Shown here: one piece after another, positions 1 to 64,000 of the stretch | Position numbering within the stretch: the first letter of the stretch is position 1 | Layout: each line of letters begins with the position of its first letter | Source of the DNA: Peptoniphilus lacrimalis DSM 7455 | GTDB taxonomy: Bacteria > Bacillota > Clostridia > Tissierellales > Peptoniphilaceae | Direction: 5' to 3' | NCBI RefSeq assembly: GCF_000378725.1 | Contig: NZ_KB900371.1 | Coordinates: 62,001-126,000, forward strand | Length of the DNA stretch: 64,000 nt | The notes under the pieces: generated by a model | What the model saw: the letters and a program-made list of their open reading frames with translations, nothing else | The model's database searches: none | What the model was told of the DNA's origin: nothing | Program-made: the position numbers and the translations under genes

Positions 1-54
1 AATCCTCCTAAATTTTCTATTCTTTTTTCTTTTAATTTTCTTTAATTTTCCCAT
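1..54 (-). CDS. Partial N-terminus of next dcw gene, probably FtsQ/DivIB
   Basis: An ATG at 54-52 opens a frame that runs off the left edge. It reads MGKLKKIKRKKNRKFRRI (18 residues), an intensely basic start. It begins 13 bp after the murG stop and is preceded by a GTGGTG ribosome-binding site. A short basic cytoplasmic segment before a membrane anchor is typical of FtsQ/DivIB, and this gene commonly follows murG in Firmicute dcw clusters. The identification rests on context and composition only. The TTAGGAGGATT at 11-1 could instead be a Shine-Dalgarno for a gene starting just outside the window. Confidence 0.5.
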   Translation of the reverse strand, partial: MGKLKKIKRKKNRKFRRI

Positions 55-67
55 AACACCACTCGAT

Positions 68-1150
68 TTATTTAAATTTTATAATTTCCCTTACAATTTC
101 AGAAACGGCATCAGGATTACCCATTTTTTTAGAATTCTCAGCCATTTTTTTTCTTAAATCATCATTATTTAAAATTTCTTCTATATTATCATATAAAAGC
201 TTTCCTGTTAACTTATCTTCAGTAATTATTTGACTGGCATTTATATCTTTATAAGAATTTGCATTAAATACTTGGTGATTTCCAGCAGTATATGACTTTG
301 GTATTAAAATTGAAGCAAGTCCTACCGCAGAAATTTCAGCCAAAGTCATTGCCGATGAAGATGCAATAACAAGATCTGCAGCCATTAAATATTTAGGCAC
401 TTCAAAAGAGTAATCAAATATTTTTACATTTTCAGGAATTTCTAAATCTTTCATAAATCCCTCATAATGCTCTCTTCCAGTAACATGAACAAGTTTGAAG
501 TCTATATTATAATCTCCTTTTATAATTTCTTTTATAGCATCGTTAGTTGATTCTTGTCCTCCACTACCGCCAAAAGAAAATACCAATTTATCTTCTGCCT
601 TCAATCCGAGTTCTTGTCTTTTTTTATTCCTATCTAAGTGTGAAAAATCATTTCTTATAGGATTGCCAGTAAAAATAACATTTGAATTTTTAAAATATTT
701 TTTAGCTTCTTTAAAATTTAAAAATACTAAGTCAGCCTTTCTAGATAAAAATCTATTTGTCTTTCCAGGATAGGCATTTTGTTCCTGAATCATTGTTTTT
801 ATTCCCTTTTGTTGGGCTTTTAATACAATTGGGCAACAAACATAGCCACCTGTTCCTATAACAAAATCAGGTTTAAAATCATTAATAATTTTTGTAGACT
901 CACTTAGTCCTCTCATTAAATTAACCATAGTTATAAAAGTTTCTTTATTAATTTTTTTGCGAGGTAAACCTGAAATATGAATAGGTCTAAAATCATATCC
1001 CTTTTTTCCCACAAGCTCTTCTTCTAAAGAATCTTTTTTTCCAACATATATAATTTCTGCATCTTTATCTTGTTTTGTTAATTCATCACAAATGGCAAGT
1101 GCCGGATAAATATGACCTCCTGTACCGCCACCACTTAAAATATATTTCAT
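68..1150 (-). CDS. murG: UDP-GlcNAc:lipid I N-acetylglucosaminyltransferase MurG
   Basis: Adds GlcNAc to undecaprenyl-PP-MurNAc-pentapeptide (lipid I) to give lipid II, on the inner face of the membrane. Seen in the 360-residue protein: the glycine-rich loop GGTGGHIYPALA near residue 10, GTGGYVCCP near 100, TGNPIR near 160, FGGSGGQES near 193 and the UDP-GlcNAc-site stretch TLAEISAVG followed by AGNHQ. Length is normal for the family. The ATG at 1150 overlaps the ftsW stop as TGATG and has AAAGGATGG at good spacing; an in-frame TTG one codon upstream is less likely. It is the last complete gene of the dcw cluster here. Confidence 0.96.
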   Translation of the reverse strand: MKYILSGGGTGGHIYPALAICDELTKQDKDAEIIYVGKKDSLEEELVGKKGYDFRPIHISGLPRKKINKETFITMVNLMRGLSESTKIINDFKPDFVIGTGGYVCCPIVLKAQQKGIKTMIQEQNAYPGKTNRFLSRKADLVFLNFKEAKKYFKNSNVIFTGNPIRNDFSHLDRNKKRQELGLKAEDKLVFSFGGSGGQESTNDAIKEIIKGDYNIDFKLVHVTGREHYEGFMKDLEIPENVKIFDYSFEVPKYLMAADLVIASSSAMTLAEISAVGLASILIPKSYTAGNHQVFNANSYKDINASQIITEDKLTGKLLYDNIEEILNNDDLRKKMAENSKKMGNPDAVSEIVREIIKFK

Positions 1151-2274
1151 CAATTACCATCCTTTGATATTTTTAGCAATAATCCTACGGCTACCATACT
1201 CATAACAAGGGCAGTTCCTCCATAGGAAATAAAGGGTAAAGTTATACCTGTTACTGGCAATATTTTACAGGTTACACCTATATTAAAAAATGCCTGTATT
1301 CCTATGTAAGTTGTTATACCTATGGCGGTAAATTTATAAAATAAGTCATCCGTTTGAGTAGCTATTTTAAAACCCCTATATATTAATATCAAGTAAAGAA
1401 TAATTAAAACTAAGGCTCCTACAAATCCGAACTCCTCACATATTACCGAAAAAATAAAATCAGTATGGGCTTCTGGAAGATTTGCATATTTTTGTTTAGA
1501 TTGAAAAAAACCACTTCCTGTATATCCTCCAAGAGCGATAGCATAAAGAGATTGAGTTATCTGATACAACTCATCACTGACATCGCCTTGATCAGAAGCA
1601 ATTAAGCCCATAATTCTTTCTCGCCTATACTTGGAACCTGGACCCATAAGAATTAAAACAACAAGTCCTAGCCCCATTAAAAGCATGATTAAAAATTCCT
1701 TTTTAGTCATTCCTGCTGAGGTAAACATAGCAAAAAGGGCAAGTCCAATAACAATAGCAGTAGAAAAGTCCTTAATCATAATAGGAACAATGGAAAATCC
1801 CATGATCACAAGAATAGTTACAAATATAGAATCTTCCTTTATTTTATTAAAATTATTTGCTAGATACTTAGCTAAGAATAGAATTGAAGAAACTTTCAAA
1901 ATATCTGATGGTTGAAAGGCAAAAATCTCTCTTCCTGCAATTTCAATTTTCAACCACCTTACTTGTCCATTTACTAATTTACCCATAGGAGTCCATAACA
2001 TAAAAATCAATATTATACTTAAAAGAAAAACCCAATTAATATTTTTTTTAATAAAGTTTTTATTGACCTTTATGATAAATAAAACTGAAAAAATTCCTAA
2101 TACCATCCAAACCAATTGCCTTATCAGATAGTAAAATCTATTAACATCATATTTAATTGTTGTTGGAAAAGATGCAGATGCTACTGAAACTAATCCAAAA
2201 ATTAATAATGCCATTACATCAAATAAAAGAATTAAATCAACTTCTTTTATTTGACTTTTTATTTTCAATTTCAA
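1150..2274 (-). CDS. ftsW: SEDS-family lipid II polymerase FtsW
   Basis: Polytopic SEDS glycosyltransferase of 374 residues, about ten membrane segments, expected to polymerise lipid II at the septum with the class B PBP encoded two genes upstream. Diagnostic motifs are LPEAHTDFIFSVICEE near residue 260 and the C-terminal SYGGTALVMSMVAVGLLL. Translation probably starts at a TTG at 2274, 2 bp past the murD stop, with AAGGAG eight bases upstream. FtsW is preferred over RodA or SpoVE because it lies between murD and murG with no spore genes in sight, but the SEDS subtype is inferred from context. Confidence 0.92.
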   Translation of the reverse strand: MKLKIKSQIKEVDLILLFDVMALLIFGLVSVASASFPTTIKYDVNRFYYLIRQLVWMVLGIFSVLFIIKVNKNFIKKNINWVFLLSIILIFMLWTPMGKLVNGQVRWLKIEIAGREIFAFQPSDILKVSSILFLAKYLANNFNKIKEDSIFVTILVIMGFSIVPIMIKDFSTAIVIGLALFAMFTSAGMTKKEFLIMLLMGLGLVVLILMGPGSKYRRERIMGLIASDQGDVSDELYQITQSLYAIALGGYTGSGFFQSKQKYANLPEAHTDFIFSVICEEFGFVGALVLIILYLILIYRGFKIATQTDDLFYKFTAIGITTYIGIQAFFNIGVTCKILPVTGITLPFISYGGTALVMSMVAVGLLLKISKDGN

Positions 2275-2276
2275 GA

Positions 2277-3593
2277 TTAAAGCTCCTTAACAATTTTTTT
2301 GAAATGCTTTCCTCTCTCTTCATAAGAGCTATACATATCCCAAGATGCACAGGCTGGAGATAAAAGTATTGAATCTCCTTTTTTAGCTAAGGATACACCA
2401 AGTTTTACGGCTGCTGGTAAATCTTTTACTATAAAAACTTCAATACCATAATTTTTAGCTTCTTTTGCCATCTTTGGTCCTGTTTGCCCAAACACAATTA
2501 AACTTCTAAGATTTGGGGCAATATTTTCCATAAGGCTATTGAAATCACTACCCTTATCATAACCACCGCCGATAAGTATTGTCTTATTTGTCATAGCCTT
2601 AACTGCAACAAGTGTTGAATCAGGGTTTGTACCTTTAGAATCATTGTAAAAACTTACACCATTTACTTTTTTTACAAATTCTATCCTGTGTTCAACTCCT
2701 GAAAATATTTCTATACTTTGCTTAATTATATCATTACTAACATTGAAAATCTTAGCTATTATGATAGCTCCCATAACATTTTTAACGTTGTGAATACCAG
2801 GAATTTTTATGTCTTTGATGTCAATAATCTCTTCCCTAATATCCCCATCTTTAAAAATAATCTTTCCATCATCTAAAAAGCATCCTCGTACATCTTTTTT
2901 TTCTGTTGAAAAATAATAAATATTTGATTTTAAATCCTTTAAATCTTCTCTTGACCTATCATCATAATTAATTATAGAAAAATCATCTTTGTCTTGATTT
3001 GCAAAAATCTTATATTTTGCATTTCTGTAATTATCTTCTGTTTTATGCCAATCCAAATGGTCTTTTGTTACATAAGTAAGTAATGCAACTTTTGGTTTAA
3101 ATTCATGAGTGTCTTCAAGCTGAAAAGATGAAGCTTCTATTACTATAAAATCATTATTTTTTGCCTCTAAGGCAATTTCAGATATACCTCTTCCAATATT
3201 TCCCACTACATATGTTTTGTTTACTTGTCTTAAAATTTGTCCTACAAGTGTTGTGGTTGTTGTCTTGCCATTAGTGCCAGTTATTGCAATTAGATTTTTA
3301 CAGGAACTTATCTTATATGCAAATTCCAAATCACTTATAATTTTTATGCCTAAATTTCTTGCCTTTTCTAAAAGAGGATGGTCTGGATATATCCCAGGAC
3401 TCTTGATAATAATATCTATATTTTCTAAATCTCCATCTTTTAGCATTACAAAATCTTCTTCTATATCTTCTAAATTTAAATCTTTATTTTCATCATAGCA
3501 ATAGACCTTACAGGGCATTTGATTTAGAGCTTTTAAACAAGCCCTACCTGTAATTCCTAAACCCATAACTAATATTTTTTTATCTTTAAACAT
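2277..3593 (-). CDS. murD: UDP-MurNAc-L-alanine:D-glutamate ligase MurD
   Basis: Cytoplasmic ATP-dependent ligase adding D-Glu to UDP-MurNAc-L-Ala. The 438-residue protein has the N-terminal Rossmann-like UDP-binding domain (VMGLGITGRACLKAL), the Mur-ligase P-loop GTNGKTTTTTLVG near residue 105, a central HLDWH element, and the C-terminal GVEHRIEFV and FYNDSKGTNPDSTL motifs that mark MurD among Mur ligases. Start ATG at 3593 follows AGGGTGA. It sits 3 bp behind mraY and 2 bp before ftsW, so is certainly co-transcribed with them. Confidence 0.96.
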   Translation of the reverse strand: MFKDKKILVMGLGITGRACLKALNQMPCKVYCYDENKDLNLEDIEEDFVMLKDGDLENIDIIIKSPGIYPDHPLLEKARNLGIKIISDLEFAYKISSCKNLIAITGTNGKTTTTTLVGQILRQVNKTYVVGNIGRGISEIALEAKNNDFIVIEASSFQLEDTHEFKPKVALLTYVTKDHLDWHKTEDNYRNAKYKIFANQDKDDFSIINYDDRSREDLKDLKSNIYYFSTEKKDVRGCFLDDGKIIFKDGDIREEIIDIKDIKIPGIHNVKNVMGAIIIAKIFNVSNDIIKQSIEIFSGVEHRIEFVKKVNGVSFYNDSKGTNPDSTLVAVKAMTNKTILIGGGYDKGSDFNSLMENIAPNLRSLIVFGQTGPKMAKEAKNYGIEVFIVKDLPAAVKLGVSLAKKGDSILLSPACASWDMYSSYEERGKHFKKIVKEL

Positions 3594-3596
3594 ATG

Positions 3597-4550
3597 TCAC
3601 CCTAAAATTATAAAATACGCAATGATACAAAAAATTAATTGTACCAAATAAAAAGCTAAAACTACCTTTTGTTCCTTCCAGCCCTTTTGTTCAAAATGAT
3701 GATGTAAAGGACTCATTAAAAATACTCTCTTGCCTCTTGTTTTAAAGCTTACTACTTGAATAATTACAGAAAGAGTTTCTATAAAATAAACTCCTCCTGC
3801 CAAGGGAAGTGCCAGTGGTAAATTTAATAGGACAGCTATTGCTGAAACAGCACCACCTAAAGCAAGTGAACCTGTATCCCCCATAAATACTTTTGCAGGA
3901 TATTTATTATAAATTAAAAATCCTAATAAAGCTCCCAAAAGGCAAATGCAGAATAATAATATTTCCATCCTTTGTAATTTATAGGCACAGATTGCAAAAA
4001 ATCCCAAACAGATTATAGTAACTCCGCTAGAAAGTCCATCAAGACCATCAGTCAGATTTACAGAATTAACTGTACCCACAACAACAAAAATTATAAAAGG
4101 AATATAAAAAATTCCAAAAGAGCAAAATTGATTAATAAATGGTATAAAAACCATAGTATGCAAATTTTTTGAATTATATTGGTAGACTAAAAGAATAAGA
4201 GCCACTAAAATTTGTAAGAGTAATTTTTGTATGGCTGTTAGTCCTAAATTTCTCTTTTTTACAACTTTTATATAGTCATCAATAAATCCAACTCCAGCAA
4301 AAGCAAAAGTTGCAAACAAAAGCATGAATACAGAAAGTTTAAAATTTGTAAATATTAAAGTTGTTATAAGAATAGTTATAAGGAATATAAGCCCACCCAT
4401 AGTTGGTGTCCCACTCTTTTTCAGATGAGATTTTGGTCCATCTTCCCTAATACTTTGCCCAGCCTTTAATCTCCTCAAAATTGGTATAAATATTCTACCC
4501 ATAATTAAGGCAATAATAAAATTAACTAATAATACTACGATAACTTTCAT
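3597..4550 (-). CDS. mraY: Phospho-MurNAc-pentapeptide translocase MraY
   Basis: Membrane enzyme transferring phospho-MurNAc-pentapeptide to undecaprenyl phosphate (lipid I synthesis). About ten membrane segments in 317 residues. Family motifs seen: GTPTMGGLIF, GFIDDYIKV, NSVNLTDGLDGLSSG, FMGDTGSLALGG and SPLHHHFEQKGW. I chose the ATG at 4550, not the in-frame ATG at 4562, because GGAGATTAAG lies directly before the former; that Shine-Dalgarno is inside the 3' end of the upstream PBP gene and the start lies one base past its stop. murE and murF, which often flank mraY, are not in this cluster. Confidence 0.96.
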   Translation of the reverse strand: MKVIVVLLVNFIIALIMGRIFIPILRRLKAGQSIREDGPKSHLKKSGTPTMGGLIFLITILITTLIFTNFKLSVFMLLFATFAFAGVGFIDDYIKVVKKRNLGLTAIQKLLLQILVALILLVYQYNSKNLHTMVFIPFINQFCSFGIFYIPFIIFVVVGTVNSVNLTDGLDGLSSGVTIICLGFFAICAYKLQRMEILLFCICLLGALLGFLIYNKYPAKVFMGDTGSLALGGAVSAIAVLLNLPLALPLAGGVYFIETLSVIIQVVSFKTRGKRVFLMSPLHHHFEQKGWKEQKVVLAFYLVQLIFCIIAYFIILG

Positions 4551-4551
4551 C

Positions 4552-6969
4552 TTAATCTCCATGATTTATATTTTTTTTGCTTTTTTTATTTTTATCTTTA
4601 CTTTTGCTATTTTCTGAATTTTTATTCTCATAAGAATTTCCCTTGGTTCTCAAGATATTTTTTTCTTTATTTGAATTATTTTCATCGTCTTTAGCTGATG
4701 AATCGCCTAAGTCTTCTAGGACAATTTCAACAAGCTCATCTTTGTCTAATTTTTCACCCTTTGCCGGACTTTGTGAAATAAAGTATCCGTCGCCTTTGAT
4801 ATTATACTCTAATTTCAATTTATTTAAAATACTTTCAATTTCTCTTTTACTCTTTCCAGACAAATCCGGCATAGTAATTTTTTCTTGGTTATTATTTTCA
4901 ATAGCCAAATCTACTATACTACCATAAGGAACATCTACATCTTGAGAGGGATTTTGACCAACTATAACCGCAGTATCTTTTATATCATTAATATTGGTAT
5001 TAAACCTCAAACCTTTTTCAATTAAACATTTGCCGCCATCTTCTATAAGTTTACCTGTCACATCTGGAATACTAACAAGTTCCTTTTTATCATCTTTAAC
5101 TTCTTCAGTCTTTGGAACTTTTAAATAATTTAATATTCTATCCATTATTTGACCACCAACTGGAGCTGCAACTGTTGAACCTAAAATTTCACCCTTGGGA
5201 TTTTTCACAATAACAAGAACGGTAATTCTTGGGTCTTGAATAGGGGCTACACCAATAAATGAAGCAATGTAAGCATCTTCATAACCTGTTCCATCTTTTT
5301 TTACAATTTCCGCAGTTCCTGTTTTTCCACCAATTCTATATCCAGGAACTTGTGCTCTTTTACCTGTACCATTTTTTACAACTCTTTCCATAAGAATTCT
5401 CATAGTATCAGATGTTTCTTTTGAAATTACCCTTCTTAATACTGACTTATCTTTCTTCTCTATTACATTATCATTTTCATCTACAACCTCTTTGACAATT
5501 CTAGGCCTGTTTAAATACCCACCATTACTTATAGCAGAAACTGCATTTATTAGTTGAATAGGAGTTACGGCAATTCCATGACCGTAAGACATAGTGGCAA
5601 GTCTAACATCACTTATTGAATCAGGACTAGATGGTATTAAACCTGAAGCTTCTCCATTTAATTCAATACCCGTTCTTTGTCCAAAACCATAAGCCTTTAT
5701 ATACCTTAAAAAATTTACCCTACCAAGTTCTAAACCTATCCTAACAAAAGATACGTTGCATGATTGTTCCAAGGCTTGTGCCATTGTTTTTGGACCTCTC
5801 TGGTGAGAAGTACACTTTAAAATAGCTCCATCAATATTAACCTGACCAGTACACACATAAGTTTTATCTGGACTTGTTGTATTCTGTTCAAGAGCTGATG
5901 AAGCGGTTATTAATTTGAAGGTAGATCCTGGTTCATATTGGTCATTAACATTGAAATTTCTCCAGTTATCATACCAAATATTTGTCTTTTCCTCATCAGT
6001 ATAAGATTTCCAATTTTTTTCTTGATCTTGGTTTATAGGCTCTTTAGGATTATTTAAATTATAATCAGCCTTAGATGCCATTGCTAAAATTTCTCCACTT
6101 TTAGTATCTTGAACTATAACATCAACTTGGTCGGCCTCATTTTTTTTCAGAGCATCTTGAGCAGCAGATTCAACGAACTGTTCAATATTTGAATCAAGTG
6201 TCAAAACAACCGAATAACCTTCCTTAGGCGCAAAAGTTTCTTCTTCTGTCAAGGGAATAATATTATGAGCGTTGTCTTTTTGAGAAACATTTTTTCCTGG
6301 AATTCCTGTTAATTCTTCATCAAAAGATGCCTCTATACCATATTGTCCCAAATTTTCATCATTAGTAAAACCTATAACATATGAAGCAAGATTATTAAAA
6401 GGATAAAATCTTCTTATTACATCATCAACTGACATGGCTTGAAGATTGTCTTTTTTTTCTTTACTTAAAGTGGATCTTTTGTCCCTTAATTTCATAGCCA
6501 TAGTCCTGTCAATATTAGAAACAAGACGTACAACCTTTGAACCCTTCATTTTTTCAAGAACTTCTTCTTGGTCAACTTGGCAAATTTCAGAAATTATTTT
6601 GGAATCTTCTAACAATATTTTATTTTTTCTTTTCTTATAATCGCTTACAGATTCATTTTTTACTCGTTCGAGATATGACATATTATAAAAGACATTAGCC
6701 TTGGAAATATTTATAGCTAATTCCTTCATATTCCTATCATAAATAATTCCCCTATTAGAGCTAATAACTTCTGATTTTGTTATCTGATTTAAGGCATCAA
6801 TTGTTAATTTTTCAGATTCAACAACTTGTATATATAAAAGCCTAAAAATTATTACAATAAATAAAATAGCTAGAATAAGAAAAAATATAAGAGCTGAATT
6901 GTTTACTCTCTGCCTTTTTTTAAGGAAAATATTTTTATCTTTTCTAGCCTTATTTTTTAAAATTCTCAA
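4552..6969 (-). CDS. Class B penicillin-binding protein with two PASTA domains (PBP2B/SpoVD type)
   Basis: Septal transpeptidase of 805 residues. Short basic N-terminus, one membrane anchor at about 27-50, dimerisation domain to about 240, then the transpeptidase domain with STFK (Ser near 349), SCN near 403-405 and KTGTAEIV near 549. Two PASTA repeats follow (about 635-695 and 700-755). The tail of about 50 residues is rich in Lys, Asn and Ser with no recognisable fold. PASTA modules bind peptidoglycan fragments or beta-lactams in related proteins. It lies between ftsL and mraY, the classical place of ftsI/pbpB/spoVD; the division role follows from that and from absence of sporulation genes. 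Confidence 0.93.
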   Translation of the reverse strand: MRILKNKARKDKNIFLKKRQRVNNSALIFFLILAILFIVIIFRLLYIQVVESEKLTIDALNQITKSEVISSNRGIIYDRNMKELAINISKANVFYNMSYLERVKNESVSDYKKRKNKILLEDSKIISEICQVDQEEVLEKMKGSKVVRLVSNIDRTMAMKLRDKRSTLSKEKKDNLQAMSVDDVIRRFYPFNNLASYVIGFTNDENLGQYGIEASFDEELTGIPGKNVSQKDNAHNIIPLTEEETFAPKEGYSVVLTLDSNIEQFVESAAQDALKKNEADQVDVIVQDTKSGEILAMASKADYNLNNPKEPINQDQEKNWKSYTDEEKTNIWYDNWRNFNVNDQYEPGSTFKLITASSALEQNTTSPDKTYVCTGQVNIDGAILKCTSHQRGPKTMAQALEQSCNVSFVRIGLELGRVNFLRYIKAYGFGQRTGIELNGEASGLIPSSPDSISDVRLATMSYGHGIAVTPIQLINAVSAISNGGYLNRPRIVKEVVDENDNVIEKKDKSVLRRVISKETSDTMRILMERVVKNGTGKRAQVPGYRIGGKTGTAEIVKKDGTGYEDAYIASFIGVAPIQDPRITVLVIVKNPKGEILGSTVAAPVGGQIMDRILNYLKVPKTEEVKDDKKELVSIPDVTGKLIEDGGKCLIEKGLRFNTNINDIKDTAVIVGQNPSQDVDVPYGSIVDLAIENNNQEKITMPDLSGKSKREIESILNKLKLEYNIKGDGYFISQSPAKGEKLDKDELVEIVLEDLGDSSAKDDENNSNKEKNILRTKGNSYENKNSENSKSKDKNKKSKKNINHGD

Positions 6970-6978
6970 TTTATCCCC

Positions 6979-7398
6979 CTACTCATTTTGGAAAGATCTA
7001 AGAACAGACACTATGGGACTTAGGAACACGTTATAATTAACATCTCCTTGTGGTTTTTTTGTTTTTGTATCAATATAAACTATTTGCCAATCGTCAGGAT
7101 ATACCATACCTAACTTATACATAGCAATATCGGCTACCTCAATTTGTGATTTAATGCCCTTTAAATCTCCTGAAAGAGTCATTTTTGTTTTCTTAAGTTC
7201 ATTTATCTCATGTTTAGTACTCAAAATTTGCCTGTCAAGCCCAGCTATTTGCGAATACATAAAAGTACTTGCAGTAATCACCATAGCTACAATAATCATA
7301 GTAAACAAAAGCGGTTTATTTCTAAAAATACCATGACTCATTTTTATATTATAATTTCTTTTTAATTTTTTTGTATTAGCAATTATTTTCTTTGTCAT
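6979..7398 (-). CDS. ftsL: FtsL-like septum protein
   Basis: Small bitopic protein of 139 residues: basic cytoplasmic segment (1-30), one membrane span at about 30-50, then a short leucine/isoleucine-spaced extracellular coiled coil (about 52-90) beginning [19 protein letters not shown]. Sequence is poorly conserved, as usual for FtsL/DivIC proteins, and the call rests on topology and on position between rsmH and the class B PBP. Its ATG at 7398, preceded by AGAGGTAA, lies inside the end of rsmH, overlapping it by 23 bp. FtsL would link the FtsW-PBP pair to DivIB/DivIC. Confidence 0.8.
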
Positions 7399-8338
7399 GA
7401 CTTACCTCTAACTTCTCAGCTACTCTAAGCTTTGCACTATGACTTCTGTTGTTATTTTTAATTTCCTCTTTAGTCGGCACTATAGGCTTTCTTGTAATTA
7501 TTTCTATCTCTCTTTTTTTATCACAAGTACATATGATTTGCTCAGGTGGGCAGACACAATCACTATAAAGGTATCTAAAGGCATTTTTTACAATTCTATC
7601 TTCAAGAGAATGAAAGGAAATAATAGCAAGTCTGCCACCTGGATTCAATCTTTCGACAAACTTATATATAGATTTTTTTAAAACATTAAGTTCGTCATTT
7701 ACCTCAATTCTTAGAGCTTGAAAGGTCCTTTTTGCTGGATGTGGACCATCTCTTCTAGCTCCTTTAGGTACTGCCTTTTTTATAACTTCAACTAAATCAA
7801 ATGTAGTGTTAATTTTCTTAATTTTTCTTTCCTGAACAATAAATTCAGCAATTCTTTTAGCCCAATTCTCTTCTCCATATTCCTTAATAATCCTATAAAG
7901 TTCATCTTTAGAATACTCATTAACTATAGTTTTTGCCGTTAGGGGTAAAGTTTTATCCATTCTCATATCAAGTTCACTATCAAACCTATATGAAAATCCC
8001 CTTTCTCCTTTATCAAATTGGTAGGATGAAACTCCAAGGTCCAAAAGAATACCATCAACTTTTTTTATATGTAAACAATCTAAAATTTCTTCAAAATTCT
8101 TATAATTTGTGTTGAAAAGTTTTACATTTTCATATTCACTAAGAACTTCATGTGATTTTTTTATAGCATCCTTATCTTGGTCTATACCGATTAACAAACC
8201 ACTGTTATTTAAAATTTTTGCAATGCCTTTGCTGTGACCTGCTCCTCCGATAGTTGCATCCATGTAAATTTTATTTTCTCTTATATTTAAATTTTCTAAA
8301 ACCTCATTATAGAGAACACTTACATGTTTAAATTCCAT
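7376..8338 (-). CDS. rsmH: 16S rRNA (cytosine1402-N4)-methyltransferase RsmH (MraW)
   Basis: SAM-dependent methyltransferase modifying C1402 of 16S rRNA at the ribosomal P site. The 320-residue protein contains the SAM-binding [13 protein letters not shown] and GIDQDKDAI motifs, [11 protein letters not shown], and the family signatures [18 protein letters not shown] and [11 protein letters not shown]. The C-terminal part has Cys-rich [12 protein letters not shown], common in RsmH. It begins with TAATG overlapping the mraZ stop by one base, and its 3' end overlaps ftsL. Confidence 0.97.
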
Positions 8339-8766
8339 TATATCCCCAGCTCTGACATCTTTTCAGCTAATTCTTCATAAGTTAGACCTTCTTCAGAATT
8401 ATATTTTTCCCAATTTTCTTGTGACCAAATTTCAGCCCTATTTGAAAGCCCTACAATCACAGATGAATCTTTTATATTTGCATAATCTCTTAAATTTTGT
8501 GGTATCAAAACCCTGCCTTGCTTGTCAATTGCGCAATCGCAGGCACCAGAGAAAAATGTTCTCACAAAAGAACGAACAGCCTTATTTGTCATAGGAAGTT
8601 CTTTTAGTTTATTTTCTATTTTTTCCCATTCACTATTGGGATAAAGAAATAAACATTCATCAAGACCCTTAGTCATAACAAATTCATTTAAGTCCTCTCT
8701 AAATTTTGATGGAATTGTAACTCGTCCCTTGGGATCTAGGCTGTGATAATATTCACCAATCAACAT
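8338..8766 (-). CDS. mraZ: Transcriptional regulator MraZ
   Basis: 142-residue protein with the duplicated SpoVT-AbrB fold: first half [14 protein letters not shown] near residue 11, second half [16 protein letters not shown] near residue 82. MraZ is a ring-shaped DNA-binding protein that controls its own dcw operon in the bacteria where it has been studied. It is the first gene of the cluster, and four appropriately spaced binding-site-like repeats lie 10-46 bp upstream of its start (separate entry), suggesting autoregulation. Confidence 0.96.
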
Positions 8767-8775
8767 AATTTTTCA

Positions 8776-8812
8776 CCACTTTATTCCATTTTGAACCATT
8801 CTTCTCCACTTG
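8776..8812 (-). promoter_or_regulatory. Four-box MraZ-type operator
   Basis: Read on the minus strand, four heptamers follow each other with exact 10-bp periodicity and 3-nt spacers: CAAGTGG, AGAATGG, AAAATGG and AAAGTGG. MraZ of mollicutes recognises repeated AAAGTG-type boxes separated by 3 nt, and the enterobacterial site is likewise a tandem TGG repeat with 10-bp period. The array ends 10 bp before the mraZ ATG. A fifth copy of the extended box (CCACTTGCC on plus) lies at 8837-8845, 31 bp from its twin at 8806-8814, about three helical turns away. Promoter hexamers between them are not clear. Confidence 0.75.
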
Positions 8813-8872
8813 CCTTTATTTTACTACAAATAATTACCACTTGCCATTAAATTTATATGTTTTTTAAAATTA

Positions 8873-8884
8873 GGACTATAGTCC
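8873..8884. repeat. Perfect 12-bp palindrome upstream of mraZ
   Basis: GGACTATAGTCC reads the same on both strands. It stands alone in the 240-bp gap between the dcw cluster and the two-component system, about 107 bp upstream of mraZ. No loop and no T-run, so a terminator is unlikely; it could be an operator half-site pair or chance. Confidence 0.4.
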
Positions 8885-8943
8885 CCAACTTAAACCTACC
8901 AATCTCAGAAAAATTTTTATCTATAAACCTTAAAAATTTTTAT

Positions 8944-8973
8944 AAAAAAACCAAACTCATAAAATGAGTTTGG
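8944..8973 (-). terminator. Rho-independent terminator of the two-component operon
   Basis: Perfect 10-bp stem CCAAACTCAT/ATGAGTTTGG (8951-8960 and 8964-8973) with AAA loop. Read on minus, seven T residues follow (8950-8944). It lies 35 bp beyond the histidine kinase stop. Confidence 0.85.
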
Positions 8974-9007
8974 TAAATAAATTTATATTAAGTTATTTAT
9001 TATATTT

Positions 9008-10456
9008 TTAGTTTCTATTACCTACAAAATAAAAATCGCTTCCCTGACCTAATTTAGAATTAACTCCATAAGGAAATTTGTGCATATTCAAAATTGTCTT
9101 AACAATATAAAGACCTAGACCTGTACCAACACTTGGTCTTGTGTGATTATTTGAAACCCTATAAAATCTATCCCAAATATCTTTTATATCTTTTTCACTT
9201 ATTCCTATACCATGGTCAATACAGTGGAATTCTACTCCCTTATCAGATTCAATAATTTTTAAAATTATTTCCTTATCATCTTTAGAGTAATTTATGGCGT
9301 TATTTATAAAATTATAAATAACTTGCTCAATCTTTTTCTTATCTGCTACTATTTTTGTATTTCCATGAGTATATATTTGGAAATTGATAGGAAAGCCCTT
9401 AAAATATTTAAATCTTTCTGCAACTTTTTCCACAACTTCAGCTAAGTCAAAATCTTGCTTTTTTATATCTTCAAGCTCTGACTCAACTTTTGAAAGGTCT
9501 AATAAGTCATTAACAAGGTTTGTTAAATTGTCAGCTTCAGAAATAATTGTATTTAAATGTTCGTTTCTCATTTTTTCATTATTTCCTGAAATATCTCTTA
9601 TCATTTCACCATATGATTTTATTACAGTCAATGGAGTTTTTAAATCATGGCTTACATTAGCTATTAAATCTTTTCTAACCTCTATAGTTTTTGTCAGCTC
9701 ATCTTTTGCATAATTTAATGTTTTTGAAAGATTATCAATTTCTGTGTATTCACCTTTTTTGAAATAAACATTGTAATCTCCATCAGCAAGAGCCTTAGCT
9801 GTATTTGACATTCTTACCAAGGGTTGAGAAAGTCTTCTTGATAGAAAATAAGCTAAAAACATACCGGAAAATAAGGATAAAATTGTTACCATAAGTAGTA
9901 TCCTCTTTGTAACATCAACTGTTACATCCACAGGTTTTAGAACGGTATCAATAATTACATAATACTTTTTTCCACCATTTTCTCCCAAATATCCTGAATA
10001 AATAATTCTTGGTTCTGAGTCCTTTTCAAATCTCATGGTAGTAACTTTATACTTCAAATTTTCTCTTTCTAAAGTACCAAAAAATCTATCAAAAGTGTTC
10101 CTTGACATATAGGATTTTGAACTTTCTATCAATTGAAACCAAGTTACAGGATATATAATTGCACCATCTTCATCAAGTACAGATATTGTCAAACCTTTGG
10201 AATTTGTAAAATTTATTAAAGTGTCTTGAAAATTATCACTGTTATATTCATTTCTTAAAGTATTTCCAACTTTTGTAACTTCATGTATTTTTAGAGTTTC
10301 ATATACATAAGAAAAAAGCACAGTTTGTAAAAGCCATAAAGTTATAAGAATAATTATTGAAAATAAGGAAAAATAAGTCCATAGTTTAAAGAGAATACTA
10401 TTTTTATCAATTTTTATTTTTTTTATTTCTTTAATATTTTCATTCTCTTGTATCAA
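9008..10456 (-). CDS. Membrane sensor histidine kinase
   Basis: 482 residues. TM1 at about 23-52, an extracellular sensor region to about 180, TM2 at about 185-205, HAMP at 206-258, HisKA with the phospho-acceptor in NVSHDLKTPL (His near 270), then an HATPase domain with a conserved N-box (NFINNAINYS), HCIDHGIGI and GTGLGLYIV. Closest in architecture to ResE/CssS/WalK-type kinases without a PAS domain. The start is a TTG at 10456 with AGGAGTAGGA upstream, overlapping the response-regulator end by 17 bp. Signal unknown; the downstream dcw cluster is in a separate transcription unit. Confidence 0.93.
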   Translation of the reverse strand: MIQENENIKEIKKIKIDKNSILFKLWTYFSLFSIIILITLWLLQTVLFSYVYETLKIHEVTKVGNTLRNEYNSDNFQDTLINFTNSKGLTISVLDEDGAIIYPVTWFQLIESSKSYMSRNTFDRFFGTLERENLKYKVTTMRFEKDSEPRIIYSGYLGENGGKKYYVIIDTVLKPVDVTVDVTKRILLMVTILSLFSGMFLAYFLSRRLSQPLVRMSNTAKALADGDYNVYFKKGEYTEIDNLSKTLNYAKDELTKTIEVRKDLIANVSHDLKTPLTVIKSYGEMIRDISGNNEKMRNEHLNTIISEADNLTNLVNDLLDLSKVESELEDIKKQDFDLAEVVEKVAERFKYFKGFPINFQIYTHGNTKIVADKKKIEQVIYNFINNAINYSKDDKEIILKIIESDKGVEFHCIDHGIGISEKDIKDIWDRFYRVSNNHTRPSVGTGLGLYIVKTILNMHKFPYGVNSKLGQGSDFYFVGNRN

Positions 10457-11111
10457 ACTTATATCCTACTCCTCTTACTGTTACAATAAATTTTCTGTAA
10501 TCCTTTATTGAATTTCTAAGCATTTTTATATGAGTATCAACAGTTCTATCATCACCAAAAAAATCATAACCCCAAACTTTATTTAATAAAGTTTCTCTTG
10601 AAAGGGCTATATTTTCATTTTTAACAAGAAAAACCAAAAGGTCATATTCCTTAGGTGTCAAATCTATTTTTTCACCGTCTACAAAAACAACCCTACCACC
10701 TAAATCAATTTTTAGACCTTGAAAAATCAAATTATCGTTGTTGGTAGTTTTGTTATTTCTATTTACTATGACATTTAATCTTGCCATAAGTTCTTTTGGC
10801 GAAAATGGCTTAGTTACATAATCATCAATTCCTATTTCAAAACCAAATAACTTATCATATTCTTCCCCTCTAGCAGATAACATAAGAACAGGAATATCTT
10901 TTATTTTCTTTATTTCTTTATAAGAGGAAAATCCATCAAGTCTTGGCATCATAATATCCATAACTATTACATCAAAATCATTTTCTTTGACTTTTTCAAT
11001 AGCATCAATTCCGTCCACAGCCTCAACAACTTCATGTCCCTCAAATTCAGCATAGGTTTTTATCACTTCTCTAATTTTCTTTTCATCATCAACAACTAAT
11101 ATTCTAAACAT
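10440..11111 (-). CDS. OmpR/PhoB-family response regulator
   Basis: 223 residues: receiver domain with acidic pair DD at 8-9, phospho-acceptor Asp52 in VIVMDIMMPRLDG, Lys in VTKPFSPKEL, then a C-terminal winged helix with GYDFFGDDRTVDTHIKMLR and RGVGYKFD. It is translated just ahead of the overlapping histidine kinase, so the two form one system. AAAAAAGGTGATT precedes its ATG. Target genes cannot be deduced; the neighbouring DUF3160 gene 100 bp upstream could be co-transcribed, since no strong terminator separates them. Confidence 0.95.
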   Translation of the reverse strand: MFRILVVDDEKKIREVIKTYAEFEGHEVVEAVDGIDAIEKVKENDFDVIVMDIMMPRLDGFSSYKEIKKIKDIPVLMLSARGEEYDKLFGFEIGIDDYVTKPFSPKELMARLNVIVNRNNKTTNNDNLIFQGLKIDLGGRVVFVDGEKIDLTPKEYDLLVFLVKNENIALSRETLLNKVWGYDFFGDDRTVDTHIKMLRNSIKDYRKFIVTVRGVGYKFDTRE

Positions 11112-11212
11112 ATAATCACCTTTTTTAATTAAATAATAATATTGTGTTTATTATATGAAATAATAGTAAAAAGATAAAGGAAATCAAAAAGTATCTTCTA
11201 ATAGATAGACTA

Positions 11213-13375
11213 TCAATATCCTAAATCGTTGTAGACATTAAAGGAATAACTATTTGTAAAAGCTTCTTGTTCTAACTCATTATTTCTTAATTTTTCCCTA
11301 AATTCATCATCATTTAATCTGTTTTCAGATTGAAATTCGTAATAAGTTAGAACTGGTCCCCTGCCCATGTAGAGCTTTCCATTCAAGGCATAAACTACAT
11401 ACATATCATTTGAATATCCAAGACCAACTTCTTGAAAATCTCCTTCTTTTAATCCCCAAGTGTTTGCTGGTACCTGCATAATATCGGCAACAACAGCCAT
11501 ATCCCTTTGGGAAGAATCTTCAAGTTCCCAGAAAGCTTTAGCATTTGGATCTACAAAAGATATAAATATATTTTCCATTTCTCCTCCAATAGAAGTCAAT
11601 CTATCGTTAGCTTCCTTGGATAAAGTAGAATTTTCAAGTTCACTAACTGAACACTCAATTAGAAATTTATTCAAATCTATAAAATTGTCAAATGCCTTTA
11701 ATTGTTCCTCATCAAGTAAGTTTCTATCAGTTAAATTTTCTTTAGTGAAGTTTAAAAGATAATCAAGTCTTTCGTAAAGCTTGATATTTGGCTCAACAAA
11801 ATTACAGATTTCAACATCATAACCTCCACCCATTTCAGCAGAAACAACTTCTGAATAAAGAATGGTATCATGCTTTAAAGCTGCCCAAAGTCCCAAGGCT
11901 GAACTTAAATTTTTCTTATTCCAATTTTCATTTTGCATAAATTTTGGACTTTTATTGCCATATGTGTTAGAAAATTCCTTCATTAAGGAGAAATAACCCC
12001 TATACAAATTTTTATTATAAAAATTTTCCGGCAAGTTTTCTACTTCGTCTCTTAAATTTTGGAAAATCTTAGGATATTTATCCCATTTTTTAATATCTTC
12101 ATCCTCTTCTACAAGTTTTTGAGCTGTTTGGTTTCCAATAAGAGCCATGATTTCAATACCCTTATAAATTGGTTTTTGTGAGGGCCCATTACCACCAACA
12201 TCTACAAGTTTTTGTGCCCATTTGTTATCAATTGGTGCTTTTTGCGGAATTATAGCAAAATAATTCCCCTTAAATCCTGCTATCTCTAACTTATCCTTAT
12301 CTAAATCTTCACCAATTTTTTCTAAAACTTTCTTATCATTTAATTTGTTAATATCACTGGTCTTATCAAAATATTTCTTATAATATATTGCCATTTTAAC
12401 TGGAGATGCTTTTTCAGATTCTTCAACTAAAAAATCCAAGGTACCTACAACATCAAGATAAATTTTTGATAATTCTTCATCTTTTAAAATATTTTTAGTA
12501 GCAAGCAAAGAACCAATTATATTTCCATAATTTAGCTGATTTTCATCTTTAATATAGAATTTATTTTGTGAATATAACATATTAAGTTGAAAATATTTTT
12601 TTAAATTTTCACTCTTAGTGTAATGACCACGAACTTTAAATTGAGAATAATCAAAATCTTCTCTACTGATATTTGAAACTAAAGATTTTTCACTTCTAAT
12701 ATTTTTGTATTCATCAGATGCTAAATTAAAAATTTCTTCGTCTACCCTTAAATTATTATCTGACTTTATTAAATTATCACCTATTATAAATTCGCCCGTT
12801 TCAAAAAGTATAAGATTTTTCTTAGCTGCTTCTTTGACTGTATCATCTTTAGCTTCCGTATAATCTTTTATTGCATACTCAAGCATTTTTGAATTAAAGT
12901 TTTTCAACATTGGTAAAAACTTATCCTCTTCAATTTTTCTCAAAGTGTTGTCATAAAAAACATGATAAAGATGAACCATAGAATCAGTAGTTACAAAATT
13001 TGACATACTTAAATATTCGTTATATTCGTAAGTTTGAAAAGGCTCTTCACTGCCATAGGAATTATCAACATAAAATCCATCTTTTATAATATGTTCTTTA
13101 ACCTTATCTGGAATTGTAATTTCATCATAATAGGCTTGCAAATTTGTAATGTTAGATAAATCTTCTTTTACATCAATATTCGTATAGTTTACCTTAACAT
13201 CTCTATGAATTTCGTCCACATCCTTGATTGTATTTTTCAAGGGTGATTCTTCCATGTTTTCTTCTGCTATTTGACTTTCACCTGCAGCTGAATTTTTTTG
13301 CATTTGCTTATTATTTTTAGAACATCCACTAAAAATCAAAACAATAAAAAGAAAACTAACTAATAACTTTTTCAT
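11213..13375 (-). CDS. DUF3160-family lipoprotein, function unknown
   Basis: 720 residues from the ATG at 13375, which has AGGTGG six bases upstream; an in-frame start 42 bp earlier lacks one. Signal peptide MKKLLVSFLFIVLIFSGC ends in a lipobox with Cys18. After a low-complexity linker the protein matches the DUF3160 pattern: FQTYEYNEYLSMSNFVTTD, repeated helical segments, LWAALKHDTILYSEV followed by MGGGYD, and a C-terminal MGRGPVLTYYEF. The family is surface-anchored or secreted and uncharacterised. It overlaps the preceding gene by 20 bp, so the two are translationally coupled. Confidence 0.85.
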   Translation of the reverse strand: MKKLLVSFLFIVLIFSGCSKNNKQMQKNSAAGESQIAEENMEESPLKNTIKDVDEIHRDVKVNYTNIDVKEDLSNITNLQAYYDEITIPDKVKEHIIKDGFYVDNSYGSEEPFQTYEYNEYLSMSNFVTTDSMVHLYHVFYDNTLRKIEEDKFLPMLKNFNSKMLEYAIKDYTEAKDDTVKEAAKKNLILFETGEFIIGDNLIKSDNNLRVDEEIFNLASDEYKNIRSEKSLVSNISREDFDYSQFKVRGHYTKSENLKKYFQLNMLYSQNKFYIKDENQLNYGNIIGSLLATKNILKDEELSKIYLDVVGTLDFLVEESEKASPVKMAIYYKKYFDKTSDINKLNDKKVLEKIGEDLDKDKLEIAGFKGNYFAIIPQKAPIDNKWAQKLVDVGGNGPSQKPIYKGIEIMALIGNQTAQKLVEEDEDIKKWDKYPKIFQNLRDEVENLPENFYNKNLYRGYFSLMKEFSNTYGNKSPKFMQNENWNKKNLSSALGLWAALKHDTILYSEVVSAEMGGGYDVEICNFVEPNIKLYERLDYLLNFTKENLTDRNLLDEEQLKAFDNFIDLNKFLIECSVSELENSTLSKEANDRLTSIGGEMENIFISFVDPNAKAFWELEDSSQRDMAVVADIMQVPANTWGLKEGDFQEVGLGYSNDMYVVYALNGKLYMGRGPVLTYYEFQSENRLNDDEFREKLRNNELEQEAFTNSYSFNVYNDLGY

Positions 13376-13958
13376 ATATTTTCCACCTTCCTTTATCCTT
13401 AACAAGGATATTCCCATTTTTAAACTTTATATCTTCATATTTTTCCAAATTATAAGTATAAATTCTTTTAAAAGAAAATTTATCATATATGTAAACTTCT
13501 ACATTTTTACTATTTCTAGTCTTTAAGATAGCATAAATTTTTGAAATATTTTCTTTTTTTACCATGTAATCTAATAAGGGTTTACTGAGCCTTGATGAGC
13601 GATATTTAGGGACGAATTTATCTGTAAAATTATAAATAAATATCCTCTTTGCCATAACTCTGTGATGAGGAGATTTCTTGTAGACACCAAAAATAATCTC
13701 TTGGGTCTTTTCCTTATCCATTTGACAAATATCAACTTTAAAAATATTAAATTTATTTTTGCCCTTTAATTTTATCTTGAAGCCAGCCGCTGGAACTGAT
13801 ATTGTATTGGCATAATTAGAAAATCTTGGTCCAAGACATATAACTTCATCTTCCATATTATTATTTCTAATAAAACCCTTGTCCTTATATTTTGGAACTT
13901 CCTTTGCATTGAAGAAAAAAATTATTAAAATTAAAAAAATAAAAAATAACCTTTTCAT
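13356..13958 (-). CDS. Secreted or membrane-anchored protein, unrecognised
   Basis: 200 residues with an N-terminal hydrophobic segment (MKRLFFIFLILIIFFFNA), either an uncleaved anchor or a signal peptide. The rest is basic and hydrophilic, with predicted beta character (FNIFKVDICQMDKEKTQEII, VYIYDKFSFKRIYTYNLEKY). I recognise no family. GGAG lies only two bases before the ATG, so initiation may be weak. It is the first gene of a two-gene unit with the DUF3160 lipoprotein, which suggests the two act together at the cell surface. Confidence 0.7.
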   Translation of the reverse strand: MKRLFFIFLILIIFFFNAKEVPKYKDKGFIRNNNMEDEVICLGPRFSNYANTISVPAAGFKIKLKGKNKFNIFKVDICQMDKEKTQEIIFGVYKKSPHHRVMAKRIFIYNFTDKFVPKYRSSRLSKPLLDYMVKKENISKIYAILKTRNSKNVEVYIYDKFSFKRIYTYNLEKYEDIKFKNGNILVKDKGRWKIYEKVIS

Positions 13959-14030
13959 AACTCCATCATATCATTTTTAGATATTTCTTACAAACACAAA
14001 TATTTTTTAATCTTTCTGATTTTTCACAAG

Positions 14031-14053
14031 AAAAAAGCTGCCTTAAGCAGCTT
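14031..14053 (-). terminator. Terminator after gatB
   Basis: Stem AAGCTGC/GCAGCTT (14035-14041 and 14047-14053), loop CTTAA, with six T residues following on the minus strand (14036-14031). It sits just past the gatB stop and closes the long SLH-tcdA-pcrA-ligA-gatCAB run. Confidence 0.85.
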
Positions 14054-14059
14054 AAAAAT

Positions 14060-15487
14060 TTATTTATTTAATTTTTCGTTTAAAAGTTTATTTACAATCT
14101 GAGGATTGGCTTTTCCATGTGATTCTTTCATGACTTGACCTACCAAAAATCCTAAAGCTCTATTCTTTCCATTCTTAAAATCTTCTATGGATTGAGGGTT
14201 TGAGGATAAGACCTTATCAACAATTTTTTCAATTTCACTTGAATCAGAAATTTGAACCAAACCTAAATCTTCAATAATTTCGTTGCACTTCTTACCAGTT
14301 TCAAACATCTCTCTTAAAACTTTTTTACCTGCATTATTATTAATTTTATTTGATTTTATAGCCTTCAACAGTTCAATAAATTCCTTGTCTTCAAAAGGCA
14401 ATTCAAATTTTTCGTTATTTTCAATATCAATTCTTCTTAAAATTTCAGTCAAAGTCCAGTTCGAAAGCATATTATAATCATAAAATTCCTTGGCGATTTT
14501 TTCAAAAAATTCAGATAATTCTTTTGATGATGTTAAGATATTTGAATCATATTCATTGAGATTATATTCTTTTTTAAATCTTTCCTTTTTAGCATCAGGA
14601 AGTTCCGGCATACGGGATAAAATTTCTTTTATATCATCATCACTTATAACAACTGGTGGCAAATCTCCTTCGGGAGCAAACCTATAATCAGAAACTGTAT
14701 ATTTTACCCTCATCAATATTGTTTCATTTTTTGCATCATCCCAACGCCTTGTTGTTCTGATCTCGTCAATATTTTCTTCAAGAATTTTTTTGTGTCTTTG
14801 AACTTCAAAATCTATTGCCTTTTCAACACCTCTAAAAGAGTTGATGTTTTTTACTTCTGTAACAGCAGTTTTTTTACCGCTTTCTTTATCCTTTATATTG
14901 ACATTAACATCACATCTCAAGGAACCTTCTTCCATCTTGCAATCAGAAATTCCTAAAAATGTTAGAGTATTTTTTAATTTTTCTAGAAATGCTCTAGCTT
15001 CTTGTCCTGAAGACATATCTGGCTTTGTTACAATTTCAATAAGAGGAACTCCACACCTGTTATAGTCCATTAAAGTTTCTCCCTCTTCTGTGTGCAAACT
15101 CTTACCAGTATCTTCTTCCATTTGTATTCTAAAGATTCCTATTTTTTTCTTTTGATCCCCAACTTCAATTTCAAGGTATCCATTTTCACATATGGGTTTG
15201 TCATTTTGTGTAATTTGAAATCCCTTTGTTAGATCCGGATAAAAATAATTTTTTCTATCAAATTTAGATTTATTATTAATCTTACAATTCAAAGCATTTG
15301 CCGCCATTACAGCATAATTTAAAACATTTCTATTTAAAACAGGCATTGCTCCAGGAAGTGCTAAACATACGGGGCATACTCTTGTGTTGGGTTCCCCGCC
15401 AAAGGAATTTTCACAGCTACAAAATGCCTTAGTTTTAGTAGATAATTCAACGTGTATTTCTAAACCTACTATTGTTTCATAACTCAT
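14060..15487 (-). CDS. gatB: Asp/Glu-tRNA amidotransferase subunit GatB
   Basis: Kinase/tRNA-binding subunit of GatCAB, which converts Glu-tRNA(Gln) or Asp-tRNA(Asn) to the amide form. 475 residues beginning with the family signature VGLEIHVELSTKTKAFCSC. A Cys pair in RVCPVCLALPGAMP completes the zinc site. The GVPLIEIVTKPDM and EVKNINSFRGVEKAI motifs are present, and the C-terminal YqeY-like domain ends GQVMKESHGKANP. It overlaps gatA by four bases. Normal length; nothing odd. Confidence 0.97.
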   Translation of the reverse strand: MSYETIVGLEIHVELSTKTKAFCSCENSFGGEPNTRVCPVCLALPGAMPVLNRNVLNYAVMAANALNCKINNKSKFDRKNYFYPDLTKGFQITQNDKPICENGYLEIEVGDQKKKIGIFRIQMEEDTGKSLHTEEGETLMDYNRCGVPLIEIVTKPDMSSGQEARAFLEKLKNTLTFLGISDCKMEEGSLRCDVNVNIKDKESGKKTAVTEVKNINSFRGVEKAIDFEVQRHKKILEENIDEIRTTRRWDDAKNETILMRVKYTVSDYRFAPEGDLPPVVISDDDIKEILSRMPELPDAKKERFKKEYNLNEYDSNILTSSKELSEFFEKIAKEFYDYNMLSNWTLTEILRRIDIENNEKFELPFEDKEFIELLKAIKSNKINNNAGKKVLREMFETGKKCNEIIEDLGLVQISDSSEIEKIVDKVLSSNPQSIEDFKNGKNRALGFLVGQVMKESHGKANPQIVNKLLNEKLNK

Positions 15488-16926
15488 AATAAACTCCTTT
15501 CAAATCCAAAAGCTGCATTCAATAATTCTCTATCTTTAAATCTTTTTGCTGTAAATTCTATACCTACTGAAAGCCCCTTTTCATTTTTTGGCATAGGTAT
15601 AGAAATTGAAGGAGAACCTACCATATTTGCAGGAATTGTAAATAAATCTCCTTGATAAATCTCAACAGGTGACATATTGTTGTCAATTTTAAAAGGATGG
15701 ATGGGATATGTTGGACAGATCATAATATCATAATCTTTAAACATTTTTTCCATATCTCTTTTTATAAGTCCACGAACTCTTAGAGCCTTATAATAAAATT
15801 CGTCAGCTAAATCCAAAGATAAAATATGAGTTCCGATCATAATTCTCCTTTTAACTTCCTCTCCGAATCCCTCTGCTCTTGATTTCCTATACATTTCTTC
15901 AATATTTGAAAAATCATCAGCCCTATGACCATAGATTACTGAATCAAACCTTGCCATATTTGATGCGATTTCTCCATTAACTAAAATATGATATGTTTCT
16001 ATCACATATTTTAAAGATTCAATAGGATATTCTTCAACTATTGCACCATTTTTAAGTAAAATATCAATGGCTTTGTCAAATTCAGCCTTTACATCTTTAT
16101 CTAAATCCATATCCATGTATATAGATGGTATAGCAACCTTTAATCCCTTTAAATTATCAATTACATTTTCGTAAGAAAATTCTTCTTTAAGAGATGGATT
16201 TCCAACAGATGTCGCATCTTTTTCATCTCTTCCTTCTAACATTTGTAAAAGCATAGCAGTATCGCTGACATTTTTACCAATAACACCAACTTGGTCAAAG
16301 GTATTTGCCATTGAAGAAACTCCATATCTTGAAATTGTACCATAAGTTGGTTTCATTCCGACTAATCCACAAAAAGATGAAGGTTCTCTAACACTTCCCC
16401 CTGTATCAGTACCAAGAGAAATAGCTGCCATTTTTCCAGCAACAGAAGCAGCAGATCCACCTGAAGAACCTCCTGATACTAAAGAAGTATCCAAAGGATT
16501 TTTTGTAACTCCAAAATAAGAAGTTTTTGTGCTGGCTCCCATAGCAAACTCATCAAGATTTACCTTTCCTAAAATAATTCCGTTATTTTCCTTTATTTTT
16601 TTTACAACTTCTGCATCATAAGGGCTAACATAATTTTCAAGCATTTTTGATGCACAAGTCATCCTTAAACCCTTAACTGCAATATTATCTTTAATTGAAA
16701 TTGGAATCCCAGCCAAAGATGTCAATTCATCCCTATTTTTAAATTTTTCGTCTATTTCTTTTGCTTGTTTTAAGGCTTCTTCTTCGTTAAGGCTGATATA
16801 AGCATTGATTTTGGAATCTTTTTCTTTTATTTCTTTAAAATATTCTTTTGTTACTTCTACAACGCTAAAATCTCTATTTCTATAGCCGTTTGCTAAATCC
16901 TTAACTGTTAAATCAACAATTCTCAT
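15484..16926 (-). CDS. gatA: Asp/Glu-tRNA amidotransferase subunit GatA
   Basis: Glutaminase subunit of GatCAB, an amidase-signature enzyme releasing ammonia from glutamine. In 480 residues the Ser-cisSer-Lys triad is visible: Lys in PISIKDNIAVKG near 78, and the serines in SGGSSGGSAASVAGK and DTGGSVREPSSFCG near 150-180. C-terminal signature CPTYPIHPFKI and GSPSISIPMP. It lies 6 bp from gatC and overlaps gatB, as in most Firmicutes. Confidence 0.97.
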   Translation of the reverse strand: MRIVDLTVKDLANGYRNRDFSVVEVTKEYFKEIKEKDSKINAYISLNEEEALKQAKEIDEKFKNRDELTSLAGIPISIKDNIAVKGLRMTCASKMLENYVSPYDAEVVKKIKENNGIILGKVNLDEFAMGASTKTSYFGVTKNPLDTSLVSGGSSGGSAASVAGKMAAISLGTDTGGSVREPSSFCGLVGMKPTYGTISRYGVSSMANTFDQVGVIGKNVSDTAMLLQMLEGRDEKDATSVGNPSLKEEFSYENVIDNLKGLKVAIPSIYMDMDLDKDVKAEFDKAIDILLKNGAIVEEYPIESLKYVIETYHILVNGEIASNMARFDSVIYGHRADDFSNIEEMYRKSRAEGFGEEVKRRIMIGTHILSLDLADEFYYKALRVRGLIKRDMEKMFKDYDIMICPTYPIHPFKIDNNMSPVEIYQGDLFTIPANMVGSPSISIPMPKNEKGLSVGIEFTAKRFKDRELLNAAFGFERSLL

Positions 16927-16932
16927 ATAAAA

Positions 16933-17214
16933 TCACTCCACAAACTTTAACAACTTAAAATAGCCGTATTTTTCTGAGGCTGTATTTGCAGTTGCCTCTT
17001 CCTTTGACATTGACTTCTTAATTTCATCATTTCTCAAATTATTTTCTGTGCCATTAACTTGAAAAACTTCATCCAAACCTTCGGTATCAATATTCTTAAT
17101 TTTTTCTACCAATTCCATGTTTTCTTTAAAATTTTTTTCAAAGCCTTTTAATTCTTCTTCAGTAAAAGCAATTTGTGCAATATCAGCAATATGCTTTATT
17201 TCATCTCTAGTCAT
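16933..17214 (-). CDS. gatC: Asp/Glu-tRNA amidotransferase subunit GatC
   Basis: Small subunit (93 residues) that stabilises GatA on GatB. Sequence starts MTRDEIKHIADIAQIAFTEEE, the typical GatC helix, and ends with ASEKYGYFKLLKFVE. The ATG at 17214 is chosen because GGAGGTGGAC lies immediately before it; the upstream in-frame TTG at 17226 has none. The start overlaps the end of ligA by eight bases. Confidence 0.94.
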   Translation of the reverse strand: MTRDEIKHIADIAQIAFTEEELKGFEKNFKENMELVEKIKNIDTEGLDEVFQVNGTENNLRNDEIKKSMSKEEATANTASEKYGYFKLLKFVE

Positions 17215-19201
17215 GTCCACCTCCAAGAATTTTATTCAATTCTTCTTCATTTAAAATTTCTACAGATAATTCCCTAGCTTTATCATATTTAGAACCAGGA
17301 TTTTCACCTACAATTAAAAAGTCCGTATTTTTTGAAACGCTTGAGCTAACCTTGGCTCCGTTATTAATAAGTTCTTCTTCTAATTCTTTTCTCTTACGAG
17401 ATAGGCTTCCTGTTATAACAACAGTTTTACCTTCAAATTTTAAATCTTTATTTAAATTTTCTTCATAAACTACCTTAATTCCATAGGAAAATAGTTTTTG
17501 TAGACCGTCTTTTATATGGTCATCTGCAAAGAAATTAATAATTTCTTTTGCAGTTATAGGACCTATATCTCCAACTTCTATCAAATCATCAAAACTTGCC
17601 TTGGAAAATGCCATGAAATTTTTATAATGCTTAGCCAAATCCCTTGCAGTTTTAATTCCCACATTAGCTATACCTATGGCATAAATAAAGTTTGAAAGAA
17701 AAGGATTTTTTGAATTTTCTATAGCTTCTAACAAATTCTTAGTCTTCTTTTCTTTAAATCCCTCAAGCTTTATTATATCATCATATTTTAAATTATAAAT
17801 ATCTGGAATTTCTTTTAAGCCTAATTCGTCCATAAATTTCTCTATAGTTTTTTCACTAAAACCGTTAATGTTCATAGCATCTCTTGATGCAAAATGAACA
17901 AGTCTTGATACCAACTGTGGTCTACAAGATAAAGTATTTGGACAAAAGATGTGAACACCATCTTGAAATAAATGAGCACCACAAGCTGGACAAACTTCTG
18001 GTCTTTTAATAGCAAAAGTTTTTTCATCACTTGGCAAAACCCCTAAAATTTCAGGAATAACATCATTTGACCTTCTTATTAAAATATTAGAATTAAGCCT
18101 TAATTTTTTTCTGTTTATATCATCAAAATTATTTAATGTTGCTCTTTTTATTGTAACTCCATCAATCTCTACAGGTTCTATTATAGCAGATGGTGTTACT
18201 TTTGATGACCTTCCCACATTCCAAACAACTTCAAGCAACTTGGACTCTGCAATTTCAGCCTCAAACTTATAAGCTATAGACCATCTGGGAAATTTTTGTG
18301 TGAAAGATAAAATCTCCCTTGTCCTAAAATCATTAATTTTTATAGTAACTCCATCAATTTGTATGGGTAAATCCTTCCTGATGTCAGCTATATAATTTAT
18401 CTTTTCTTGAACATCTTTGAAAGATTTTACCTTGTAATTGTATTTAGAAACTAAAAATCCCTGACTCTTTAAAAATTCTTTCATTTCTACATCGTCTTTA
18501 AAATTTTTACCTTCTATATAATTTACATTATAAAAATATGCAGTTAAATTTCTAGCCTTAGTTTCTTTAGGATCTAAATTTCTCAAAGCACCAGCCGCAG
18601 CATTTCTTGCATTTTTTAACTTTTCACTAGCTTTTTTATTATATTCTTCCAGAGATTTTAAAGGCATAAGACCTTCTCCTTGAATTTCCACAAGTCCTTT
18701 ATAATCTATGGAAAGAGGTATTGAATTTATAGTTTTTACTTGGCTAGTTATAACCTCTCCTATCAAACCATTACCTCTGGTGGTTGCCATTTTTAAATAT
18801 CCATCTTCATAGGTTAAATTAATTGTTAAACCATCAAATTTAAGCTCCAAAATAAGCTCCATTTCACTAAGCTTATCTTCATGACTTTCATTATAATTTT
18901 CTATGAAATTTTTATTTTTTTCAATCCAGTCCCTAAGTTCAGCAAAACTTTGTGCCTTATTCATAGAGTATAGGGGATTTAAGTGCTTATGTTTTTGAAA
19001 GCTTTTTAATATTTGTCCACCAACCCTTGTTGTAGGAGAATCTGCTAAAACTATATTCTCCTCTTTTTCCAAGTTCACAAGTTCATCATACATTCTGTCA
19101 TAAACTTTATCATCAATAAGAGATTTATCTAAGGTGTAATAATAATATCCATATCTATTAAGTTCTTTAACGAGCTTTTGCATTTTTTCAGATGCTTGCA
19201 T
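17207..19201 (-). CDS. ligA: NAD-dependent DNA ligase LigA
   Basis: Seals nicks in replication and repair using NAD+. 664 residues with domain Ia, the adenylation site ELKFDGLTIN (Lys near 120), GRSSKVTPSAIIEPV of the OB domain, a four-Cys zinc finger (CPACGAH ... CPNTLSC), helix-hairpin-helix repeats and a C-terminal BRCT domain (FEGKTVVITGSL). The ATG at 19201 overlaps the pcrA stop as TGATG and has GAGGTGA at the right distance. pcrA-ligA linkage is the usual Firmicute arrangement. Confidence 0.97.
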   Translation of the reverse strand: MQASEKMQKLVKELNRYGYYYYTLDKSLIDDKVYDRMYDELVNLEKEENIVLADSPTTRVGGQILKSFQKHKHLNPLYSMNKAQSFAELRDWIEKNKNFIENYNESHEDKLSEMELILELKFDGLTINLTYEDGYLKMATTRGNGLIGEVITSQVKTINSIPLSIDYKGLVEIQGEGLMPLKSLEEYNKKASEKLKNARNAAAGALRNLDPKETKARNLTAYFYNVNYIEGKNFKDDVEMKEFLKSQGFLVSKYNYKVKSFKDVQEKINYIADIRKDLPIQIDGVTIKINDFRTREILSFTQKFPRWSIAYKFEAEIAESKLLEVVWNVGRSSKVTPSAIIEPVEIDGVTIKRATLNNFDDINRKKLRLNSNILIRRSNDVIPEILGVLPSDEKTFAIKRPEVCPACGAHLFQDGVHIFCPNTLSCRPQLVSRLVHFASRDAMNINGFSEKTIEKFMDELGLKEIPDIYNLKYDDIIKLEGFKEKKTKNLLEAIENSKNPFLSNFIYAIGIANVGIKTARDLAKHYKNFMAFSKASFDDLIEVGDIGPITAKEIINFFADDHIKDGLQKLFSYGIKVVYEENLNKDLKFEGKTVVITGSLSRKRKELEEELINNGAKVSSSVSKNTDFLIVGENPGSKYDKARELSVEILNEEELNKILGGGHD

Positions 19202-21363
19202 CAATCTATCACCTCTATAGGAGCTACTGATAAAAGTAATTTTTTTAATCCCTTATTTTCAAATGAAACTACAACTTCTATATCTCCATTTTTTTCTTTT
19301 TTCTGAACTATCATACCTTGACCGAAAATTTTATGTTTGACTTTATCACCTACATTTACACTCTTTATGCTTTTATTAGGTGTTTGAACTTTTTTATATG
19401 TTGTAATTCTTTCATCTATTTTCCCACTGTAGTCTATAACATCAATGAGCCTTTGATTTTTTTCTTCAACGATTTCTATGGTGTCTTGCATTTCATTTAT
19501 GAATCTGGATTTTATTTTAGGAGTCATCTTCCCATAAAGATATCTAGTTTTTGAAGATGATATAAACAATAAATCTTCAGCTCTTGTAATAGCAACATAG
19601 CAAAGTCTTCTCTCTTCTTCTATGTCTTCATCCTCATCTTGTCTAATAATAGGGAAAAGTCCTTCTTCCATGCCAACCAAAAAAACTATTTTAAATTCCA
19701 AACCCTTAGCAGCGTGAACTGTCATAAGATTAACTCCCTTGGCATCGCTTGTTTTATCAACATCAGTTAAAAGGCTCATGTTTGAAAGATAATCACTTAG
19801 GCTTGTTTCCTTATCATAGGACATAATATTTGAAATAAGTTCATCAATATTAGATATTTTAGTCCTTGCTTCAAGGGTGTTTTGATTTTTTAAATCCTCT
19901 ACATACTGACTTTCATCTACAACAAGCTCAGCAAGCTCGCCAACATTTAGTGAATCTTTTCTTTCTATCAATAAATTTATCAGATTTGCAAAAGATTTTA
20001 TATTTTTCTTTGCCCTTACGTTTAAATCTTCATAATTTTCAATATTTTTTATGACTTCAAACATAGACAAGTTATTGTTAATAGCATAATCTCTTATTTT
20101 TTCAATAGAAGAGTCGCCTATACCTCTTTTTGGTTTATTAATAATTCTTAAAAGTGCAATTTCATCAAGGGGATTATTAATAACTTTAAGATATGCCATA
20201 ATATCCTTGACTTCTGCTCTATCATAAAACCTTAATCCACCAACAATTTTATAATTGATTCCTTCCCTTGACAAGGATTCTTCAAAACCTCTTGATTGGG
20301 CATTTGTCCTATATAAAATTGCCATATCTTCAAAAGAATATCCCTTATAATTTAGGCCAAGAATTTTATTTGTAACTGCAAATTCTTCCTCACTTGAAAC
20401 AGAAAATTCCTTATAATAAACTTTTTCTCCACCTTGTCTTTTTGTCCAAAGACTTTTACTTAGCTCCTGTGGATTATTTTTTATTACAGAATTTGCAACA
20501 TCTAAAATATTTTGTGTTGACCTGTAGTTTTGTTCCAACTTAATAATTTTTGCTCCAGGAAAATCTTTTTGAAAATTTAATATATTAGAAATATCTGCCC
20601 CTCTCCACTTGTAAATAGATTGGTCATTATCACCAACTACTGTTAGATTAGGAGCCTTCCCACAAAAAAGCTTAATTAATTTATATTGAATTGAATTTGT
20701 ATCTTGATACTCATCTACAAAAATATATTTAAATTTGTTTTGATAAAATTCTCTAACATCTGGAAATTCTCTGAGAAGTTCTACTGTTTTTATAAGCAAG
20801 TCATCAAAATCCAAGGCATTATTTTCTTTGAGCTTATTTTGATAAAACTCATAAATCTTTCCTGCATTAAAATTAAATATATCTTCTTTATTCCCATCTA
20901 AGACTTCAGAAGGAGTCAATTCTTCATTTTTCCAAGAAGAAATTTTTGATAAAATTGTCCTTGAATTATATATTTCCTTATTTATGTTTAATTCTTTGTA
21001 GCTTTCTTTTATAATAGTATTTTGATCGGCTCTGTCATAAATATTATAATTTGAACCATAACCGAGATTTTCTATATTTTTTCTTAATATTCTTACACAT
21101 ATAGCATGAAAAGTTCCAATCCACATTGGAGAAACATCTTCATCAATAAGCATTGCTACTCTTTCTCGCATCTCTCTTGCTGCCTTATTTGTAAAGGTGA
21201 TGGCTAAAATTCTCCATGAAGGAACCTCATTTTCAATTAAATAAGCAATCTTACTTGTAACAACTTTTGTTTTTCCGCTGCCAGCTCCAGCAAGAATCAA
21301 TAGAGGTCCTTCATTGTATAATAAAGCTTCTTTTTGCTTGTCATTTAAACTGTCAATATCCAT
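19201..21363 (-). CDS. pcrA: ATP-dependent DNA helicase PcrA (UvrD/Rep family)
   Basis: 3'-5' superfamily 1 helicase of repair and plasmid/rolling-circle replication. 720 residues; Walker A in LILAGAGSGKTKVV near 22-34, ITFTNKAAREMRERV, the Walker B element VDEYQDTNSIQY, VVGDNDQSIYKWRGAD, QNYRST, and the C-terminal motifs LMTVHAAKGLEF and VAITRAED. The last 60 residues (VGDKVKHKIFGQGMIV) form the small Tudor-like PcrA tail that contacts RNA polymerase. TAATG overlap with tcdA upstream. Confidence 0.97.
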   Translation of the reverse strand: MDIDSLNDKQKEALLYNEGPLLILAGAGSGKTKVVTSKIAYLIENEVPSWRILAITFTNKAAREMRERVAMLIDEDVSPMWIGTFHAICVRILRKNIENLGYGSNYNIYDRADQNTIIKESYKELNINKEIYNSRTILSKISSWKNEELTPSEVLDGNKEDIFNFNAGKIYEFYQNKLKENNALDFDDLLIKTVELLREFPDVREFYQNKFKYIFVDEYQDTNSIQYKLIKLFCGKAPNLTVVGDNDQSIYKWRGADISNILNFQKDFPGAKIIKLEQNYRSTQNILDVANSVIKNNPQELSKSLWTKRQGGEKVYYKEFSVSSEEEFAVTNKILGLNYKGYSFEDMAILYRTNAQSRGFEESLSREGINYKIVGGLRFYDRAEVKDIMAYLKVINNPLDEIALLRIINKPKRGIGDSSIEKIRDYAINNNLSMFEVIKNIENYEDLNVRAKKNIKSFANLINLLIERKDSLNVGELAELVVDESQYVEDLKNQNTLEARTKISNIDELISNIMSYDKETSLSDYLSNMSLLTDVDKTSDAKGVNLMTVHAAKGLEFKIVFLVGMEEGLFPIIRQDEDEDIEEERRLCYVAITRAEDLLFISSSKTRYLYGKMTPKIKSRFINEMQDTIEIVEEKNQRLIDVIDYSGKIDERITTYKKVQTPNKSIKSVNVGDKVKHKIFGQGMIVQKKEKNGDIEVVVSFENKGLKKLLLSVAPIEVID

Positions 21364-22049
21364 TACTTTTCACCTCTATTAATTATATCCCTTATGACAT
21401 AAGACGTTAATATAAAACCACACACCGGTGGAACAAATGATATAGAACCTGGAGTCCTATTTTGAGTTTTTTGAGGAATTTCCTCAGAGTAAACAACAGG
21501 CACTTTTTTAATATTTCTATCTTTAAGTTCTCTTCTCATAATTCTTGCAATAGGATCAATTTTAGTTTTTTCTATGTATGAAACTTTAAACTTAGTTGGA
21601 TCATACTTATTGCCTGTACCCATTGCTGATATTACCTTTATATTTTCTTTTCTAGCTTTTTCTATTATCAAAATTTTTGATGCGATAGTATCTATTGCAT
21701 CAATAATATAGGAATAGTCAGAAAAATTTATTTTATCTTCATTTTCTTTATTAAAATCAAAGGGATATTTTACAATCTCAATATCCCTAATTGATTTTAT
21801 CCTATCATAAGTTACATCAACTTTATTTTTACCAAGGCTTTCTTTTGTAGCATAAAGTTGTCTATTTAGATTAGACTCCTCATACATATCCTTATCACAT
21901 ATGCCGATCTTACCGATTCCAGCCCTCACAAGACTTTCGCAAGCAGCACATCCTACCCCACCTAAGCCAAAAACCAAAACTGATGAATTATTAATTTTCT
22001 CTAATTCTTTATCAGATAAAATTAACCTACTTCTGTCAAAAAATCCCAT
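21363..22049 (-). CDS. tcdA: ThiF/E1-like protein, probable tRNA ct6A37 dehydratase TcdA
   Basis: 228-residue adenylating enzyme with a Rossmann ATP site VFGLGGVGCAACESL near 30, the ICDKDMYEESNLNRQ motif with catalytic-site Arg, and the Lys of GKNKVDV. The C-terminal GSISFVPPVCGFILTSYVIRD matches TcdA/CsdL, which cyclises t6A37 to ct6A in tRNA. Other ThiF-like enzymes are possible but no ThiS/MoaD partner is nearby. It is 9 bp behind the SLH gene and overlaps pcrA, so it is inside the same unit. Confidence 0.88.
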   Translation of the reverse strand: MGFFDRSRLILSDKELEKINNSSVLVFGLGGVGCAACESLVRAGIGKIGICDKDMYEESNLNRQLYATKESLGKNKVDVTYDRIKSIRDIEIVKYPFDFNKENEDKINFSDYSYIIDAIDTIASKILIIEKARKENIKVISAMGTGNKYDPTKFKVSYIEKTKIDPIARIMRRELKDRNIKKVPVVYSEEIPQKTQNRTPGSISFVPPVCGFILTSYVIRDIINRGEK

Positions 22050-22058
22050 TTTGACACC

Positions 22059-23108
22059 TTAATTCTTTAAACTTATATCTATTAAATTTTGTCCTTCTAT
22101 CCTACACGTTCCCTCAAGTATGTCACCAATTTGATGAGTAATCTCACTGTCAACAACTATAGATTTTGGAAGGATAAAATCATTACTATCTATTTCTATA
22201 ATGTCAAGGGTTAAATACTTAACTGTTCCTCCATCAACAATTTTTGTAACTTTACCCTTAAATTTAACTCTTTCCTTTATAACTTCCTTAAATTTATCTT
22301 CCTCTTGTTTTAAACTTTCATCAGAAAATACATTATTATTAATGTTATTGTCAGAATTTACATTTTGATTTTCAATATTATTACCTGTTTCTTTTGCTTT
22401 AACTTTGTTATCCTTTGCTTTATCATTATTTTCTAAAGGTTTGATATTATTTTTCTTTAAATATTCTCTAGACTTATAAGTTATTACAGCCATTTCAGAC
22501 CTTCTTATAAATTTTGAACCGTTAAAATAACCATCAGACCCATCCTTAGAAAAAATTCCTGTTTCAATCAAAGCTGGCAAAACTTCTTTAACATTTGAGG
22601 GAATCTTATCCTTGTCTTTATATGTTAAATTATTTTTCTTCTTAACAGAGCTTACAGATAGGCTTCTAGCAAAAAGCAAGGCAACTGTATTTCTTGATGG
22701 ATATTTTTCCCCATTAAGTAAACCTTTATTATATGCAGATTTTAAGGATAGTTCTGTTATAACTCCCTTATCTAGGCAGTAACTAACACAATCCCTTGCC
22801 CAATCAACAATCTTATATTCATTTAAAATATTCTTATATTTTTCCCTATAATTTCTAATATCTTCATTGCTAGGATTATTTATACTTTTTAAGATTTGTA
22901 AGGTTTCCAAAAAAGAAACAGCCTTATTGGGTTTAAATGTCCCATCAGGAAAGCCACTAAAAATATTTTCTTCGCTTAATTTATATATATACTCATATGC
23001 CCAAGATACTTTTCCAACCTTACTAACATCTTTAAAATCTTTTGCAAAAGAATTAAAAGGACTTAACATTAAAATAGCAGCTAAGGCTACAGATTTTTTT
23101 ATTTTCAT
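22059..23108 (-). CDS. Secreted protein with three SLH domains (smaller)
   Basis: 349 residues from the ATG at 23108, which follows GGAGTGA; the upstream in-frame start has no signal. Signal peptide MKIKKSVALAAILMLSPFNSFA, then SLH1 (FKDVSKVGKVSWAYEYI), SLH2 (ending YPSRNTVALLFARSL) and SLH3 (ending RRSEMAVITYKSREYL). An Asn/Lys-rich linker (about 230-275) leads to a small beta-rich C-terminal module, KGKVTKIVDGGTVKYLTLD. SLH repeats bind pyruvylated cell-wall polymers. It heads a run of core enzymes (tcdA, pcrA, ligA, gat) and is probably co-transcribed with them. Paralogous to the SLH protein next door. Confidence 0.88.
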   Translation of the reverse strand: MKIKKSVALAAILMLSPFNSFAKDFKDVSKVGKVSWAYEYIYKLSEENIFSGFPDGTFKPNKAVSFLETLQILKSINNPSNEDIRNYREKYKNILNEYKIVDWARDCVSYCLDKGVITELSLKSAYNKGLLNGEKYPSRNTVALLFARSLSVSSVKKKNNLTYKDKDKIPSNVKEVLPALIETGIFSKDGSDGYFNGSKFIRRSEMAVITYKSREYLKKNNIKPLENNDKAKDNKVKAKETGNNIENQNVNSDNNINNNVFSDESLKQEEDKFKEVIKERVKFKGKVTKIVDGGTVKYLTLDIIEIDSNDFILPKSIVVDSEITHQIGDILEGTCRIEGQNLIDISLKN

Positions 23109-23126
23109 ACTATCACTCCAAAAAAT

Positions 23127-23135
23127 ATTATAACA
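23127..23135 (-). promoter_or_regulatory. Extended -10 promoter of the SLH-tcdA-pcrA-ligA-gat unit
   Basis: TGTTATAAT on the minus strand, 18 bp upstream of the ATG. No convincing -35 hexamer; the TGn extension fits the pattern repeated across the window. Confidence 0.6.
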
Positions 23136-23240
23136 TATGGTCAAATTATAAAAAATACTAAGCTTTGTATATAATTTTTTAGATTTATCTTTATATAATT
23201 TATTTTATCTATAGTTTCAATATAGAAAATATACAATAAA

Positions 23241-23270
23241 AAACATGACCTGAAAATTCAAGTCATGTTT
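23241..23270 (-). terminator. Terminator after the larger SLH gene
   Basis: Stem AAACATGAC/GTCATGTTT (23241-23249 and 23262-23270) continued, after one mismatch, by TGAA/TTCA. On minus a T-rich tract follows. It lies 38 bp past the stop. Confidence 0.75.
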
Positions 23271-23308
23271 AGCTATTATTAAAAATTTTAGTCAAAATAT
23301 ATCAAACT

Positions 23309-25300
23309 TTATCTATGGTAAATTGAATAATCATAGTAACCATATCCATTGGAATATCTTGAAAAATCATACCTATTTCTATAGGTATCATCTGTTCTAG
23401 CTTCACCACTATAATGTGTATTGAATGAAGTGTATTCTATTATCGGTTGTCCATTAGAATTTATATAGCCAGATATATCTAAAATATCATACAATGATAA
23501 ACTTCTATCAATTATACCTCTAATGTCATAAGTTTGACCTAATATTACATTTCTATTATCTGAATTAATTACCTTAACTTTTACATCATATTGACTATAG
23601 TTAAAAGGATTTGATGCAGAATTAAAGGAAATTACTTGTGCCCTTGCACTAAATTGATTATTTTTGTCAGTTCTAATAATTTTTGTTACCCTTCCAGAGG
23701 AATCAAGAACTAAACTTACACTTAAACCTCTGTAATCATAATCGCTCATTTGAGGATTAGTTGCACTGCCACTATTATTTTCAAATTTAAAATTATAGGC
23801 TAAATCATAAGATTTTTCATTACCGCTGGAATCTTTAATTTTTAAATAACCTCTGTTAAAATAAGAACCTGAATCAAAATAACTTATTGTCCCTGAGATA
23901 TTTCCTACATTTGATGATAAATCAATCGCAACTTTATAATTGACATTTATCGTAACACTATCATCTTTTCTTATATCCAACAAACTATTTGAACTTGAAC
24001 TTGTTAAATAGAAAGTATAATCTTTATTATCATTTAACTTTAATTTTATATATCCATCTGTTCTACTTGCCTTTATTTCAGTAACCTTACCTCTAACATC
24101 AGCATTTTTAGGAAATACATTAATTTCTGTAATCTTATTATTAGAATCAGTCTTAAATTCTACTAAATCATCAGCAGCAATCTTATCAAAATCAATCTTA
24201 TTTCCATATGCAGTAATTTTAACATCACTTGCTAAGTCAAAAATCTTTGTGTCGGCAGTAGAAATTTTGCCAGTAGTTCTAAAATCAATACTTGAAGAAT
24301 TATCTCTATATCTAATAGTTAATTGTTTATTTCCCTTAGAATTTACATAACCAATCATGTTTGATGAACTTGAAGTTATATCAATAACCTTAGCAAGACC
24401 TAATTTATCATTATCATTAGTTTTTTCATATTCAACTTTTACAGTTTGACCACTTTGTAGATCTTCAAACTTTGCAGCTTTTCCTTGAATTTTATAAGAT
24501 GTAGCTTGATTTAATTCAAAAGAATATTTTGATGAATCTTTTTCGATTATCAAGACATTGACATTGTTAAGTTTAGAAGCTAGAACTACCTTACCAGTCA
24601 TTGACTCAGTTTTTACGCTAATAGGATTTCTCTTTACAAATTCAAAACCCTTTTGTGTAATAATAGCAGCTTCTGCTCTTTTTATAGCCCTATTTCCATC
24701 AAAATTCCCATCAGATCCAGTTGAAGAAAATATTCCTTCCTTTACTAAAGAAGCTAAATAGCCTTTCACATTATCAGATATTTTATTCTTATCTTTGTGT
24801 TTCAAATAAGATTCATCGCCCTTAGAAGAAAGTTTTAATCCTCTTGCGAAAAATGCCGCAATATCAGCCCTGTTTGGATATTTATTAGAATTATCAAAAA
24901 ATCCCTTGCTAGCAGCATCTTTAAATTCTGCTTCTGAAATAATATCTTTATAAAGAGAAAGTGTTAGAGCTTTCTTAGCCCATGATACTTTGCTATTTTC
25001 ATCTACAAACTTACCAAATTTCTTATCAGCTTCCTTAATTTCATCTTCACTAGGATTTACAACTTGAATAAGAAGTTGTAAAACTTCAGGAAGTGATACC
25101 GGTGTTTCTGGTTTAAAAGTTCCATCAGGATAACCAGAAATAACATCATTATTACTCAATACATCTATGGCATCATATGCCCAGGAATAACTACCAACCT
25201 TTTTAACATCACTAAAAGATTTAGCATAAACGCTAGTGCTTAATAAAGTAACGGCACTTAATCCCACAGCTAATGCCTTCTTTAATTTAATATTTGTCAT
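23309..25300 (-). CDS. Secreted protein with three SLH domains and repeated beta modules (larger)
   Basis: 663 residues. Signal peptide MTNIKLKKALAVGLSAVTLL to the VYA cleavage site, then three SLH repeats over about 27-220 (FSDVKKVGSYSWAYDAI; WAKKALTLSLYKDIISEAEF; NVKGYLASLVKEGIFSSTG). From 225 to about 600 it is a series of beta-rich segments of roughly 60-80 residues beginning G-K/N/Y-V and containing short Lys/Asp-rich strands, resembling DUF5666-type modules. The tail (about 630-663) is rich in Tyr, Arg and Ser. Perfect AAAGGAGGTAATT start. Likely an abundant wall-associated structural protein; function of the beta modules is unknown. Confidence 0.87.
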   Translation of the reverse strand: MTNIKLKKALAVGLSAVTLLSTSVYAKSFSDVKKVGSYSWAYDAIDVLSNNDVISGYPDGTFKPETPVSLPEVLQLLIQVVNPSEDEIKEADKKFGKFVDENSKVSWAKKALTLSLYKDIISEAEFKDAASKGFFDNSNKYPNRADIAAFFARGLKLSSKGDESYLKHKDKNKISDNVKGYLASLVKEGIFSSTGSDGNFDGNRAIKRAEAAIITQKGFEFVKRNPISVKTESMTGKVVLASKLNNVNVLIIEKDSSKYSFELNQATSYKIQGKAAKFEDLQSGQTVKVEYEKTNDNDKLGLAKVIDITSSSSNMIGYVNSKGNKQLTIRYRDNSSSIDFRTTGKISTADTKIFDLASDVKITAYGNKIDFDKIAADDLVEFKTDSNNKITEINVFPKNADVRGKVTEIKASRTDGYIKLKLNDNKDYTFYLTSSSSNSLLDIRKDDSVTINVNYKVAIDLSSNVGNISGTISYFDSGSYFNRGYLKIKDSSGNEKSYDLAYNFKFENNSGSATNPQMSDYDYRGLSVSLVLDSSGRVTKIIRTDKNNQFSARAQVISFNSASNPFNYSQYDVKVKVINSDNRNVILGQTYDIRGIIDRSLSLYDILDISGYINSNGQPIIEYTSFNTHYSGEARTDDTYRNRYDFSRYSNGYGYYDYSIYHR

Positions 25301-25327
25301 AATTACCTCCTTTAATGACTTATAACA

Positions 25328-25336
25328 ATTATAACA
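25328..25336 (-). promoter_or_regulatory. Extended -10 promoter of the larger SLH gene
   Basis: TGTTATAAT on the minus strand, 27 bp before the ATG. No clear -35 element. Confidence 0.6.
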
Positions 25337-25420
25337 CGTTAATATAATTATTTGTATTACATTTTTATAACAAGCGTATTATAATATTAAATAAATAAAG
25401 ATGTTAATTTATATAATTTT

Positions 25421-25429
25421 TGATATAAT
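25421..25429 (+). promoter_or_regulatory. Extended -10 promoter of the Met8-like gene
   Basis: TGATATAAT, 19 bp upstream of the ATG at 25449, followed by the AAAGGAGTGATT ribosome-binding site. Confidence 0.6.
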
Positions 25430-25448
25430 TTAAAAAAGGAGTGATTCT

Positions 25449-26219
25449 ATGCGTTATTTACCCGTTAGCTTAGATACAAGAGATAAAAATATTCTTGTAC
25501 TAGGTGGAGGATATATGGCTTATTCAGCTATAAAAACCCTAGCAAAAACAGAAGCTACAATATATGTTATAGCTGATATAATTAATGATGACATTAAAAA
25601 ACTTGCAGATAATTATGAAGAAGGTCGTTTCAAACTCAAGGAAGAAGAATTAACAGAAAATTTTGTATTTATGGGTTATGACTACGTAATCATAGCAACA
25701 GAAAATTTCCAAATCAATCAAGCGATGGAAAAACGTGCCATAGATAGAAAGATGATTTATCAAAGATGTGATATACTTTCCTCTTCAACCATTGTCCTTT
25801 CCAAAGTTTTGGAACATGGTTCAATTAGTGTAGGAGTTTCTAATTCAAAACTAAATCCAGTCGTTACAGATAAAGTTTATAGTGAAATTGAAAAATTATT
25901 AGATACTTATTCTTTAGACAAGCTAAATATACTAAATTCAATTAGAAGTGAACTCATAAGAAAAAACACAAAAGATATTGATGACATAATCGAAGGGCTT
26001 TACAAGGAAGACGATAAAACTTTAGATACTTTATATAAGAATATTAAAGATTTCAAAATAGATGATAAAAAATCAATAGATGAAATTTTAAATGCTATAA
26101 AGACAAATACCGATATAAAACTAACTAAAGAAGATATCAATAAAGAAGAAGCCATAGAAGAAAATATAAAAGAATTTAAAGAATTTAAAGAATTAAGCGA
26201 AGATAAAGAAAATAATTAG
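25449..26219 (+). CDS. Met8/CysG N-terminal-like NAD(P)-binding protein (precorrin-2 dehydrogenase family)
   Basis: 256 residues. Residues 1-170 follow the precorrin-2 dehydrogenase / sirohydrochlorin ferrochelatase pattern: MRYLPVSLDTRDKNILVLGGG with the glycine-rich NAD loop at about 17-21, YDYVIIATENFQINQAM, YQRCDI, and GSISVGVSNSKLNPVVTDK. The C-terminal 70 residues are a charged, Asp/Glu/Lys-rich extension with no recognised domain. In known organisms the enzyme makes sirohydrochlorin and siroheme. No other tetrapyrrole gene is in the window, so the substrate is uncertain. Followed 10 bp later by a cupin, probably co-transcribed. Confidence 0.78.
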   Translation: MRYLPVSLDTRDKNILVLGGGYMAYSAIKTLAKTEATIYVIADIINDDIKKLADNYEEGRFKLKEEELTENFVFMGYDYVIIATENFQINQAMEKRAIDRKMIYQRCDILSSSTIVLSKVLEHGSISVGVSNSKLNPVVTDKVYSEIEKLLDTYSLDKLNILNSIRSELIRKNTKDIDDIIEGLYKEDDKTLDTLYKNIKDFKIDDKKSIDEILNAIKTNTDIKLTKEDINKEEAIEENIKEFKEFKELSEDKENN

Positions 26220-26229
26220 AGGTGATTTT

Positions 26230-26511
26230 ATGCTTGGAAGCACAAGTAATATAGAAGGAAAAGTTTTCTCAGAAGAAAAATTTGAAGTTTTTAAAAAAAT
26301 ACTAAGTGCCGGTGAAAAAATTGATAAACATAAGCACCCCGATTATTCAGTTATATTTACAGTAGTAGAAGGAAAAATGAAAGTAATTCTTGGTGATGAT
26401 GAAGAGCACATCTTAAAACCAGGAAAAATTTTAAAATTTGATGGTGAAAATTATATCCAAGCTTTAGCTTTAGAAAACAGCCAAATATTTGTAATACTTA
26501 TAAAAAAATAA
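26230..26511 (+). CDS. Small single-domain cupin
   Basis: 93 residues forming one cupin barrel: AGEKIDKHKHPDYSVIFTVVEG (motif 1, with His residues near 38-40 and Glu near 51) and LKPGKILKFDGENYIQA (motif 2, in which the usual metal-binding His is replaced, reading DGENY). The metal site is therefore incomplete relative to classical cupins. AGAGGTGATTTT start, 10 bp behind the Met8-like gene. No catalytic assignment is possible; small cupins of this size can be metal or ligand binders. Confidence 0.78.
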   Translation: MLGSTSNIEGKVFSEEKFEVFKKILSAGEKIDKHKHPDYSVIFTVVEGKMKVILGDDEEHILKPGKILKFDGENYIQALALENSQIFVILIKK

Positions 26512-26558
26512 AGACTCAATTATAGGCTCCTAATTTGGGATTTACTTCCTTAATATTT

Positions 26559-26595
26559 AATCGGCATGAAGGTTTGATCTTGATGCCGATTTTTA
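26559..26595 (+). terminator. Terminator of the Met8-cupin unit
   Basis: Stem AATCGGCAT/ATGCCGATT (26559-26567 and 26583-26591) followed by TTTT on plus, about 50 bp past the cupin stop. Confidence 0.8.
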
Positions 26596-26608
26596 ATATA
26601 ATACTATA

Positions 26609-26640
26609 AAAGGCTATGAGCATTTAAACTCATAGCCTTT
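26609..26640 (-). terminator. Terminator hairpin facing the small membrane protein gene
   Basis: Perfect 12-bp stem AAAGGCTATGAG/CTCATAGCCTTT (26609-26620 and 26629-26640), 8-nt loop. On minus it is followed by TTTTATAG. It lies 54 bp past the stop of the minus-strand gene and back to back with the plus-strand terminator. Confidence 0.7.
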
Positions 26641-26693
26641 CCTCTTACCTCTCAAAGACTCTCTAAATCAGTTTTCTATAGTAACTAATTCCA

Positions 26694-26924
26694 TTAGCCT
26701 CTATTGTTTTTTTTATCTTTTATCATTTTTAGTATGTAATCCTTTACTACTCTTTTATTAAAAATAAATAAGCAAATCAGAAGAACACCAACGGAAACAA
26801 AGCCACTTTGATGTGCCTTCCATCTATTATAATAATAAATAAGCCCTAACAAAAATGATACATCAACAATAATTGTTATTATTGCCCAGACAATTATCAT
26901 TTGCCTTTCTTCTTTTTTATTCAT
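26694..26924 (-). CDS. Small membrane protein, unrecognised
   Basis: 76 residues with two hydrophobic segments, about 9-31 (MIIVWAIITIIVDVSFLLGL) and about 39-55 (SGFVSVGVLLICLFIF), and basic ends (NKKEERQ; KMIKDKKNNRG). This predicts a two-span protein with both ends in the cytoplasm. I recognise no family. GGTGATTT precedes the ATG and a terminator hairpin follows the stop, so it is a single-gene unit between converging and upstream operons. Confidence 0.65.
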   Translation of the reverse strand: MNKKEERQMIIVWAIITIIVDVSFLLGLIYYYNRWKAHQSGFVSVGVLLICLFIFNKRVVKDYILKMIKDKKNNRG

Positions 26925-26953
26925 TAAATCACCAACCTTTTAAATTTTAACAT

Positions 26954-26990
26954 AAAAAAACCACAGTTACAAATTGTAACTGCGGTCTTG
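26954..26990 (-). terminator. Terminator of ppsA (possibly bidirectional)
   Basis: Stem CCACAGTTAC/GTAACTGCGG (26961-26970 and 26976-26985) with one A-C mismatch, then seven T residues on minus (26960-26954). The plus side also ends in a T-rich tract. Confidence 0.85.
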
Positions 26991-26994
26991 TTTT

Positions 26995-29364
26995 TTAAAG
27001 ATTTCTTAATTTCTTAAGTATTATTTTTTGTTCAACACTAGCTACAAGTCTTCTTGTATATTCAACTGTATCAGGATTTACAGATATTGATGTTATTCCG
27101 CATTCTACTAAAAATTCACAAAGTTCAGGATATTGGCTAGGTCCTTGTCCACATATTGAGCAAGTTATTCCTTCTGCATTTGCAGCTTCAATTAAAATTT
27201 TAAGGGCTCTTTTTACTGCTTCGTTTCTTTCATCAAAATAACCCATATTATTTAAAACTCCACTATCTCTATCTGCTCCCATGGTTAATTGAGTTAAGTC
27301 ATTTGAACCGATTGAGAATCCGTCAACTAATCTTGCAAATTCTCTTGCTTGCATTACTACTGATGGAACTTCTGCCATAATCCAAATCTTGAAGTTTTTA
27401 GATTGTTTTAAGCCTTCATCAGCCATAATATCTTTTACAACTACAAGTTCTTCAGGTGTTCTAACAAAAGGTAGCATTGCGATTACATTTGTTAGTCCAT
27501 ATTCTTCACGAACTTTTTTCATAGCTCTACATTCTAGTCTGAAACCTTCTTCATAATCAGGAGAAATATACCTTGATACGCCTCTCCAACCGATCATAGG
27601 ATTTTGTTCAATTGGTTCTACTTCGTCTCCACCTTTTAGACCTCTAAATTCATTAGTTCTGAAGTCACTCATTCTAACGACTACATTTTTTGGATAAAGG
27701 GCTTGAGCTACTTTTGCAATTCCTTCTGCAAGTTTTTCTATCATAAAGTCCCCTTGTCCTGTCTTTGCAAGATACATTGGGTGAGCTCCTATTGCATTTG
27801 TAAAAATAAATTCAGTTCTCATAAGACCTATACCGTCTAGTGGTAAATCTTTATATCTATCAATTAAACTCGGTTCTCCAAGATTCATATAAATTTTTGT
27901 AGCAGTAACAGGAGCAAATATGTTTCTTAATTCGTCAATGTTACCAATGCTTGCACCATTCTTACCGGAATTTTCTTCTTTTTTTGATTCTTTAAGAACA
28001 TTTCCTTGATATACAATTCCTCTAGTAGCATCTACAGTAACTGTATCTCCATTTTTCAAAACCTTTGTTGCTTCTTTTGAGCCTACTATACATGGAATTT
28101 GAAGTTCTCTTGAAACTATTGCAGCGTGACAAGTTCTTCCACCTTCATCAGTTACAACACCAGCTGCTTTTCTCATCGCTGGAACCATATCAGGATTTGT
28201 CATACCTGTAACTAATATATCTCCATCTTCTACAAGGTTAATTTCTGAAACGTCTTTAATTAGTTTAACTTTTCCACGTCCTATTCCTGGGCTTGCAGCA
28301 AGTCCCTTAACTAAAGTTACTAATTTTTCTTCTTCCATTTCTTCATTTTCCTCTCTATTTTCATTATTTTCTTTTAAAGTTGTTATAGGTCTTGATTGTA
28401 AGAAATAAAATTCTTTTGTATCTTTATCAAATCCCCATTCTGTATCTTGAACTGAACCGTAATGAGCTTCTACTTTCTTGCCCATTTCTACAAGTTTTTC
28501 TAATTCTTTTTCGTTTAAACATTCTTTATTTACAGCATCTTTTCCTAAATAGTCTGAAACTTTAACAACTTCAGTTCCTACTCCATGAGATTTTTTAACT
28601 ACCATAGATTCTTTTGCTGCAATATTTTTTTCTAAAATTTTTCCGGATTTTTTGTCTATAACATATTCATCAGGAGTAACAGTTCCTGAAACTACAGCTT
28701 CACCTAAACCATAGCTTGCATTAATCATCATTTGATTTGTATCGCTTGTAACTGGGTTTGCTGTGAACATAACACCTGATTTTTCTGAATTAACCATTTT
28801 TTGAACAACAACACTTAATGCAACATTGAAATGGTTATAATTTTGTTTTTCCCTATAATAGATTGCTCTTGAAGTCCATAAAGATGCAAAGCAATCTCTG
28901 ATATGTTTCAATAACTCTTCCTCACCTGAAATGTGAAGGTAAGTATCTTGTTGACCTGCAAAAGATGCATCTGGTAAATCTTCTGCTGTTGCTGAAGATC
29001 TAACTGCAACTTCAGGATCCTTAACGTTTAATTTTTTTGAGAATTCTTCATATGCAGAAATAATTTCTTTTTTTAATTCTGGATAAAATTCTCCTTCTTT
29101 TATTTTCTTTTGTATTTCTTTTGATACATAAGTTAATTTGTCAGTATCTTCAACGTCAAGAGATTCCATCAAAAGTCTTACAACTTCGTCAAGACCTGCA
29201 TAATCAATAAATTTTAAGTAAGCTTGGGCTGTAACACAAAATCCTGGTGGAACTGGTAATTTTGATTTAGTAAGTTCTCCTAAATTTGCTCCCTTTCCTC
29301 CAACAATTCCTACATTTTCCTTAGAAATTTCGTCAAACCATTTAATATAATTATACTTAGACAT
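26995..29364 (-). CDS. ppsA: Phosphoenolpyruvate synthase (pyruvate, water dikinase)
   Basis: Makes PEP from pyruvate with ATP giving AMP and Pi; a gluconeogenic entry point. 789 residues: N-terminal ATP-grasp domain (VGGKGANLGELTKSKLPVPPGF; RSSATAEDLPDASFAGQQDT), the mobile phospho-histidine domain with GGRTCHAAIVSRELQIPC near residue 415, and the C-terminal TIM barrel (GLMRTEFIF; CSICGQGPSQYPELC; VNPDTV). The spacing and the TCHAAI form fit PpsA rather than pyruvate-phosphate dikinase. Monocistronic between its own promoter and terminator. Confidence 0.94.
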   Translation of the reverse strand: MSKYNYIKWFDEISKENVGIVGGKGANLGELTKSKLPVPPGFCVTAQAYLKFIDYAGLDEVVRLLMESLDVEDTDKLTYVSKEIQKKIKEGEFYPELKKEIISAYEEFSKKLNVKDPEVAVRSSATAEDLPDASFAGQQDTYLHISGEEELLKHIRDCFASLWTSRAIYYREKQNYNHFNVALSVVVQKMVNSEKSGVMFTANPVTSDTNQMMINASYGLGEAVVSGTVTPDEYVIDKKSGKILEKNIAAKESMVVKKSHGVGTEVVKVSDYLGKDAVNKECLNEKELEKLVEMGKKVEAHYGSVQDTEWGFDKDTKEFYFLQSRPITTLKENNENREENEEMEEEKLVTLVKGLAASPGIGRGKVKLIKDVSEINLVEDGDILVTGMTNPDMVPAMRKAAGVVTDEGGRTCHAAIVSRELQIPCIVGSKEATKVLKNGDTVTVDATRGIVYQGNVLKESKKEENSGKNGASIGNIDELRNIFAPVTATKIYMNLGEPSLIDRYKDLPLDGIGLMRTEFIFTNAIGAHPMYLAKTGQGDFMIEKLAEGIAKVAQALYPKNVVVRMSDFRTNEFRGLKGGDEVEPIEQNPMIGWRGVSRYISPDYEEGFRLECRAMKKVREEYGLTNVIAMLPFVRTPEELVVVKDIMADEGLKQSKNFKIWIMAEVPSVVMQAREFARLVDGFSIGSNDLTQLTMGADRDSGVLNNMGYFDERNEAVKRALKILIEAANAEGITCSICGQGPSQYPELCEFLVECGITSISVNPDTVEYTRRLVASVEQKIILKKLRNL

Positions 29365-29391
29365 TTAAATCCTCCTTTTATTACTATTAAT

Positions 29392-29400
29392 ATTATAGCA
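29392..29400 (-). promoter_or_regulatory. Extended -10 promoter of ppsA
   Basis: TGCTATAAT on minus, 27 bp upstream of the ATG at 29364; AAAGGAGGATTT is the ribosome-binding site. Confidence 0.6.
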
Positions 29401-29441
29401 CAAATATTAATTATGTTATACTATTTTTTTAAAAAATTTTT

Positions 29442-29468
29442 AAAAAAATAAGCCCTAATAAATAGGGC
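29442..29468 (-). terminator. Terminator of the yhaO-yhaN-MPE-CYTH unit
   Basis: Short GC-rich stem GCCCTA/TAGGGC (29452-29457 and 29463-29468) with ATAAA loop and seven T residues on minus (29448-29442), just past the CYTH stop. Confidence 0.8.
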
Positions 29469-29472
29469 AAAA

Positions 29473-30006
29473 TTATTTCTTTAAATTTTTTATGAGTTCT
29501 GCTATGGATAAAGTTGAAATATCTTCATTAGGAATATTTAATAAATCTGCAAATTCATAAATTTCTTTTTCGCTAGGACCTTCTATTTCTGCATAAGGGT
29601 ATGGATAAGTTTCTTTATCCCAAGTGTCTAAATCAATTTTAAAATCTTTATACTTATATTTTCTCCTATATTTTTTCCCGTAGTAGAATTTATCATAACC
29701 TAATAATTTAAAGATATTTTTAAGTTCCTCAACATCATCAAAAGTTATGGTATGCTCGATATTATCTCTTACGTTTATATCTGAAAGATTTTCTTTAAAG
29801 GTTAGGTAATTTATTTTTTTCCCATCTTTTTGGCTAACTCTAATCCTCAAATATCCTACTTTTTTATAAATCTTATGACCTGTAGAATTTATTCTAATAT
29901 TTTCTTGGTGTTCTTCTCCTAAATATTGTGCGCCAAGTTTAATCAATTTATTTTCTAATTCTTTTAAATCTAAATTTAAAATTTTTAATTCTATTTCTCT
30001 TTCCAT
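29473..30006 (-). CDS. CYTH-domain protein (triphosphate tunnel metalloenzyme)
   Basis: 177 residues. N-terminal ExExK signature EREIELKIL, followed by LKELENKLIKLGAQYLGEE, YLRIRVSQKDGKK, LTFKENL, the RRKYKYKDFKIDLDTW strand and YAEIEGPSEKEI. This is the tunnel fold of CyaB-type adenylate cyclases, thiamine triphosphatases and inorganic tripolyphosphatases; bacterial members without extra domains are mostly tripolyphosphatases, so cyclase activity should not be assumed. It overlaps the end of the metallophosphoesterase gene by 16 bp and is the last gene of the yhaO unit. Confidence 0.88.
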   Translation of the reverse strand: MEREIELKILNLDLKELENKLIKLGAQYLGEEHQENIRINSTGHKIYKKVGYLRIRVSQKDGKKINYLTFKENLSDINVRDNIEHTITFDDVEELKNIFKLLGYDKFYYGKKYRRKYKYKDFKIDLDTWDKETYPYPYAEIEGPSEKEIYEFADLLNIPNEDISTLSIAELIKNLKK

Positions 30007-30683
30007 GACCTAATCCTTTCTAGCTTAAAATCTAAAAAATCACTTGCTATGAATTTATAAGAAACATTGTCTAATTCTCCTTCATAACGATACTTATGAC
30101 CCTGTCCATGCAAATGTCCGTAAAGACAAAGCTTAACATTATAATCAGTTAAAAGATTTGTAAAATCACTGGCACTATGGTCTTGGTTAAACGGCGGATA
30201 GTGAATTAAAGCAATAATTTTTTTATTCTTTGCCTGTTCTAATGATATTTTTAATCTGTTCACTTCTCTATTATATATCTTTTCATCCTCTTGTGTAAAT
30301 TCTAAAGAATCTTTTGATATCCAACCTCTACAACCGCAAATTGAAATATCTTCATATTCATAAGTATTATTATATAAAAATTTTATAGTCTTAAAGCCTA
30401 AATTATTCATTTTATTTAGTGAAGACCACCAATAATCATGGTTTCCCTTTGAAATTATTTTTTTTCCGGGCAGGGAATCTATTACATTTAAATCATCAAC
30501 TGCATCTTTTAGTTTTAAAGCCCAGGAGATATCACCCGGCAAAAGTACCAAATCATCATCTCTAACCTTTTCTTTCCAATCAGAAATTATCTTTTTATCG
30601 TGGTCTTTCCAATTATCTCCAAAAACATCCATGGGCTTTTCTTTTGAAAAATCAAAATGCAGATCTGCTATTGCATATATCAT
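29991..30683 (-). CDS. Calcineurin-like metallophosphoesterase (COG1768-like)
   Basis: 230 residues with the dimetal motifs IADLHFD, LPGDISWAL, SKGNHDYWW, LIHYPPF and LYGHLHGQGH in canonical order. A cytoplasmic phosphohydrolase of unknown substrate. Start ATG at 30683 is preferred over the in-frame GTG at 30689 because the GAGGTG ribosome-binding site includes that GTG. It follows yhaN directly and overlaps CYTH, so three phosphate-handling proteins (YhaO, this one, CYTH) are made together. Confidence 0.88.
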   Translation of the reverse strand: MIYAIADLHFDFSKEKPMDVFGDNWKDHDKKIISDWKEKVRDDDLVLLPGDISWALKLKDAVDDLNVIDSLPGKKIISKGNHDYWWSSLNKMNNLGFKTIKFLYNNTYEYEDISICGCRGWISKDSLEFTQEDEKIYNREVNRLKISLEQAKNKKIIALIHYPPFNQDHSASDFTNLLTDYNVKLCLYGHLHGQGHKYRYEGELDNVSYKFIASDFLDFKLERIRSWKEK

Positions 30684-30685
30684 TT

Positions 30686-32947
30686 TCACCTCAAATTTAT
30701 TAAATTATAATCGACATTCATTTTATTTAACATATTAATTTCTCTCTTATTAGATGTGAAAATTATAAGCTGTTTATAATCCCTTAGATAATCAAGTGCC
30801 ATCTCTAATCTTGTATCATCATAATTGGCAAAGTGGTCATCTAAAATTATGGGGAGATTATCTGTAAATAATATTTGAATTAATGAAAGTCTAAAGGCAA
30901 AATAAAGCTGGTCTATAGTACCTCTGCTCAAATTTTCTATACTCACATACTTTTCATTTTCATCATCATATAAAGAAATATTGTAATTATCATCAATAAT
31001 TATTTTCTTGTATTTTTCTTTTGTAATCCGTCCTAAAATTTCCTCAATTTTACTCTTTAATCTCGGAAGCATTTTATTTCTATTTTCTAAGAGTAAATCT
31101 TTAAGCCTTTGGTAGGCAAGCTCAGTATAAGCCCTTTTAAATTCAACCTTTTCGAGTTCTTTTATTAAATAATCTTTCTCTTCTTCTAAATCTTTAAGTT
31201 TATTTACTGAGGTTTCCAACAAATTAATCTGTCCTTTTAGTGTAGAAATTTTTAATTTTCTGCTATCTATTATAGAATTTATTTCTTTGATAGATAGATC
31301 TGTTTGTGTTATTTCTTCAGACTTTATATTTTCGATTTTTGTTTTCTCGTAAAGATCTTTTTTTAATGCTAAAGATTTTTCCAGATCAAAAATATTGTTG
31401 TTTTCGTATTTATCCTTTAATTCCCTAAGCGAAGTGACTTCATATTTTTCAAAAATAATGTTTAACTTATTTTCTAAATCTTCTATTTCTTTATTAAGCT
31501 TATCTCTTTTTTCAATTATATCCTTAGATTTTTCTTTTCTATACTCGTTAATTGCTCTATTCTTGTCATTTTCATTGACTTTTTCTTTTAGAAAATTGTA
31601 AAGCTCATCAATATCCTTTTTATGGTATTTATCAGTCAATTGATTGAAAAGTCTATCAAAATTTTTCTTCTTAGCAGTTTTTTGAATGGATAAATTTTTA
31701 AGAGCTTCCATTCTAACCTTAAGCCTTTCTACAAGTTCCTTATTTACCCTAAATTTTACTAACCTTAAATAGGTATAGATAGAAATAAAAACTATGGAAA
31801 TAAATAAGGGGTATAGGTGAAATTTTATGGATAGATAAATTACAAGAAAGGATATTAAAATGGAAAATAAGCTCATAAATAGATAAAAGTTTCTCTTTTT
31901 TTCAGAATTTCTGATATCTACTGATAAAAATTCCATTTCTTTTGAATAATTCACGCTATTAAGCTCAGAAATTTTCTCCTTATAGGACTTTAAATCTTCA
32001 AAATCCCTTTCCATATCTTCATCTATTTGAAAAACTTCATAATTAGCATGTAAAATCTCGTCTATCTGCAAATAATCTTTTTTAATCTCTCTATTTAACC
32101 CTACAGATTGTTGAAAATCATTAATACTTACAGCCTTGGCTTTCTCGTTTATAATTTTTTCTTCTATAGATTTAATTTGTCTTTGTAAGTCCTTGTTATC
32201 TCTAATATTAGCAGCAAGTAAATTTTTTTTATCAGCTTCAAGAGCTGATTCTTCTTTTTTTAAAATCTCTAAGCCCTTAAAATATTCTATTCTTTTATCA
32301 TCTAGTTCTAATTCTTCTTTATTAATCTCTTCAAGCCTTTTACTAATTGAACCAATCTTAGTCTTTGTTCTGGTCGGCTTTCCATAAGAATCTAAATCCT
32401 CTTCAAGCTTTTCAAGAGCATAATGATAATTTATTTTCTCATCATTAGAAGTGATAAAATTTGAAATTTTTTCTTTCAATAGCTTGCTGGCTTTCTCATC
32501 TATTATGCTTTCCAACTGTCTGATATAAAAAGTTGAATGAAATAAATGCCTATTCATATTAAAAAAATAAAGCCCCGGCTCTTCTATTCTCGAATATTTT
32601 TTAAAAATTGCTAAATTAGAAATATTAGTGCCCTTAGTTAAATTTAAAACTTCAATGCTATTATTTGAAAAATCTCTACTTATTCTGTACTTATCATCTT
32701 TTATAAGTTCTATATAACCCTTATAATCACTACCTTGCCAAGGTTTATATTTTTCGTATAATTCATCAGTTCTTTTTGCCTTTAAGCTGTCTTTTGAAAA
32801 TCCATAAAAAATTCCATCAATAAAGGCATGGCTTGTGGATTTACCTCCTTCATTTTCTGCAAAAATAATATTTATTCCTTGTCTTAAATCAATTTCTTTT
32901 CCCTTGAATTTTCCAAAAGCACCTAAATAAATTTTATCTAAAAGCAT
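30686..32947 (-). CDS. yhaN: YhaN-like SMC/Rad50-type ATPase with a membrane hairpin
   Basis: 753 residues. N-terminal half-ATPase starts LDKIYLGAFGKFKGKEIDL with P-loop FAENEGGKSTSHAF near 32-40. Long coiled coils flank a central pair of hydrophobic segments (about 352-392: FYLFMSLFSILISFLVIYLS and YPLFISIVFISIYTYL), then the C-terminal ATPase half has the signature LSRGTIDQLYFAF and Walker B LPIILDDHFANYDD. This matches Bacillus YhaN, partner of the SbcD-like YhaO. The membrane pair sits where Rad50 has its zinc hook, so the complex may be tethered to the membrane. Overlaps yhaO by 14 bp. Confidence 0.9.
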   Translation of the reverse strand: MLLDKIYLGAFGKFKGKEIDLRQGINIIFAENEGGKSTSHAFIDGIFYGFSKDSLKAKRTDELYEKYKPWQGSDYKGYIELIKDDKYRISRDFSNNSIEVLNLTKGTNISNLAIFKKYSRIEEPGLYFFNMNRHLFHSTFYIRQLESIIDEKASKLLKEKISNFITSNDEKINYHYALEKLEEDLDSYGKPTRTKTKIGSISKRLEEINKEELELDDKRIEYFKGLEILKKEESALEADKKNLLAANIRDNKDLQRQIKSIEEKIINEKAKAVSINDFQQSVGLNREIKKDYLQIDEILHANYEVFQIDEDMERDFEDLKSYKEKISELNSVNYSKEMEFLSVDIRNSEKKRNFYLFMSLFSILISFLVIYLSIKFHLYPLFISIVFISIYTYLRLVKFRVNKELVERLKVRMEALKNLSIQKTAKKKNFDRLFNQLTDKYHKKDIDELYNFLKEKVNENDKNRAINEYRKEKSKDIIEKRDKLNKEIEDLENKLNIIFEKYEVTSLRELKDKYENNNIFDLEKSLALKKDLYEKTKIENIKSEEITQTDLSIKEINSIIDSRKLKISTLKGQINLLETSVNKLKDLEEEKDYLIKELEKVEFKRAYTELAYQRLKDLLLENRNKMLPRLKSKIEEILGRITKEKYKKIIIDDNYNISLYDDENEKYVSIENLSRGTIDQLYFAFRLSLIQILFTDNLPIILDDHFANYDDTRLEMALDYLRDYKQLIIFTSNKREINMLNKMNVDYNLINLR

Positions 32948-33971
32948 CTGATTCCTCCATTAAATACTTGATGCCAATTTTCATAGCCTCTTTTTCTAAG
33001 TCATTATCCAAGTCAAAGGATGAAATAAACTGTCCAAGAATATTATTCTCGTTTTCTCTTGAAATAGTTTCAATATCAATTGCTGGCTTAATGTTATTTT
33101 CTATTTCTATATAAAATCCATCAAGAGATGATTTTAAATAATCTAGTAGATAATCAATATCTCCATAATTACCGTCTAATCTTATTCTAAATAAATCCTT
33201 GTCATTAAGTTGATTTTGTATAGAAGAAAAAATATCCAAAACAGATGAATCTTCCCTAACATTAATATCTAAAGTTCTGAAAGCTTTTATCTGAGTCTTT
33301 ACAAACTTCAACTCATTTTTTAAAAAGTCAACAAAAATAAAACCATGGTCCCCATCCTCCTTAAAAGATAAAGGCTCAAGAGAACCGCTATAATAGGTAT
33401 TATCATAAACTTTACCGCCCTTATGAATATGACCCATGGCAACATAGTCAAAATTTTCGGCATAAGATTTATCAATTTTTAAAAAATTTCCCTCATCTAC
33501 TATTCCATGAATTAGAAGAATATTAGTATAATCTTTTCTGATGTCAGCTTGTGGCAAAGAAATATTAAAATATTCCTTATCATAAGAAATCCCAAAAATT
33601 CTAGTTTTTAAATCATCTAAATCAAAATAAGAAAATTTATTAGAGAAAATATGAACATTTGCAGGAATTTTTACATTGTTGTACAAGGAATTAGCATCTA
33701 AAAAATCATGATTCCCACAAACTATAAAAACAGGAATTTTTATATCCTCTAAAATAGATAAAAGTCTTTTCATAGAAGATAAGGTAAAATACTCCCTTTC
33801 AAATAAATCACCAGCTATTAAAAAAATATCTATATTTTCATTCTTGACAAAAGTACAAACTTTAGAAAAATTTTCCCATTGGTCAAAAGAAATTTTTTCA
33901 ACAATATCTATTGGTAAATCTCCCTTATATATCTTGTTAAAATGCACATCTGCTAGATGTATAATCTTCAT
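32934..33971 (-). CDS. yhaO: SbcD/Mre11-like nuclease YhaO
   Basis: 345 residues. Phosphoesterase motifs HLADVHFNK (near 6-13), IAGDLFEREYF, VCGNHDFLD, LIHGIVDEGN and MGHIHKGG, in the Mre11/SbcD order, followed by a C-terminal capping domain (about 230-345). With YhaN it forms a presumed DNA-repair exonuclease complex. Start ATG at 33971 has GGTGATT and an extended -10 promoter close upstream. First gene of a four-gene unit. Confidence 0.9.
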   Translation of the reverse strand: MKIIHLADVHFNKIYKGDLPIDIVEKISFDQWENFSKVCTFVKNENIDIFLIAGDLFEREYFTLSSMKRLLSILEDIKIPVFIVCGNHDFLDANSLYNNVKIPANVHIFSNKFSYFDLDDLKTRIFGISYDKEYFNISLPQADIRKDYTNILLIHGIVDEGNFLKIDKSYAENFDYVAMGHIHKGGKVYDNTYYSGSLEPLSFKEDGDHGFIFVDFLKNELKFVKTQIKAFRTLDINVREDSSVLDIFSSIQNQLNDKDLFRIRLDGNYGDIDYLLDYLKSSLDGFYIEIENNIKPAIDIETISRENENNILGQFISSFDLDNDLEKEAMKIGIKYLMEESDAFR

Positions 33972-33986
33972 ATAATCACCAATAAT

Positions 33987-33995
33987 ATTATATCA
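33987..33995 (-). promoter_or_regulatory. Extended -10 promoter of the yhaO unit
   Basis: TGATATAAT on minus, 15 bp before the ATG at 33971. The region 34000-34105 beyond it holds nothing else I can support. Confidence 0.6.
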
Positions 33996-34105
33996 TATGT
34001 AAATAATTGCTTTTTAAAAATTATTATCAATTCATGTATTTATATGTAAAAATTAGTAAAGACTTTTATAAGTTGTAGATTTCTTAAAAACTATTATATT
34101 AAAAG

Positions 34106-34142
34106 AAAACCCCTCAATCCTTATTATGGATTTTGGGGTTTT
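34106..34142 (-). terminator. Terminator of the ybaK-pgm-pfkB-like-isochorismatase unit
   Basis: Strong hairpin: AAAACCCC, one unpaired base, then CAATCC (34106-34120) pairs with GGATT-TGGGGTTTT (34128-34142). The arms supply both the T-rich tail on minus and its mirror on plus. Confidence 0.85.
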
Positions 34143-34192
34143 GTTCACAAGAAATTTTTATCAATTTGCTTAATAAAGTATATTAAAATTTT

Positions 34193-34744
34193 TTATAAAA
34201 TTAGCTTTTGTAAAGTTTTAAATTCTTCTGTCCCTGCTATTCCTGCAAGGTCAAATAAGATTGTTTCTGTATTTGTAACTACTGCTCCCATTTGATCTAA
34301 ATTTTTTAAAGCATTTAAATGATTTTCTTCTTTTCTTGAACCAAGAGCATCCATGGGTAAAAATACTTGGTATCCTCTACCAAGTAAAGACCTCACTGTT
34401 TGATAAACACAAATATGGCTTTCTATTCCACAAACTATAATTTGCTTTTTTCCTACTGAATCTATGGCTTCTTTTATTTCTTTGTCACCGTAACAATCGA
34501 ATGATAATTTTCCATATTCTTTAGAGTCTTTTAAATGTTTTTTTAAAACTTCTTCATTAGAGCCTAGACCTTTTGGATATTGGGCTGTTAAAATTGTTGG
34601 CATATTTAAAATTTCACTAACTTTTGCTAAAATAACTGAATTTTTTAGTACATTTTCGTTGTTATGAATTGCCTTTAATATTTTTCCCTGTAAATCTACA
34701 AATAAAAATAAGCAATCATCCCTATTTAATTTAAAATTTTTCAT
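34193..34744 (-). CDS. Isochorismatase-like cysteine hydrolase
   Basis: 183 residues, cytoplasmic. The Asp-Lys-Cys triad of the superfamily is complete: Asp17 in LFVDLQGK, Lys79 in YGKLSF and Cys112 in GIESHICVYQT, with the cis-peptide neighbourhood VCGIESH. Closest to the YcaC/ISOC-type members of unknown physiological substrate rather than to nicotinamidase. AGGGGGAAAA precedes the ATG, 8 bp after the PfkB-like gene. Confidence 0.88.
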   Translation of the reverse strand: MKNFKLNRDDCLFLFVDLQGKILKAIHNNENVLKNSVILAKVSEILNMPTILTAQYPKGLGSNEEVLKKHLKDSKEYGKLSFDCYGDKEIKEAIDSVGKKQIIVCGIESHICVYQTVRSLLGRGYQVFLPMDALGSRKEENHLNALKNLDQMGAVVTNTETILFDLAGIAGTEEFKTLQKLIL

Positions 34745-34752
34745 TTTTCCCC

Positions 34753-35655
34753 CTACATTTCTTCCACTTTTACTTCATTCATTATTTTTTTAATTTCACT
34801 CATTTGAACTTGTGAAAACTTCATATAATTTTCGCAAATTGAAGATGCCATTGCAAGTTTTATTGTGGTTTCGATATTATAATCCCTATCCAAACCTACA
34901 GCAAAACCTGCTAACATTAGAGTTTTATTATAAGCTTTAAAATCAGATATTTTTTCAAGATATACTCTATAATTTTTATCTTTTGTTGAAACAACAGTTG
35001 CTCTATTTGAATTTACTACAACTATACCGACTCCCTTATCTATTAATTTTTTAGAAAAAGCTGGCACATCTCCAGTGTAGTTTACTTTTTCATCTTTAAG
35101 TGCATCCTTTTTATCTAATATTAATAGATAGGGTTTTGAATCTTTAATATCTTCTAGCTTGGAAGGATTCACAAGTACGTGCACATTTTCCTTATAACAT
35201 ATTTTTATAAGACTTTCGTATAGATCATCATTAAGAGATTCATGATCAATTAAAGAAATGGCAACGGCTTTTTTGCCTTTGATTTGCTTTGCAAATTCTT
35301 CTTGAATATCAGCCTTATCTTCCATAGTAATCCTTGGAGCTTTGCTTGTGAATATTGTCTTGTTATCATCTGCTTGGAAGATTAATTTTTCAATGTTATC
35401 ATCTTTTAATTTTATAGATTCGGTTTCAATATATAGATTTCTTAAATCTCTTTCTATGAGTTCACCAATTGCAGTACCTTTTAACATCAAAACCTTTGAA
35501 TCTTGAAACAATTTTTTTGAAAAAACTGCCATATCTATGCCATAACCTGAGGCATAAAATCTATTTGATTCTATTAAATTTTCTTCACCTTGGTTAATTT
35601 TATCAACTTTATATTTTCTAATAAGTTTAGGGTTGAAATCACAATATAATATCAT
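34753..35655 (-). CDS. Degenerate PfkB/FruK-family protein (likely pseudokinase)
   Basis: 300 residues aligning by eye with 1-phosphofructokinase-type PfkB kinases along the whole length: DFNPKLIRKYKVDKINQGE at the start, RFYASGYGIDMAVFSKKL where active kinases have GGKGIN, and KTLMLAGFAVGL near residue 253 where they have the catalytic GAGDS-MVAGF. The GAGD anion hole and catalytic Asp are replaced by YNKT, and the S-L-G-A-D-G strand by VNSNRAT. The reading frame is intact with a good AGGTG start, so this is not a decayed gene but probably a ligand-binding or regulatory relative. It lies directly behind pgm. Confidence 0.78.
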   Translation of the reverse strand: MILYCDFNPKLIRKYKVDKINQGEENLIESNRFYASGYGIDMAVFSKKLFQDSKVLMLKGTAIGELIERDLRNLYIETESIKLKDDNIEKLIFQADDNKTIFTSKAPRITMEDKADIQEEFAKQIKGKKAVAISLIDHESLNDDLYESLIKICYKENVHVLVNPSKLEDIKDSKPYLLILDKKDALKDEKVNYTGDVPAFSKKLIDKGVGIVVVNSNRATVVSTKDKNYRVYLEKISDFKAYNKTLMLAGFAVGLDRDYNIETTIKLAMASSICENYMKFSQVQMSEIKKIMNEVKVEEM

Positions 35656-35665
35656 TTAATGCACC

Positions 35666-37351
35666 TCATTTTATATTTTCTAATTTCTGCAAAATATCTG
35701 CTTTCAAATCGTTAATTTTTTTATCTCCTATGTTTTTATCCTTATCTTTTGTATAGATATATAATTTTATCTTAGGTTCGGTTCCCGATGGTCTTAGAGA
35801 AAACCATGACTTATCATTTAAAATAAATTTTAAAACATTTGAAGAACCTACATCTTTATATCCATTAATAAAATCAATTTTTTCCTTACATCTGATGCCG
35901 CCAAATTCAGAAATATTTTCATTTCTAAATTTATCCATCATCCTTTTTATTCTTTCAGCTCCCTTTTGACCTTCTAGAACAATTGAGGTTAAAAATTCAC
36001 TAACATATCCATATTCTTTAAAAATTTCTTGCAGTTTATCATATAGGCTTATACTATTTTTCTTATAAAAAGCTGCCATTTCTGCTACTAACATTGCAAT
36101 TTGAACACCATCTTTATCTCTAACAAAATCAGTTACTACATATCCTATTGATTCTTCATAGCCAAAGACAAATTTATATTCATCAGTTTTTTCCCAAATA
36201 TTAGCATAATTACATATATTTTTAAAACCTGTCAGAGATTCAAAACATTTTATATTGTAAGCTTTACCAATATCTTCAATTAAATCTGATGAAACTATGG
36301 ATCTAACCATTGCCCCATTTTGTGGAAGAATATTTTTTGATTTTAAGCCTTTTAATATATAATCAACTAATAGATATGAAAGTTCGTTACCTGAAAATCC
36401 ATAATAATCAGCTTTTTCCCTTCTGCCCAAAACTCTTAGCCTGTCGCTATCAGGATCTGTTGCAATAATAATATCTGCATCAACTTTATTTGCATATTTT
36501 TTCCCTATATCAAAAACTTCAATAAATTCCGGATTTGGAAAAGAAACAGTTTTAAAATCTGGGTCTGGATTTTCTTGCTCCTTGACCACAGTAACATTTT
36601 TAAATCCTCTCTCTTTTAAAATATGCCTTACAGGTATATTCCCACAACCATTTAATGGTGTATAAATGATTTTTATATCTTTATCAATATCTTCTCCCTC
36701 ATAAATTTTTAGATCAAGGACTTTTTTGTAATAGCTCTCATCAAATTCTTTATCAACTTGACAGATAAGACCTTTTTTTAAAGCTTCATTATAGTCAAGC
36801 CTTTCGATATCAGTGTAATCAATTTTTTCTATTTCTTGTAAAATTTCATCTGCCTCATCTGTTAAGATTTGAGAACCCTTTGGCCCATAAACTTTGTATC
36901 CATTATAAACTTTTGGATTATGAGAAGCAGTTACCATAACTCCTGCAGCAGTTTTTAAGTATCTTACTGCATAGGCAAGCATAGGTGTTGGTCTTATACT
37001 ATCAAATACATATGTCTTAATACCAAGATTTGCAAAAATTTCAGCAGAGATTCTTTCAAATTCTTCAGATTTGTGACGCACATCTCTTGCTATTACAATC
37101 CCTTTTTCCTTTAAATTTTTCTTAAGTATAACTTGACCTATTGCAAAAGCTGTTTTTGAAACAGTATAAATATTCATTCTGTTGGTTCCTGCACCAATAA
37201 TTCCTCTCAAACCAGCCGTTCCAAATTCAAGACTTTTATAAAATCTATCTTTGATTTCTTCTTCATCTTTTATAGCTCTTAGTTCTTCTTTAGTTTTATC
37301 ATCAGTAAAAGAAGAGTTTAGCCATCTATTATACTCATCTAAATAATTCAT
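35666..37351 (-). CDS. pgcA: Phosphoglucomutase/phosphomannomutase (alpha-D-phosphohexomutase)
   Basis: 561 residues, four-domain phosphohexomutase. Active-site serine in VTASHNPKVYNGYK near 140, metal-binding DPDSDRLRVLG near 295, sugar-binding GYEESIGY near 390 and the phosphate-binding RPSGTEPKIKLY near the C-terminus. Length and motif order fit PgcA/YhxB. Start ATG at 37351 is chosen for its AAGGAGGACTT; the earlier in-frame start has none. It overlaps the ybaK stop as ATGA. Confidence 0.94.
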   Translation of the reverse strand: MNYLDEYNRWLNSSFTDDKTKEELRAIKDEEEIKDRFYKSLEFGTAGLRGIIGAGTNRMNIYTVSKTAFAIGQVILKKNLKEKGIVIARDVRHKSEEFERISAEIFANLGIKTYVFDSIRPTPMLAYAVRYLKTAAGVMVTASHNPKVYNGYKVYGPKGSQILTDEADEILQEIEKIDYTDIERLDYNEALKKGLICQVDKEFDESYYKKVLDLKIYEGEDIDKDIKIIYTPLNGCGNIPVRHILKERGFKNVTVVKEQENPDPDFKTVSFPNPEFIEVFDIGKKYANKVDADIIIATDPDSDRLRVLGRREKADYYGFSGNELSYLLVDYILKGLKSKNILPQNGAMVRSIVSSDLIEDIGKAYNIKCFESLTGFKNICNYANIWEKTDEYKFVFGYEESIGYVVTDFVRDKDGVQIAMLVAEMAAFYKKNSISLYDKLQEIFKEYGYVSEFLTSIVLEGQKGAERIKRMMDKFRNENISEFGGIRCKEKIDFINGYKDVGSSNVLKFILNDKSWFSLRPSGTEPKIKLYIYTKDKDKNIGDKKINDLKADILQKLENIK

Positions 37352-37824
37352 AAGTCCTCCTTGCAAATATCAAAAAATTTAGCTCCTATTAAATTTGCAA
37401 CATCTTTTGGATTAATCTTAACTTGCAATCCAACTTTTCCACCGCTCACAAAAAAGTAATCCAAATCTTTTGCTGATGAATCTATAAATGTTGGAAATTC
37501 TTTTTTCATTCCTATGGGTGAACAGCCCCCATGAATATATCCTGTAAGAGGTAAAAGCTCTTTTTGATGAATCATTTCAATCTTTTTTTCTCCACTTGCC
37601 TTAGCTGCTTTTTTTAAATCTAATTCGCTTATAGAAGGAACAACAAAAACATAATAATTTTTATCTTTAGACACAGTAACTAAGGTTTTAAAGACACATC
37701 TGGCATCTTCCCCCGTTTTTTTAGCAACATCAAGCCCACTAATGCCACCATCAGTATTATATTCAATTAAATCATAAGTTAATTTATTAGAATCTAATAT
37801 TCTAGCTACATTTGTTTTTTTCAT
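37348..37824 (-). CDS. ybaK: Cys-tRNA(Pro)/Cys-tRNA(Cys) deacylase YbaK
   Basis: 158-residue trans-editing factor that hydrolyses mis-charged Cys-tRNA(Pro). Motifs seen: VFKTLVTVSKDKNYYVFVVPS with the catalytic-pocket Lys, KAAKASGEKKIEMI, and GYIHGGCSPIGMKKEFPTFID near residue 95-115, all diagnostic of the YbaK/ProX family. First gene of a four-gene unit with pgm, the PfkB-like gene and the hydrolase; the association looks incidental. Confidence 0.93.
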   Translation of the reverse strand: MKKTNVARILDSNKLTYDLIEYNTDGGISGLDVAKKTGEDARCVFKTLVTVSKDKNYYVFVVPSISELDLKKAAKASGEKKIEMIHQKELLPLTGYIHGGCSPIGMKKEFPTFIDSSAKDLDYFFVSGGKVGLQVKINPKDVANLIGAKFFDICKEDL

Positions 37825-37913
37825 AACTACCTCGCAATATTTATATTAAGTCTAACTTATTGCAGTATTTTTTCTGTAATATGTTAGTTTCTAAATTTTA
37901 TACAATAAAAATA

Positions 37914-37941
37914 GTATAGATTTTTCTTAATAAATCTATAC
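37914..37941 (-). terminator. Terminator of the znu operon
   Basis: Perfect 10-bp stem GTATAGATTT/AAATCTATAC (37914-37923 and 37932-37941), 8-nt loop, with a T-rich tract on minus. It lies 30 bp past the permease stop. Confidence 0.8.
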
Positions 37942-37970
37942 CTATATTTTAACATATTTAACTTGTTTAA

Positions 37971-38765
37971 TTAATGTTTCCTTTTGAGCAAAATAACAAT
38001 TATTAAAATTATTACACCTAAGATAACAATAGAACCACCAGGTTTTAAACCACAGTAAAAGGAAATAAAAAGACCTCCTATTGTAAAAATAACGCCAAAA
38101 ACTGCTGATAATACAGTTGTTTTAAAATATCCATAATTAAACTGTAATGCCGATGCGACTGGCAAAACCATTAAAGATGAAATTATTAATACACCAACAG
38201 TCCTTGAAGAAATAGAAATTGTTAGAGCAATTAAGAACATAAAAATTCTATTTATTCTCTCAACCTTAACTCCACTTAGCCTTGCAGAGGTTTCATCAAA
38301 AGAAATATACATTAAATCTTTATACAGATAAGAAAAAATCAAAAATACAACTAATGAAGAACCAATAATCATATAAAACTCAAAACTTGAAATTGTAATT
38401 ATTGAACCGAAAAGAAAAGATTCAAAATTAGCTGCTGTATTTATAAAGCCTGAAATTAAAGATGCAAGGCCAACTCCAAGGGACATGACAATTGCAGTAG
38501 AAATTTCTCCATATCCTGGGAAATTTTTTCTAATAAATTCCATGAAAAAAGTTGCTATTATGCAAGTTATCATAGCTCCAATAATAGGCTGAGTTCCTGC
38601 TAATATACCAATCATTACCCCAGCTAAAGAAACATGGGATAAGGCATCTCCTATAACTGAAATTTTTTTATTTACTAATACAATTCCCATCAACGGTATA
38701 ACTATGGAGATTATAAAACCAACAATTAGTGCCTTAATCATATATGAATAATGAAAAATTTCCAC
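37971..38765 (-). CDS. znuB: Zinc (manganese) ABC transporter permease, ABC-3 family
   Basis: 264-residue integral membrane protein, about eight spans, with the family core GDALSHVSLAGVMIG near residue 37 and the cytoplasmic loop around SFDETSARLSGVKVERIN that contacts the ATPase. It starts one base into the znuC stop. Zinc rather than manganese is inferred from the His-rich binding protein and the divergent Fur-family gene with its operator. Confidence 0.92.
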   Translation of the reverse strand: MEIFHYSYMIKALIVGFIISIVIPLMGIVLVNKKISVIGDALSHVSLAGVMIGILAGTQPIIGAMITCIIATFFMEFIRKNFPGYGEISTAIVMSLGVGLASLISGFINTAANFESFLFGSIITISSFEFYMIIGSSLVVFLIFSYLYKDLMYISFDETSARLSGVKVERINRIFMFLIALTISISSRTVGVLIISSLMVLPVASALQFNYGYFKTTVLSAVFGVIFTIGGLFISFYCGLKPGGSIVILGVIILIIVILLKRKH

Positions 38766-39424
38766 TATTTCACCTCTTCAATCTTCTTATCTTTAATCAA
38801 ATAAATTCTATTTGCCAAATGTTTAACTTCTGAAAGTTCATGAGTTACCATTAAAATACTTATATTATGAAAATTATTAAAATGCTCTAAAAGATCAAAA
38901 AGTGCTAATTTAGATTTATAGTCAATGCCAGCAGTAGGTTCATCTAATATTAAAAAAGATGGAGAATTTACTATAGCTTTAGCAATTAGAACTCTCTGCC
39001 TTTGCCCACCTGAAAGTTCTTTATATAAATTGTTTTCATAATCGCTCATTCCGACAATTTCTAGGGCATTTCTTACAGATTTTTTGTCTTTTTCACTTAA
39101 TTTCTTAAAGCCTTTAACTTTATGATATAAAGATAAGGATACGAGCTCAAAAACTGTAATTGGAAAATTCAAATTATTACCAACAATAAGTTGAGGAACA
39201 TATCCTATCTGATAAGAGTTATTTAAAAGGGGAAAAATAATTTCTCCCCTATAAGCCTTTATTTCATTTAAAATAACCTTTAAAAGGGTGGACTTGCCTG
39301 CCCCATTGTCACCAATTAAAAGCGCAAAATCCCCCTTTTTAATTTCTAAATTAATATTTTCTAAAATATTTTCACTTTGATATTTAAAATATAGATTTTT
39401 GATTTGCAAAATCTTATCTGTCAA
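38765..39424 (-). CDS. znuC: Zinc ABC transporter ATP-binding protein
   Basis: 219 residues: Walker A GDNGAGKST near 38-46, Q-loop IGYVPQL, signature LSGGQRQRVLIAKAI near 138, Walker B LILDEPTAGID and switch His in MVTHELSEV. Typical MntB/ZnuC/AdcC type. Overlaps znuA by four bases and znuB by one, so the three proteins are made in stoichiometric coupling. Confidence 0.93.
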   Translation of the reverse strand: MTDKILQIKNLYFKYQSENILENINLEIKKGDFALLIGDNGAGKSTLLKVILNEIKAYRGEIIFPLLNNSYQIGYVPQLIVGNNLNFPITVFELVSLSLYHKVKGFKKLSEKDKKSVRNALEIVGMSDYENNLYKELSGGQRQRVLIAKAIVNSPSFLILDEPTAGIDYKSKLALFDLLEHFNNFHNISILMVTHELSEVKHLANRIYLIKDKKIEEVK

Positions 39425-40470
39425 CTTAAAACCTCTTCTAAGATTTTTAAATTATTTTCCATAATTGAAAAATAATCTTCGCCCTTATCCATTTGTTCTT
39501 GAGTCAAAGTTTCCACAGGAGAAAGAACTTTTATTTGTGCACCTGTTTCGGCTTTAATTGTATCGGCGATTTTTGTTGAAGTCATTTCTTCAACACAAAT
39601 ATATTTTATATTATTTTTCTTGATATAGTCAATTATTTGTGCCATAGTTTGTGCATCTGGTTCATCTTCGTTAGAAATATTTTTTATAGGAACTTGACTT
39701 AAGCCATAATCCCCACATAAATAACCAAAAGCTTGGTGAGAAACTACCATAACTCTATTAGGTAAAACTGATATTTTTTGGCTGTATTCTTTATCTAGAT
39801 CATCACACATTTTTGCATATTTATCAAAGTTTTTTTGATAATAAGACGCATTATCTGGGTCAATTTCAGATAATTTATTCTTAATATTTTCCATTTCAAT
39901 TTTTGCATTCTTAATTGAAAGCCAAGTATGAGGATCATAAATACCGTGATGATGTTCTTCTTCATGAGATGAATGATTTTCCTTAGCTTCATGATTGTGA
40001 TTATTTTCATTTTCATGATTGTGGTTATTTTCATTTTCATGATTGTGGTTATGGTCTGCATCATCACTATTTTGACAACAGTCATGGTCATGGTCGTGGT
40101 CATGAGTAGCTTTAATTAAATCAACACCTTCGCTTGCTTGGCAAGTTTTTAAATCAGGATTAGATTCTATAATTTTATCAGTAAAAGATTCAAGGCCTGC
40201 CCCATTGTAAATAAAAAGATCTGCCTTAGATAAATTTTTAATATCATCGCTTGATGGTTCATAATGGTGAGGTTCTTCTCCAGGTTTAGTCAACATAGAT
40301 AAATTAATTTTATCTCCACCTATTTTTTTTGTAAAATCATATATGGGATAAACAGACGCATAAACATTTAATTTACCATTACTTTCTTCATTTTTTGCTT
40401 CATTATTTGCGGCTGGTTTAGAACATGCTGTAAATAAAAGAGCAAGTAATATTACAAATATTTTTTTCAT
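39421..40470 (-). CDS. znuA: Zinc-binding lipoprotein ZnuA with His-rich loop
   Basis: 349 residues from ATG 40470 (AAAGGAGGAAAA); the in-frame start 39 bp upstream lies inside the operator region and has no ribosome-binding site. Signal peptide MKKIFVILLALLFTAC gives a lipobox Cys. Cluster A-I fold with metal ligands in EEPHHYEPS near 63, DPHTWLS after the loop, VSHQAFGYLCGDYG and EDEPDAQ. Between them is a loop of about 60 residues with very many His, Asp and Asn (DHDHDHDCC, then repeated NHNHENEN), as in ZnuA proteins that buffer zinc. The loop is encoded by 24-bp tandem repeats. Confidence 0.94.
   Translation of the reverse strand: MKKIFVILLALLFTACSKPAANNEAKNEESNGKLNVYASVYPIYDFTKKIGGDKINLSMLTKPGEEPHHYEPSSDDIKNLSKADLFIYNGAGLESFTDKIIESNPDLKTCQASEGVDLIKATHDHDHDHDCCQNSDDADHNHNHENENNHNHENENNHNHEAKENHSSHEEEHHHGIYDPHTWLSIKNAKIEMENIKNKLSEIDPDNASYYQKNFDKYAKMCDDLDKEYSQKISVLPNRVMVVSHQAFGYLCGDYGLSQVPIKNISNEDEPDAQTMAQIIDYIKKNNIKYICVEEMTSTKIADTIKAETGAQIKVLSPVETLTQEQMDKGEDYFSIMENNLKILEEVLS
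39989..40055. repeat. 24-bp tandem repeat inside the znuA His-rich loop
   Basis: About 2.7 copies of a 24-bp unit containing CATGATTGTGGTTATTTT, encoding NHNHENEN. Copies are nearly identical at the DNA level, so copy number may slip and vary among strains without breaking the frame. Confidence 0.8.
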
Positions 40471-40483
40471 TTTTCCTCCTTTA

Positions 40484-40506
40484 TTGCGAATAGTTCGTAT
40501 TCGCAA
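40484..40506. promoter_or_regulatory. Putative Zur operator, perfect 9-5-9 inverted repeat
   Basis: TTGCGAATA-GTTCG-TATTCGCAA, a perfect 23-bp inverted repeat in the 130-bp region between divergent znuA and the Fur-family gene. Fur-superfamily operators are A+T-rich inverted repeats of this size. It lies immediately downstream of the znuA -10 element and upstream of the znuA ribosome-binding site, a position that would block transcription. Confidence 0.8.
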
Positions 40507-40511
40507 CATTT

Positions 40512-40520
40512 ATTATAACA
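40512..40520 (-). promoter_or_regulatory. Extended -10 promoter of the znu operon
   Basis: TGTTATAAT on minus, directly upstream of the putative Zur operator. A TTGTAT hexamer 16 bp further upstream may act as -35. Confidence 0.6.
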
Positions 40521-40599
40521 AATCTTTTTCAAAATACAAGGGTTTTGAAAAATAATTTTTTTATATTATAATATAATAAATAAATGATAAGGTGAGCAT

Positions 40600-41025
40600 A
40601 TGAATGAATATAAAAAGTTATTAAAAAACCATGGATTAATTGTAACAAAAGGGCGAACTCACGCATTAGAAATACTGAAAAATTCAGGAGTTCCCTTAAA
40701 CGTTGAAGAAGTATTTCAAAAAGTTGATAGAAAACTTGTCCCCAACTTTACATCCCTATATAGAATTTTGAATCAGTTATTTGAAGCGGGACTTTTGAAT
40801 AAGACAATTCACCAAGATGGAATTAATTATTATGAGTTCAAAAGTCCACACCACAAACATTTTATTGTTTGTAAAATTTGTGGCACTATTTCAGAAATTA
40901 AGCACTGCCCAATGGAAACATTTGAAAAAGAAGTTTCAGAGGAAACAGGATTCACAGTAGAAGGACACACTGTAGAGCTTCAAGGCATCTGCCCCAAATG
41001 TCAAAAAGATACCAATAAAATTTAA
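40600..41025 (+). CDS. zur: Fur-family metalloregulator, probably Zur
   Basis: 141 residues. N-terminal winged helix (YKKLLKNHGLIVTKGRTHAL; FTSLYRILNQLFEAGLL), then the dimerisation/metal domain with SPHHKHFIVCKICGTISEI and ICPKCQKD, giving the two CxxC pairs of the structural zinc site. Family membership is clear; Zur, rather than Fur or PerR, is inferred from divergence from znuABC and the shared palindrome. AAGGTGAGC start; own terminator follows. Confidence 0.88.
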   Translation: MNEYKKLLKNHGLIVTKGRTHALEILKNSGVPLNVEEVFQKVDRKLVPNFTSLYRILNQLFEAGLLNKTIHQDGINYYEFKSPHHKHFIVCKICGTISEIKHCPMETFEKEVSEETGFTVEGHTVELQGICPKCQKDTNKI

Positions 41026-41050
41026 TAGCTGATATATTTTTATTATTTAC

Positions 41051-41084
41051 AAAAAATGCCAAATTTTTATATTTGGTATTTTTT
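41051..41084 (+). terminator. Terminator of the zur gene
   Basis: Stem AAAAAATGCCAAAT/ATTTGGTATTTTTT (41051-41064 and 41071-41084) with one G-T wobble; its right arm ends in T6. It could also work on minus. The following 160 bp up to 41247 is very A+T-rich with no supported feature. Confidence 0.8.
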
Positions 41085-41247
41085 AATTAGCCTATATATT
41101 ATATTTCAAATCCTCTTAAAAATTTTCTGCAATTTTAGTTTTTTAATTATATAATCTTTATAATAAAATTTTTTCACATCAAAATCTATTTTTGGCTTTA
41201 TACATTTCAAAATTTTTTATTGGGTATATTTATGGTGAGGTGATTTT

Positions 41248-41625
41248 GTGAGACTAAATAAGGATGATGAAGTTGTTTACGAAAGAGTTTTTACTGAAAA
41301 AGATTTAAAAGACTATGCAACAATTGCAAACTTTTGGGGCAAGCATCACGAAATTCCTAATGACAAGGGCGAATATCTTTTGCAGGGACTTCTGACTGCA
41401 AGTCTTACTAATAAAATTGGTGGTGACTATGATATTTTAATGTACAAAATGGAGTTTGATTTCTTGAAAAAAGCCTACACAGGAAGAAAATTGAAGTGCG
41501 TGAATGTTGTTGATAGCCTTATCAATAAGGGTGGCAAAAATTTCATTGACATAATATCAGATGTCTATGATGAAAATGGCGACCACCTCCTTCATGGTTT
41601 TTTAAGGGGCATTTTGCTTGACTAA
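41248..41625 (+). CDS. Hotdog-fold protein (MaoC/thioesterase-like)
   Basis: 125 residues from a GTG start with AGGTGATTT upstream. The order of motifs suggests a single hotdog domain: YERVFTEKDLKDYATIANFWG, then HHEIPNDKGEYLLQGLLTASL (a MaoC-like helix with HEIP then a G-L segment), and LKKAYTGRKLKCVNVV, FIDIISDVYDENG strands. No full hydratase Asp-His motif DxNPIH is visible, so (R)-enoyl-CoA hydratase activity is not shown. It stands alone between two terminators. A link to the PHA genes 8 kb away is speculation. Confidence 0.65.
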   Translation: MRLNKDDEVVYERVFTEKDLKDYATIANFWGKHHEIPNDKGEYLLQGLLTASLTNKIGGDYDILMYKMEFDFLKKAYTGRKLKCVNVVDSLINKGGKNFIDIISDVYDENGDHLLHGFLRGILLD

Positions 41626-41671
41626 TTTAATAAAAATTTTTAGACCAGACAAAAAAATATATATATACACA

Positions 41672-41699
41672 AAAAAGAAGAGCGTAAGCCCTTCTTTTT
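41672..41699. terminator. Bidirectional terminator between hotdog gene and ftsH
   Basis: Stem AAAAAGAAG/CTTCTTTTT (41672-41680 and 41691-41699) with an inner GC pair; both sides present a T-run after the stem. Serves the convergent plus gene ending 41625 and ftsH ending 41741. Confidence 0.8.
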
Positions 41700-41740
41700 A
41701 AAATATTTTAAATTAGAATTTATAAATTTACTTTTAATGT

Positions 41741-43699
41741 TTAATTTATATCAGCATCTTCCTTTTTTTCTTCAGCTGAATTTTCATCACTTGAATGAAT
41801 TTCTTCACTTTCTTTTTTGTCTTCAAATTCATCAGGTGAATAATCTTTTAGGATTGACATAAATTCTTCACCTGTTATAGTTTCTTTTCTCAACAAAAAT
41901 TCTGCTATCGCTGATAAAGCCTTTATATTATCTTGAAGAATTTTTCTAGCCTTAGCATGGGCTTCTTCAATTAATTTATTTACAGCCTTATCTATTTCGT
42001 ATTGAGTTTGTTGTGAACAGCTTAAGGATGCATCTGCTCCTAAATATGGATTATTTATTTCTTCCAAAGCTACAAAACCAAAGTCATCATCCATTCCATA
42101 TCTTGTTATCATAGCTTTTGCAATTTTTGTTGCTTGTTCTATATCATTTGAGGCTCCTGAAGTTTGTGTTTTGAAAATTATTTCTTCAGCGCTACGTCCA
42201 CCTGTTAAAGTTACAATTTTATTAAAAGCTTCTTCTTTTGAAAGTAGAACTTTTTCTTCTTCATCTACCTGCATTGTGTAACCTAAGGCTCCTGATGTTC
42301 TAGGAATTATTGTTATTTTATGAACAGGAGCACTTTTCTTTTGCTTTGCAGCAACAAGTGCGTGTCCAACTTCATGATAAGCTATAATTCTTTTTTCGCT
42401 GGCAGAAATCATGGTATTTTTTCTTTCATAACCAGCTAGAACAACTTCCACTGATTCTTCCAAATCTCTTTGGCTCATCTTATCTCTGCCTTCTCTTACG
42501 GCTCTAAGGGCAGCTTCATTTACCATATTTGCAAGATCAGCTCCACTTGCTCCTGCTGTGGAACGTCCAACTTGACCATAATCTATATCTTCGTCTTTTT
42601 TAATTTTTTCTGCGTGCACTTTTAATATGGCAATTCTTCCTGCTAAGTCTGGAAGTTCTACAGGTATTCTTCTGTCAAATCTTCCTGGTCTTAAAAGAGC
42701 AGGATCAAGAGAATCAGGCCTATTTGTAGCCGCAAGTATTACTACACCTTTTTTGGCATCAAAGCCATCCATTTCAGATAAAAGTTGATTTAAAGTTTGT
42801 TCTCTTTCATCATTCCCAGAAAAACCAGCTCCATCTCTCTTCTTACCTATTGTATCAATTTCATCTATAAAAATTATACAGGGTGCTTTTTCTTCAGCTT
42901 GTTTAAATAAATCTCTAACTTTTGCTGCTCCTAAACCAACAAACATCTCCACAAATTCAGAACCTGAAATTGAAAAAAATGGAACTTCTGCTTCAGATGC
43001 AACTGCTTTTGCAAGAAGTGTCTTTCCTGTTCCTGGAGGCCCTACAAGTAATGCTCCTTTGGGAAGTTTTGCACCAATTTCTGTATATTTTTTTGGCTTG
43101 TGAAGAAAATCAACTATTTCCCTTAAGGCTTCCTTAGCTTCTTCTTGACCAGCAACATTAGAAAATTTTATTCCTTGCGTTGACTCTACATAAATTTTTG
43201 CCCCACTTTTGCCAAAATTCATCGGTCCAATTCCGCCTACATCTCCCATTTTTTTGAAAATAAATTTTGAAAAAATAAACCAAAGTAATCCAATAAAAAA
43301 TAGGGTTGATAATAATGACAATAAAAGTTGCATTATGGGATTTATTTCTTTAGGATAAATTTGCGAACTTTTTACGTTGTGTGCTATTAATCTATCAACA
43401 AGTGATGGGTCAAAAAATACGCTAGTTTCATATTTTTCAGTCTTTCCATCTTTTTTTACTACTTCAAAAGCAATAGTTTTATCTCTAACTTCTACCGTCT
43501 TTACTTTTCCCTCATTGACCATATTTACAAAACTAACATAGTCTGATTGTTTTATATCCATCCCTCTATTGATTTTGGGAATGGTAAAGTATGAAATAGT
43601 AAAAACTAAGAAGATTGCCAATATATAATATAATGCATTGGGGTCTTTATTCTTTTTCTTGTTATTGAATTTATTATTATCTTTAGAAGACAAATTCAT
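41741..43699 (-). CDS. ftsH: ATP-dependent membrane zinc metalloprotease FtsH
   Basis: 652 residues from ATG 43699 (GAGAGGAGC); an in-frame start 66 bp earlier has no ribosome-binding site. Two membrane segments (about 21-41 and 120-142) flank the extracellular loop. AAA domain: Walker [16 protein letters not shown], Walker [12 protein letters not shown], second region of homology [18 protein letters not shown]. Protease site [10 protein letters not shown]. Degrades misfolded and regulatory membrane proteins. The C-terminal 40 residues are acidic, rich in Glu and Asp. Single-gene unit. Confidence 0.96.
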
Positions 43700-43753
43700 G
43701 CTCCTCTCTTTCTTACAATTAAATTTATTATACCCAAATTTACTAAAATATAA

Positions 43754-43781
43754 AATATATGCCAAATGTTTGGCATATATT
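43754..43781 (-). terminator. Terminator of dnaX-ybaB-recR
   Basis: Long stem AATATATGCCAAA/TTTGGCATATATT (43754-43766 and 43769-43781) whose right arm overlaps the recR stop codon; the minus side continues in a T-rich tract. Confidence 0.7.
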
Positions 43782-44385
43782 AAATAAGTTCTCTTCTGTT
43801 TTTTAAAGCTGCTGAAATAGTTATTTCATCATAGTATTCTAAATCTCCACCTACGGGAAGCCCATAGCCTATTCTTGTAACCTTTAAATCAAAAGCTTTT
43901 AAAGCTTCGACTAAATATGATGCAGTTATATCTCCATCTACAGTTGGAGAAGATGCAATAATTATTTCTTTGATTTCTTTATTGTTTTCAACTCTTTTTA
44001 TTAATTCTACAAAATTTATGTCCGACTCAGTTCTTCCCTTTAATGGAGAAATAAATCCATTAAGAACATGATAGAGACCCTTATAAGTATGTGTTCTTTC
44101 CATAGCATCAACATCTTTTGGATATTGTACAACACAAATAGTAGACTTATCTCTATTATTATCTTGACAAATATTACAAGGATCGGTGTCGGAAATATTA
44201 CAGCAAAGTGAACATTTTTTTACTTTTGATTTAATTGTCCCAATGCTATTTGCTAATTCTTCAACTTCCACCTTATCCATATCAATTATATGATATGCAA
44301 GTCTTTGAGCAGTTTTAGGACCAATTCCAGGTAATCTTGTTAAATTTCTAATTAGTTGTTCAATAGGACCTACTATATTATCCAT
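43780..44385 (-). CDS. recR: Recombination mediator RecR
   Basis: 201 residues: helix-hairpin-helix LPGIGPKTAQRLAYHI near 18-33, four-Cys zinc finger CSLCCNISDTDPCNIC near 57-72, Toprim domain starting ICVVQYPKDVDAMERT, and the C-terminal YGLPVGGDLEYYDEITI. Acts with RecF/RecO in loading RecA. 3 bp after ybaB, the conserved dnaX-ybaB-recR order. Confidence 0.97.
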   Translation of the reverse strand: MDNIVGPIEQLIRNLTRLPGIGPKTAQRLAYHIIDMDKVEVEELANSIGTIKSKVKKCSLCCNISDTDPCNICQDNNRDKSTICVVQYPKDVDAMERTHTYKGLYHVLNGFISPLKGRTESDINFVELIKRVENNKEIKEIIIASSPTVDGDITASYLVEALKAFDLKVTRIGYGLPVGGDLEYYDEITISAALKNRRELI

Positions 44386-44388
44386 CTA

Positions 44389-44730
44389 TTATAGTCCTGG
44401 AATATTTAAACCGCCAGTTAACTTACTCATTTTTGAATTCACTTTATTTTCAGCATTTCTTAAAGCTTCATTAACAGCAGCAACAATTAAATCTTCAAGC
44501 ATTTCTACATCTTCTGGGTCTACGGCTTCTTTATCAAGTTTTATAGATATAACTTCTTTATTGCCATTAACAGTAGCGGTAACTGCTCCTCCACCAGATG
44601 TAGCAGAAATTTCTTCATTTTTTAAATTTTCTTGCATATCTGCCATTTCTTTTTGTAATTTTTCAATTTGCTTCATCATATTATTCATGTTTCCACCACC
44701 ACGTGGATAACCGCCAAAACCTCTTGCCAT
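44389..44730 (-). CDS. ybaB: YbaB/EbfC nucleoid-associated protein
   Basis: 113 residues. Gly/Arg-rich N-terminus, then MMKQIEKLQKEMADMQENL and the conserved ATSGGGAVTATVNGNKEVISIKLD. DNA-binding dimer with tweezer-like fold. AGGAGGAATT start, 8 bp after dnaX. Confidence 0.96.
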   Translation of the reverse strand: MARGFGGYPRGGGNMNNMMKQIEKLQKEMADMQENLKNEEISATSGGGAVTATVNGNKEVISIKLDKEAVDPEDVEMLEDLIVAAVNEALRNAENKVNSKMSKLTGGLNIPGL

Positions 44731-44738
44731 AATTCCTC

Positions 44739-46472
44739 CTAAATATTTTCTACAAAATTTTTACCAAATAAATCTTCCAGTTTTTTTAAAGTTGTATCGT
44801 CAGCTATACTGATTTTTACATCAATATCCATGCCATAACGTTTTTTTAATACACTTTTAATTATTTCAAGCCTTTTAGGTTCATTTGTCGATTTCAAATG
44901 AAATTCATGACCAGGACCATAACAAATATTTAAAGTCCCATTTTCAAAACTTAAAGGCTTAGCATCATTTAAAAGTCCAACTAAAGGAACTTGATTTACT
45001 GCTTTTAAATCATTTAATATTTCATTCCAATCTTTTTTAATATCATTGATTCCTAAAGATTTTTCAGGTGCTCCATTATCTACAAGCTGATCATCAATGT
45101 TTTCTAAAGAATTTTTATGATATTCTTTTTTATCCTCATCAATAGACCTATCATAGTCTGAATTTTCTTCAGTATTTACTGATATAGGATCACTTTGACT
45201 GGATTTTTCTAAAACCTCATTTTCAGACTTCATATCTGAATTTAAATTTATTATATCATTTTCATTTGTATTTTCCAAAGATTGCCTATATATATTTTTA
45301 TTGATTGATGAATCTTTTGTTAGAGAACCTAAAAATTCAAGCTTTTCAACTCTTTTACTCAAATTATCTAAATTCATTTGCAAGCTTTTAAAGTTTTTCT
45401 TGTTGCAGATTTTAATGGAAGTCATTTCAAGTAAAATTCTCGGATTTTCCGCATACTTTAAATTGACCTGCAAATCTTTTAATTCATCAATTATATCAAG
45501 AATATTATCTAAATCACAAGTTGCAGCCTGTTCTTTAAAATCTTTTAAATATGTTGAATATACAAGATTTTCAGGATTTTTTAAAGTCCTAACTAACATT
45601 AAATCACGCATATGTTTTAAGAGTTGATTGTTCAAGGATAAAAAATCTTTACCTTGAATGGCTATATCATCAATTACAGAAATTGCTCTTTCGGCATCTT
45701 TGTTTAAATATGCGCTTGTAAGTTCAAATAGGCTTTCTGAAGAAGAAATACCTAAAACATCCATAGCTTTTTCTATTGAAATATGGTCGCTATCAAAAGA
45801 TAAAAGCTGATCTAGAACTGAAAGAGCATCTCTCATTGCCCCGTCAGAAGTTTTTGCTATAAGAAGATAAACTTCATCGTCTAAAGTTTTTCCTTCCATC
45901 TGACTTATATATTTTAATCTCTTAATAATGTTTTCTAAAGAAACCCTTGAAAATTCGAATTTTTGAGTTCTTGAAAGTATAGTTGCAGGAATTTTTTCTT
46001 TTTCTGTTGTAGCTAAAATAAAAATAAGATGACTGGGAGGTTCTTCTAATATCTTTAAAAGTGCATTAAAGGCACCCTTAGAAAGCATGTGAACTTCATC
46101 TATTATATACACCTTATATTTTAAAAAAGTTGGTGGGTAAATTACTTTATCTTTCAAATCACGAATATCGTCTACCCCGTTATTTGAAGCAGCATCCATC
46201 TCTACAACATCAACAGAGGTGTTATTTAAATTAGAAAGACAGGATTTGCATTTGTTACATGGATTCCCATCAATCGGATGCTCGCAATTAACAGCCCTAG
46301 CAAAAATTTTTGCAGCTGATGTTTTACCAGTTCCTCTGGTTCCTGAAAATAAGTATGCGTGAGAAACTTCATTATTTTTTATTTGATTTTTTAAGCTCAT
46401 GACTAGAGCATCTTGACCTATCATTTGGTTGAAATCCAAAGGTCTATATTTTCTATATAAAGCTTTATACAT
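44739..46472 (-). CDS. dnaX: DNA polymerase III subunits gamma/tau
   Basis: 577 residues: clamp-loader ATPase with Walker A LFSGTRGTGKTSAAK near 43-56, zinc site CEHPIDGNPCNKCKSC, Walker B VYIIDEVHML, sensor 1 ATTEKEKIPATILSR. After domain III the linker (about 375-460) is acidic and Asn/Ser-rich, then a C-terminal domain with IKKDWNEILNDLKAV that binds the polymerase. No obvious frameshift slippage run for a separate gamma form was checked. Starts the conserved dnaX-ybaB-recR unit. Confidence 0.95.
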   Translation of the reverse strand: MYKALYRKYRPLDFNQMIGQDALVMSLKNQIKNNEVSHAYLFSGTRGTGKTSAAKIFARAVNCEHPIDGNPCNKCKSCLSNLNNTSVDVVEMDAASNNGVDDIRDLKDKVIYPPTFLKYKVYIIDEVHMLSKGAFNALLKILEEPPSHLIFILATTEKEKIPATILSRTQKFEFSRVSLENIIKRLKYISQMEGKTLDDEVYLLIAKTSDGAMRDALSVLDQLLSFDSDHISIEKAMDVLGISSSESLFELTSAYLNKDAERAISVIDDIAIQGKDFLSLNNQLLKHMRDLMLVRTLKNPENLVYSTYLKDFKEQAATCDLDNILDIIDELKDLQVNLKYAENPRILLEMTSIKICNKKNFKSLQMNLDNLSKRVEKLEFLGSLTKDSSINKNIYRQSLENTNENDIINLNSDMKSENEVLEKSSQSDPISVNTEENSDYDRSIDEDKKEYHKNSLENIDDQLVDNGAPEKSLGINDIKKDWNEILNDLKAVNQVPLVGLLNDAKPLSFENGTLNICYGPGHEFHLKSTNEPKRLEIIKSVLKKRYGMDIDVKISIADDTTLKKLEDLFGKNFVENI

Positions 46473-46492
46473 TTTCTTTATTCACCATTTTT

Positions 46493-46501
46493 ATTATAGC
46501 A
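46493..46501 (-). promoter_or_regulatory. Extended -10 promoter of dnaX-ybaB-recR
   Basis: TGCTATAAT on minus, 20 bp upstream of the dnaX ATG at 46472. Confidence 0.55.
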
Positions 46502-46611
46502 AAAATATTGAAAATAATAAATTATCTAATATTTTTAACAGGACTTTCACAACATTATCACAAACAATCAATATCATATAGGAACAGATATTATTTAGGA
46601 GGAATTAAATT

Positions 46612-46893
46612 ATGAAGAATTTAAAGAAATTAGCTAGTATTGGTATCGCTTCTGTTCTTATGTTAGGAATGGTTGCTTGCCAAAGCGGAAATAAAACAAA
46701 TGCAAATAAAGCTCAAGAAAATGCAGTAGAAGCTCAAGAAAATGCTGATAAGAATCAAGCAGAAGCTAATGCATCTCAAGCTGAAGCTAACAAAGCTAAA
46801 AACGACGCTCAAGAAGCTGCTAAAGAAGAAGCTACTAGCAATGCTTCAACTGAAGAAGCTACAAACAACGCTTCAACTGAAAAAGCTGAATAA
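46612..46893 (+). CDS. Small Ala/Asn/Glu-rich lipoprotein
   Basis: 93 residues. Signal peptide MKNLKKLASIGIASVLML ends with the lipobox MVAC (Cys23). The mature 70 residues are nearly all Ala, Glu, Asn, Gln, Lys and Thr with repeated NKAQENA/NQAEANA units; a helical, extended rod is likely. The last part is a direct repeat, ATSNASTEEATNNASTE. Excellent TTAGGAGGAATTAAATT start and strong terminator suggest high expression as a single gene. It resembles small Lpp-like or Ala-rich surface lipoproteins in composition only; no family assigned. Confidence 0.85.
   Translation: MKNLKKLASIGIASVLMLGMVACQSGNKTNANKAQENAVEAQENADKNQAEANASQAEANKAKNDAQEAAKEEATSNASTEEATNNASTEKAE
46828..46889. repeat. Imperfect direct repeat in the small lipoprotein gene
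   Basis: Two roughly 30-bp copies containing GCTTCAACTGAA and flanking GAAGCTAC/AAAGCT sequence, coding for ATSNASTEE and ATNNASTEK. Confidence 0.55.
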
Positions 46894-46906
46894 TTTTTTT
46901 AAAGTT

Positions 46907-46932
46907 AGGGTCTCTTTTGAGGCCCTTTTTTT
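46907..46932 (+). terminator. Terminator of the small lipoprotein gene
   Basis: Stem AGGGTCTC/GAGGCCCT (46907-46914 and 46919-46926), TTTT loop, followed by T7. One G-T pair. Confidence 0.9.
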
Positions 46933-46983
46933 ACATATATTATTATAATAAAACATTTTTTAATATTTAATAATTTACATTTA

Positions 46984-46992
46984 TGATATAAT
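46984..46992 (+). promoter_or_regulatory. Extended -10 promoter of the zinc-ribbon gene
   Basis: TGATATAAT, 27 bp before the ATG at 47020; AGAAGGTGGC ribosome-binding site. Confidence 0.6.
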
Positions 46993-47019
46993 AATATTAA
47001 TTTTGAAAGAAGGTGGCAT

Positions 47020-48615
47020 ATGTTTTGTCCTAATTGTGGAAATATTGTTTCAAAAGATGACAATTACTGTACCCTTTGTGGGAAAAAGCTTAAAAATATT
47101 AAAATAAGCGTAGAAAATTTAGAAGATACTGTAAATACCAGTAAAACAACTACTAAAGAATCTACAAAAGATGTTACAAGGATTTTTAATCCACATAAAT
47201 TAGATGGCATAGATACTACTGATGACATAAAAAATATAATTGCTGCTGTTGATAAAAAGATTTCTAAAAATATTAGAGATTATGAAAATCGTTCTAACAC
47301 TTTAGACGATATCCCCAAAGTTAAAGAAACTAAATCGGCTCCAATTATAAAAAAAGATTCACCTAAAAAAGATGAAAATTTAAGTAAGAAGACTGATGTT
47401 AAAGAATCTGCTCCTCAAAAAAATATAAAATCTGATGAAAATTCTTTTAACGAATTCAAGATGTCTGAAAAAGAATTAGTTAGAAGAGTTCAAGAAGAAC
47501 TAAAAAGAAATAATTTTAGCGAAAAAGATTATGAAAATTCTGATGATTCTTTAAATGACAAAAAATCTGAGGCTAAAGCTGAAGATAAAAATAAGAAAAA
47601 GACATTAAAAGATAAATGGAAAGATTTTATAAATGAAGACGATGATGAATTTTCCATCTTCAATGATTTAAAAAAGGATAAATCTTTAAAAACTGCTAAA
47701 GAAAGAGATTTTCACCTAACAAATACTGAGGACTATTCTAATAAATCGATTGAACAAACATTGTCTGTTCCGAAAATTACAACTGAAAATGAAAAATTTT
47801 TAGATAAGATTGTCAGTAAAGAAAAAAGAAAAAACAAAGCTGAAAATAAAAAAATAAATAATTCTTCTAAAGAAAATGATAAAGTTTCTCCAAAGAATCA
47901 TACAAAAAGTAAATTTTGGAATAATGAAAAAATTAAATCAAATATAAAAGAAGAAAAAATAAAATTATCTAAACTAAAAGATAATATAGAGGATGATTTT
48001 AAGGAAAAACATATAAATAAAATAGAAAATGTCGATACCAATAGCTTTCTATTAAATAACTTCAAAAGATTTTCTGTCTTAAATCTAAATTTTTCTGATT
48101 TTCTAAAGAATATTAAAAGCAATGAAAGTTTGACATTGCTTGGTCTAGGCATCCTATTGATTTTTGTGCCAATGTTTATAGGTCAAGGAAAATTATCTTT
48201 TAATCTTATATTTTTCTTACTTTTAAAACTCGTTTTTGACTATATTCAGTTTTCTATACCTTTAAAAGTAGCAAAGGAAAAAACCAATCTTACAGAAAGC
48301 TCTGATAGGTTTAGAATCAATGTTTTAATAAACTGGTTTTATACGAAAATACTTTTATTCATAGGATATATAATAACACCTATGGGTGGATTTTTCCAAT
48401 TTAACCTTTTAAAAGCTATGACACCAATGCCAATAGCTACAATAATTATAATTCTTCTATCCCCTATCATAGCCTTGGGATTTTATTATAGGGATTTAGA
48501 GAAAAACAAAATTATAGATTTTGTCGGATGGTACTCATCAATGTTTATTTTGTTTGAACTGATCTTCAAACTATCATGGTTTGGTCTAAACTTTATATTT
48601 AATACTTTGTTTTAA
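47020..48615 (+). CDS. Zinc-ribbon protein with long disordered linker and C-terminal membrane domain
   Basis: 531 residues in three parts. (1) N-terminal zinc ribbon FCPNCGNIVSKDDNYCTLCGK with two CxxC pairs. (2) About residues 30-350, a highly charged, Lys/Asp/Glu/Asn/Ser-rich, probably disordered or helical linker. (3) About 365-531, four or five membrane spans ([86 protein letters not shown]). Zinc-ribbon/membrane proteins are common in Firmicutes with unknown function; no signal peptide, so the ribbon and linker are cytoplasmic. Monocistronic. Confidence 0.8.
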   Translation: MFCPNCGNIVSKDDNYCTLCGKKLKNIKISVENLEDTVNTSKTTTKESTKDVTRIFNPHKLDGIDTTDDIKNIIAAVDKKISKNIRDYENRSNTLDDIPKVKETKSAPIIKKDSPKKDENLSKKTDVKESAPQKNIKSDENSFNEFKMSEKELVRRVQEELKRNNFSEKDYENSDDSLNDKKSEAKAEDKNKKKTLKDKWKDFINEDDDEFSIFNDLKKDKSLKTAKERDFHLTNTEDYSNKSIEQTLSVPKITTENEKFLDKIVSKEKRKNKAENKKINNSSKENDKVSPKNHTKSKFWNNEKIKSNIKEEKIKLSKLKDNIEDDFKEKHINKIENVDTNSFLLNNFKRFSVLNLNFSDFLKNIKSNESLTLLGLGILLIFVPMFIGQGKLSFNLIFFLLLKLVFDYIQFSIPLKVAKEKTNLTESSDRFRINVLINWFYTKILLFIGYIITPMGGFFQFNLLKAMTPMPIATIIIILLSPIIALGFYYRDLEKNKIIDFVGWYSSMFILFELIFKLSWFGLNFIFNTLF

Positions 48616-48690
48616 AAAAGCTGCCTTAAGTAAGGTTTTCTAAGTTGGCAAAAAACCAACTTAGAAAACTGCTTTAAATGGCAGCTTTTT
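48614..48690. terminator. Large bidirectional terminator overlapping both flanking stops
   Basis: Interrupted stem of more than 25 pairs: AAAAAGCTGCC...TTTTCTAAGTTGG (from 48615) pairs with CCAACTTAGAAAA...GGCAGCTTTTT (to 48690), around a short CAAAAAA loop. The left arm starts at the stop of the zinc-ribbon gene; the right arm contains the last five codons and stop of the convergent membrane gene. Both strands end in a T-run. Confidence 0.85.
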
Positions 48691-49414
48691 CTTTGATAGA
48701 TTTTCTCCATTTGCTTCCCAATAAATAAATAATATATATGAGTAAATTATAAATAGCAAAAACAAAAATAGTATAAATTATTTTATTCACTGAATCAAAA
48801 AAACCAGTAAATATTGGACTATGAAGTAAATATCCAGCATTTGAACCTGTAGAATAACCAAAAATAAGAAAAACTAAAAGATTTATATTTGCAAATTCAT
48901 ACATGAATTTTAACTGTCCCTTTGAAAACTCGTAATTATCCACAAAAATAAATATTGCAGCGCAAATAATTATCATAAAGTGTTTTGCAAAGAAGCAAAA
49001 AACTGTTGCATGAGGAAATTTGTAAGGATAAATATCCGGAGATATTAAAGCCAACACTCCACCTATACATCCCCAATAAATATTAACTGTTTTAAAGCTA
49101 TCTTTTTCGTTAAATAAAAGTGCAAAAAAACCTGCCCATTGTGCAATTCTACAGGTATATATTGGAAGCAAATCAGCCCAACTAAAAGGCTCTTTTAGAA
49201 AAAAATAATAGTAAATAAATTCTTCAAGAATAACAAAAAATATTAAAAATAATCTCAAAGCTTTTTTAAAGTTTTCTGAATTTTCAATTATATTGCTATT
49301 TTTATATATACCAACCAGTATTAATGCAATAAAAATAATTATCGAGATATGTGCTAGAGAAAATTTTTCAAAAGGTACATTTTCATTAGTATGTCTAAAA
49401 AAATAAGTCAACAA
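48674..49414 (-). CDS. YwaF/TMEM164-like integral membrane protein
   Basis: About 246 residues with six to seven membrane spans. Family landmarks: PFSWADLLPIYTCRIAQWAGF, WGCIGGVLALISPDIYP, FPHATVFCFFAKHFMIIICA and GYSTGSNAGYLLHSPIF, matching the TIGR02206/YwaF group whose eukaryotic relative TMEM164 is an acyltransferase; bacterial activity is unknown. Start is uncertain: the in-frame GTG at 49423 lacks a ribosome-binding site, whereas AGGTGA lies correctly before the TTG codons at 49414 and 49411. I use 49414. Confidence 0.78.
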   Translation of the reverse strand: MLTYFFRHTNENVPFEKFSLAHISIIIFIALILVGIYKNSNIIENSENFKKALRLFLIFFVILEEFIYYYFFLKEPFSWADLLPIYTCRIAQWAGFFALLFNEKDSFKTVNIYWGCIGGVLALISPDIYPYKFPHATVFCFFAKHFMIIICAAIFIFVDNYEFSKGQLKFMYEFANINLLVFLIFGYSTGSNAGYLLHSPIFTGFFDSVNKIIYTIFVFAIYNLLIYIIYLLGSKWRKSIKEKAAI

Positions 49415-49501
49415 ATTTATCACCTACAGTAAAAATATTAACCCCACCATTACATAAAAGTGGCATAAATTTTATCTAAAAATATTTAATTTATAATCAA
49501 T

Positions 49502-49523
49502 AAAACCGCCTATAAGACGGTTT
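49502..49523 (-). terminator. Terminator of phaE-phaC
   Basis: Stem AAAACCG/CGGTTT (49502-49508 and 49518-49523) with a partly paired loop, 12 bp past the phaC stop; T-rich on minus. Confidence 0.7.
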
Positions 49524-49534
49524 ATTAAATTAAT

Positions 49535-50605
49535 TTATTTATGTTCATTTAAAAAATCATTGATTTTTGGTGCGACTTCTCTTTGGCTCCTACTGCTAAC
49601 AAATAAACCAATATGACCTGTATTTACTTCTAAAAGCTCCTTATCTTCAGAAGAAACTGCATCCATAATAGGTCTTGTTGCTGCTGGTGGAACCTGATTA
49701 TCTTTCAAACCTAAAATTGCTAGGAAAGGACACTTGATATTTTTTAAATCTACTTTTTTCTTCCCATCAAGTGAAAATTCTCCTTTAATTAAAGAATTTT
49801 TATGATACATTTCTATTTGAAATTCCTTATAAGCCCTGCCTACTTGATCAGGTGAGTCAAAAATCCATTGTTCCATCCTTAAAAAGTTGGCAAGTTTTTC
49901 TTCATCATCAATATAATCAATAAGACCAACATATTTATCAATCATTAGATCTAAGGGTTTTAAAAATACAAAACCTGCATTCATAAATTCACCAGGAATA
50001 TTTCCAAATGTATCTACTAAAACTTCTGGATCCAAATACTTGCCCCATTTAAAAAGTAAACCATCGTTTGTAGAAAAATCCACAGGTGTAACAAGACTAA
50101 CTAGATTTTTAATCTTATTTTGATTTAAAGCTGTGTATATATAAGAAAAAGTTCCGCCCTGGCAAATTCCCATAAGATTAATTTTATTTAATTTATGTCT
50201 TTTCCTTATAAGATCAACACAATCATTAATATAACCATTGATATAGTCATCAAGACCAATATATCTGTCATCAGCAGTTGGATATCCCCAATCAATTATA
50301 TATAAATCTTGACCACCTTTTAAGAGATTTCTAATAATAGATTTATCTTCTTGTAAATCCATCATATATTGTTTGTTGACAAGTGCATAAACAATCAAAA
50401 GTGGTGTCTTGTTTATATTTTCGACTAAGGGTCTATAATGGTATAATTTCATCTTATCTTCTTCAAAAATAAGGTCTTTGGGAGTTTCATTAAAACCACT
50501 GTAATCAACATTCATAATATTATTTATGCCCTTTAAAAGTTTGTCATATGATTTTAAAGATTGAGTCAAAGACTTATCAACTTCAATTCCATAAAAATTA
50601 TCCAA
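49535..50605 (-). CDS. phaC: Class III polyhydroxyalkanoate synthase catalytic subunit PhaC
   Basis: 356 residues, alpha/beta-hydrolase fold. The triad is complete: Cys148 in the lipase-like box GICQGGTF, Asp302 in LGLKDNQVPP and His331 in NTGHIGLF, numbering almost identical to the class III enzyme of Allochromatium (Cys149, Asp302, His331). Other family stretches: IIDWGYPTADDRYIGLDDY and LVTPVDFS. Polymerises (R)-3-hydroxyacyl-CoA on granules together with PhaE. A TTG start at 50605 with AAGGAGGTATTC. 11 bp behind phaE. Confidence 0.93.
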   Translation of the reverse strand: MDNFYGIEVDKSLTQSLKSYDKLLKGINNIMNVDYSGFNETPKDLIFEEDKMKLYHYRPLVENINKTPLLIVYALVNKQYMMDLQEDKSIIRNLLKGGQDLYIIDWGYPTADDRYIGLDDYINGYINDCVDLIRKRHKLNKINLMGICQGGTFSYIYTALNQNKIKNLVSLVTPVDFSTNDGLLFKWGKYLDPEVLVDTFGNIPGEFMNAGFVFLKPLDLMIDKYVGLIDYIDDEEKLANFLRMEQWIFDSPDQVGRAYKEFQIEMYHKNSLIKGEFSLDGKKKVDLKNIKCPFLAILGLKDNQVPPAATRPIMDAVSSEDKELLEVNTGHIGLFVSSRSQREVAPKINDFLNEHK

Positions 50606-50616
50606 AGAATACCTCC

Positions 50617-51660
50617 TTAATCCTCAAAATTATCCTTATCTTTTTCCCTAAGCTCTCTTTTTAAATTACGAATTTCTTTTTTTAAATCATAAACAGACTT
50701 GTAAAGAGAATCCATATCTTCATTTGTAGGTATAGGTAAATTCTTAAAAGCATCCATTATAAGCTTATCTAAATCTTTTTTCAAAAACATTAATGAATCC
50801 ACATAATTTCCTAAAAATTTGCTAAATTCGTCTGAATAAAATAATTTGTCAAAATTTTTAGAAACATTAGACTTCCAAAATTCATAAAATTCTTCAAAAG
50901 TCTTGGGTGTATTATCATTTTTAACATTTTCCACAAAAGAATTTACAACATCTTCTGTTGTATCCATTACAACAGTATTTAATTTTATATTAAGTTCAGC
51001 AAAATAAATTATAAATTTTATAAATCTATCAAAAGTTTGCATACGAACCTGATAAGTGTTTCTATCAATTCCAAATTGCGGTGCATTTAAAAGCTTTTCA
51101 TAAGTCTTCTTATAATTTTCTTTCCAAATATTGAAAAACTCAAGGAAGCCTTCAGGGTCTAATAAGGCACCTTTCATGAAACTATCAACTAAATTTTCAC
51201 TTGCATCCATCCAAGGCCCATAAATTATATTTGCAGTTTCCTTATAAGTATTTGTTAATTCATAAGCCTGTTTGAAAAGGTCCTGTAAATCTAAGGGTAA
51301 AAGAGGAAATATGTGATTATTTATAAATTTAACTTGACTCACTTTGAAGTTTTCTAAAGCTTCGTCTATAACCTTTTTACTGTCCTTATAATTGTCCAAA
51401 AAAGAGTCCTTATATAACTTATAAAGGTCATAATATATCTTTGAAGAATCTTTGATTTTATTTATAACTTGGAAAGGACTTCCTGTATAGTTAAAAAAAT
51501 CCTGATTAATAAAAGAACCCATCATTTTTTCATAGTTAAGAAAAGGATTCATATTCGAACCAGCGTTTTTTGCAAAATTTTCTGTGAATTTAGACCAGGC
51601 ATCCATAGATTTCTTTTGCCAATCCATATAATTATCAAAAAATTTAAAATCATTTTCCAC
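50617..51660 (-). CDS. phaE: Class III polyhydroxyalkanoate synthase subunit PhaE
   Basis: 347 residues, largely helical and charged, with aromatic-rich stretches: DNYMDWQKKSMDAWSKF at the start, YKKTYEKLLNAPQFGIDRNTYQV near 190 and TFEEFYEFWKSNVSKNFDKL near 250, and a C-terminal coiled coil (YKSVYDLKKEIRNLKREL). These fit PhaE, which is required for PhaC activity. GTG start at 51660 with AGGAGG eight bases upstream. Precedes phaC by 11 bp; no phaA, phaB, phaP or phaZ is in the window. Confidence 0.88.
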   Translation of the reverse strand: MENDFKFFDNYMDWQKKSMDAWSKFTENFAKNAGSNMNPFLNYEKMMGSFINQDFFNYTGSPFQVINKIKDSSKIYYDLYKLYKDSFLDNYKDSKKVIDEALENFKVSQVKFINNHIFPLLPLDLQDLFKQAYELTNTYKETANIIYGPWMDASENLVDSFMKGALLDPEGFLEFFNIWKENYKKTYEKLLNAPQFGIDRNTYQVRMQTFDRFIKFIIYFAELNIKLNTVVMDTTEDVVNSFVENVKNDNTPKTFEEFYEFWKSNVSKNFDKLFYSDEFSKFLGNYVDSLMFLKKDLDKLIMDAFKNLPIPTNEDMDSLYKSVYDLKKEIRNLKRELREKDKDNFED

Positions 51661-51685
51661 TAAAACTACCTCCTATCATAATTAC

Positions 51686-51715
51686 ATCATAACATTTTAC
51701 TTATTACTTATGCAA
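51686..51715 (-). promoter_or_regulatory. Promoter of phaE-phaC
   Basis: On minus TTGCAT (51715-51710), 18-bp spacer, TATGAT (51691-51686), 26 bp before the GTG start. Confidence 0.5.
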
Positions 51716-51829
51716 ATATATTAAATATATAAATCGTTAAGTTTTAATTATATTATAATGAGTAGCATTAAAATATTTTTTAAATTTGTGAATTATTTAA
51801 TAAAATTTTTCCAACAAATATATAAAAAA

Positions 51830-51851
51830 GAACTTAGCATATGCTAAGTTC
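51830..51851 (-). terminator. Terminator of the BMP lipoprotein gene
   Basis: Perfect palindrome, GAACTTAGCAT next to its reverse complement ATGCTAAGTTC (11-bp arms, no spacer); six A on the left give T6 on minus. Lies 15 bp past the stop. Confidence 0.8.
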
Positions 51852-51865
51852 AAAAATCTTTTTAA

Positions 51866-52984
51866 TTAGTTTTGATATTCTTTGTAAGTTTCTTCATTGT
51901 AAGGAACTTTAATATCACCTGATATTATTTTTTTAGTTAATTCTGGAATTTTATCTAAAATTTCTTTCTTAACGTGTTTATCAGAAGTTGGTGCAATACC
52001 TACTGCTCCTTCATCTGCAAGGCCTAATTCTATAGTCTTTCCACCTTCAAATTTTCCTTCTTTCATAGTTTTAATTACATTATAAACTGCAACATCAGCA
52101 TTTTTCATAGCAGAAGTAAGCACATTATCAGGTCCAACTTCGTATTGGTCTTTATCAACACCGATAGCCCACATTGTTTTATTGTCTTTACTAGCATCTT
52201 TTGCTGCTGCAATAACACCATCTCCAGCTCCTCCAGCTGCGTGGAATACAACATCAGCTCCGTTTTGATACATTGTAAGAGCTATTGATTTACCTTTTTG
52301 TGCATCAGTAAATCCACCAACATATTGGCTCATAACTTCAATTTTTGTTCCTTTTTCTTTAGCTGCATAATCAACTCCAGCTCTGTAACCATATTCAAAG
52401 CCCCAAATAATATTACCTTCTTGACCACCAACAAAACCAACTTTATTAGTTTGGGAAGTCATACCAGCAATATAACCAACTAAGAAAGATGGTTCTTGTG
52501 CTCTAAACATAATTCCTAATAAATTTGATGGAGCTTCTTTTTCTCCGCCATTAGTTGGGTCAACATCAACAATAGCATAATTAATTTCAGGATAATTTTG
52601 AGCAGCTTCTGTTATAGCATCACCCATTTTAAAACCAGCACCAACAATCAAATTTTTTTCTTGGTCAACAAAAGTTTCAAGGTTAGGTACATAATCAGCA
52701 GCTTGTTTAGATTCCAAATAAGAACTTTCAATTCCTAAATCCTTAACAGCTTTATCAATACCTTCTTTTACACCTTGATTGAATGATTGGTCATTAAGAC
52801 CACCTTCATCAGTTACGAAACCTACATTGATTTTTTCATCAGTAGATTTTTCTTGACTAGCTTCATTAGTGTTAGCATTTTCTTTCTCTGTGTTTTTTGA
52901 AGCATTATCTTTGTTTCCTCCACAGGCAGTCATTGCTACAGCTATAAATAATATTAAAGCTAATAGAGTTTTTTTGATTTTCAT
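51866..52984 (-). CDS. bmpA: BMP-family substrate-binding lipoprotein (nucleoside/PnrA-like)
   Basis: 372 residues. Lipoprotein signal MKIKKTLLALILFIAVAMTAC then a Asn/Lys/Glu-rich linker to about residue 48. Core: VGFVTDEGGLNDQSFNQGV near 54, GAGFKMGDAI, GFVGGQEGNIIWGFEYGYRAG, VVFHAAGGAGDGVI, IGVDKDQYEVGPDNVLTSA. These match PnrA/Med/BmpA purine-nucleoside-binding proteins. No permease or ATPase gene lies beside it, so its transporter must be elsewhere. Strong RBS and consensus-like promoter suggest abundant expression. Confidence 0.92.
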   Translation of the reverse strand: MKIKKTLLALILFIAVAMTACGGNKDNASKNTEKENANTNEASQEKSTDEKINVGFVTDEGGLNDQSFNQGVKEGIDKAVKDLGIESSYLESKQAADYVPNLETFVDQEKNLIVGAGFKMGDAITEAAQNYPEINYAIVDVDPTNGGEKEAPSNLLGIMFRAQEPSFLVGYIAGMTSQTNKVGFVGGQEGNIIWGFEYGYRAGVDYAAKEKGTKIEVMSQYVGGFTDAQKGKSIALTMYQNGADVVFHAAGGAGDGVIAAAKDASKDNKTMWAIGVDKDQYEVGPDNVLTSAMKNADVAVYNVIKTMKEGKFEGGKTIELGLADEGAVGIAPTSDKHVKKEILDKIPELTKKIISGDIKVPYNEETYKEYQN

Positions 52985-53013
52985 ATATTTCCTCCTAATA
53001 ATTTTCTCATTAA

Positions 53014-53042
53014 ATTATATAACAATAAATAATTTTTTACAA
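53014..53042 (-). promoter_or_regulatory. Promoter of the BMP lipoprotein gene
   Basis: On minus TTGTAA (53042-53037), 17-bp spacer, TATAAT (53019-53014), 29 bp before the ATG. Confidence 0.7.
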
Positions 53043-53082
53043 TTTCTATTGTAAACGATTTTTATATTTATTTATGCAAAAA

Positions 53083-53102
53083 AATCCGCAAAAATGCGGA
53101 TT
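53083..53102 (-). terminator. Terminator of the 338-residue membrane protein gene
   Basis: Perfect stem AATCCGCA/TGCGGATT (53083-53090 and 53095-53102) with AAAA loop; A-run on the left gives T-run on minus. Located 17 bp past the stop. Confidence 0.85.
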
Positions 53103-53119
53103 ATAATCATTTTAAAATT

Positions 53120-54136
53120 TTACAAAAAAGCTCTTGGTACTATAAATACTATAATACAGAAGCACAAGTACATAAGTGCAAGGCCAAGAGATTGTTTCAA
53201 ATCTTTCTTATCAACCATGACAACATCTTTTGAGATTAATTTTCCTGCCAAAGCTCCAATAAATCCCAAAATTGGATAAATAATTATTATTCCTAAATTT
53301 GAACTTCCCTTATCAATAAACCTATAAAAAGTTGAAATCATAATTAACATTGGTGCCACATATAATATGTAGTTATTTCTATTAAACCAAATCATAACAA
53401 CAACAAATAAGCATAAAACTAAAAATGCTACTGTTGCTAGGGTATTTAAAATATTTATCCTTGAAACAAAGCTAGAATTAATCATTTCAAGTTTATTTAC
53501 ATAATAGCCCGAATCATTGAATGCTTCTTTTATTGAGTCGGTAGTTTTAGTTGATTCTTTAAAATCACTCATCCTTGCATTTGTAATGAACACAGAAGTT
53601 TCTTCGACTACCCTTCCTCCTGAAAATAAAAGATTCTCAGGTTTATAATAAACCGTAAAAGAATAGTCTCCTATTTTTTCTTCAAGAGGTATTCTCATAA
53701 CTGAATATGGTTTATAAAAGTTATTCTTAGATTTATTATAGAAATCCCTCAACCTGAATTTTGCATTGAAAAGTGTATTGTTTACCTTTTCATAATCTCC
53801 TTTAAGATTAGCAATTGAGTAGTAAGGAAGTATTCCTTCTTCAAAAAATATGTGTCTAGCTGGAACACCCATAATTCTAGCAGTTGAATTTTCTCCTGTA
53901 TAGGTAAAACTTATTGTATATTTTATTAAATCTTCATTATTTTGATTCTCAACACTTCTAGAAACTACTAAATCCTCAACATTTGTAGGATTTTGGAAAA
54001 TAATTCCCGAAAAATATCTATCCTTGCCATCATCAGGCCAAAGCAGATCTTTGCTAAAAAATTGTGTCAGAGAAGATAAAAACAAAACTATAATAAATAT
54101 TGCAAAAATAATGTATTTTTTTATCTTTTCACTCAT
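53120..54136 (-). CDS. Membrane protein with N-anchor, extracytoplasmic domain and four C-terminal spans, unrecognised
   Basis: 338 residues. First hydrophobic segment at about 10-27, then an extracytoplasmic region of about 190 residues with beta-like stretches (TISFTYTGENSTARIMGVPARHIFFEEG is the longest conserved-looking part), and four C-terminal spans (about 232-254, 260-276, 284-304, 316-334). The two halves are joined by a linker rich in Asn, Ser, Glu and Lys. I recognise no domain. AGGTAGAAA start; it has its own terminator, 135 bp before the BMP gene. Function cannot be assigned. Confidence 0.72.
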   Translation of the reverse strand: MSEKIKKYIIFAIFIIVLFLSSLTQFFSKDLLWPDDGKDRYFSGIIFQNPTNVEDLVVSRSVENQNNEDLIKYTISFTYTGENSTARIMGVPARHIFFEEGILPYYSIANLKGDYEKVNNTLFNAKFRLRDFYNKSKNNFYKPYSVMRIPLEEKIGDYSFTVYYKPENLLFSGGRVVEETSVFITNARMSDFKESTKTTDSIKEAFNDSGYYVNKLEMINSSFVSRINILNTLATVAFLVLCLFVVVMIWFNRNNYILYVAPMLIMISTFYRFIDKGSSNLGIIIIYPILGFIGALAGKLISKDVVMVDKKDLKQSLGLALMYLCFCIIVFIVPRAFL

Positions 54137-54295
54137 TTTCTACCTCCAAATGAAAACATTTCACTTTATTATTATAATAACATAGGTTAATGATAAAATA
54201 AACAAAAACTTTAATTTTAAGCTATTTATGATATTTATTTAATTAATTTTATCAATTTATAAATTTTTGTGAAATTATTTTCTTACATTATAAAA

Positions 54296-54323
54296 AAGCT
54301 CCAATAAAATTTTATTAGAGCTT
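54296..54323 (-). terminator. Terminator of the pot operon
   Basis: Stem AAGCTC, one mismatch, AATAAAA pairs with TTTTATT and GAGCTT (54296-54323). T-run on minus. Located 22 bp past potD. Confidence 0.8.
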
Positions 54324-54344
54324 ATTATATTAAGGCTTATTTTA

Positions 54345-55382
54345 TTAAGAAGTTGCATTGAGTTCTGTCCATGCTCTGTCATATAATTTTAGGCTATCTC
54401 CTAAATCTTTAAAGCTTTCTAAGTTTTCTAAATCATGAGGATTCGGATATGCTACTTCAGAGTTTTTTATTTCCGCTGGCAAAAGCTCTCTAACTCCTTT
54501 TACAGGAGATGTATAACCGATGCAATATTTTACATTTTTTACTTGAACTTCTTTTTTTATCATATAATTTATAAATTTATGAGCACCACTAAGGTTTTTT
54601 GCATTTTTTGGTATTACCATTGCATCCACCCATTTGTTAGAGCCTTCTTTAGGTATAACATATTTTAAATCAGGATTTTGTTCTATCATAAGCAGTGCAT
54701 CTCCTGAATACATCACTCCGATATTAGCATCACCTTGAACAATTACATCTCTGCCATCATCATCCATATAAGCATATACCAGGGGTTTTTGTTTTATCAA
54801 TTCATTTTTTGCTTCTTCAATTTCTTTTGGATCGACTGAATTAATTGAATATCCCAGCCTTTTCAAAGAAAGTCCTATTGTATCTCTTTGAGAATTATAC
54901 ATTATAATTTGTTTTTTATACTTGGGATTCCAAAGAATATCTAGTGAATCGACTTTATCTTTTACCTCTTTTGAATTGTATATTATGCCGACAGTTCCCC
55001 AATAATACGGAACTGAATATTTATTTTCCTTGTCATATGTTGGATTTTTTAAAAAATCCTCAACTTGTGAAAAATTATCTATTTTAGAAAAATCAATTGG
55101 TTGAAGAAAATCTTCCTTTATTAATTTCTCAATCATATAGTCGGAAGGAACTATGACATCAAATTTGTCTTGAGATTGAGTAACTTTAATATACATATCT
55201 TCATTTGAAGCAAATGTTGAATAATTTACCTTTATTCCCGTTTCTTTTTGAAAATCTCTTAAAATTTCTGGATCTATATATTCCCCTGCATTATATACAT
55301 TGATACTTTCTTTGGCTTGATTTTTTCCGCAAGCAGTTAAAGAAAATAATATTAATAATAAGCATACAAAAATTTTTTTCAT
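54345..55382 (-). CDS. potD: Polyamine-binding lipoprotein PotD
   Basis: 345 residues; lipoprotein signal MKKIFVCLLLILFSLTAC. Core motifs: INVYNAGEYIDPEILRDF, VIVPSDYMIEKLIKE near 98, YSVPYYWGTVGIIYNS, GDANIGVMYSGDALLM and the Trp-rich KWVDAMVIPKNAK. Binds spermidine/putrescine outside the membrane. Last gene of potABCD; overlaps potC by four bases. Confidence 0.93.
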   Translation of the reverse strand: MKKIFVCLLLILFSLTACGKNQAKESINVYNAGEYIDPEILRDFQKETGIKVNYSTFASNEDMYIKVTQSQDKFDVIVPSDYMIEKLIKEDFLQPIDFSKIDNFSQVEDFLKNPTYDKENKYSVPYYWGTVGIIYNSKEVKDKVDSLDILWNPKYKKQIIMYNSQRDTIGLSLKRLGYSINSVDPKEIEEAKNELIKQKPLVYAYMDDDGRDVIVQGDANIGVMYSGDALLMIEQNPDLKYVIPKEGSNKWVDAMVIPKNAKNLSGAHKFINYMIKKEVQVKNVKYCIGYTSPVKGVRELLPAEIKNSEVAYPNPHDLENLESFKDLGDSLKLYDRAWTELNATS

Positions 55383-56161
55383 TGACTCAACTCCCTTAAT
55401 TTATTTTCACTTCTCCTATTTATAATTACAAGAAGTATTAATAAAATCAACAGCATTAAAGTTGATAAGGCATTTATTGATGGATTTATTCCTTTCCTTG
55501 CCATGGAATAAATTGTTATTGATAGATTTGTTACTCCTTGTCCTGTGTTGAAAAAAGACACAACAAAATCATCTATTGAAAGAGTAAAAGCCATCAAAGC
55601 ACCCGTTAAAATAGCTGGCTTTATTTGTGGTATTATTACTTTTCTTATAGCATAAAAAGGTTTAGCCCCTAAATCAAGTGCCGCTTCCAATGTATTGGTA
55701 TCTAATTGATTTAATTTTGGCAAGATTGATAAAATCACATAGGGTATGCAGAATACTATGTGTGAAATTATCATTGTGCAATAGCCCATGCTGAGCTTAA
55801 ATAGTCCGAAAAAACCCATTAATGCTATTGCTGTAACTATATCAGGATTAAGAACTGGTAGATAATTAATATTTAAAATAACATCTTTTTTTATTCCTCT
55901 TAATTCATGAATTCCTATTGCAGCAAGAGTTCCAATAATTGTTGAAATTAGTGTTGCTAAAACTGCCACTATTAAAGTTGTTCTTAAAGACGACAATATT
56001 GACGGGTCATAAAATAAATTTTTATACCACCTCAAAGTAAAACCTGCCCAGGAACCTCTAAGCCTTGAATCATTAAAAGAAAAAACTATTAAGATGAATA
56101 TTGGAGCGTATAAAAATATAAATACTAGAAATAAATAAATTCTATCAATCAATTTTTTCAT
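55379..56161 (-). CDS. potC: Polyamine ABC transporter permease PotC
   Basis: 260 residues, six spans, with the permease EAA-type loop TLEAALDLGAKPFYAIRKVIIPQI and the PotC/PotB landmark FDSRLRGSWAGF replaced by FNDSRLRGSWAGFTLRWYK near 30. Start ATG at 56161 (GGAG nine bases upstream) overlaps potB by 17 bp; the earlier in-frame TTG lacks a better ribosome-binding site. Confidence 0.92.
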   Translation of the reverse strand: MKKLIDRIYLFLVFIFLYAPIFILIVFSFNDSRLRGSWAGFTLRWYKNLFYDPSILSSLRTTLIVAVLATLISTIIGTLAAIGIHELRGIKKDVILNINYLPVLNPDIVTAIALMGFFGLFKLSMGYCTMIISHIVFCIPYVILSILPKLNQLDTNTLEAALDLGAKPFYAIRKVIIPQIKPAILTGALMAFTLSIDDFVVSFFNTGQGVTNLSITIYSMARKGINPSINALSTLMLLILLILLVIINRRSENKLRELSQ

Positions 56162-56990
56162 AAGCAACCGCTCCTTTAGACTCTTTATTTTTATTCTTTT
56201 TCAGTAATCCAGGAAGTACCATAAATATAATCATAATAACTATTAGAACTATAGAAATTGCAGAGCCAAATCCCCAATCTCCTGTGAATGTAAATTGTTT
56301 TTCAATTAAATTACCTATCAAATAGAAATTATTTCCTCCCAATAAGTTTGGTATAACAAAAGTAGAAATAGCAGGTATAAATACCATAGTTATACCTGTA
56401 TATATTCCTGGAAGTGATAGAGGAAAAATAACTTTTAAAAATACCATAAAACTATTACAGCCTAAATCTTTTGCTGCCTCAATAAGTCTTTTATCAATTT
56501 TTAATAGAACTGTATATATTGGGAGTACCATAAAAGGCAAGAAGTTATAAACCATACCTATTGCTACAGCCTTCATATTATACATGAGATTAAAAGGACC
56601 AAGACCAATTAATCCCAAAGCTTTATTAATAAGACCATTTCTTCCAAGTAAAGTCAACCAAGCATAAGTTCTTAATAGAAAATTCATCCACATAGGAATT
56701 ATAAAAACCATTATTAAATTATTTCTTATTTTTTCATTAAATTGGGAAATAATATAAGCAATAGGATATCCTATTAATAGGCACATCAAGGTTGATATTG
56801 CAGCTACTCCCAATGAAACAAATAGTATCTTTAAGTAAAGAGGTTCAAAAAATTTTGAATAATTATTTAATGTAAAAGAAAAATTAACTATATCTTTATT
56901 GGCATTTAATGAATAAAGTAAAATAAGTGTTAAGGGAAAAACTATAAATAAAATTCCCCATAAAGCATAAATATAAGCGTATCTCTTCAT
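56145..56990 (-). CDS. potB: Polyamine ABC transporter permease PotB
   Basis: 281 residues, six spans, with IPMWMNFLLRTYAWLTLLG and the ATPase-contact loop RLIEAAKDLGCNSFMVF. Standard PotB length. Sits 8 bp after potA; overlaps potC. Confidence 0.92.
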   Translation of the reverse strand: MKRYAYIYALWGILFIVFPLTLILLYSLNANKDIVNFSFTLNNYSKFFEPLYLKILFVSLGVAAISTLMCLLIGYPIAYIISQFNEKIRNNLIMVFIIPMWMNFLLRTYAWLTLLGRNGLINKALGLIGLGPFNLMYNMKAVAIGMVYNFLPFMVLPIYTVLLKIDKRLIEAAKDLGCNSFMVFLKVIFPLSLPGIYTGITMVFIPAISTFVIPNLLGGNNFYLIGNLIEKQFTFTGDWGFGSAISIVLIVIMIIFMVLPGLLKKNKNKESKGAVAYEKID

Positions 56991-56998
56991 AATAAGCC

Positions 56999-58036
56999 CT
57001 ACTTTCTTCTCATAACGTGGATTAAATCAGGTTCAATTATAAGTCCTACCTTTTCTCCAACCTCATTTTTAATTGTAGACTGTATTATCCATTCAACTCC
57101 GTCAACATCAACGCTCATTTCATGATGAACACCATAAAAAACTTCATTAGTAACAAGACCGTTAATCATCCCTTCATGGCGAACAAGTTTTATATCTTCC
57201 GGTCTTACAACAATATCCACTTCTTCATTTTTTTCAAAACCCTTGTCTACACAATCAAAAACATGTCCTTGAAATTCCACCTTATAATCTTCGATCATTT
57301 TACCTTTAATTATATTAGATTCTCCTATAAAATCTGCGACAAAAGCATTTTTAGGCTCATTATAAATAGATACAGGATCATCTTTTTGCTGAATTATACC
57401 ATCGTTTAAAACCACAATGGTATCAGACATAGATAAGGCCTCTTCTTGGTCATGAGTTACATAAATAAAAGTTATACCGACTTGCTTTTGAATTTTTTTA
57501 AGCTCATATTGCATATCTTGACGAAGCTTTAAATCAAGAGCTCCTAGGGGTTCATCAAGCAAAAGAACTTCAGGTTCATTAACAAGTGCACGAGCTATGG
57601 CTACCCTTTGTTGTTGACCTCCTGAAAGAGAATCTATATTTCTATTTTGAAAATTATTTAATCCTACTAATTTTAATGATTGTTTAACCTTATTTTCGAT
57701 CACTTTTTTAGATAATTTTTTTATTTTTAAACCAAAAGCTACATTATCAAAAACATTTAGATGGGGAAATAAGGCATATTTTTGAAAAACTGTATTTATT
57801 TTTCTTTGGTAGGGTTCATCATCTGTAATATCCTTGCCATTAAAAATTACCCTACCCTTATCAGGCCACTCGAAACCTCCAATTATCCTTAAAATCGTAG
57901 TTTTGCCACACCCAGAAGGTCCTAATAGAGTTAAAAATTCATTTTTCTTAATTGTTAAATTAAAATCTTTTAAAATTACATTATCCCCAAAAGTTTTGCT
58001 GATATTTTTTAGTTCAATAACAAATTTATCTTCCAT
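56999..58036 (-). CDS. potA: Polyamine ABC transporter ATPase PotA
   Basis: 345 residues: Walker [15 protein letters not shown] near 37-45, [15 protein letters not shown] near 138, Walker [13 protein letters not shown], switch His [10 protein letters not shown], and the C-terminal TOBE regulatory domain ([14 protein letters not shown] to [14 protein letters not shown]). Length and TOBE domain fit PotA. Follows the regulator by 9 bp. Confidence 0.93.
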
Positions 58037-58045
58037 CCTTACCCC

Positions 58046-58585
58046 CTAGAAATTTGGTGGAGAGCTAATCCAAATAACCTTAGCCTCTCTTTTTTTATTA
58101 TTTACAAGAAAATGCTCCCTTTTAGCCTCGAAATAAAAAGTTTGCCCACTTTTTAATTCAAAAATTTTATCACCATAATGCAAACAAATGCTTCCCTTCT
58201 CAACATATCCAAAAACTTCACCTTCAAAGGGGGCAATTTTTTTAGACTTGCCACCCTCTTTTAAGGAAATTAGAGTAGGTTCCATCATATTTTTTTGTGC
58301 ATTAGGGACAATCCATTGTAAAAAAAATCCCAAATCTTCATTTTCATATTCAAAATAATCATCTTCAGAAAATATTATTCTTTCATTTTTATCTTTTGAA
58401 AAAAATTCTGAAGGAGAAGTACCCAAAGCTTCAAGAATATCTAAAAGTGAATCAACGGAAGGTGATGTAAGATCTCTTTCTATTTGTGATATAAAACCTT
58501 TAGTAAGCTCACTTCTTGTAGCAAGCTCTTCCTGAGTAAGTCCACTGGCTACTCTTAGCTCTTTTATCTTATTACCTATTTCCAT
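58046..58585 (-). CDS. XRE/cupin regulator of the pot operon
   Basis: 179 residues. HTH_3 domain over 1-60 (IKELRVASGLTQEELATRSELTKGFISQIERDL), then a C-terminal cupin domain (about 90-175) with EGEVFGYVEKGSICLHYGDK and FELKSGQTFYFEAKREHFLVNN. This is the PuuR/YdcN-type layout; binding of a polyamine-like ligand by the cupin is inferred from the operon. It is the promoter-proximal gene of potABCD, with AGAGGAGATTAA start, and an inverted repeat overlies its promoter. Confidence 0.9.
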   Translation of the reverse strand: MEIGNKIKELRVASGLTQEELATRSELTKGFISQIERDLTSPSVDSLLDILEALGTSPSEFFSKDKNERIIFSEDDYFEYENEDLGFFLQWIVPNAQKNMMEPTLISLKEGGKSKKIAPFEGEVFGYVEKGSICLHYGDKIFELKSGQTFYFEAKREHFLVNNKKREAKVIWISSPPNF

Positions 58586-58633
58586 TTAATCTCCTCTTAT
58601 TAAATATTTTTCTTAAATTATTAAACTATTCAC

Positions 58634-58662
58634 AGTATAAAATCAATACCTATATTTGTCAA
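58634..58662 (-). promoter_or_regulatory. Near-consensus promoter of the pot operon
   Basis: On minus TTGACA (58662-58657), 17-bp spacer, TATACT (58639-58634); 49 bp before the ATG. The best -35/-10 pair seen in the window. Confidence 0.8.
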
Positions 58663-58667
58663 TAGGT
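58648..58667. promoter_or_regulatory. Candidate operator ACCTAT-N8-ATAGGT
   Basis: Perfect 6-8-6 inverted repeat, 20 bp, enclosing the -35 hexamer of the pot promoter. Symmetrical HTH proteins of the XRE class bind such sites; the adjacent first gene is an XRE/cupin regulator, so autoregulation is likely but inferred. Confidence 0.55.
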
Positions 58668-58729
58668 TTATTATATTAAATTTAAAATTTATCATAATTA
58701 TAATTTGAATTTCATTTATTTGTTTTTCG

Positions 58730-58738
58730 TGATATAAT
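58730..58738 (+). promoter_or_regulatory. Extended -10 promoter, possibly of a leaderless transcript
   Basis: TGATATAAT ends 6 bp before the ATG at 58745, which would place transcription start on or next to the start codon. No ribosome-binding site is seen (TTTTTT between). Confidence 0.6.
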
Positions 58739-58744
58739 TTTTTT

Positions 58745-59440
58745 ATGAAAGAAAGATATAATATAATTGATTTTTTGCGTGGATTTACCATCATTCATAT
58801 GATTATTTTCCACTTGATATTTGATCTGATTAATTTTTATAATTTTAATATCAACATGAATTTTTATTACTACCAACAGTATATATGTATTTCCTTTGTT
58901 TTTTTAGCTGGGCTGTGCGAAAACTTTTCAAAAAATAGGATAAAAAGATCTATTATTTTAGGAATATCATCTATATTAATTTCTGTTTTTTCATTCATTT
59001 TTGATAGATCTTATACCATATATTTTGGTGTTATACATTTCTTTTTTTCAGCAGGTATTATTTTTTATTTATTTGAAAAATTTTCTATAAAATTAAATAA
59101 AAAAATTTTATTCTTTGTTAGTTTATTGCTATTTATAATTTTTAAAGATATATACAAAGGTTCTATATTTTTCAAGCTTATTGATATACCTAAAAATCTT
59201 TATACTTACAATTTATTTATTTTAGGCTTACCTAAAGCTACTTTCACTTCTGGAGATTATTTCCCGATAATTCCTTGGATATTTTTGTATTTTTCCGGTT
59301 ACTATTTTTATGAATTTTTAAATATTAAAAAAAGAATGCCATCCAAAAATATTATTAATATTTTGGGAAGACATTCTCTAATTATATATTTGCTCCACCA
59401 AGTTATTTTAGTGGCAATATTAAAATTAATTTTTGGCTAG
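58745..59440 (+). CDS. DUF1624-family membrane protein
   Basis: 231 residues with about seven to eight membrane spans, beginning RYNIIDFLRGFTIIHMIIFHLIFDL, the N-terminal pattern of the DUF1624/heparan-alpha-glucosaminide acetyltransferase-like group (RxLD-RG...H). Also FSAGIIFYLFEKF and GRHSLIIYLLHQVILVAI at the C-terminus. Probably an acyltransferase or sugar-modifying membrane protein. Its stop abuts the stop of the minus-strand TPM gene with no gap. Confidence 0.8.
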   Translation: MKERYNIIDFLRGFTIIHMIIFHLIFDLINFYNFNINMNFYYYQQYICISFVFLAGLCENFSKNRIKRSIILGISSILISVFSFIFDRSYTIYFGVIHFFFSAGIIFYLFEKFSIKLNKKILFFVSLLLFIIFKDIYKGSIFFKLIDIPKNLYTYNLFILGLPKATFTSGDYFPIIPWIFLYFSGYYFYEFLNIKKRMPSKNIINILGRHSLIIYLLHQVILVAILKLIFG

Positions 59441-60250
59441 TTAGAATTTACCTCCGGCACCTCCGCCGCCACTTGAACCGCCGCCGAAGCCACCAAAGCC
59501 TCCTGAGCTTCCGGAACCAAAACCTCCGAAACCACCAAAGCCGCCAAAACCACCAAAATCATCAAAACCGCCGAATCTATTTCTTCTGTATCTTCTCTTA
59601 CGATTTTTAGGACCATTGATAAAAAATGAAAATATTATATAAATTACAATAATTAGAATTATAAATTCAGGACTTGTCAATGAAAAATCATCTGATTGAG
59701 AAACATCTTTAGAATATTTCCCTTCCTCAGCATTTAATTCCACATCATATTCATCTTCATAAAGTTTAATTATATTATTAAAACCTTCAAGAATGCCAGC
59801 TTCATAATCCAAATCTGAAGAATTTTCACTTTCTCTTATAACTTGTCCCATAGCCCTATAAATTCTGGCACATTTTGCATCAGTTATAAAACCTTCAGCT
59901 CCATAACCAGGCTCAATCTGAATATCTCGTGATTTAGTAGCCATAAGTATAAGACAACCATTATCCTTTCCCTTTTCACCAATTCCAAGCTCACTAAAAA
60001 TTTCTGTGGCATAGGCTTTTGCTTGTCCTTCTTCAATGCTATCAAGGATAACTATTGCTATTTCTCCACCTGTTTTATTTTTTAAATCTAAATTTATTCC
60101 ATTAATATAGTCCTTACTTTCTTGGGACAATACGTTTTGTGTATCATAAATAAAATAATCAAATTTGTTTTTATCTATAATATTTTTAGCAAAACATATA
60201 TCAAATATTAATGGAAATAAGACTACAATAAATAAGAGCCTTCTCTTCAT
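59441..60250 (-). CDS. TPM-domain membrane protein with Gly-rich tail
   Basis: 269 residues: N-terminal signal/anchor (about 5-21), TPM domain over about 32-155 (YFIYDTQNVLSQESKDYINGI; GYGAEGFITDAKCARIYR), one membrane span at about 190-212, a basic segment RKRRYRRNRFGG and a tail of about 45 residues that is mostly Gly, Phe and Ser. This is the YgcG-like group, usually next to lemA. Role unknown; membrane-protein quality control and repair have been proposed for related TPM proteins. 8 bp after lemA. Confidence 0.86.
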   Translation of the reverse strand: MKRRLLFIVVLFPLIFDICFAKNIIDKNKFDYFIYDTQNVLSQESKDYINGINLDLKNKTGGEIAIVILDSIEEGQAKAYATEIFSELGIGEKGKDNGCLILMATKSRDIQIEPGYGAEGFITDAKCARIYRAMGQVIRESENSSDLDYEAGILEGFNNIIKLYEDEYDVELNAEEGKYSKDVSQSDDFSLTSPEFIILIIVIYIIFSFFINGPKNRKRRYRRNRFGGFDDFGGFGGFGGFGGFGSGSSGGFGGFGGGSSGGGGAGGKF

Positions 60251-60258
60251 AAAATCAC

Positions 60259-60819
60259 CTAAAATTCAACACTAGGAACTTCCATATCCTTTTCTGAAAC
60301 TTCAAAATATTCTTTTTCGTCAAATCCTAATATTCCAGCAATTAAATTTGTTGGAAATCTCTTTACAGATTTATTATAAACCGTAACAGTATCATTGTAT
60401 CTTTTTCTTTCAGTTGCTATTCTATTTTCTGTTCCTTCGAGTTGAGATTGAAGGTCGAGAAAGTTTTCATTAGCTTTCAATTCCGGATAAGATTCTACAA
60501 CAACATTTATTGCCCTTGTAAGTTCTGCATCGGCTTTTGCAAGTTCTTTCGGTGTAGATGCACTTTCTATCCCACTTCTTGCTTGTGTTATTTTTGTAAG
60601 TGTTTCTTCTTCATGTTTAGCATATCCCTTAACTGTATTTGTCAGATTAGGAATTAAATCAGCACGTCTTTTAACTTGATTTTGCACTTGAGCCCAAGAC
60701 TGATTCACATCTTCTCTGAGTGACATCAACCTATTATATTTACCTCCGAGAATTGCTACTAAAGCAATTGCTATTACTATTACAATTATTAATCCTGCTA
60801 TTCCCTTATTCTTTCTCAT
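60259..60819 (-). CDS. lemA: LemA-family membrane protein
   Basis: 186 residues: signal-anchor (IAGLIIVIVIAIALVAILGG) with the extracellular helices typical of LemA: LREDVNQSWAQVQNQVKRRADLIPNL near 34, YNDTVTVYNKSVKRFPTNLIA near 145. Strong AGGAGGAAACC start. It overlaps thiI by 14 bp and precedes the TPM gene. LemA and TPM proteins are commonly paired; function is not established. Confidence 0.93.
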   Translation of the reverse strand: MRKNKGIAGLIIVIVIAIALVAILGGKYNRLMSLREDVNQSWAQVQNQVKRRADLIPNLTNTVKGYAKHEEETLTKITQARSGIESASTPKELAKADAELTRAINVVVESYPELKANENFLDLQSQLEGTENRIATERKRYNDTVTVYNKSVKRFPTNLIAGILGFDEKEYFEVSEKDMEVPSVEF

Positions 60820-61990
60820 GGTTTCCTCCTATTTTTATTATTTTCATATCATTTATAGCTTGCTCAACTAACTTATCAATATCTAAAGCTTCTTCTGAAT
60901 TTTCCATCTCTTCAACCTCTGGTCTTAAAGATGGATGCTTAGGTAAAAATACTGTGCAGCAATCTTCAAAAGGTAGAATTGAAGTTTCATAAGTTCCAAT
61001 TTCTCTAGCAATATCAATAATATTAATTTTATCCATACCTATCAAAGGTCTAAAAACAAGTTTACGTGTGATTATATCCGTAACTTTTAAACCGTCAATA
61101 GTTTGTGAAGCTACTTGTCCTAAATTTTCTCCTGTTATTATTGCATCATAAGAATTGTCTAAACTTAATTTATCGGCTATTCTCATCATAAATCGGCGAG
61201 AAAGAAGAGTCATCTGATCTTCAGGACAATTTTTGTTAATTTCTTTTTGAATATTTAAAAGATTAACTGAATACATGGTCATTTTCCCTGAAAAACTAGA
61301 AATTTTTTCAGCTAATTTAATAACTTTTTCTTCTCCTCTTTGAGATGTAAAAGGATAAGAGTGAAAATGTAGGACATCTAAGGCTATTCCTCTTTTTGCC
61401 ATTAAAAATCCTGCAACAGGTGAATCTATTCCACCCGATAAAAGTAATAACCCTCTTCCATTTGTACCCCTAGGAAGACCTCCATAAGCTTTTATTTTTT
61501 CCGTATATATATAAGAATTTTCTTTTTTAAAATCCAAATATAAATAAAAATCAGGATTATGAACATCTACTTTTAGAGGGAAATTTTTTAAAATTGCCCC
61601 ACCTAATTTATTATTAAAATCCATTGAATTCATTGGATAAGATTTATAGGCTCTCTTGCAATGAACTTTGAAAGTTTTAAAATTTGGGTTTTCTTTTAGT
61701 TTTTCTCCAACAAAAGAAACCACAGCCTCTTCTATTTCTTTTAGATCACTTTTAACTTTTATACAGGGACAAATATAAACAATTCCGAATATATGCTTAC
61801 ACCTTTTTATTAACTCTTTTTCGTCCCTATATCCATCAATATAAATTTTTCCCATAGAATGGTATACATTTCCATGATCTAAATCGCTTATAGCCTTTTT
61901 TATTTGTCCAAGAAGTTTTGACATAAATTGCCCTCTATTCTTTCCTTTAAGGACAATTTCTCCTAAAGACATTGACAATACTTTTTCCAA
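60806..61990 (-). CDS. thiI: tRNA 4-thiouridine synthase ThiI (without rhodanese domain)
   Basis: 394 residues. N-terminal NFLD and THUMP domains (SLGEIVLKGKNRGQF near 9, YHSMGKIYIDGYRDE, SFVGEKL), PP-loop LLLSGGIDSPVAGF near 185, and EDCCTVFLPKHP near 345. The C-terminal rhodanese domain of the E. coli enzyme is missing, as in most Firmicutes; sulfur is then passed directly from the desulfurase encoded just upstream. A TTG start at 61990 (GGGTGATTG) gives the usual ThiI N-terminus. 4 bp behind iscS. Confidence 0.94.
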   Translation of the reverse strand: MEKVLSMSLGEIVLKGKNRGQFMSKLLGQIKKAISDLDHGNVYHSMGKIYIDGYRDEKELIKRCKHIFGIVYICPCIKVKSDLKEIEEAVVSFVGEKLKENPNFKTFKVHCKRAYKSYPMNSMDFNNKLGGAILKNFPLKVDVHNPDFYLYLDFKKENSYIYTEKIKAYGGLPRGTNGRGLLLLSGGIDSPVAGFLMAKRGIALDVLHFHSYPFTSQRGEEKVIKLAEKISSFSGKMTMYSVNLLNIQKEINKNCPEDQMTLLSRRFMMRIADKLSLDNSYDAIITGENLGQVASQTIDGLKVTDIITRKLVFRPLIGMDKINIIDIAREIGTYETSILPFEDCCTVFLPKHPSLRPEVEEMENSEEALDIDKLVEQAINDMKIIKIGGNHEKE

Positions 61991-61994
61991 ACAA

Positions 61995-63143
61995 TCACCC
62001 TATCATTATATTTCTAATTTCATTTACATACTTAATTAGTTTTTCGACAAAAATATCTATATCTTTAAAACTGATATCTTTAGATGTACAAATTCTAATA
62101 GTTCCATCCATTAAATTGTCATTAAGACCAATTTCTTTTAAGGTTTTTGACTTGTGATTTCCGTTAGAAGAACAAGCTGAAGCAGTAGAAATATAAATTT
62201 CATCTCCCTCTAAATAGTGAAGAAGAACTTCTGCTCTTATATCTTTTATAGATACACTCAAGTGAAAATTTGAAGAATTTTCGGGCGTATTTATCTGATA
62301 ATCGCTTAAATTTTCCTCTAAAAGTTTTAATAGATAAGCCTTAATCTTACCAGCATGTTCTATTCTTTGTTCTAAATTTTCATAGGCAAGTTGGCAAGCC
62401 TTGGCAAAACCTAAAATTCCCGGAACATTTTCTGTTCCACTTCTGAGACCTTTTTCTTGACCTCCACCGATGACAAGGGATGGAATATCAAGGGATTCTC
62501 TAACATATAAGGCTCCTACTCCCTTTGGTCCATAAATTTTATGGGAAGAAATGGAATAAGTATCAATACCTAATTCTTTTAAATTAACATGAATCTTACC
62601 AACAGCTTGAACGCCATCACCATGTATTAAAACATTTCTATTTTTTTCTTTAACTCTTTTAGTAATTTCCTTTAAATCATTTATAGTCCCAAGCTCATTA
62701 TGGACATGGATAAGAGAGAGAACTATAGTATTTTCATCAATTTCATCTAAAAGTTTTTCTATATCTACATTTCCATGTTTATCAACACCAATAAATTTAA
62801 CATCTAATCCTTCATTTTTATAATTGATAAACTGATCGTTAATTGATGCATGCTCAATAGCAGTAGTTATTATTTTATTTCCTTTTCTTTTATTCTTTTT
62901 TATTAAACCATGAATGGCAATATTATTGCTCTCAGTTCCACCCGATGTGAAAAAAATCTCTGAAGCTTGTGCCCCAACTAATTTAGCAACTGCACTTCTT
63001 GATTGTGCAATTTCTTTTTCAACTTTTAATCCAAAAGAATGTAGAGATGAAGGATTGGCAAAATCCTCACTCAAAGCTTTTGTCATAATATCTATTGATT
63101 CTTGACAAGTTTTTGTTGTTGAACAATTATCTAAATAAATCAT
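61995..63143 (-). CDS. Cysteine desulfurase (NifS/IscS family)
   Basis: 382 residues, PLP-dependent. Motifs: N-terminal YLDNCSTTKTCQE, FTSGGTESNNIAIHG, HVHNELGTIND, PLP-Lys in SISSHKIYGPKG near 203, and the persulfide-forming Cys in STASACSSNGNHKS near 325 on a long loop. Provides sulfur to ThiI (same operon), and possibly to others. NifZ-type in context. Located 15 bp after the LUD gene. Confidence 0.94.
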   Translation of the reverse strand: MIYLDNCSTTKTCQESIDIMTKALSEDFANPSSLHSFGLKVEKEIAQSRSAVAKLVGAQASEIFFTSGGTESNNIAIHGLIKKNKRKGNKIITTAIEHASINDQFINYKNEGLDVKFIGVDKHGNVDIEKLLDEIDENTIVLSLIHVHNELGTINDLKEITKRVKEKNRNVLIHGDGVQAVGKIHVNLKELGIDTYSISSHKIYGPKGVGALYVRESLDIPSLVIGGGQEKGLRSGTENVPGILGFAKACQLAYENLEQRIEHAGKIKAYLLKLLEENLSDYQINTPENSSNFHLSVSIKDIRAEVLLHYLEGDEIYISTASACSSNGNHKSKTLKEIGLNDNLMDGTIRICTSKDISFKDIDIFVEKLIKYVNEIRNIMIG

Positions 63144-63158
63144 CTAATCACCTATGTA

Positions 63159-63752
63159 TCAATATCCTAAATCTTCATTTATTAAAAATACATATATATC
63201 TCTATCCTTAGCAGATGCATTTAAAAATAACTCCATATTAGCTGCATCATCATAATGTACATAATCATCAGACCTCAAGCCTTTAAAAATATCATTATTA
63301 ATCCTTCTTGAATTTAAAGGTATAGCTATATTTTCAGCTCTTCTAACAGCTTCAGCCTTATCTGCTACAATTTTATTTCTGCCAATAAAAATAAAAACTT
63401 TCTTATGACCAAAGCAAACTGAAGAAATTCTATTTCCAATTCTATCTACAAAATACAAACTTCCATCAGATGTAATTGCATTTGCAGAAGTTAGATAATA
63501 ATCAGCATCTTTACAGTTGTCTAATCCTTTTTTAAAGCCATCTTTCCAATGCCAAAAACATTTATAGCCCTTATCTATTAAAATATCATAAATTCCTAAA
63601 GTTTCTAAAGTCTTAGAGCCAGCAAAGCCAAAACTTATATTTTCTTTTGCAAAATGAAGAAAATAATCAACTGCATCTTCTTTATTATCAAAAATATAAG
63701 AAAAAAAGCCATTTTTAATAAGTGAGCTTTTAGTTCTTAGTAAATCTATCAT
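63159..63752 (-). CDS. LUD (LutC/YkgG-like) domain protein
   Basis: 197 residues, one LUD domain: SFGFAGSKTLETLGIYD near 45, DYYLTSANAITSDGSLYFVDRIGNRISSV near 84 and KVFIFIGRNKIVADKAEAVRRAENIAIP near 118. The AxxxSADGxL-type middle motif is conserved as SANAITSDGSL. LUD proteins assist lactate and related oxidation in Lut complexes, but neither lutA nor lutB is in the window. Possibly co-transcribed with iscS and thiI. Confidence 0.87.
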   Translation of the reverse strand: MIDLLRTKSSLIKNGFFSYIFDNKEDAVDYFLHFAKENISFGFAGSKTLETLGIYDILIDKGYKCFWHWKDGFKKGLDNCKDADYYLTSANAITSDGSLYFVDRIGNRISSVCFGHKKVFIFIGRNKIVADKAEAVRRAENIAIPLNSRRINNDIFKGLRSDDYVHYDDAANMELFLNASAKDRDIYVFLINEDLGY

Positions 63753-63826
63753 TAAAGTTAATTCACCTCATATTTATGATATACTATTTTTTTTAAAATT
63801 TAAAGTATTTATAAGATCAAGTTAAA

Positions 63827-63835
63827 TGCTATAAT
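63827..63835 (+). promoter_or_regulatory. Extended -10 promoter of the right-edge gene
   Basis: TGCTATAAT, 16 bp before the TTG at 63852. Confidence 0.55.
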
Positions 63836-63851
63836 CATATTGGTGATTGCT

Positions 63852-64000
63852 TTGATATATAATGAAAAAAGACTAAGTGAAAATTCAGAAAAAAATTTTT
63901 TAATAATAGAAACAACAGGGCTTTCAATAAAAAATGACGTCATTATTGCAATAGGAATTATTAAAAATAATACTATTTATCAATTTATTATAGAAGATTT
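63852..64000 (+). CDS. Partial YprB-like RNase H-fold exonuclease, N-terminus
   Basis: Open frame to the right edge. It starts at a TTG at 63852 with GGTGATT upstream (GTG at 63843 is in frame but has no ribosome-binding site). Sequence reads LIYNEKRLSENSEKNF then LIIETTGLSIKNDVIIAIG, matching the DxETTGLSxxxDxxxxIG opening of YprB/DnaQ-like 3'-5' exonucleases; the first catalytic Asp of DIET is here Ile, reading LIIETT. Only 49 residues are visible, so activity cannot be judged. Confidence 0.6.
   Translation, partial: MIYNEKRLSENSEKNFLIIETTGLSIKNDVIIAIGIIKNNTIYQFIIED

Follow-up and report, generated by a model that had tools for sequence, protein, structure and literature searches.

The gene examined here, which we call pfkBx, lies in the genome of Peptoniphilus lacrimalis DSM 7455 and encodes a protein that resembles FruK-type sugar kinases throughout its length, yet lacks their catalytic motif. 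This raises the question of whether the gene is a kinase heading for loss, or a protein retained for a purpose other than sugar phosphorylation. The stretch of DNA analysed, hereafter the window, comprises 64,000 nucleotides of contig NZ_KB900371.1. Comparison of sequences from relatives points to the second answer, with pfkBx probably being an old non-catalytic paralogue of the FruK/LacC branch that has been kept for binding a partner or a ligand.

Reading of the open frames in the window places the ATG of pfkBx at 35655, followed by 300 codons with no internal stops. The Pfam PfkB model (PF00294) matches residues 16–272 with 37 bits against a cut-off of 25.8, and the NCBIfam "hexose kinase" model TIGR03168 extends over residues 3–298 (E = 2.6e-22), with a score of 79 bits that lies under its cut-off of 216. 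Scores also fall below the cut-offs of the 1-phosphofructokinase model TIGR03828 (69 bits, cut-off 292) and the LacC models TIGR01231 (40 bits, cut-off 410) and NF010033 (42 bits, cut-off 469). An AlphaFold2 model, for which 19 orthologues from titled records served as input, has a pLDDT of 90.6, and its best matches among solved structures are the LacC and FruK folds of the PfkB superfamily, with a Z-score of 34.8 and an RMSD of 2.5 Å over 297 residues against LacC (2awd, 21% identity), and identities of 17–21% to the seven best-ranked PDB entries. By this prediction pfkBx still folds like FruK and LacC, and the family matches together with the predicted fold rule out a likeness to kinases that arose by chance.

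Table 1. Coordinates in the window of pfkBx, its altered kinase motifs, and the neighbouring genes.
Feature	Coordinates	Strand	Basis
pfkBx, FruK/LacC-fold protein without catalytic motif, 300 aa	34753..35655	minus	ORF, profile matches, predicted fold
N8-P9-K-L-I12-R13, NPxxDR remnant; Asp of NPxxD is I12	35617..35634	minus	alignment
SGYGID (36–41) where kinases have GGKGIN	35533..35550	minus	alignment
VNSNRAT (214–220) where kinases have the SLGxxG strand	34996..35016	minus	alignment
Y242-N243-K244-T245-L246 where kinases have G-[AS]-G-D-S, with the anion hole and the catalytic Asp	34918..34932	minus	alignment
ybaK, Cys-tRNA(Pro) deacylase, upstream in same-strand run	37348..37824	minus	NCBIfam match
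pgm, phosphoglucomutase/phosphomannomutase family, direct upstream neighbour	35666..37366	minus	Pfam/NCBIfam matches
Isochorismatase-family hydrolase, direct downstream neighbour	34193..34744	minus	Pfam/NCBIfam matches
yhaO-like (SbcD/Mre11-type) metallophosphoesterase	32934..33971	minus	profile matches, alignment
yhaN-like (Rad50-type, Pfam AAA_27) ATPase	30686..32947	minus	profile match

In PfkB kinases the Asp of NPxxD, the Asn of GGKGIN, and the Arg of the TR motif usually contact the sugar, and GxGD supplies the anion hole and the catalytic Asp; the roles ascribed here to all of these motifs are general knowledge. In pfkBx the GxGD position reads YNKT, so that the catalytic Asp and anion hole expected of the PfkB superfamily are absent. 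The TR Arg is replaced by I88 and KPN by I-L-D (179–181), with the NP turn, GxG, PxxxxE, and RxYD persisting as remnants of the kinase. These losses are shared by the genus of the window, with D12, N41, K179, and N181 of NPxxD, GGKGIN, and KPN each present in 0 of 14 genomes, as is the TR Arg. The original prediction, made from the letters of this DNA, stands up well on these points: the FruK-type likeness does run throughout, the intact frame occupies exactly 34753–35655, its place is between pgm and the hydrolase (gaps of 10 nt to the end of pgm upstream and 8 nt to the start of the hydrolase gene downstream), and SGYGID and VNSNRAT do replace GGKGIN and the SLG strand. The loss of GAGDS was also correctly recognised, however the residues named as its replacement, NKTLM, are one residue off from the aligned YNKTL. 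The losses at NPxxD, TR, and KPN go beyond those it named. The alignment of homologues that it proposed, asking whether the same residues are lost in all, returns the absence across the genus described above.

A protein search of 61 genomes found one orthologue per genome in 13 others of the genus, at 45–72% identity. All 14 genus genomes keep pfkBx and none has GxGD, which rules out a recent loss of the motif in the strain of the window alone. Beyond the genus, identity to the window protein falls to 21–42% among the rows compared. The titled records gave 19 loci, of which 15 belong to named Peptoniphilus species (among them P. raoultii, P. vaginalis, P. harei, P. lacydonensis, P. timonensis, P. 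senegalensis, P. grossensis, P. gorbachii, P. ovalis, P. obesi, P. mikwangii, and P. stercorisuis), two to Anaerosphaera, one to a Peptoniphilus MAG, and one to an uncultured Peptoniphilaceae MAG.

A tree of 109 rows, sampled from the larger number of homologues among the matches listed in searches of 130 family and 249 order genomes, contains one branch (SH-aLRT 100) that parts 68 rows from 41 that include canonical kinases. It is a quick, unrooted tree with SH-aLRT support only, in which the long branches L081, L075, L139, and L093/L094 are placed unsurely. The 68-row clade spans two families of one order, with 49 rows from the family of the window (f1) and 19 from a second family (f4); duplicate loci of one gene (including L033–L051 where an unnamed copy was the one used), the other PfkB gene of the window's genome (L001), and the second PfkB ORF of L121 were left out of the counts. 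The tree being unrooted, we infer that kinases represent the ancestral state relative to the pfkBx clade. Two genomes, G239 (L112, L129) and G246 (L115, L134), hold both a clade member and the canonical form, so that in them the kinase persists and the clade member stands beside it as a paralogue. In a class-wide draw of 391 genomes, eight genomes match at E ≤ 1e-58, all in f1 and f4, at a threshold strict enough that the clade-bearing genomes G153, G028, and G039 fail it, and the clade may be more widely present.

Counted as the full motif, GxGD occurs in 0/68 clade members, compared with 33/41 of the sister set, a proportion that reflects chosen matches rather than a natural frequency. An intact GAGD at this locus in a close relative, by which the original prediction would have fallen, was thus sought among the 68 and not found. 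The eight sister rows without it carry GAGS (three), GVRD (two), THTD (two), and GARD (one). The contrast extends to the Asp of NPxxD (2/68 in the clade and 39/41 in the sister set), the Asn of GGKGIN (1/68 and 30/41), and the Lys of KPN (1/68 and 36/41). An Asp without the glycines stands at the catalytic column in 6/68 clade members (L014, L022, L056, L061, L062, and L075, one of them within the genus), and position 245 has no consensus in the clade (N 17, G 15, S 14, H 8, D 6). The Lys of GGKG survives in 12/68 (four in the genus of the window), the TR Arg in 13/68, and the Asn of KPN in 8/68, and with these remnants of the former sites some clade members may still bind ligands.

Altered FruK genes also occur elsewhere in the order. 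A near-canonical FruK lineage in a further family, f6, has GAGS in place of GAGD (L122 4204–5184, L123 1548–2495, and L125 4343–5350), so that the catalytic Asp has gone in a lineage separate from the 68-row clade too, and further FruK paralogues with THTD, GARD, or GVRD are found at L102, L105 (genus code g7), L099, L106, and L145. These last paralogues suggest that FruK has degenerated repeatedly in the order. The one other PfkB gene in the window's genome (L001 1447–2514, G000:C5, outside the window) lies on the contig of pfkBx at a distance of 69 kb, its GAGDA intact, and has an extra N-terminal stretch ahead of the intact kinase, which we take to be helix-turn-helix-like; the gene order that it follows includes an ORF that is presumably pseudouridine-5'-phosphate-glycosidase-like.

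Selection on pfkBx was gauged by dN/dS, calculated by the Nei-Gojobori method with our own script over eight congeneric pairs, which share species and are not independent of one another. The values for pfkBx are 0.046–0.133, and the same pairs give 0.074–0.217 for pgm, 0.013–0.275 for the hydrolase, 0.097–0.190 for yhaO, and 0.134–0.324 for yhaN. Values for pfkBx are thus near those of pgm and below those of yhaN in 8/8 pairs, one by a narrow margin. Between the window and P. raoultii, a pair excluded from the pgm values, pfkBx has a dN/dS of 0.16 at a dS of 1.35, near saturation, and the pair of P. timonensis with P. phoceensis is weak because the pgm, ybaK, and yhaN frames of P. timonensis are cut short. 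The ybaK and pgm of P. timonensis (L036 3862–6000) and the yhaO of P. senegalensis (L040 7540–8550) are broken in their records, possibly through sequencing errors.

Judged by these ratios, pfkBx is under purifying selection in the genus, and the intact frames and dN/dS rule out a pseudogene or frameshift artefact there. Retention in 14/14 genus genomes, the low dN/dS, and the recurrence of the gene order in relatives all indicate that the gene is not decaying. The original prediction had read the locus as conserved degeneration and proposed the dN/dS calculation, and both the ratios and the shared absence of GxGD in the genus agree with that reading; on the evidence of the homologues, "conserved, not decaying" holds beyond the genus also. 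With shared fold and descent, catalytic residues gone, and purifying selection, pfkBx has the sequence-level attributes of a pseudoenzyme. The contrary view, that of a relic kinase undergoing slow loss as a pseudogene, could draw on the strong divergence beyond the genus, however we regard it as highly improbable: the dN/dS values refute it for the genus unless the close pairs are unrepresentative, the matches listed contain no internal stops, and members from two families lie on one side of a single branch.

In the clade the old active site varies more than average. Over 15 old active-site positions the mean column entropy is 2.81 bits in the clade (against its own average of 2.45) and 0.53 bits in the sister set (own average 1.87). 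Other positions are held in the clade, among them the acidic E89 (57/68, compared with 0/41 in the sister set), D6 (55/68 and 2/41), and D85 (60/68 and 12/41), together with R108 (59/68 and 1/41), T110 (61/68 and 9/41), K289 (67/68 and 18/41), and M292 (64/68 and 19/41). R257 and Y259 are also common in the clade (60/68 and 65/68), and are partly ancestral, since a majority of the sister rows carry them (25/41 and 22/41). The second GxGD position, 243, is Asp or Asn in 57/68 clade members (Asn in 21) and in 0/41 of the sister set. The pfkBx model has a helix at 244–256 with residue 243 just before it, and D/N243, one turn before the start of the kinase GxGD helix, may act as an N-cap that closes off the former anion hole. 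A catalytic Asp that had moved to D/N243 is the less likely alternative, the N-cap being simpler given the Asn in 21 members and the position just before the helix.

The conserved polar positions can also be read as an enzyme with changed chemistry, in which D6, E89, R108, T110, and D/N243 build another active site. That the clade conserves several polar positions which the sister set does not speaks for this reading, which we nonetheless consider improbable, with the residues located by alignment, D/N243 explicable as an ordinary N-cap where a helix begins, position 245 lacking a consensus, and no substrate being pointed to.

Around pfkBx in the window, one strand carries ybaK, pgm, pfkBx, the isochorismatase-like hydrolase gene, and the yhaO-like and yhaN-like genes in that order, the last two names being our presumptive assignments by domain and gene order after Bacillus. 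The yhaO-like protein matches SbcD/Mre11 models with scores under their cut-offs, and its residues D8, H10, D55, N87, H88, H155, H181, and H183 are invariant in 8/8 aligned sequences. On the same strand and within 6 kb, the 68 clade loci have yhaO in 61, yhaN in 50, the hydrolase in 49, and pgm in 49, compared with 1, 2, 0, and 0 of the 41 sister loci, although 20 of the latter are shorter than 5.5 kb, so that absent linkage there is weaker evidence. The sister rows near yhaO or yhaN are L145 and L032, and in L145 two genes lie between, one of them on the opposite strand. As far as gene order tells, the neighbourhood is an old, recurring cluster. Beside it in relatives stand further genes (L085 8417–9004, L082 4294–5844, and L111 5376–6918), and at L107 3591–5160, a locus without pfkBx, such a gene adjoins pgm; we take all four to be L-serine dehydratase subunit-like.

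In the window's family no neighbour stands out, with pgm near 45 of the 49 loci and yhaO and the hydrolase near 44 each, and yhaO is the most constant only across both families. Searches of the 130 family genomes found pgm in 126 (E ≤ 1e-60), YhaO/SbcD-like proteins in 119 (E ≤ 1e-12, at which SbcD proper may also be counted), the hydrolase in 99 (E ≤ 1e-20), and pfkBx in at least 49, fewer than any of these, so that co-occurrence does not support a single obligatory partner. With no neighbour universal, the gene cluster does not name the partner.

Two more specific readings of the cluster nevertheless deserve weighing. The role put forward by the original prediction, that of a non-catalytic sensor or regulator of phosphohexose metabolism, would have pfkBx still bind a hexose mono- or bisphosphate and govern pgm or the flux through glycolysis. 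This seems unlikely, though it is kept alive by the close linkage of pgm in the window's family, where pgm is directly upstream in 14/14 genus genomes. The genome also retains a PfkA-type Pfk, and E. coli FruK directly binds the regulator Cra (PMC11157272). Most sugar- and ATP-contact residues are gone, which weakens the sensor reading, with the Asp of NPxxD, the Asn of GGKGIN, the TR Arg, and the Lys of KPN missing from 14/14 genus genomes. In f4, where some loci lie at contig ends, pgm is near in 4/19 loci (each 1.6–1.9 kb off) compared with 17/19 for yhaO and 5/19 for the hydrolase. No PTS EIIC (PF02378) was matched in the window's genome, and the fructose PTS, the usual source of fructose-1-phosphate, thus seems absent. 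Among related species, P. raoultii, P. vaginalis, and P. pacaensis ferment ribose and tagatose, and not fructose or glucose, in the API strips reported in PMC6436483.

A still less likely reading makes pfkBx a non-catalytic partner of YhaO-YhaN (Mre11/Rad50-like) that binds YhaO or regulates its nuclease. Consistent with this are the frequency of yhaO beside clade members over both families, the metal-site residues kept in YhaO, and the 18 clade loci that have yhaO and lack the hydrolase, in 11 of which the pfkBx and yhaO frames overlap or lie ≤13 nt apart, as measured between stop-to-stop open frames rather than confirmed starts. In the other seven, however, the gap is 74–1285 nt; four genomes (G098, G032, G147, and G148) keep the pgm-pfkBx-hydrolase trio with yhaO elsewhere; YhaO/SbcD-like proteins are more widespread in the family than pfkBx; yhaO is no more constant than pgm in the window's family; and co-location does not equate to interaction. 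The bolder combination, in which a dead FruK-fold pfkBx is a dedicated YhaO-YhaN partner or regulator that links the nuclease with the status of central carbon metabolism, pgm being in the same cluster, we likewise consider improbable.

The broader reading that we prefer, a non-catalytic paralogue kept for binding, would leave pfkBx incapable of phosphorylating sugars after the loss of the motif. It would instead regulate or scaffold one of the products encoded by its cluster, or serve as a small-ligand receptor, with binding perhaps running through the clade-constrained residues D6, D85, E89, R108, T110, K289, and M292. The open-licence literature searched, on PfkB, ribokinase-family, and 1-phosphofructokinase pseudoenzymes, Peptoniphilus phosphofructokinase, and YhaO-YhaN, yielded no paper describing pfkBx, as judged by titles, abstract openings, or result lists.

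As pfkBx passes the Pfam sugar kinase model, metabolic reconstructions may credit these cocci with a hexose-phosphate kinase that is absent. A non-catalytic FruK clade with canonical sisters in one order offers a clean system for the evolution of a kinase into a non-enzyme and its later role, with the recurring cluster giving a short list of candidate partners. If the YhaO-YhaN reading were true, a sugar kinase pseudoenzyme would be tied to bacterial DNA processing.

Compared with the solved FruK/LacC enzymes (2awd, 2jg5, and 2jg1), pfkBx shares the full-length fold and the remnants of the NP turn, GxG, PxxxxE, and RxYD, however at 17–21% identity it lacks the catalytic Asp, the anion hole, and the KPN, NPxxD, and GGKGIN residues. 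A parallel is offered by plant FLN1 and FLN2, PfkB-type proteins that are parts of a macromolecular complex; PMC3409070, which calls their role unknown, discusses it as regulatory rather than catalytic. These are plant proteins, their partner is the plastid-encoded RNA polymerase, and the likeness to pfkBx is one of description. E. coli FruK, bound to Cra as described in PMC11157272, provides a precedent for a FruK dimer working through protein-protein contact, but is itself an active kinase. Yeast Gal3p, by the account in PMC3409070, is galactokinase-like, non-catalytic, and regulates by binding, although it belongs to another kinase family and binds ATP and galactose, in contrast to pfkBx, in which the ligand-contact residues of PfkB kinases are mostly lost.
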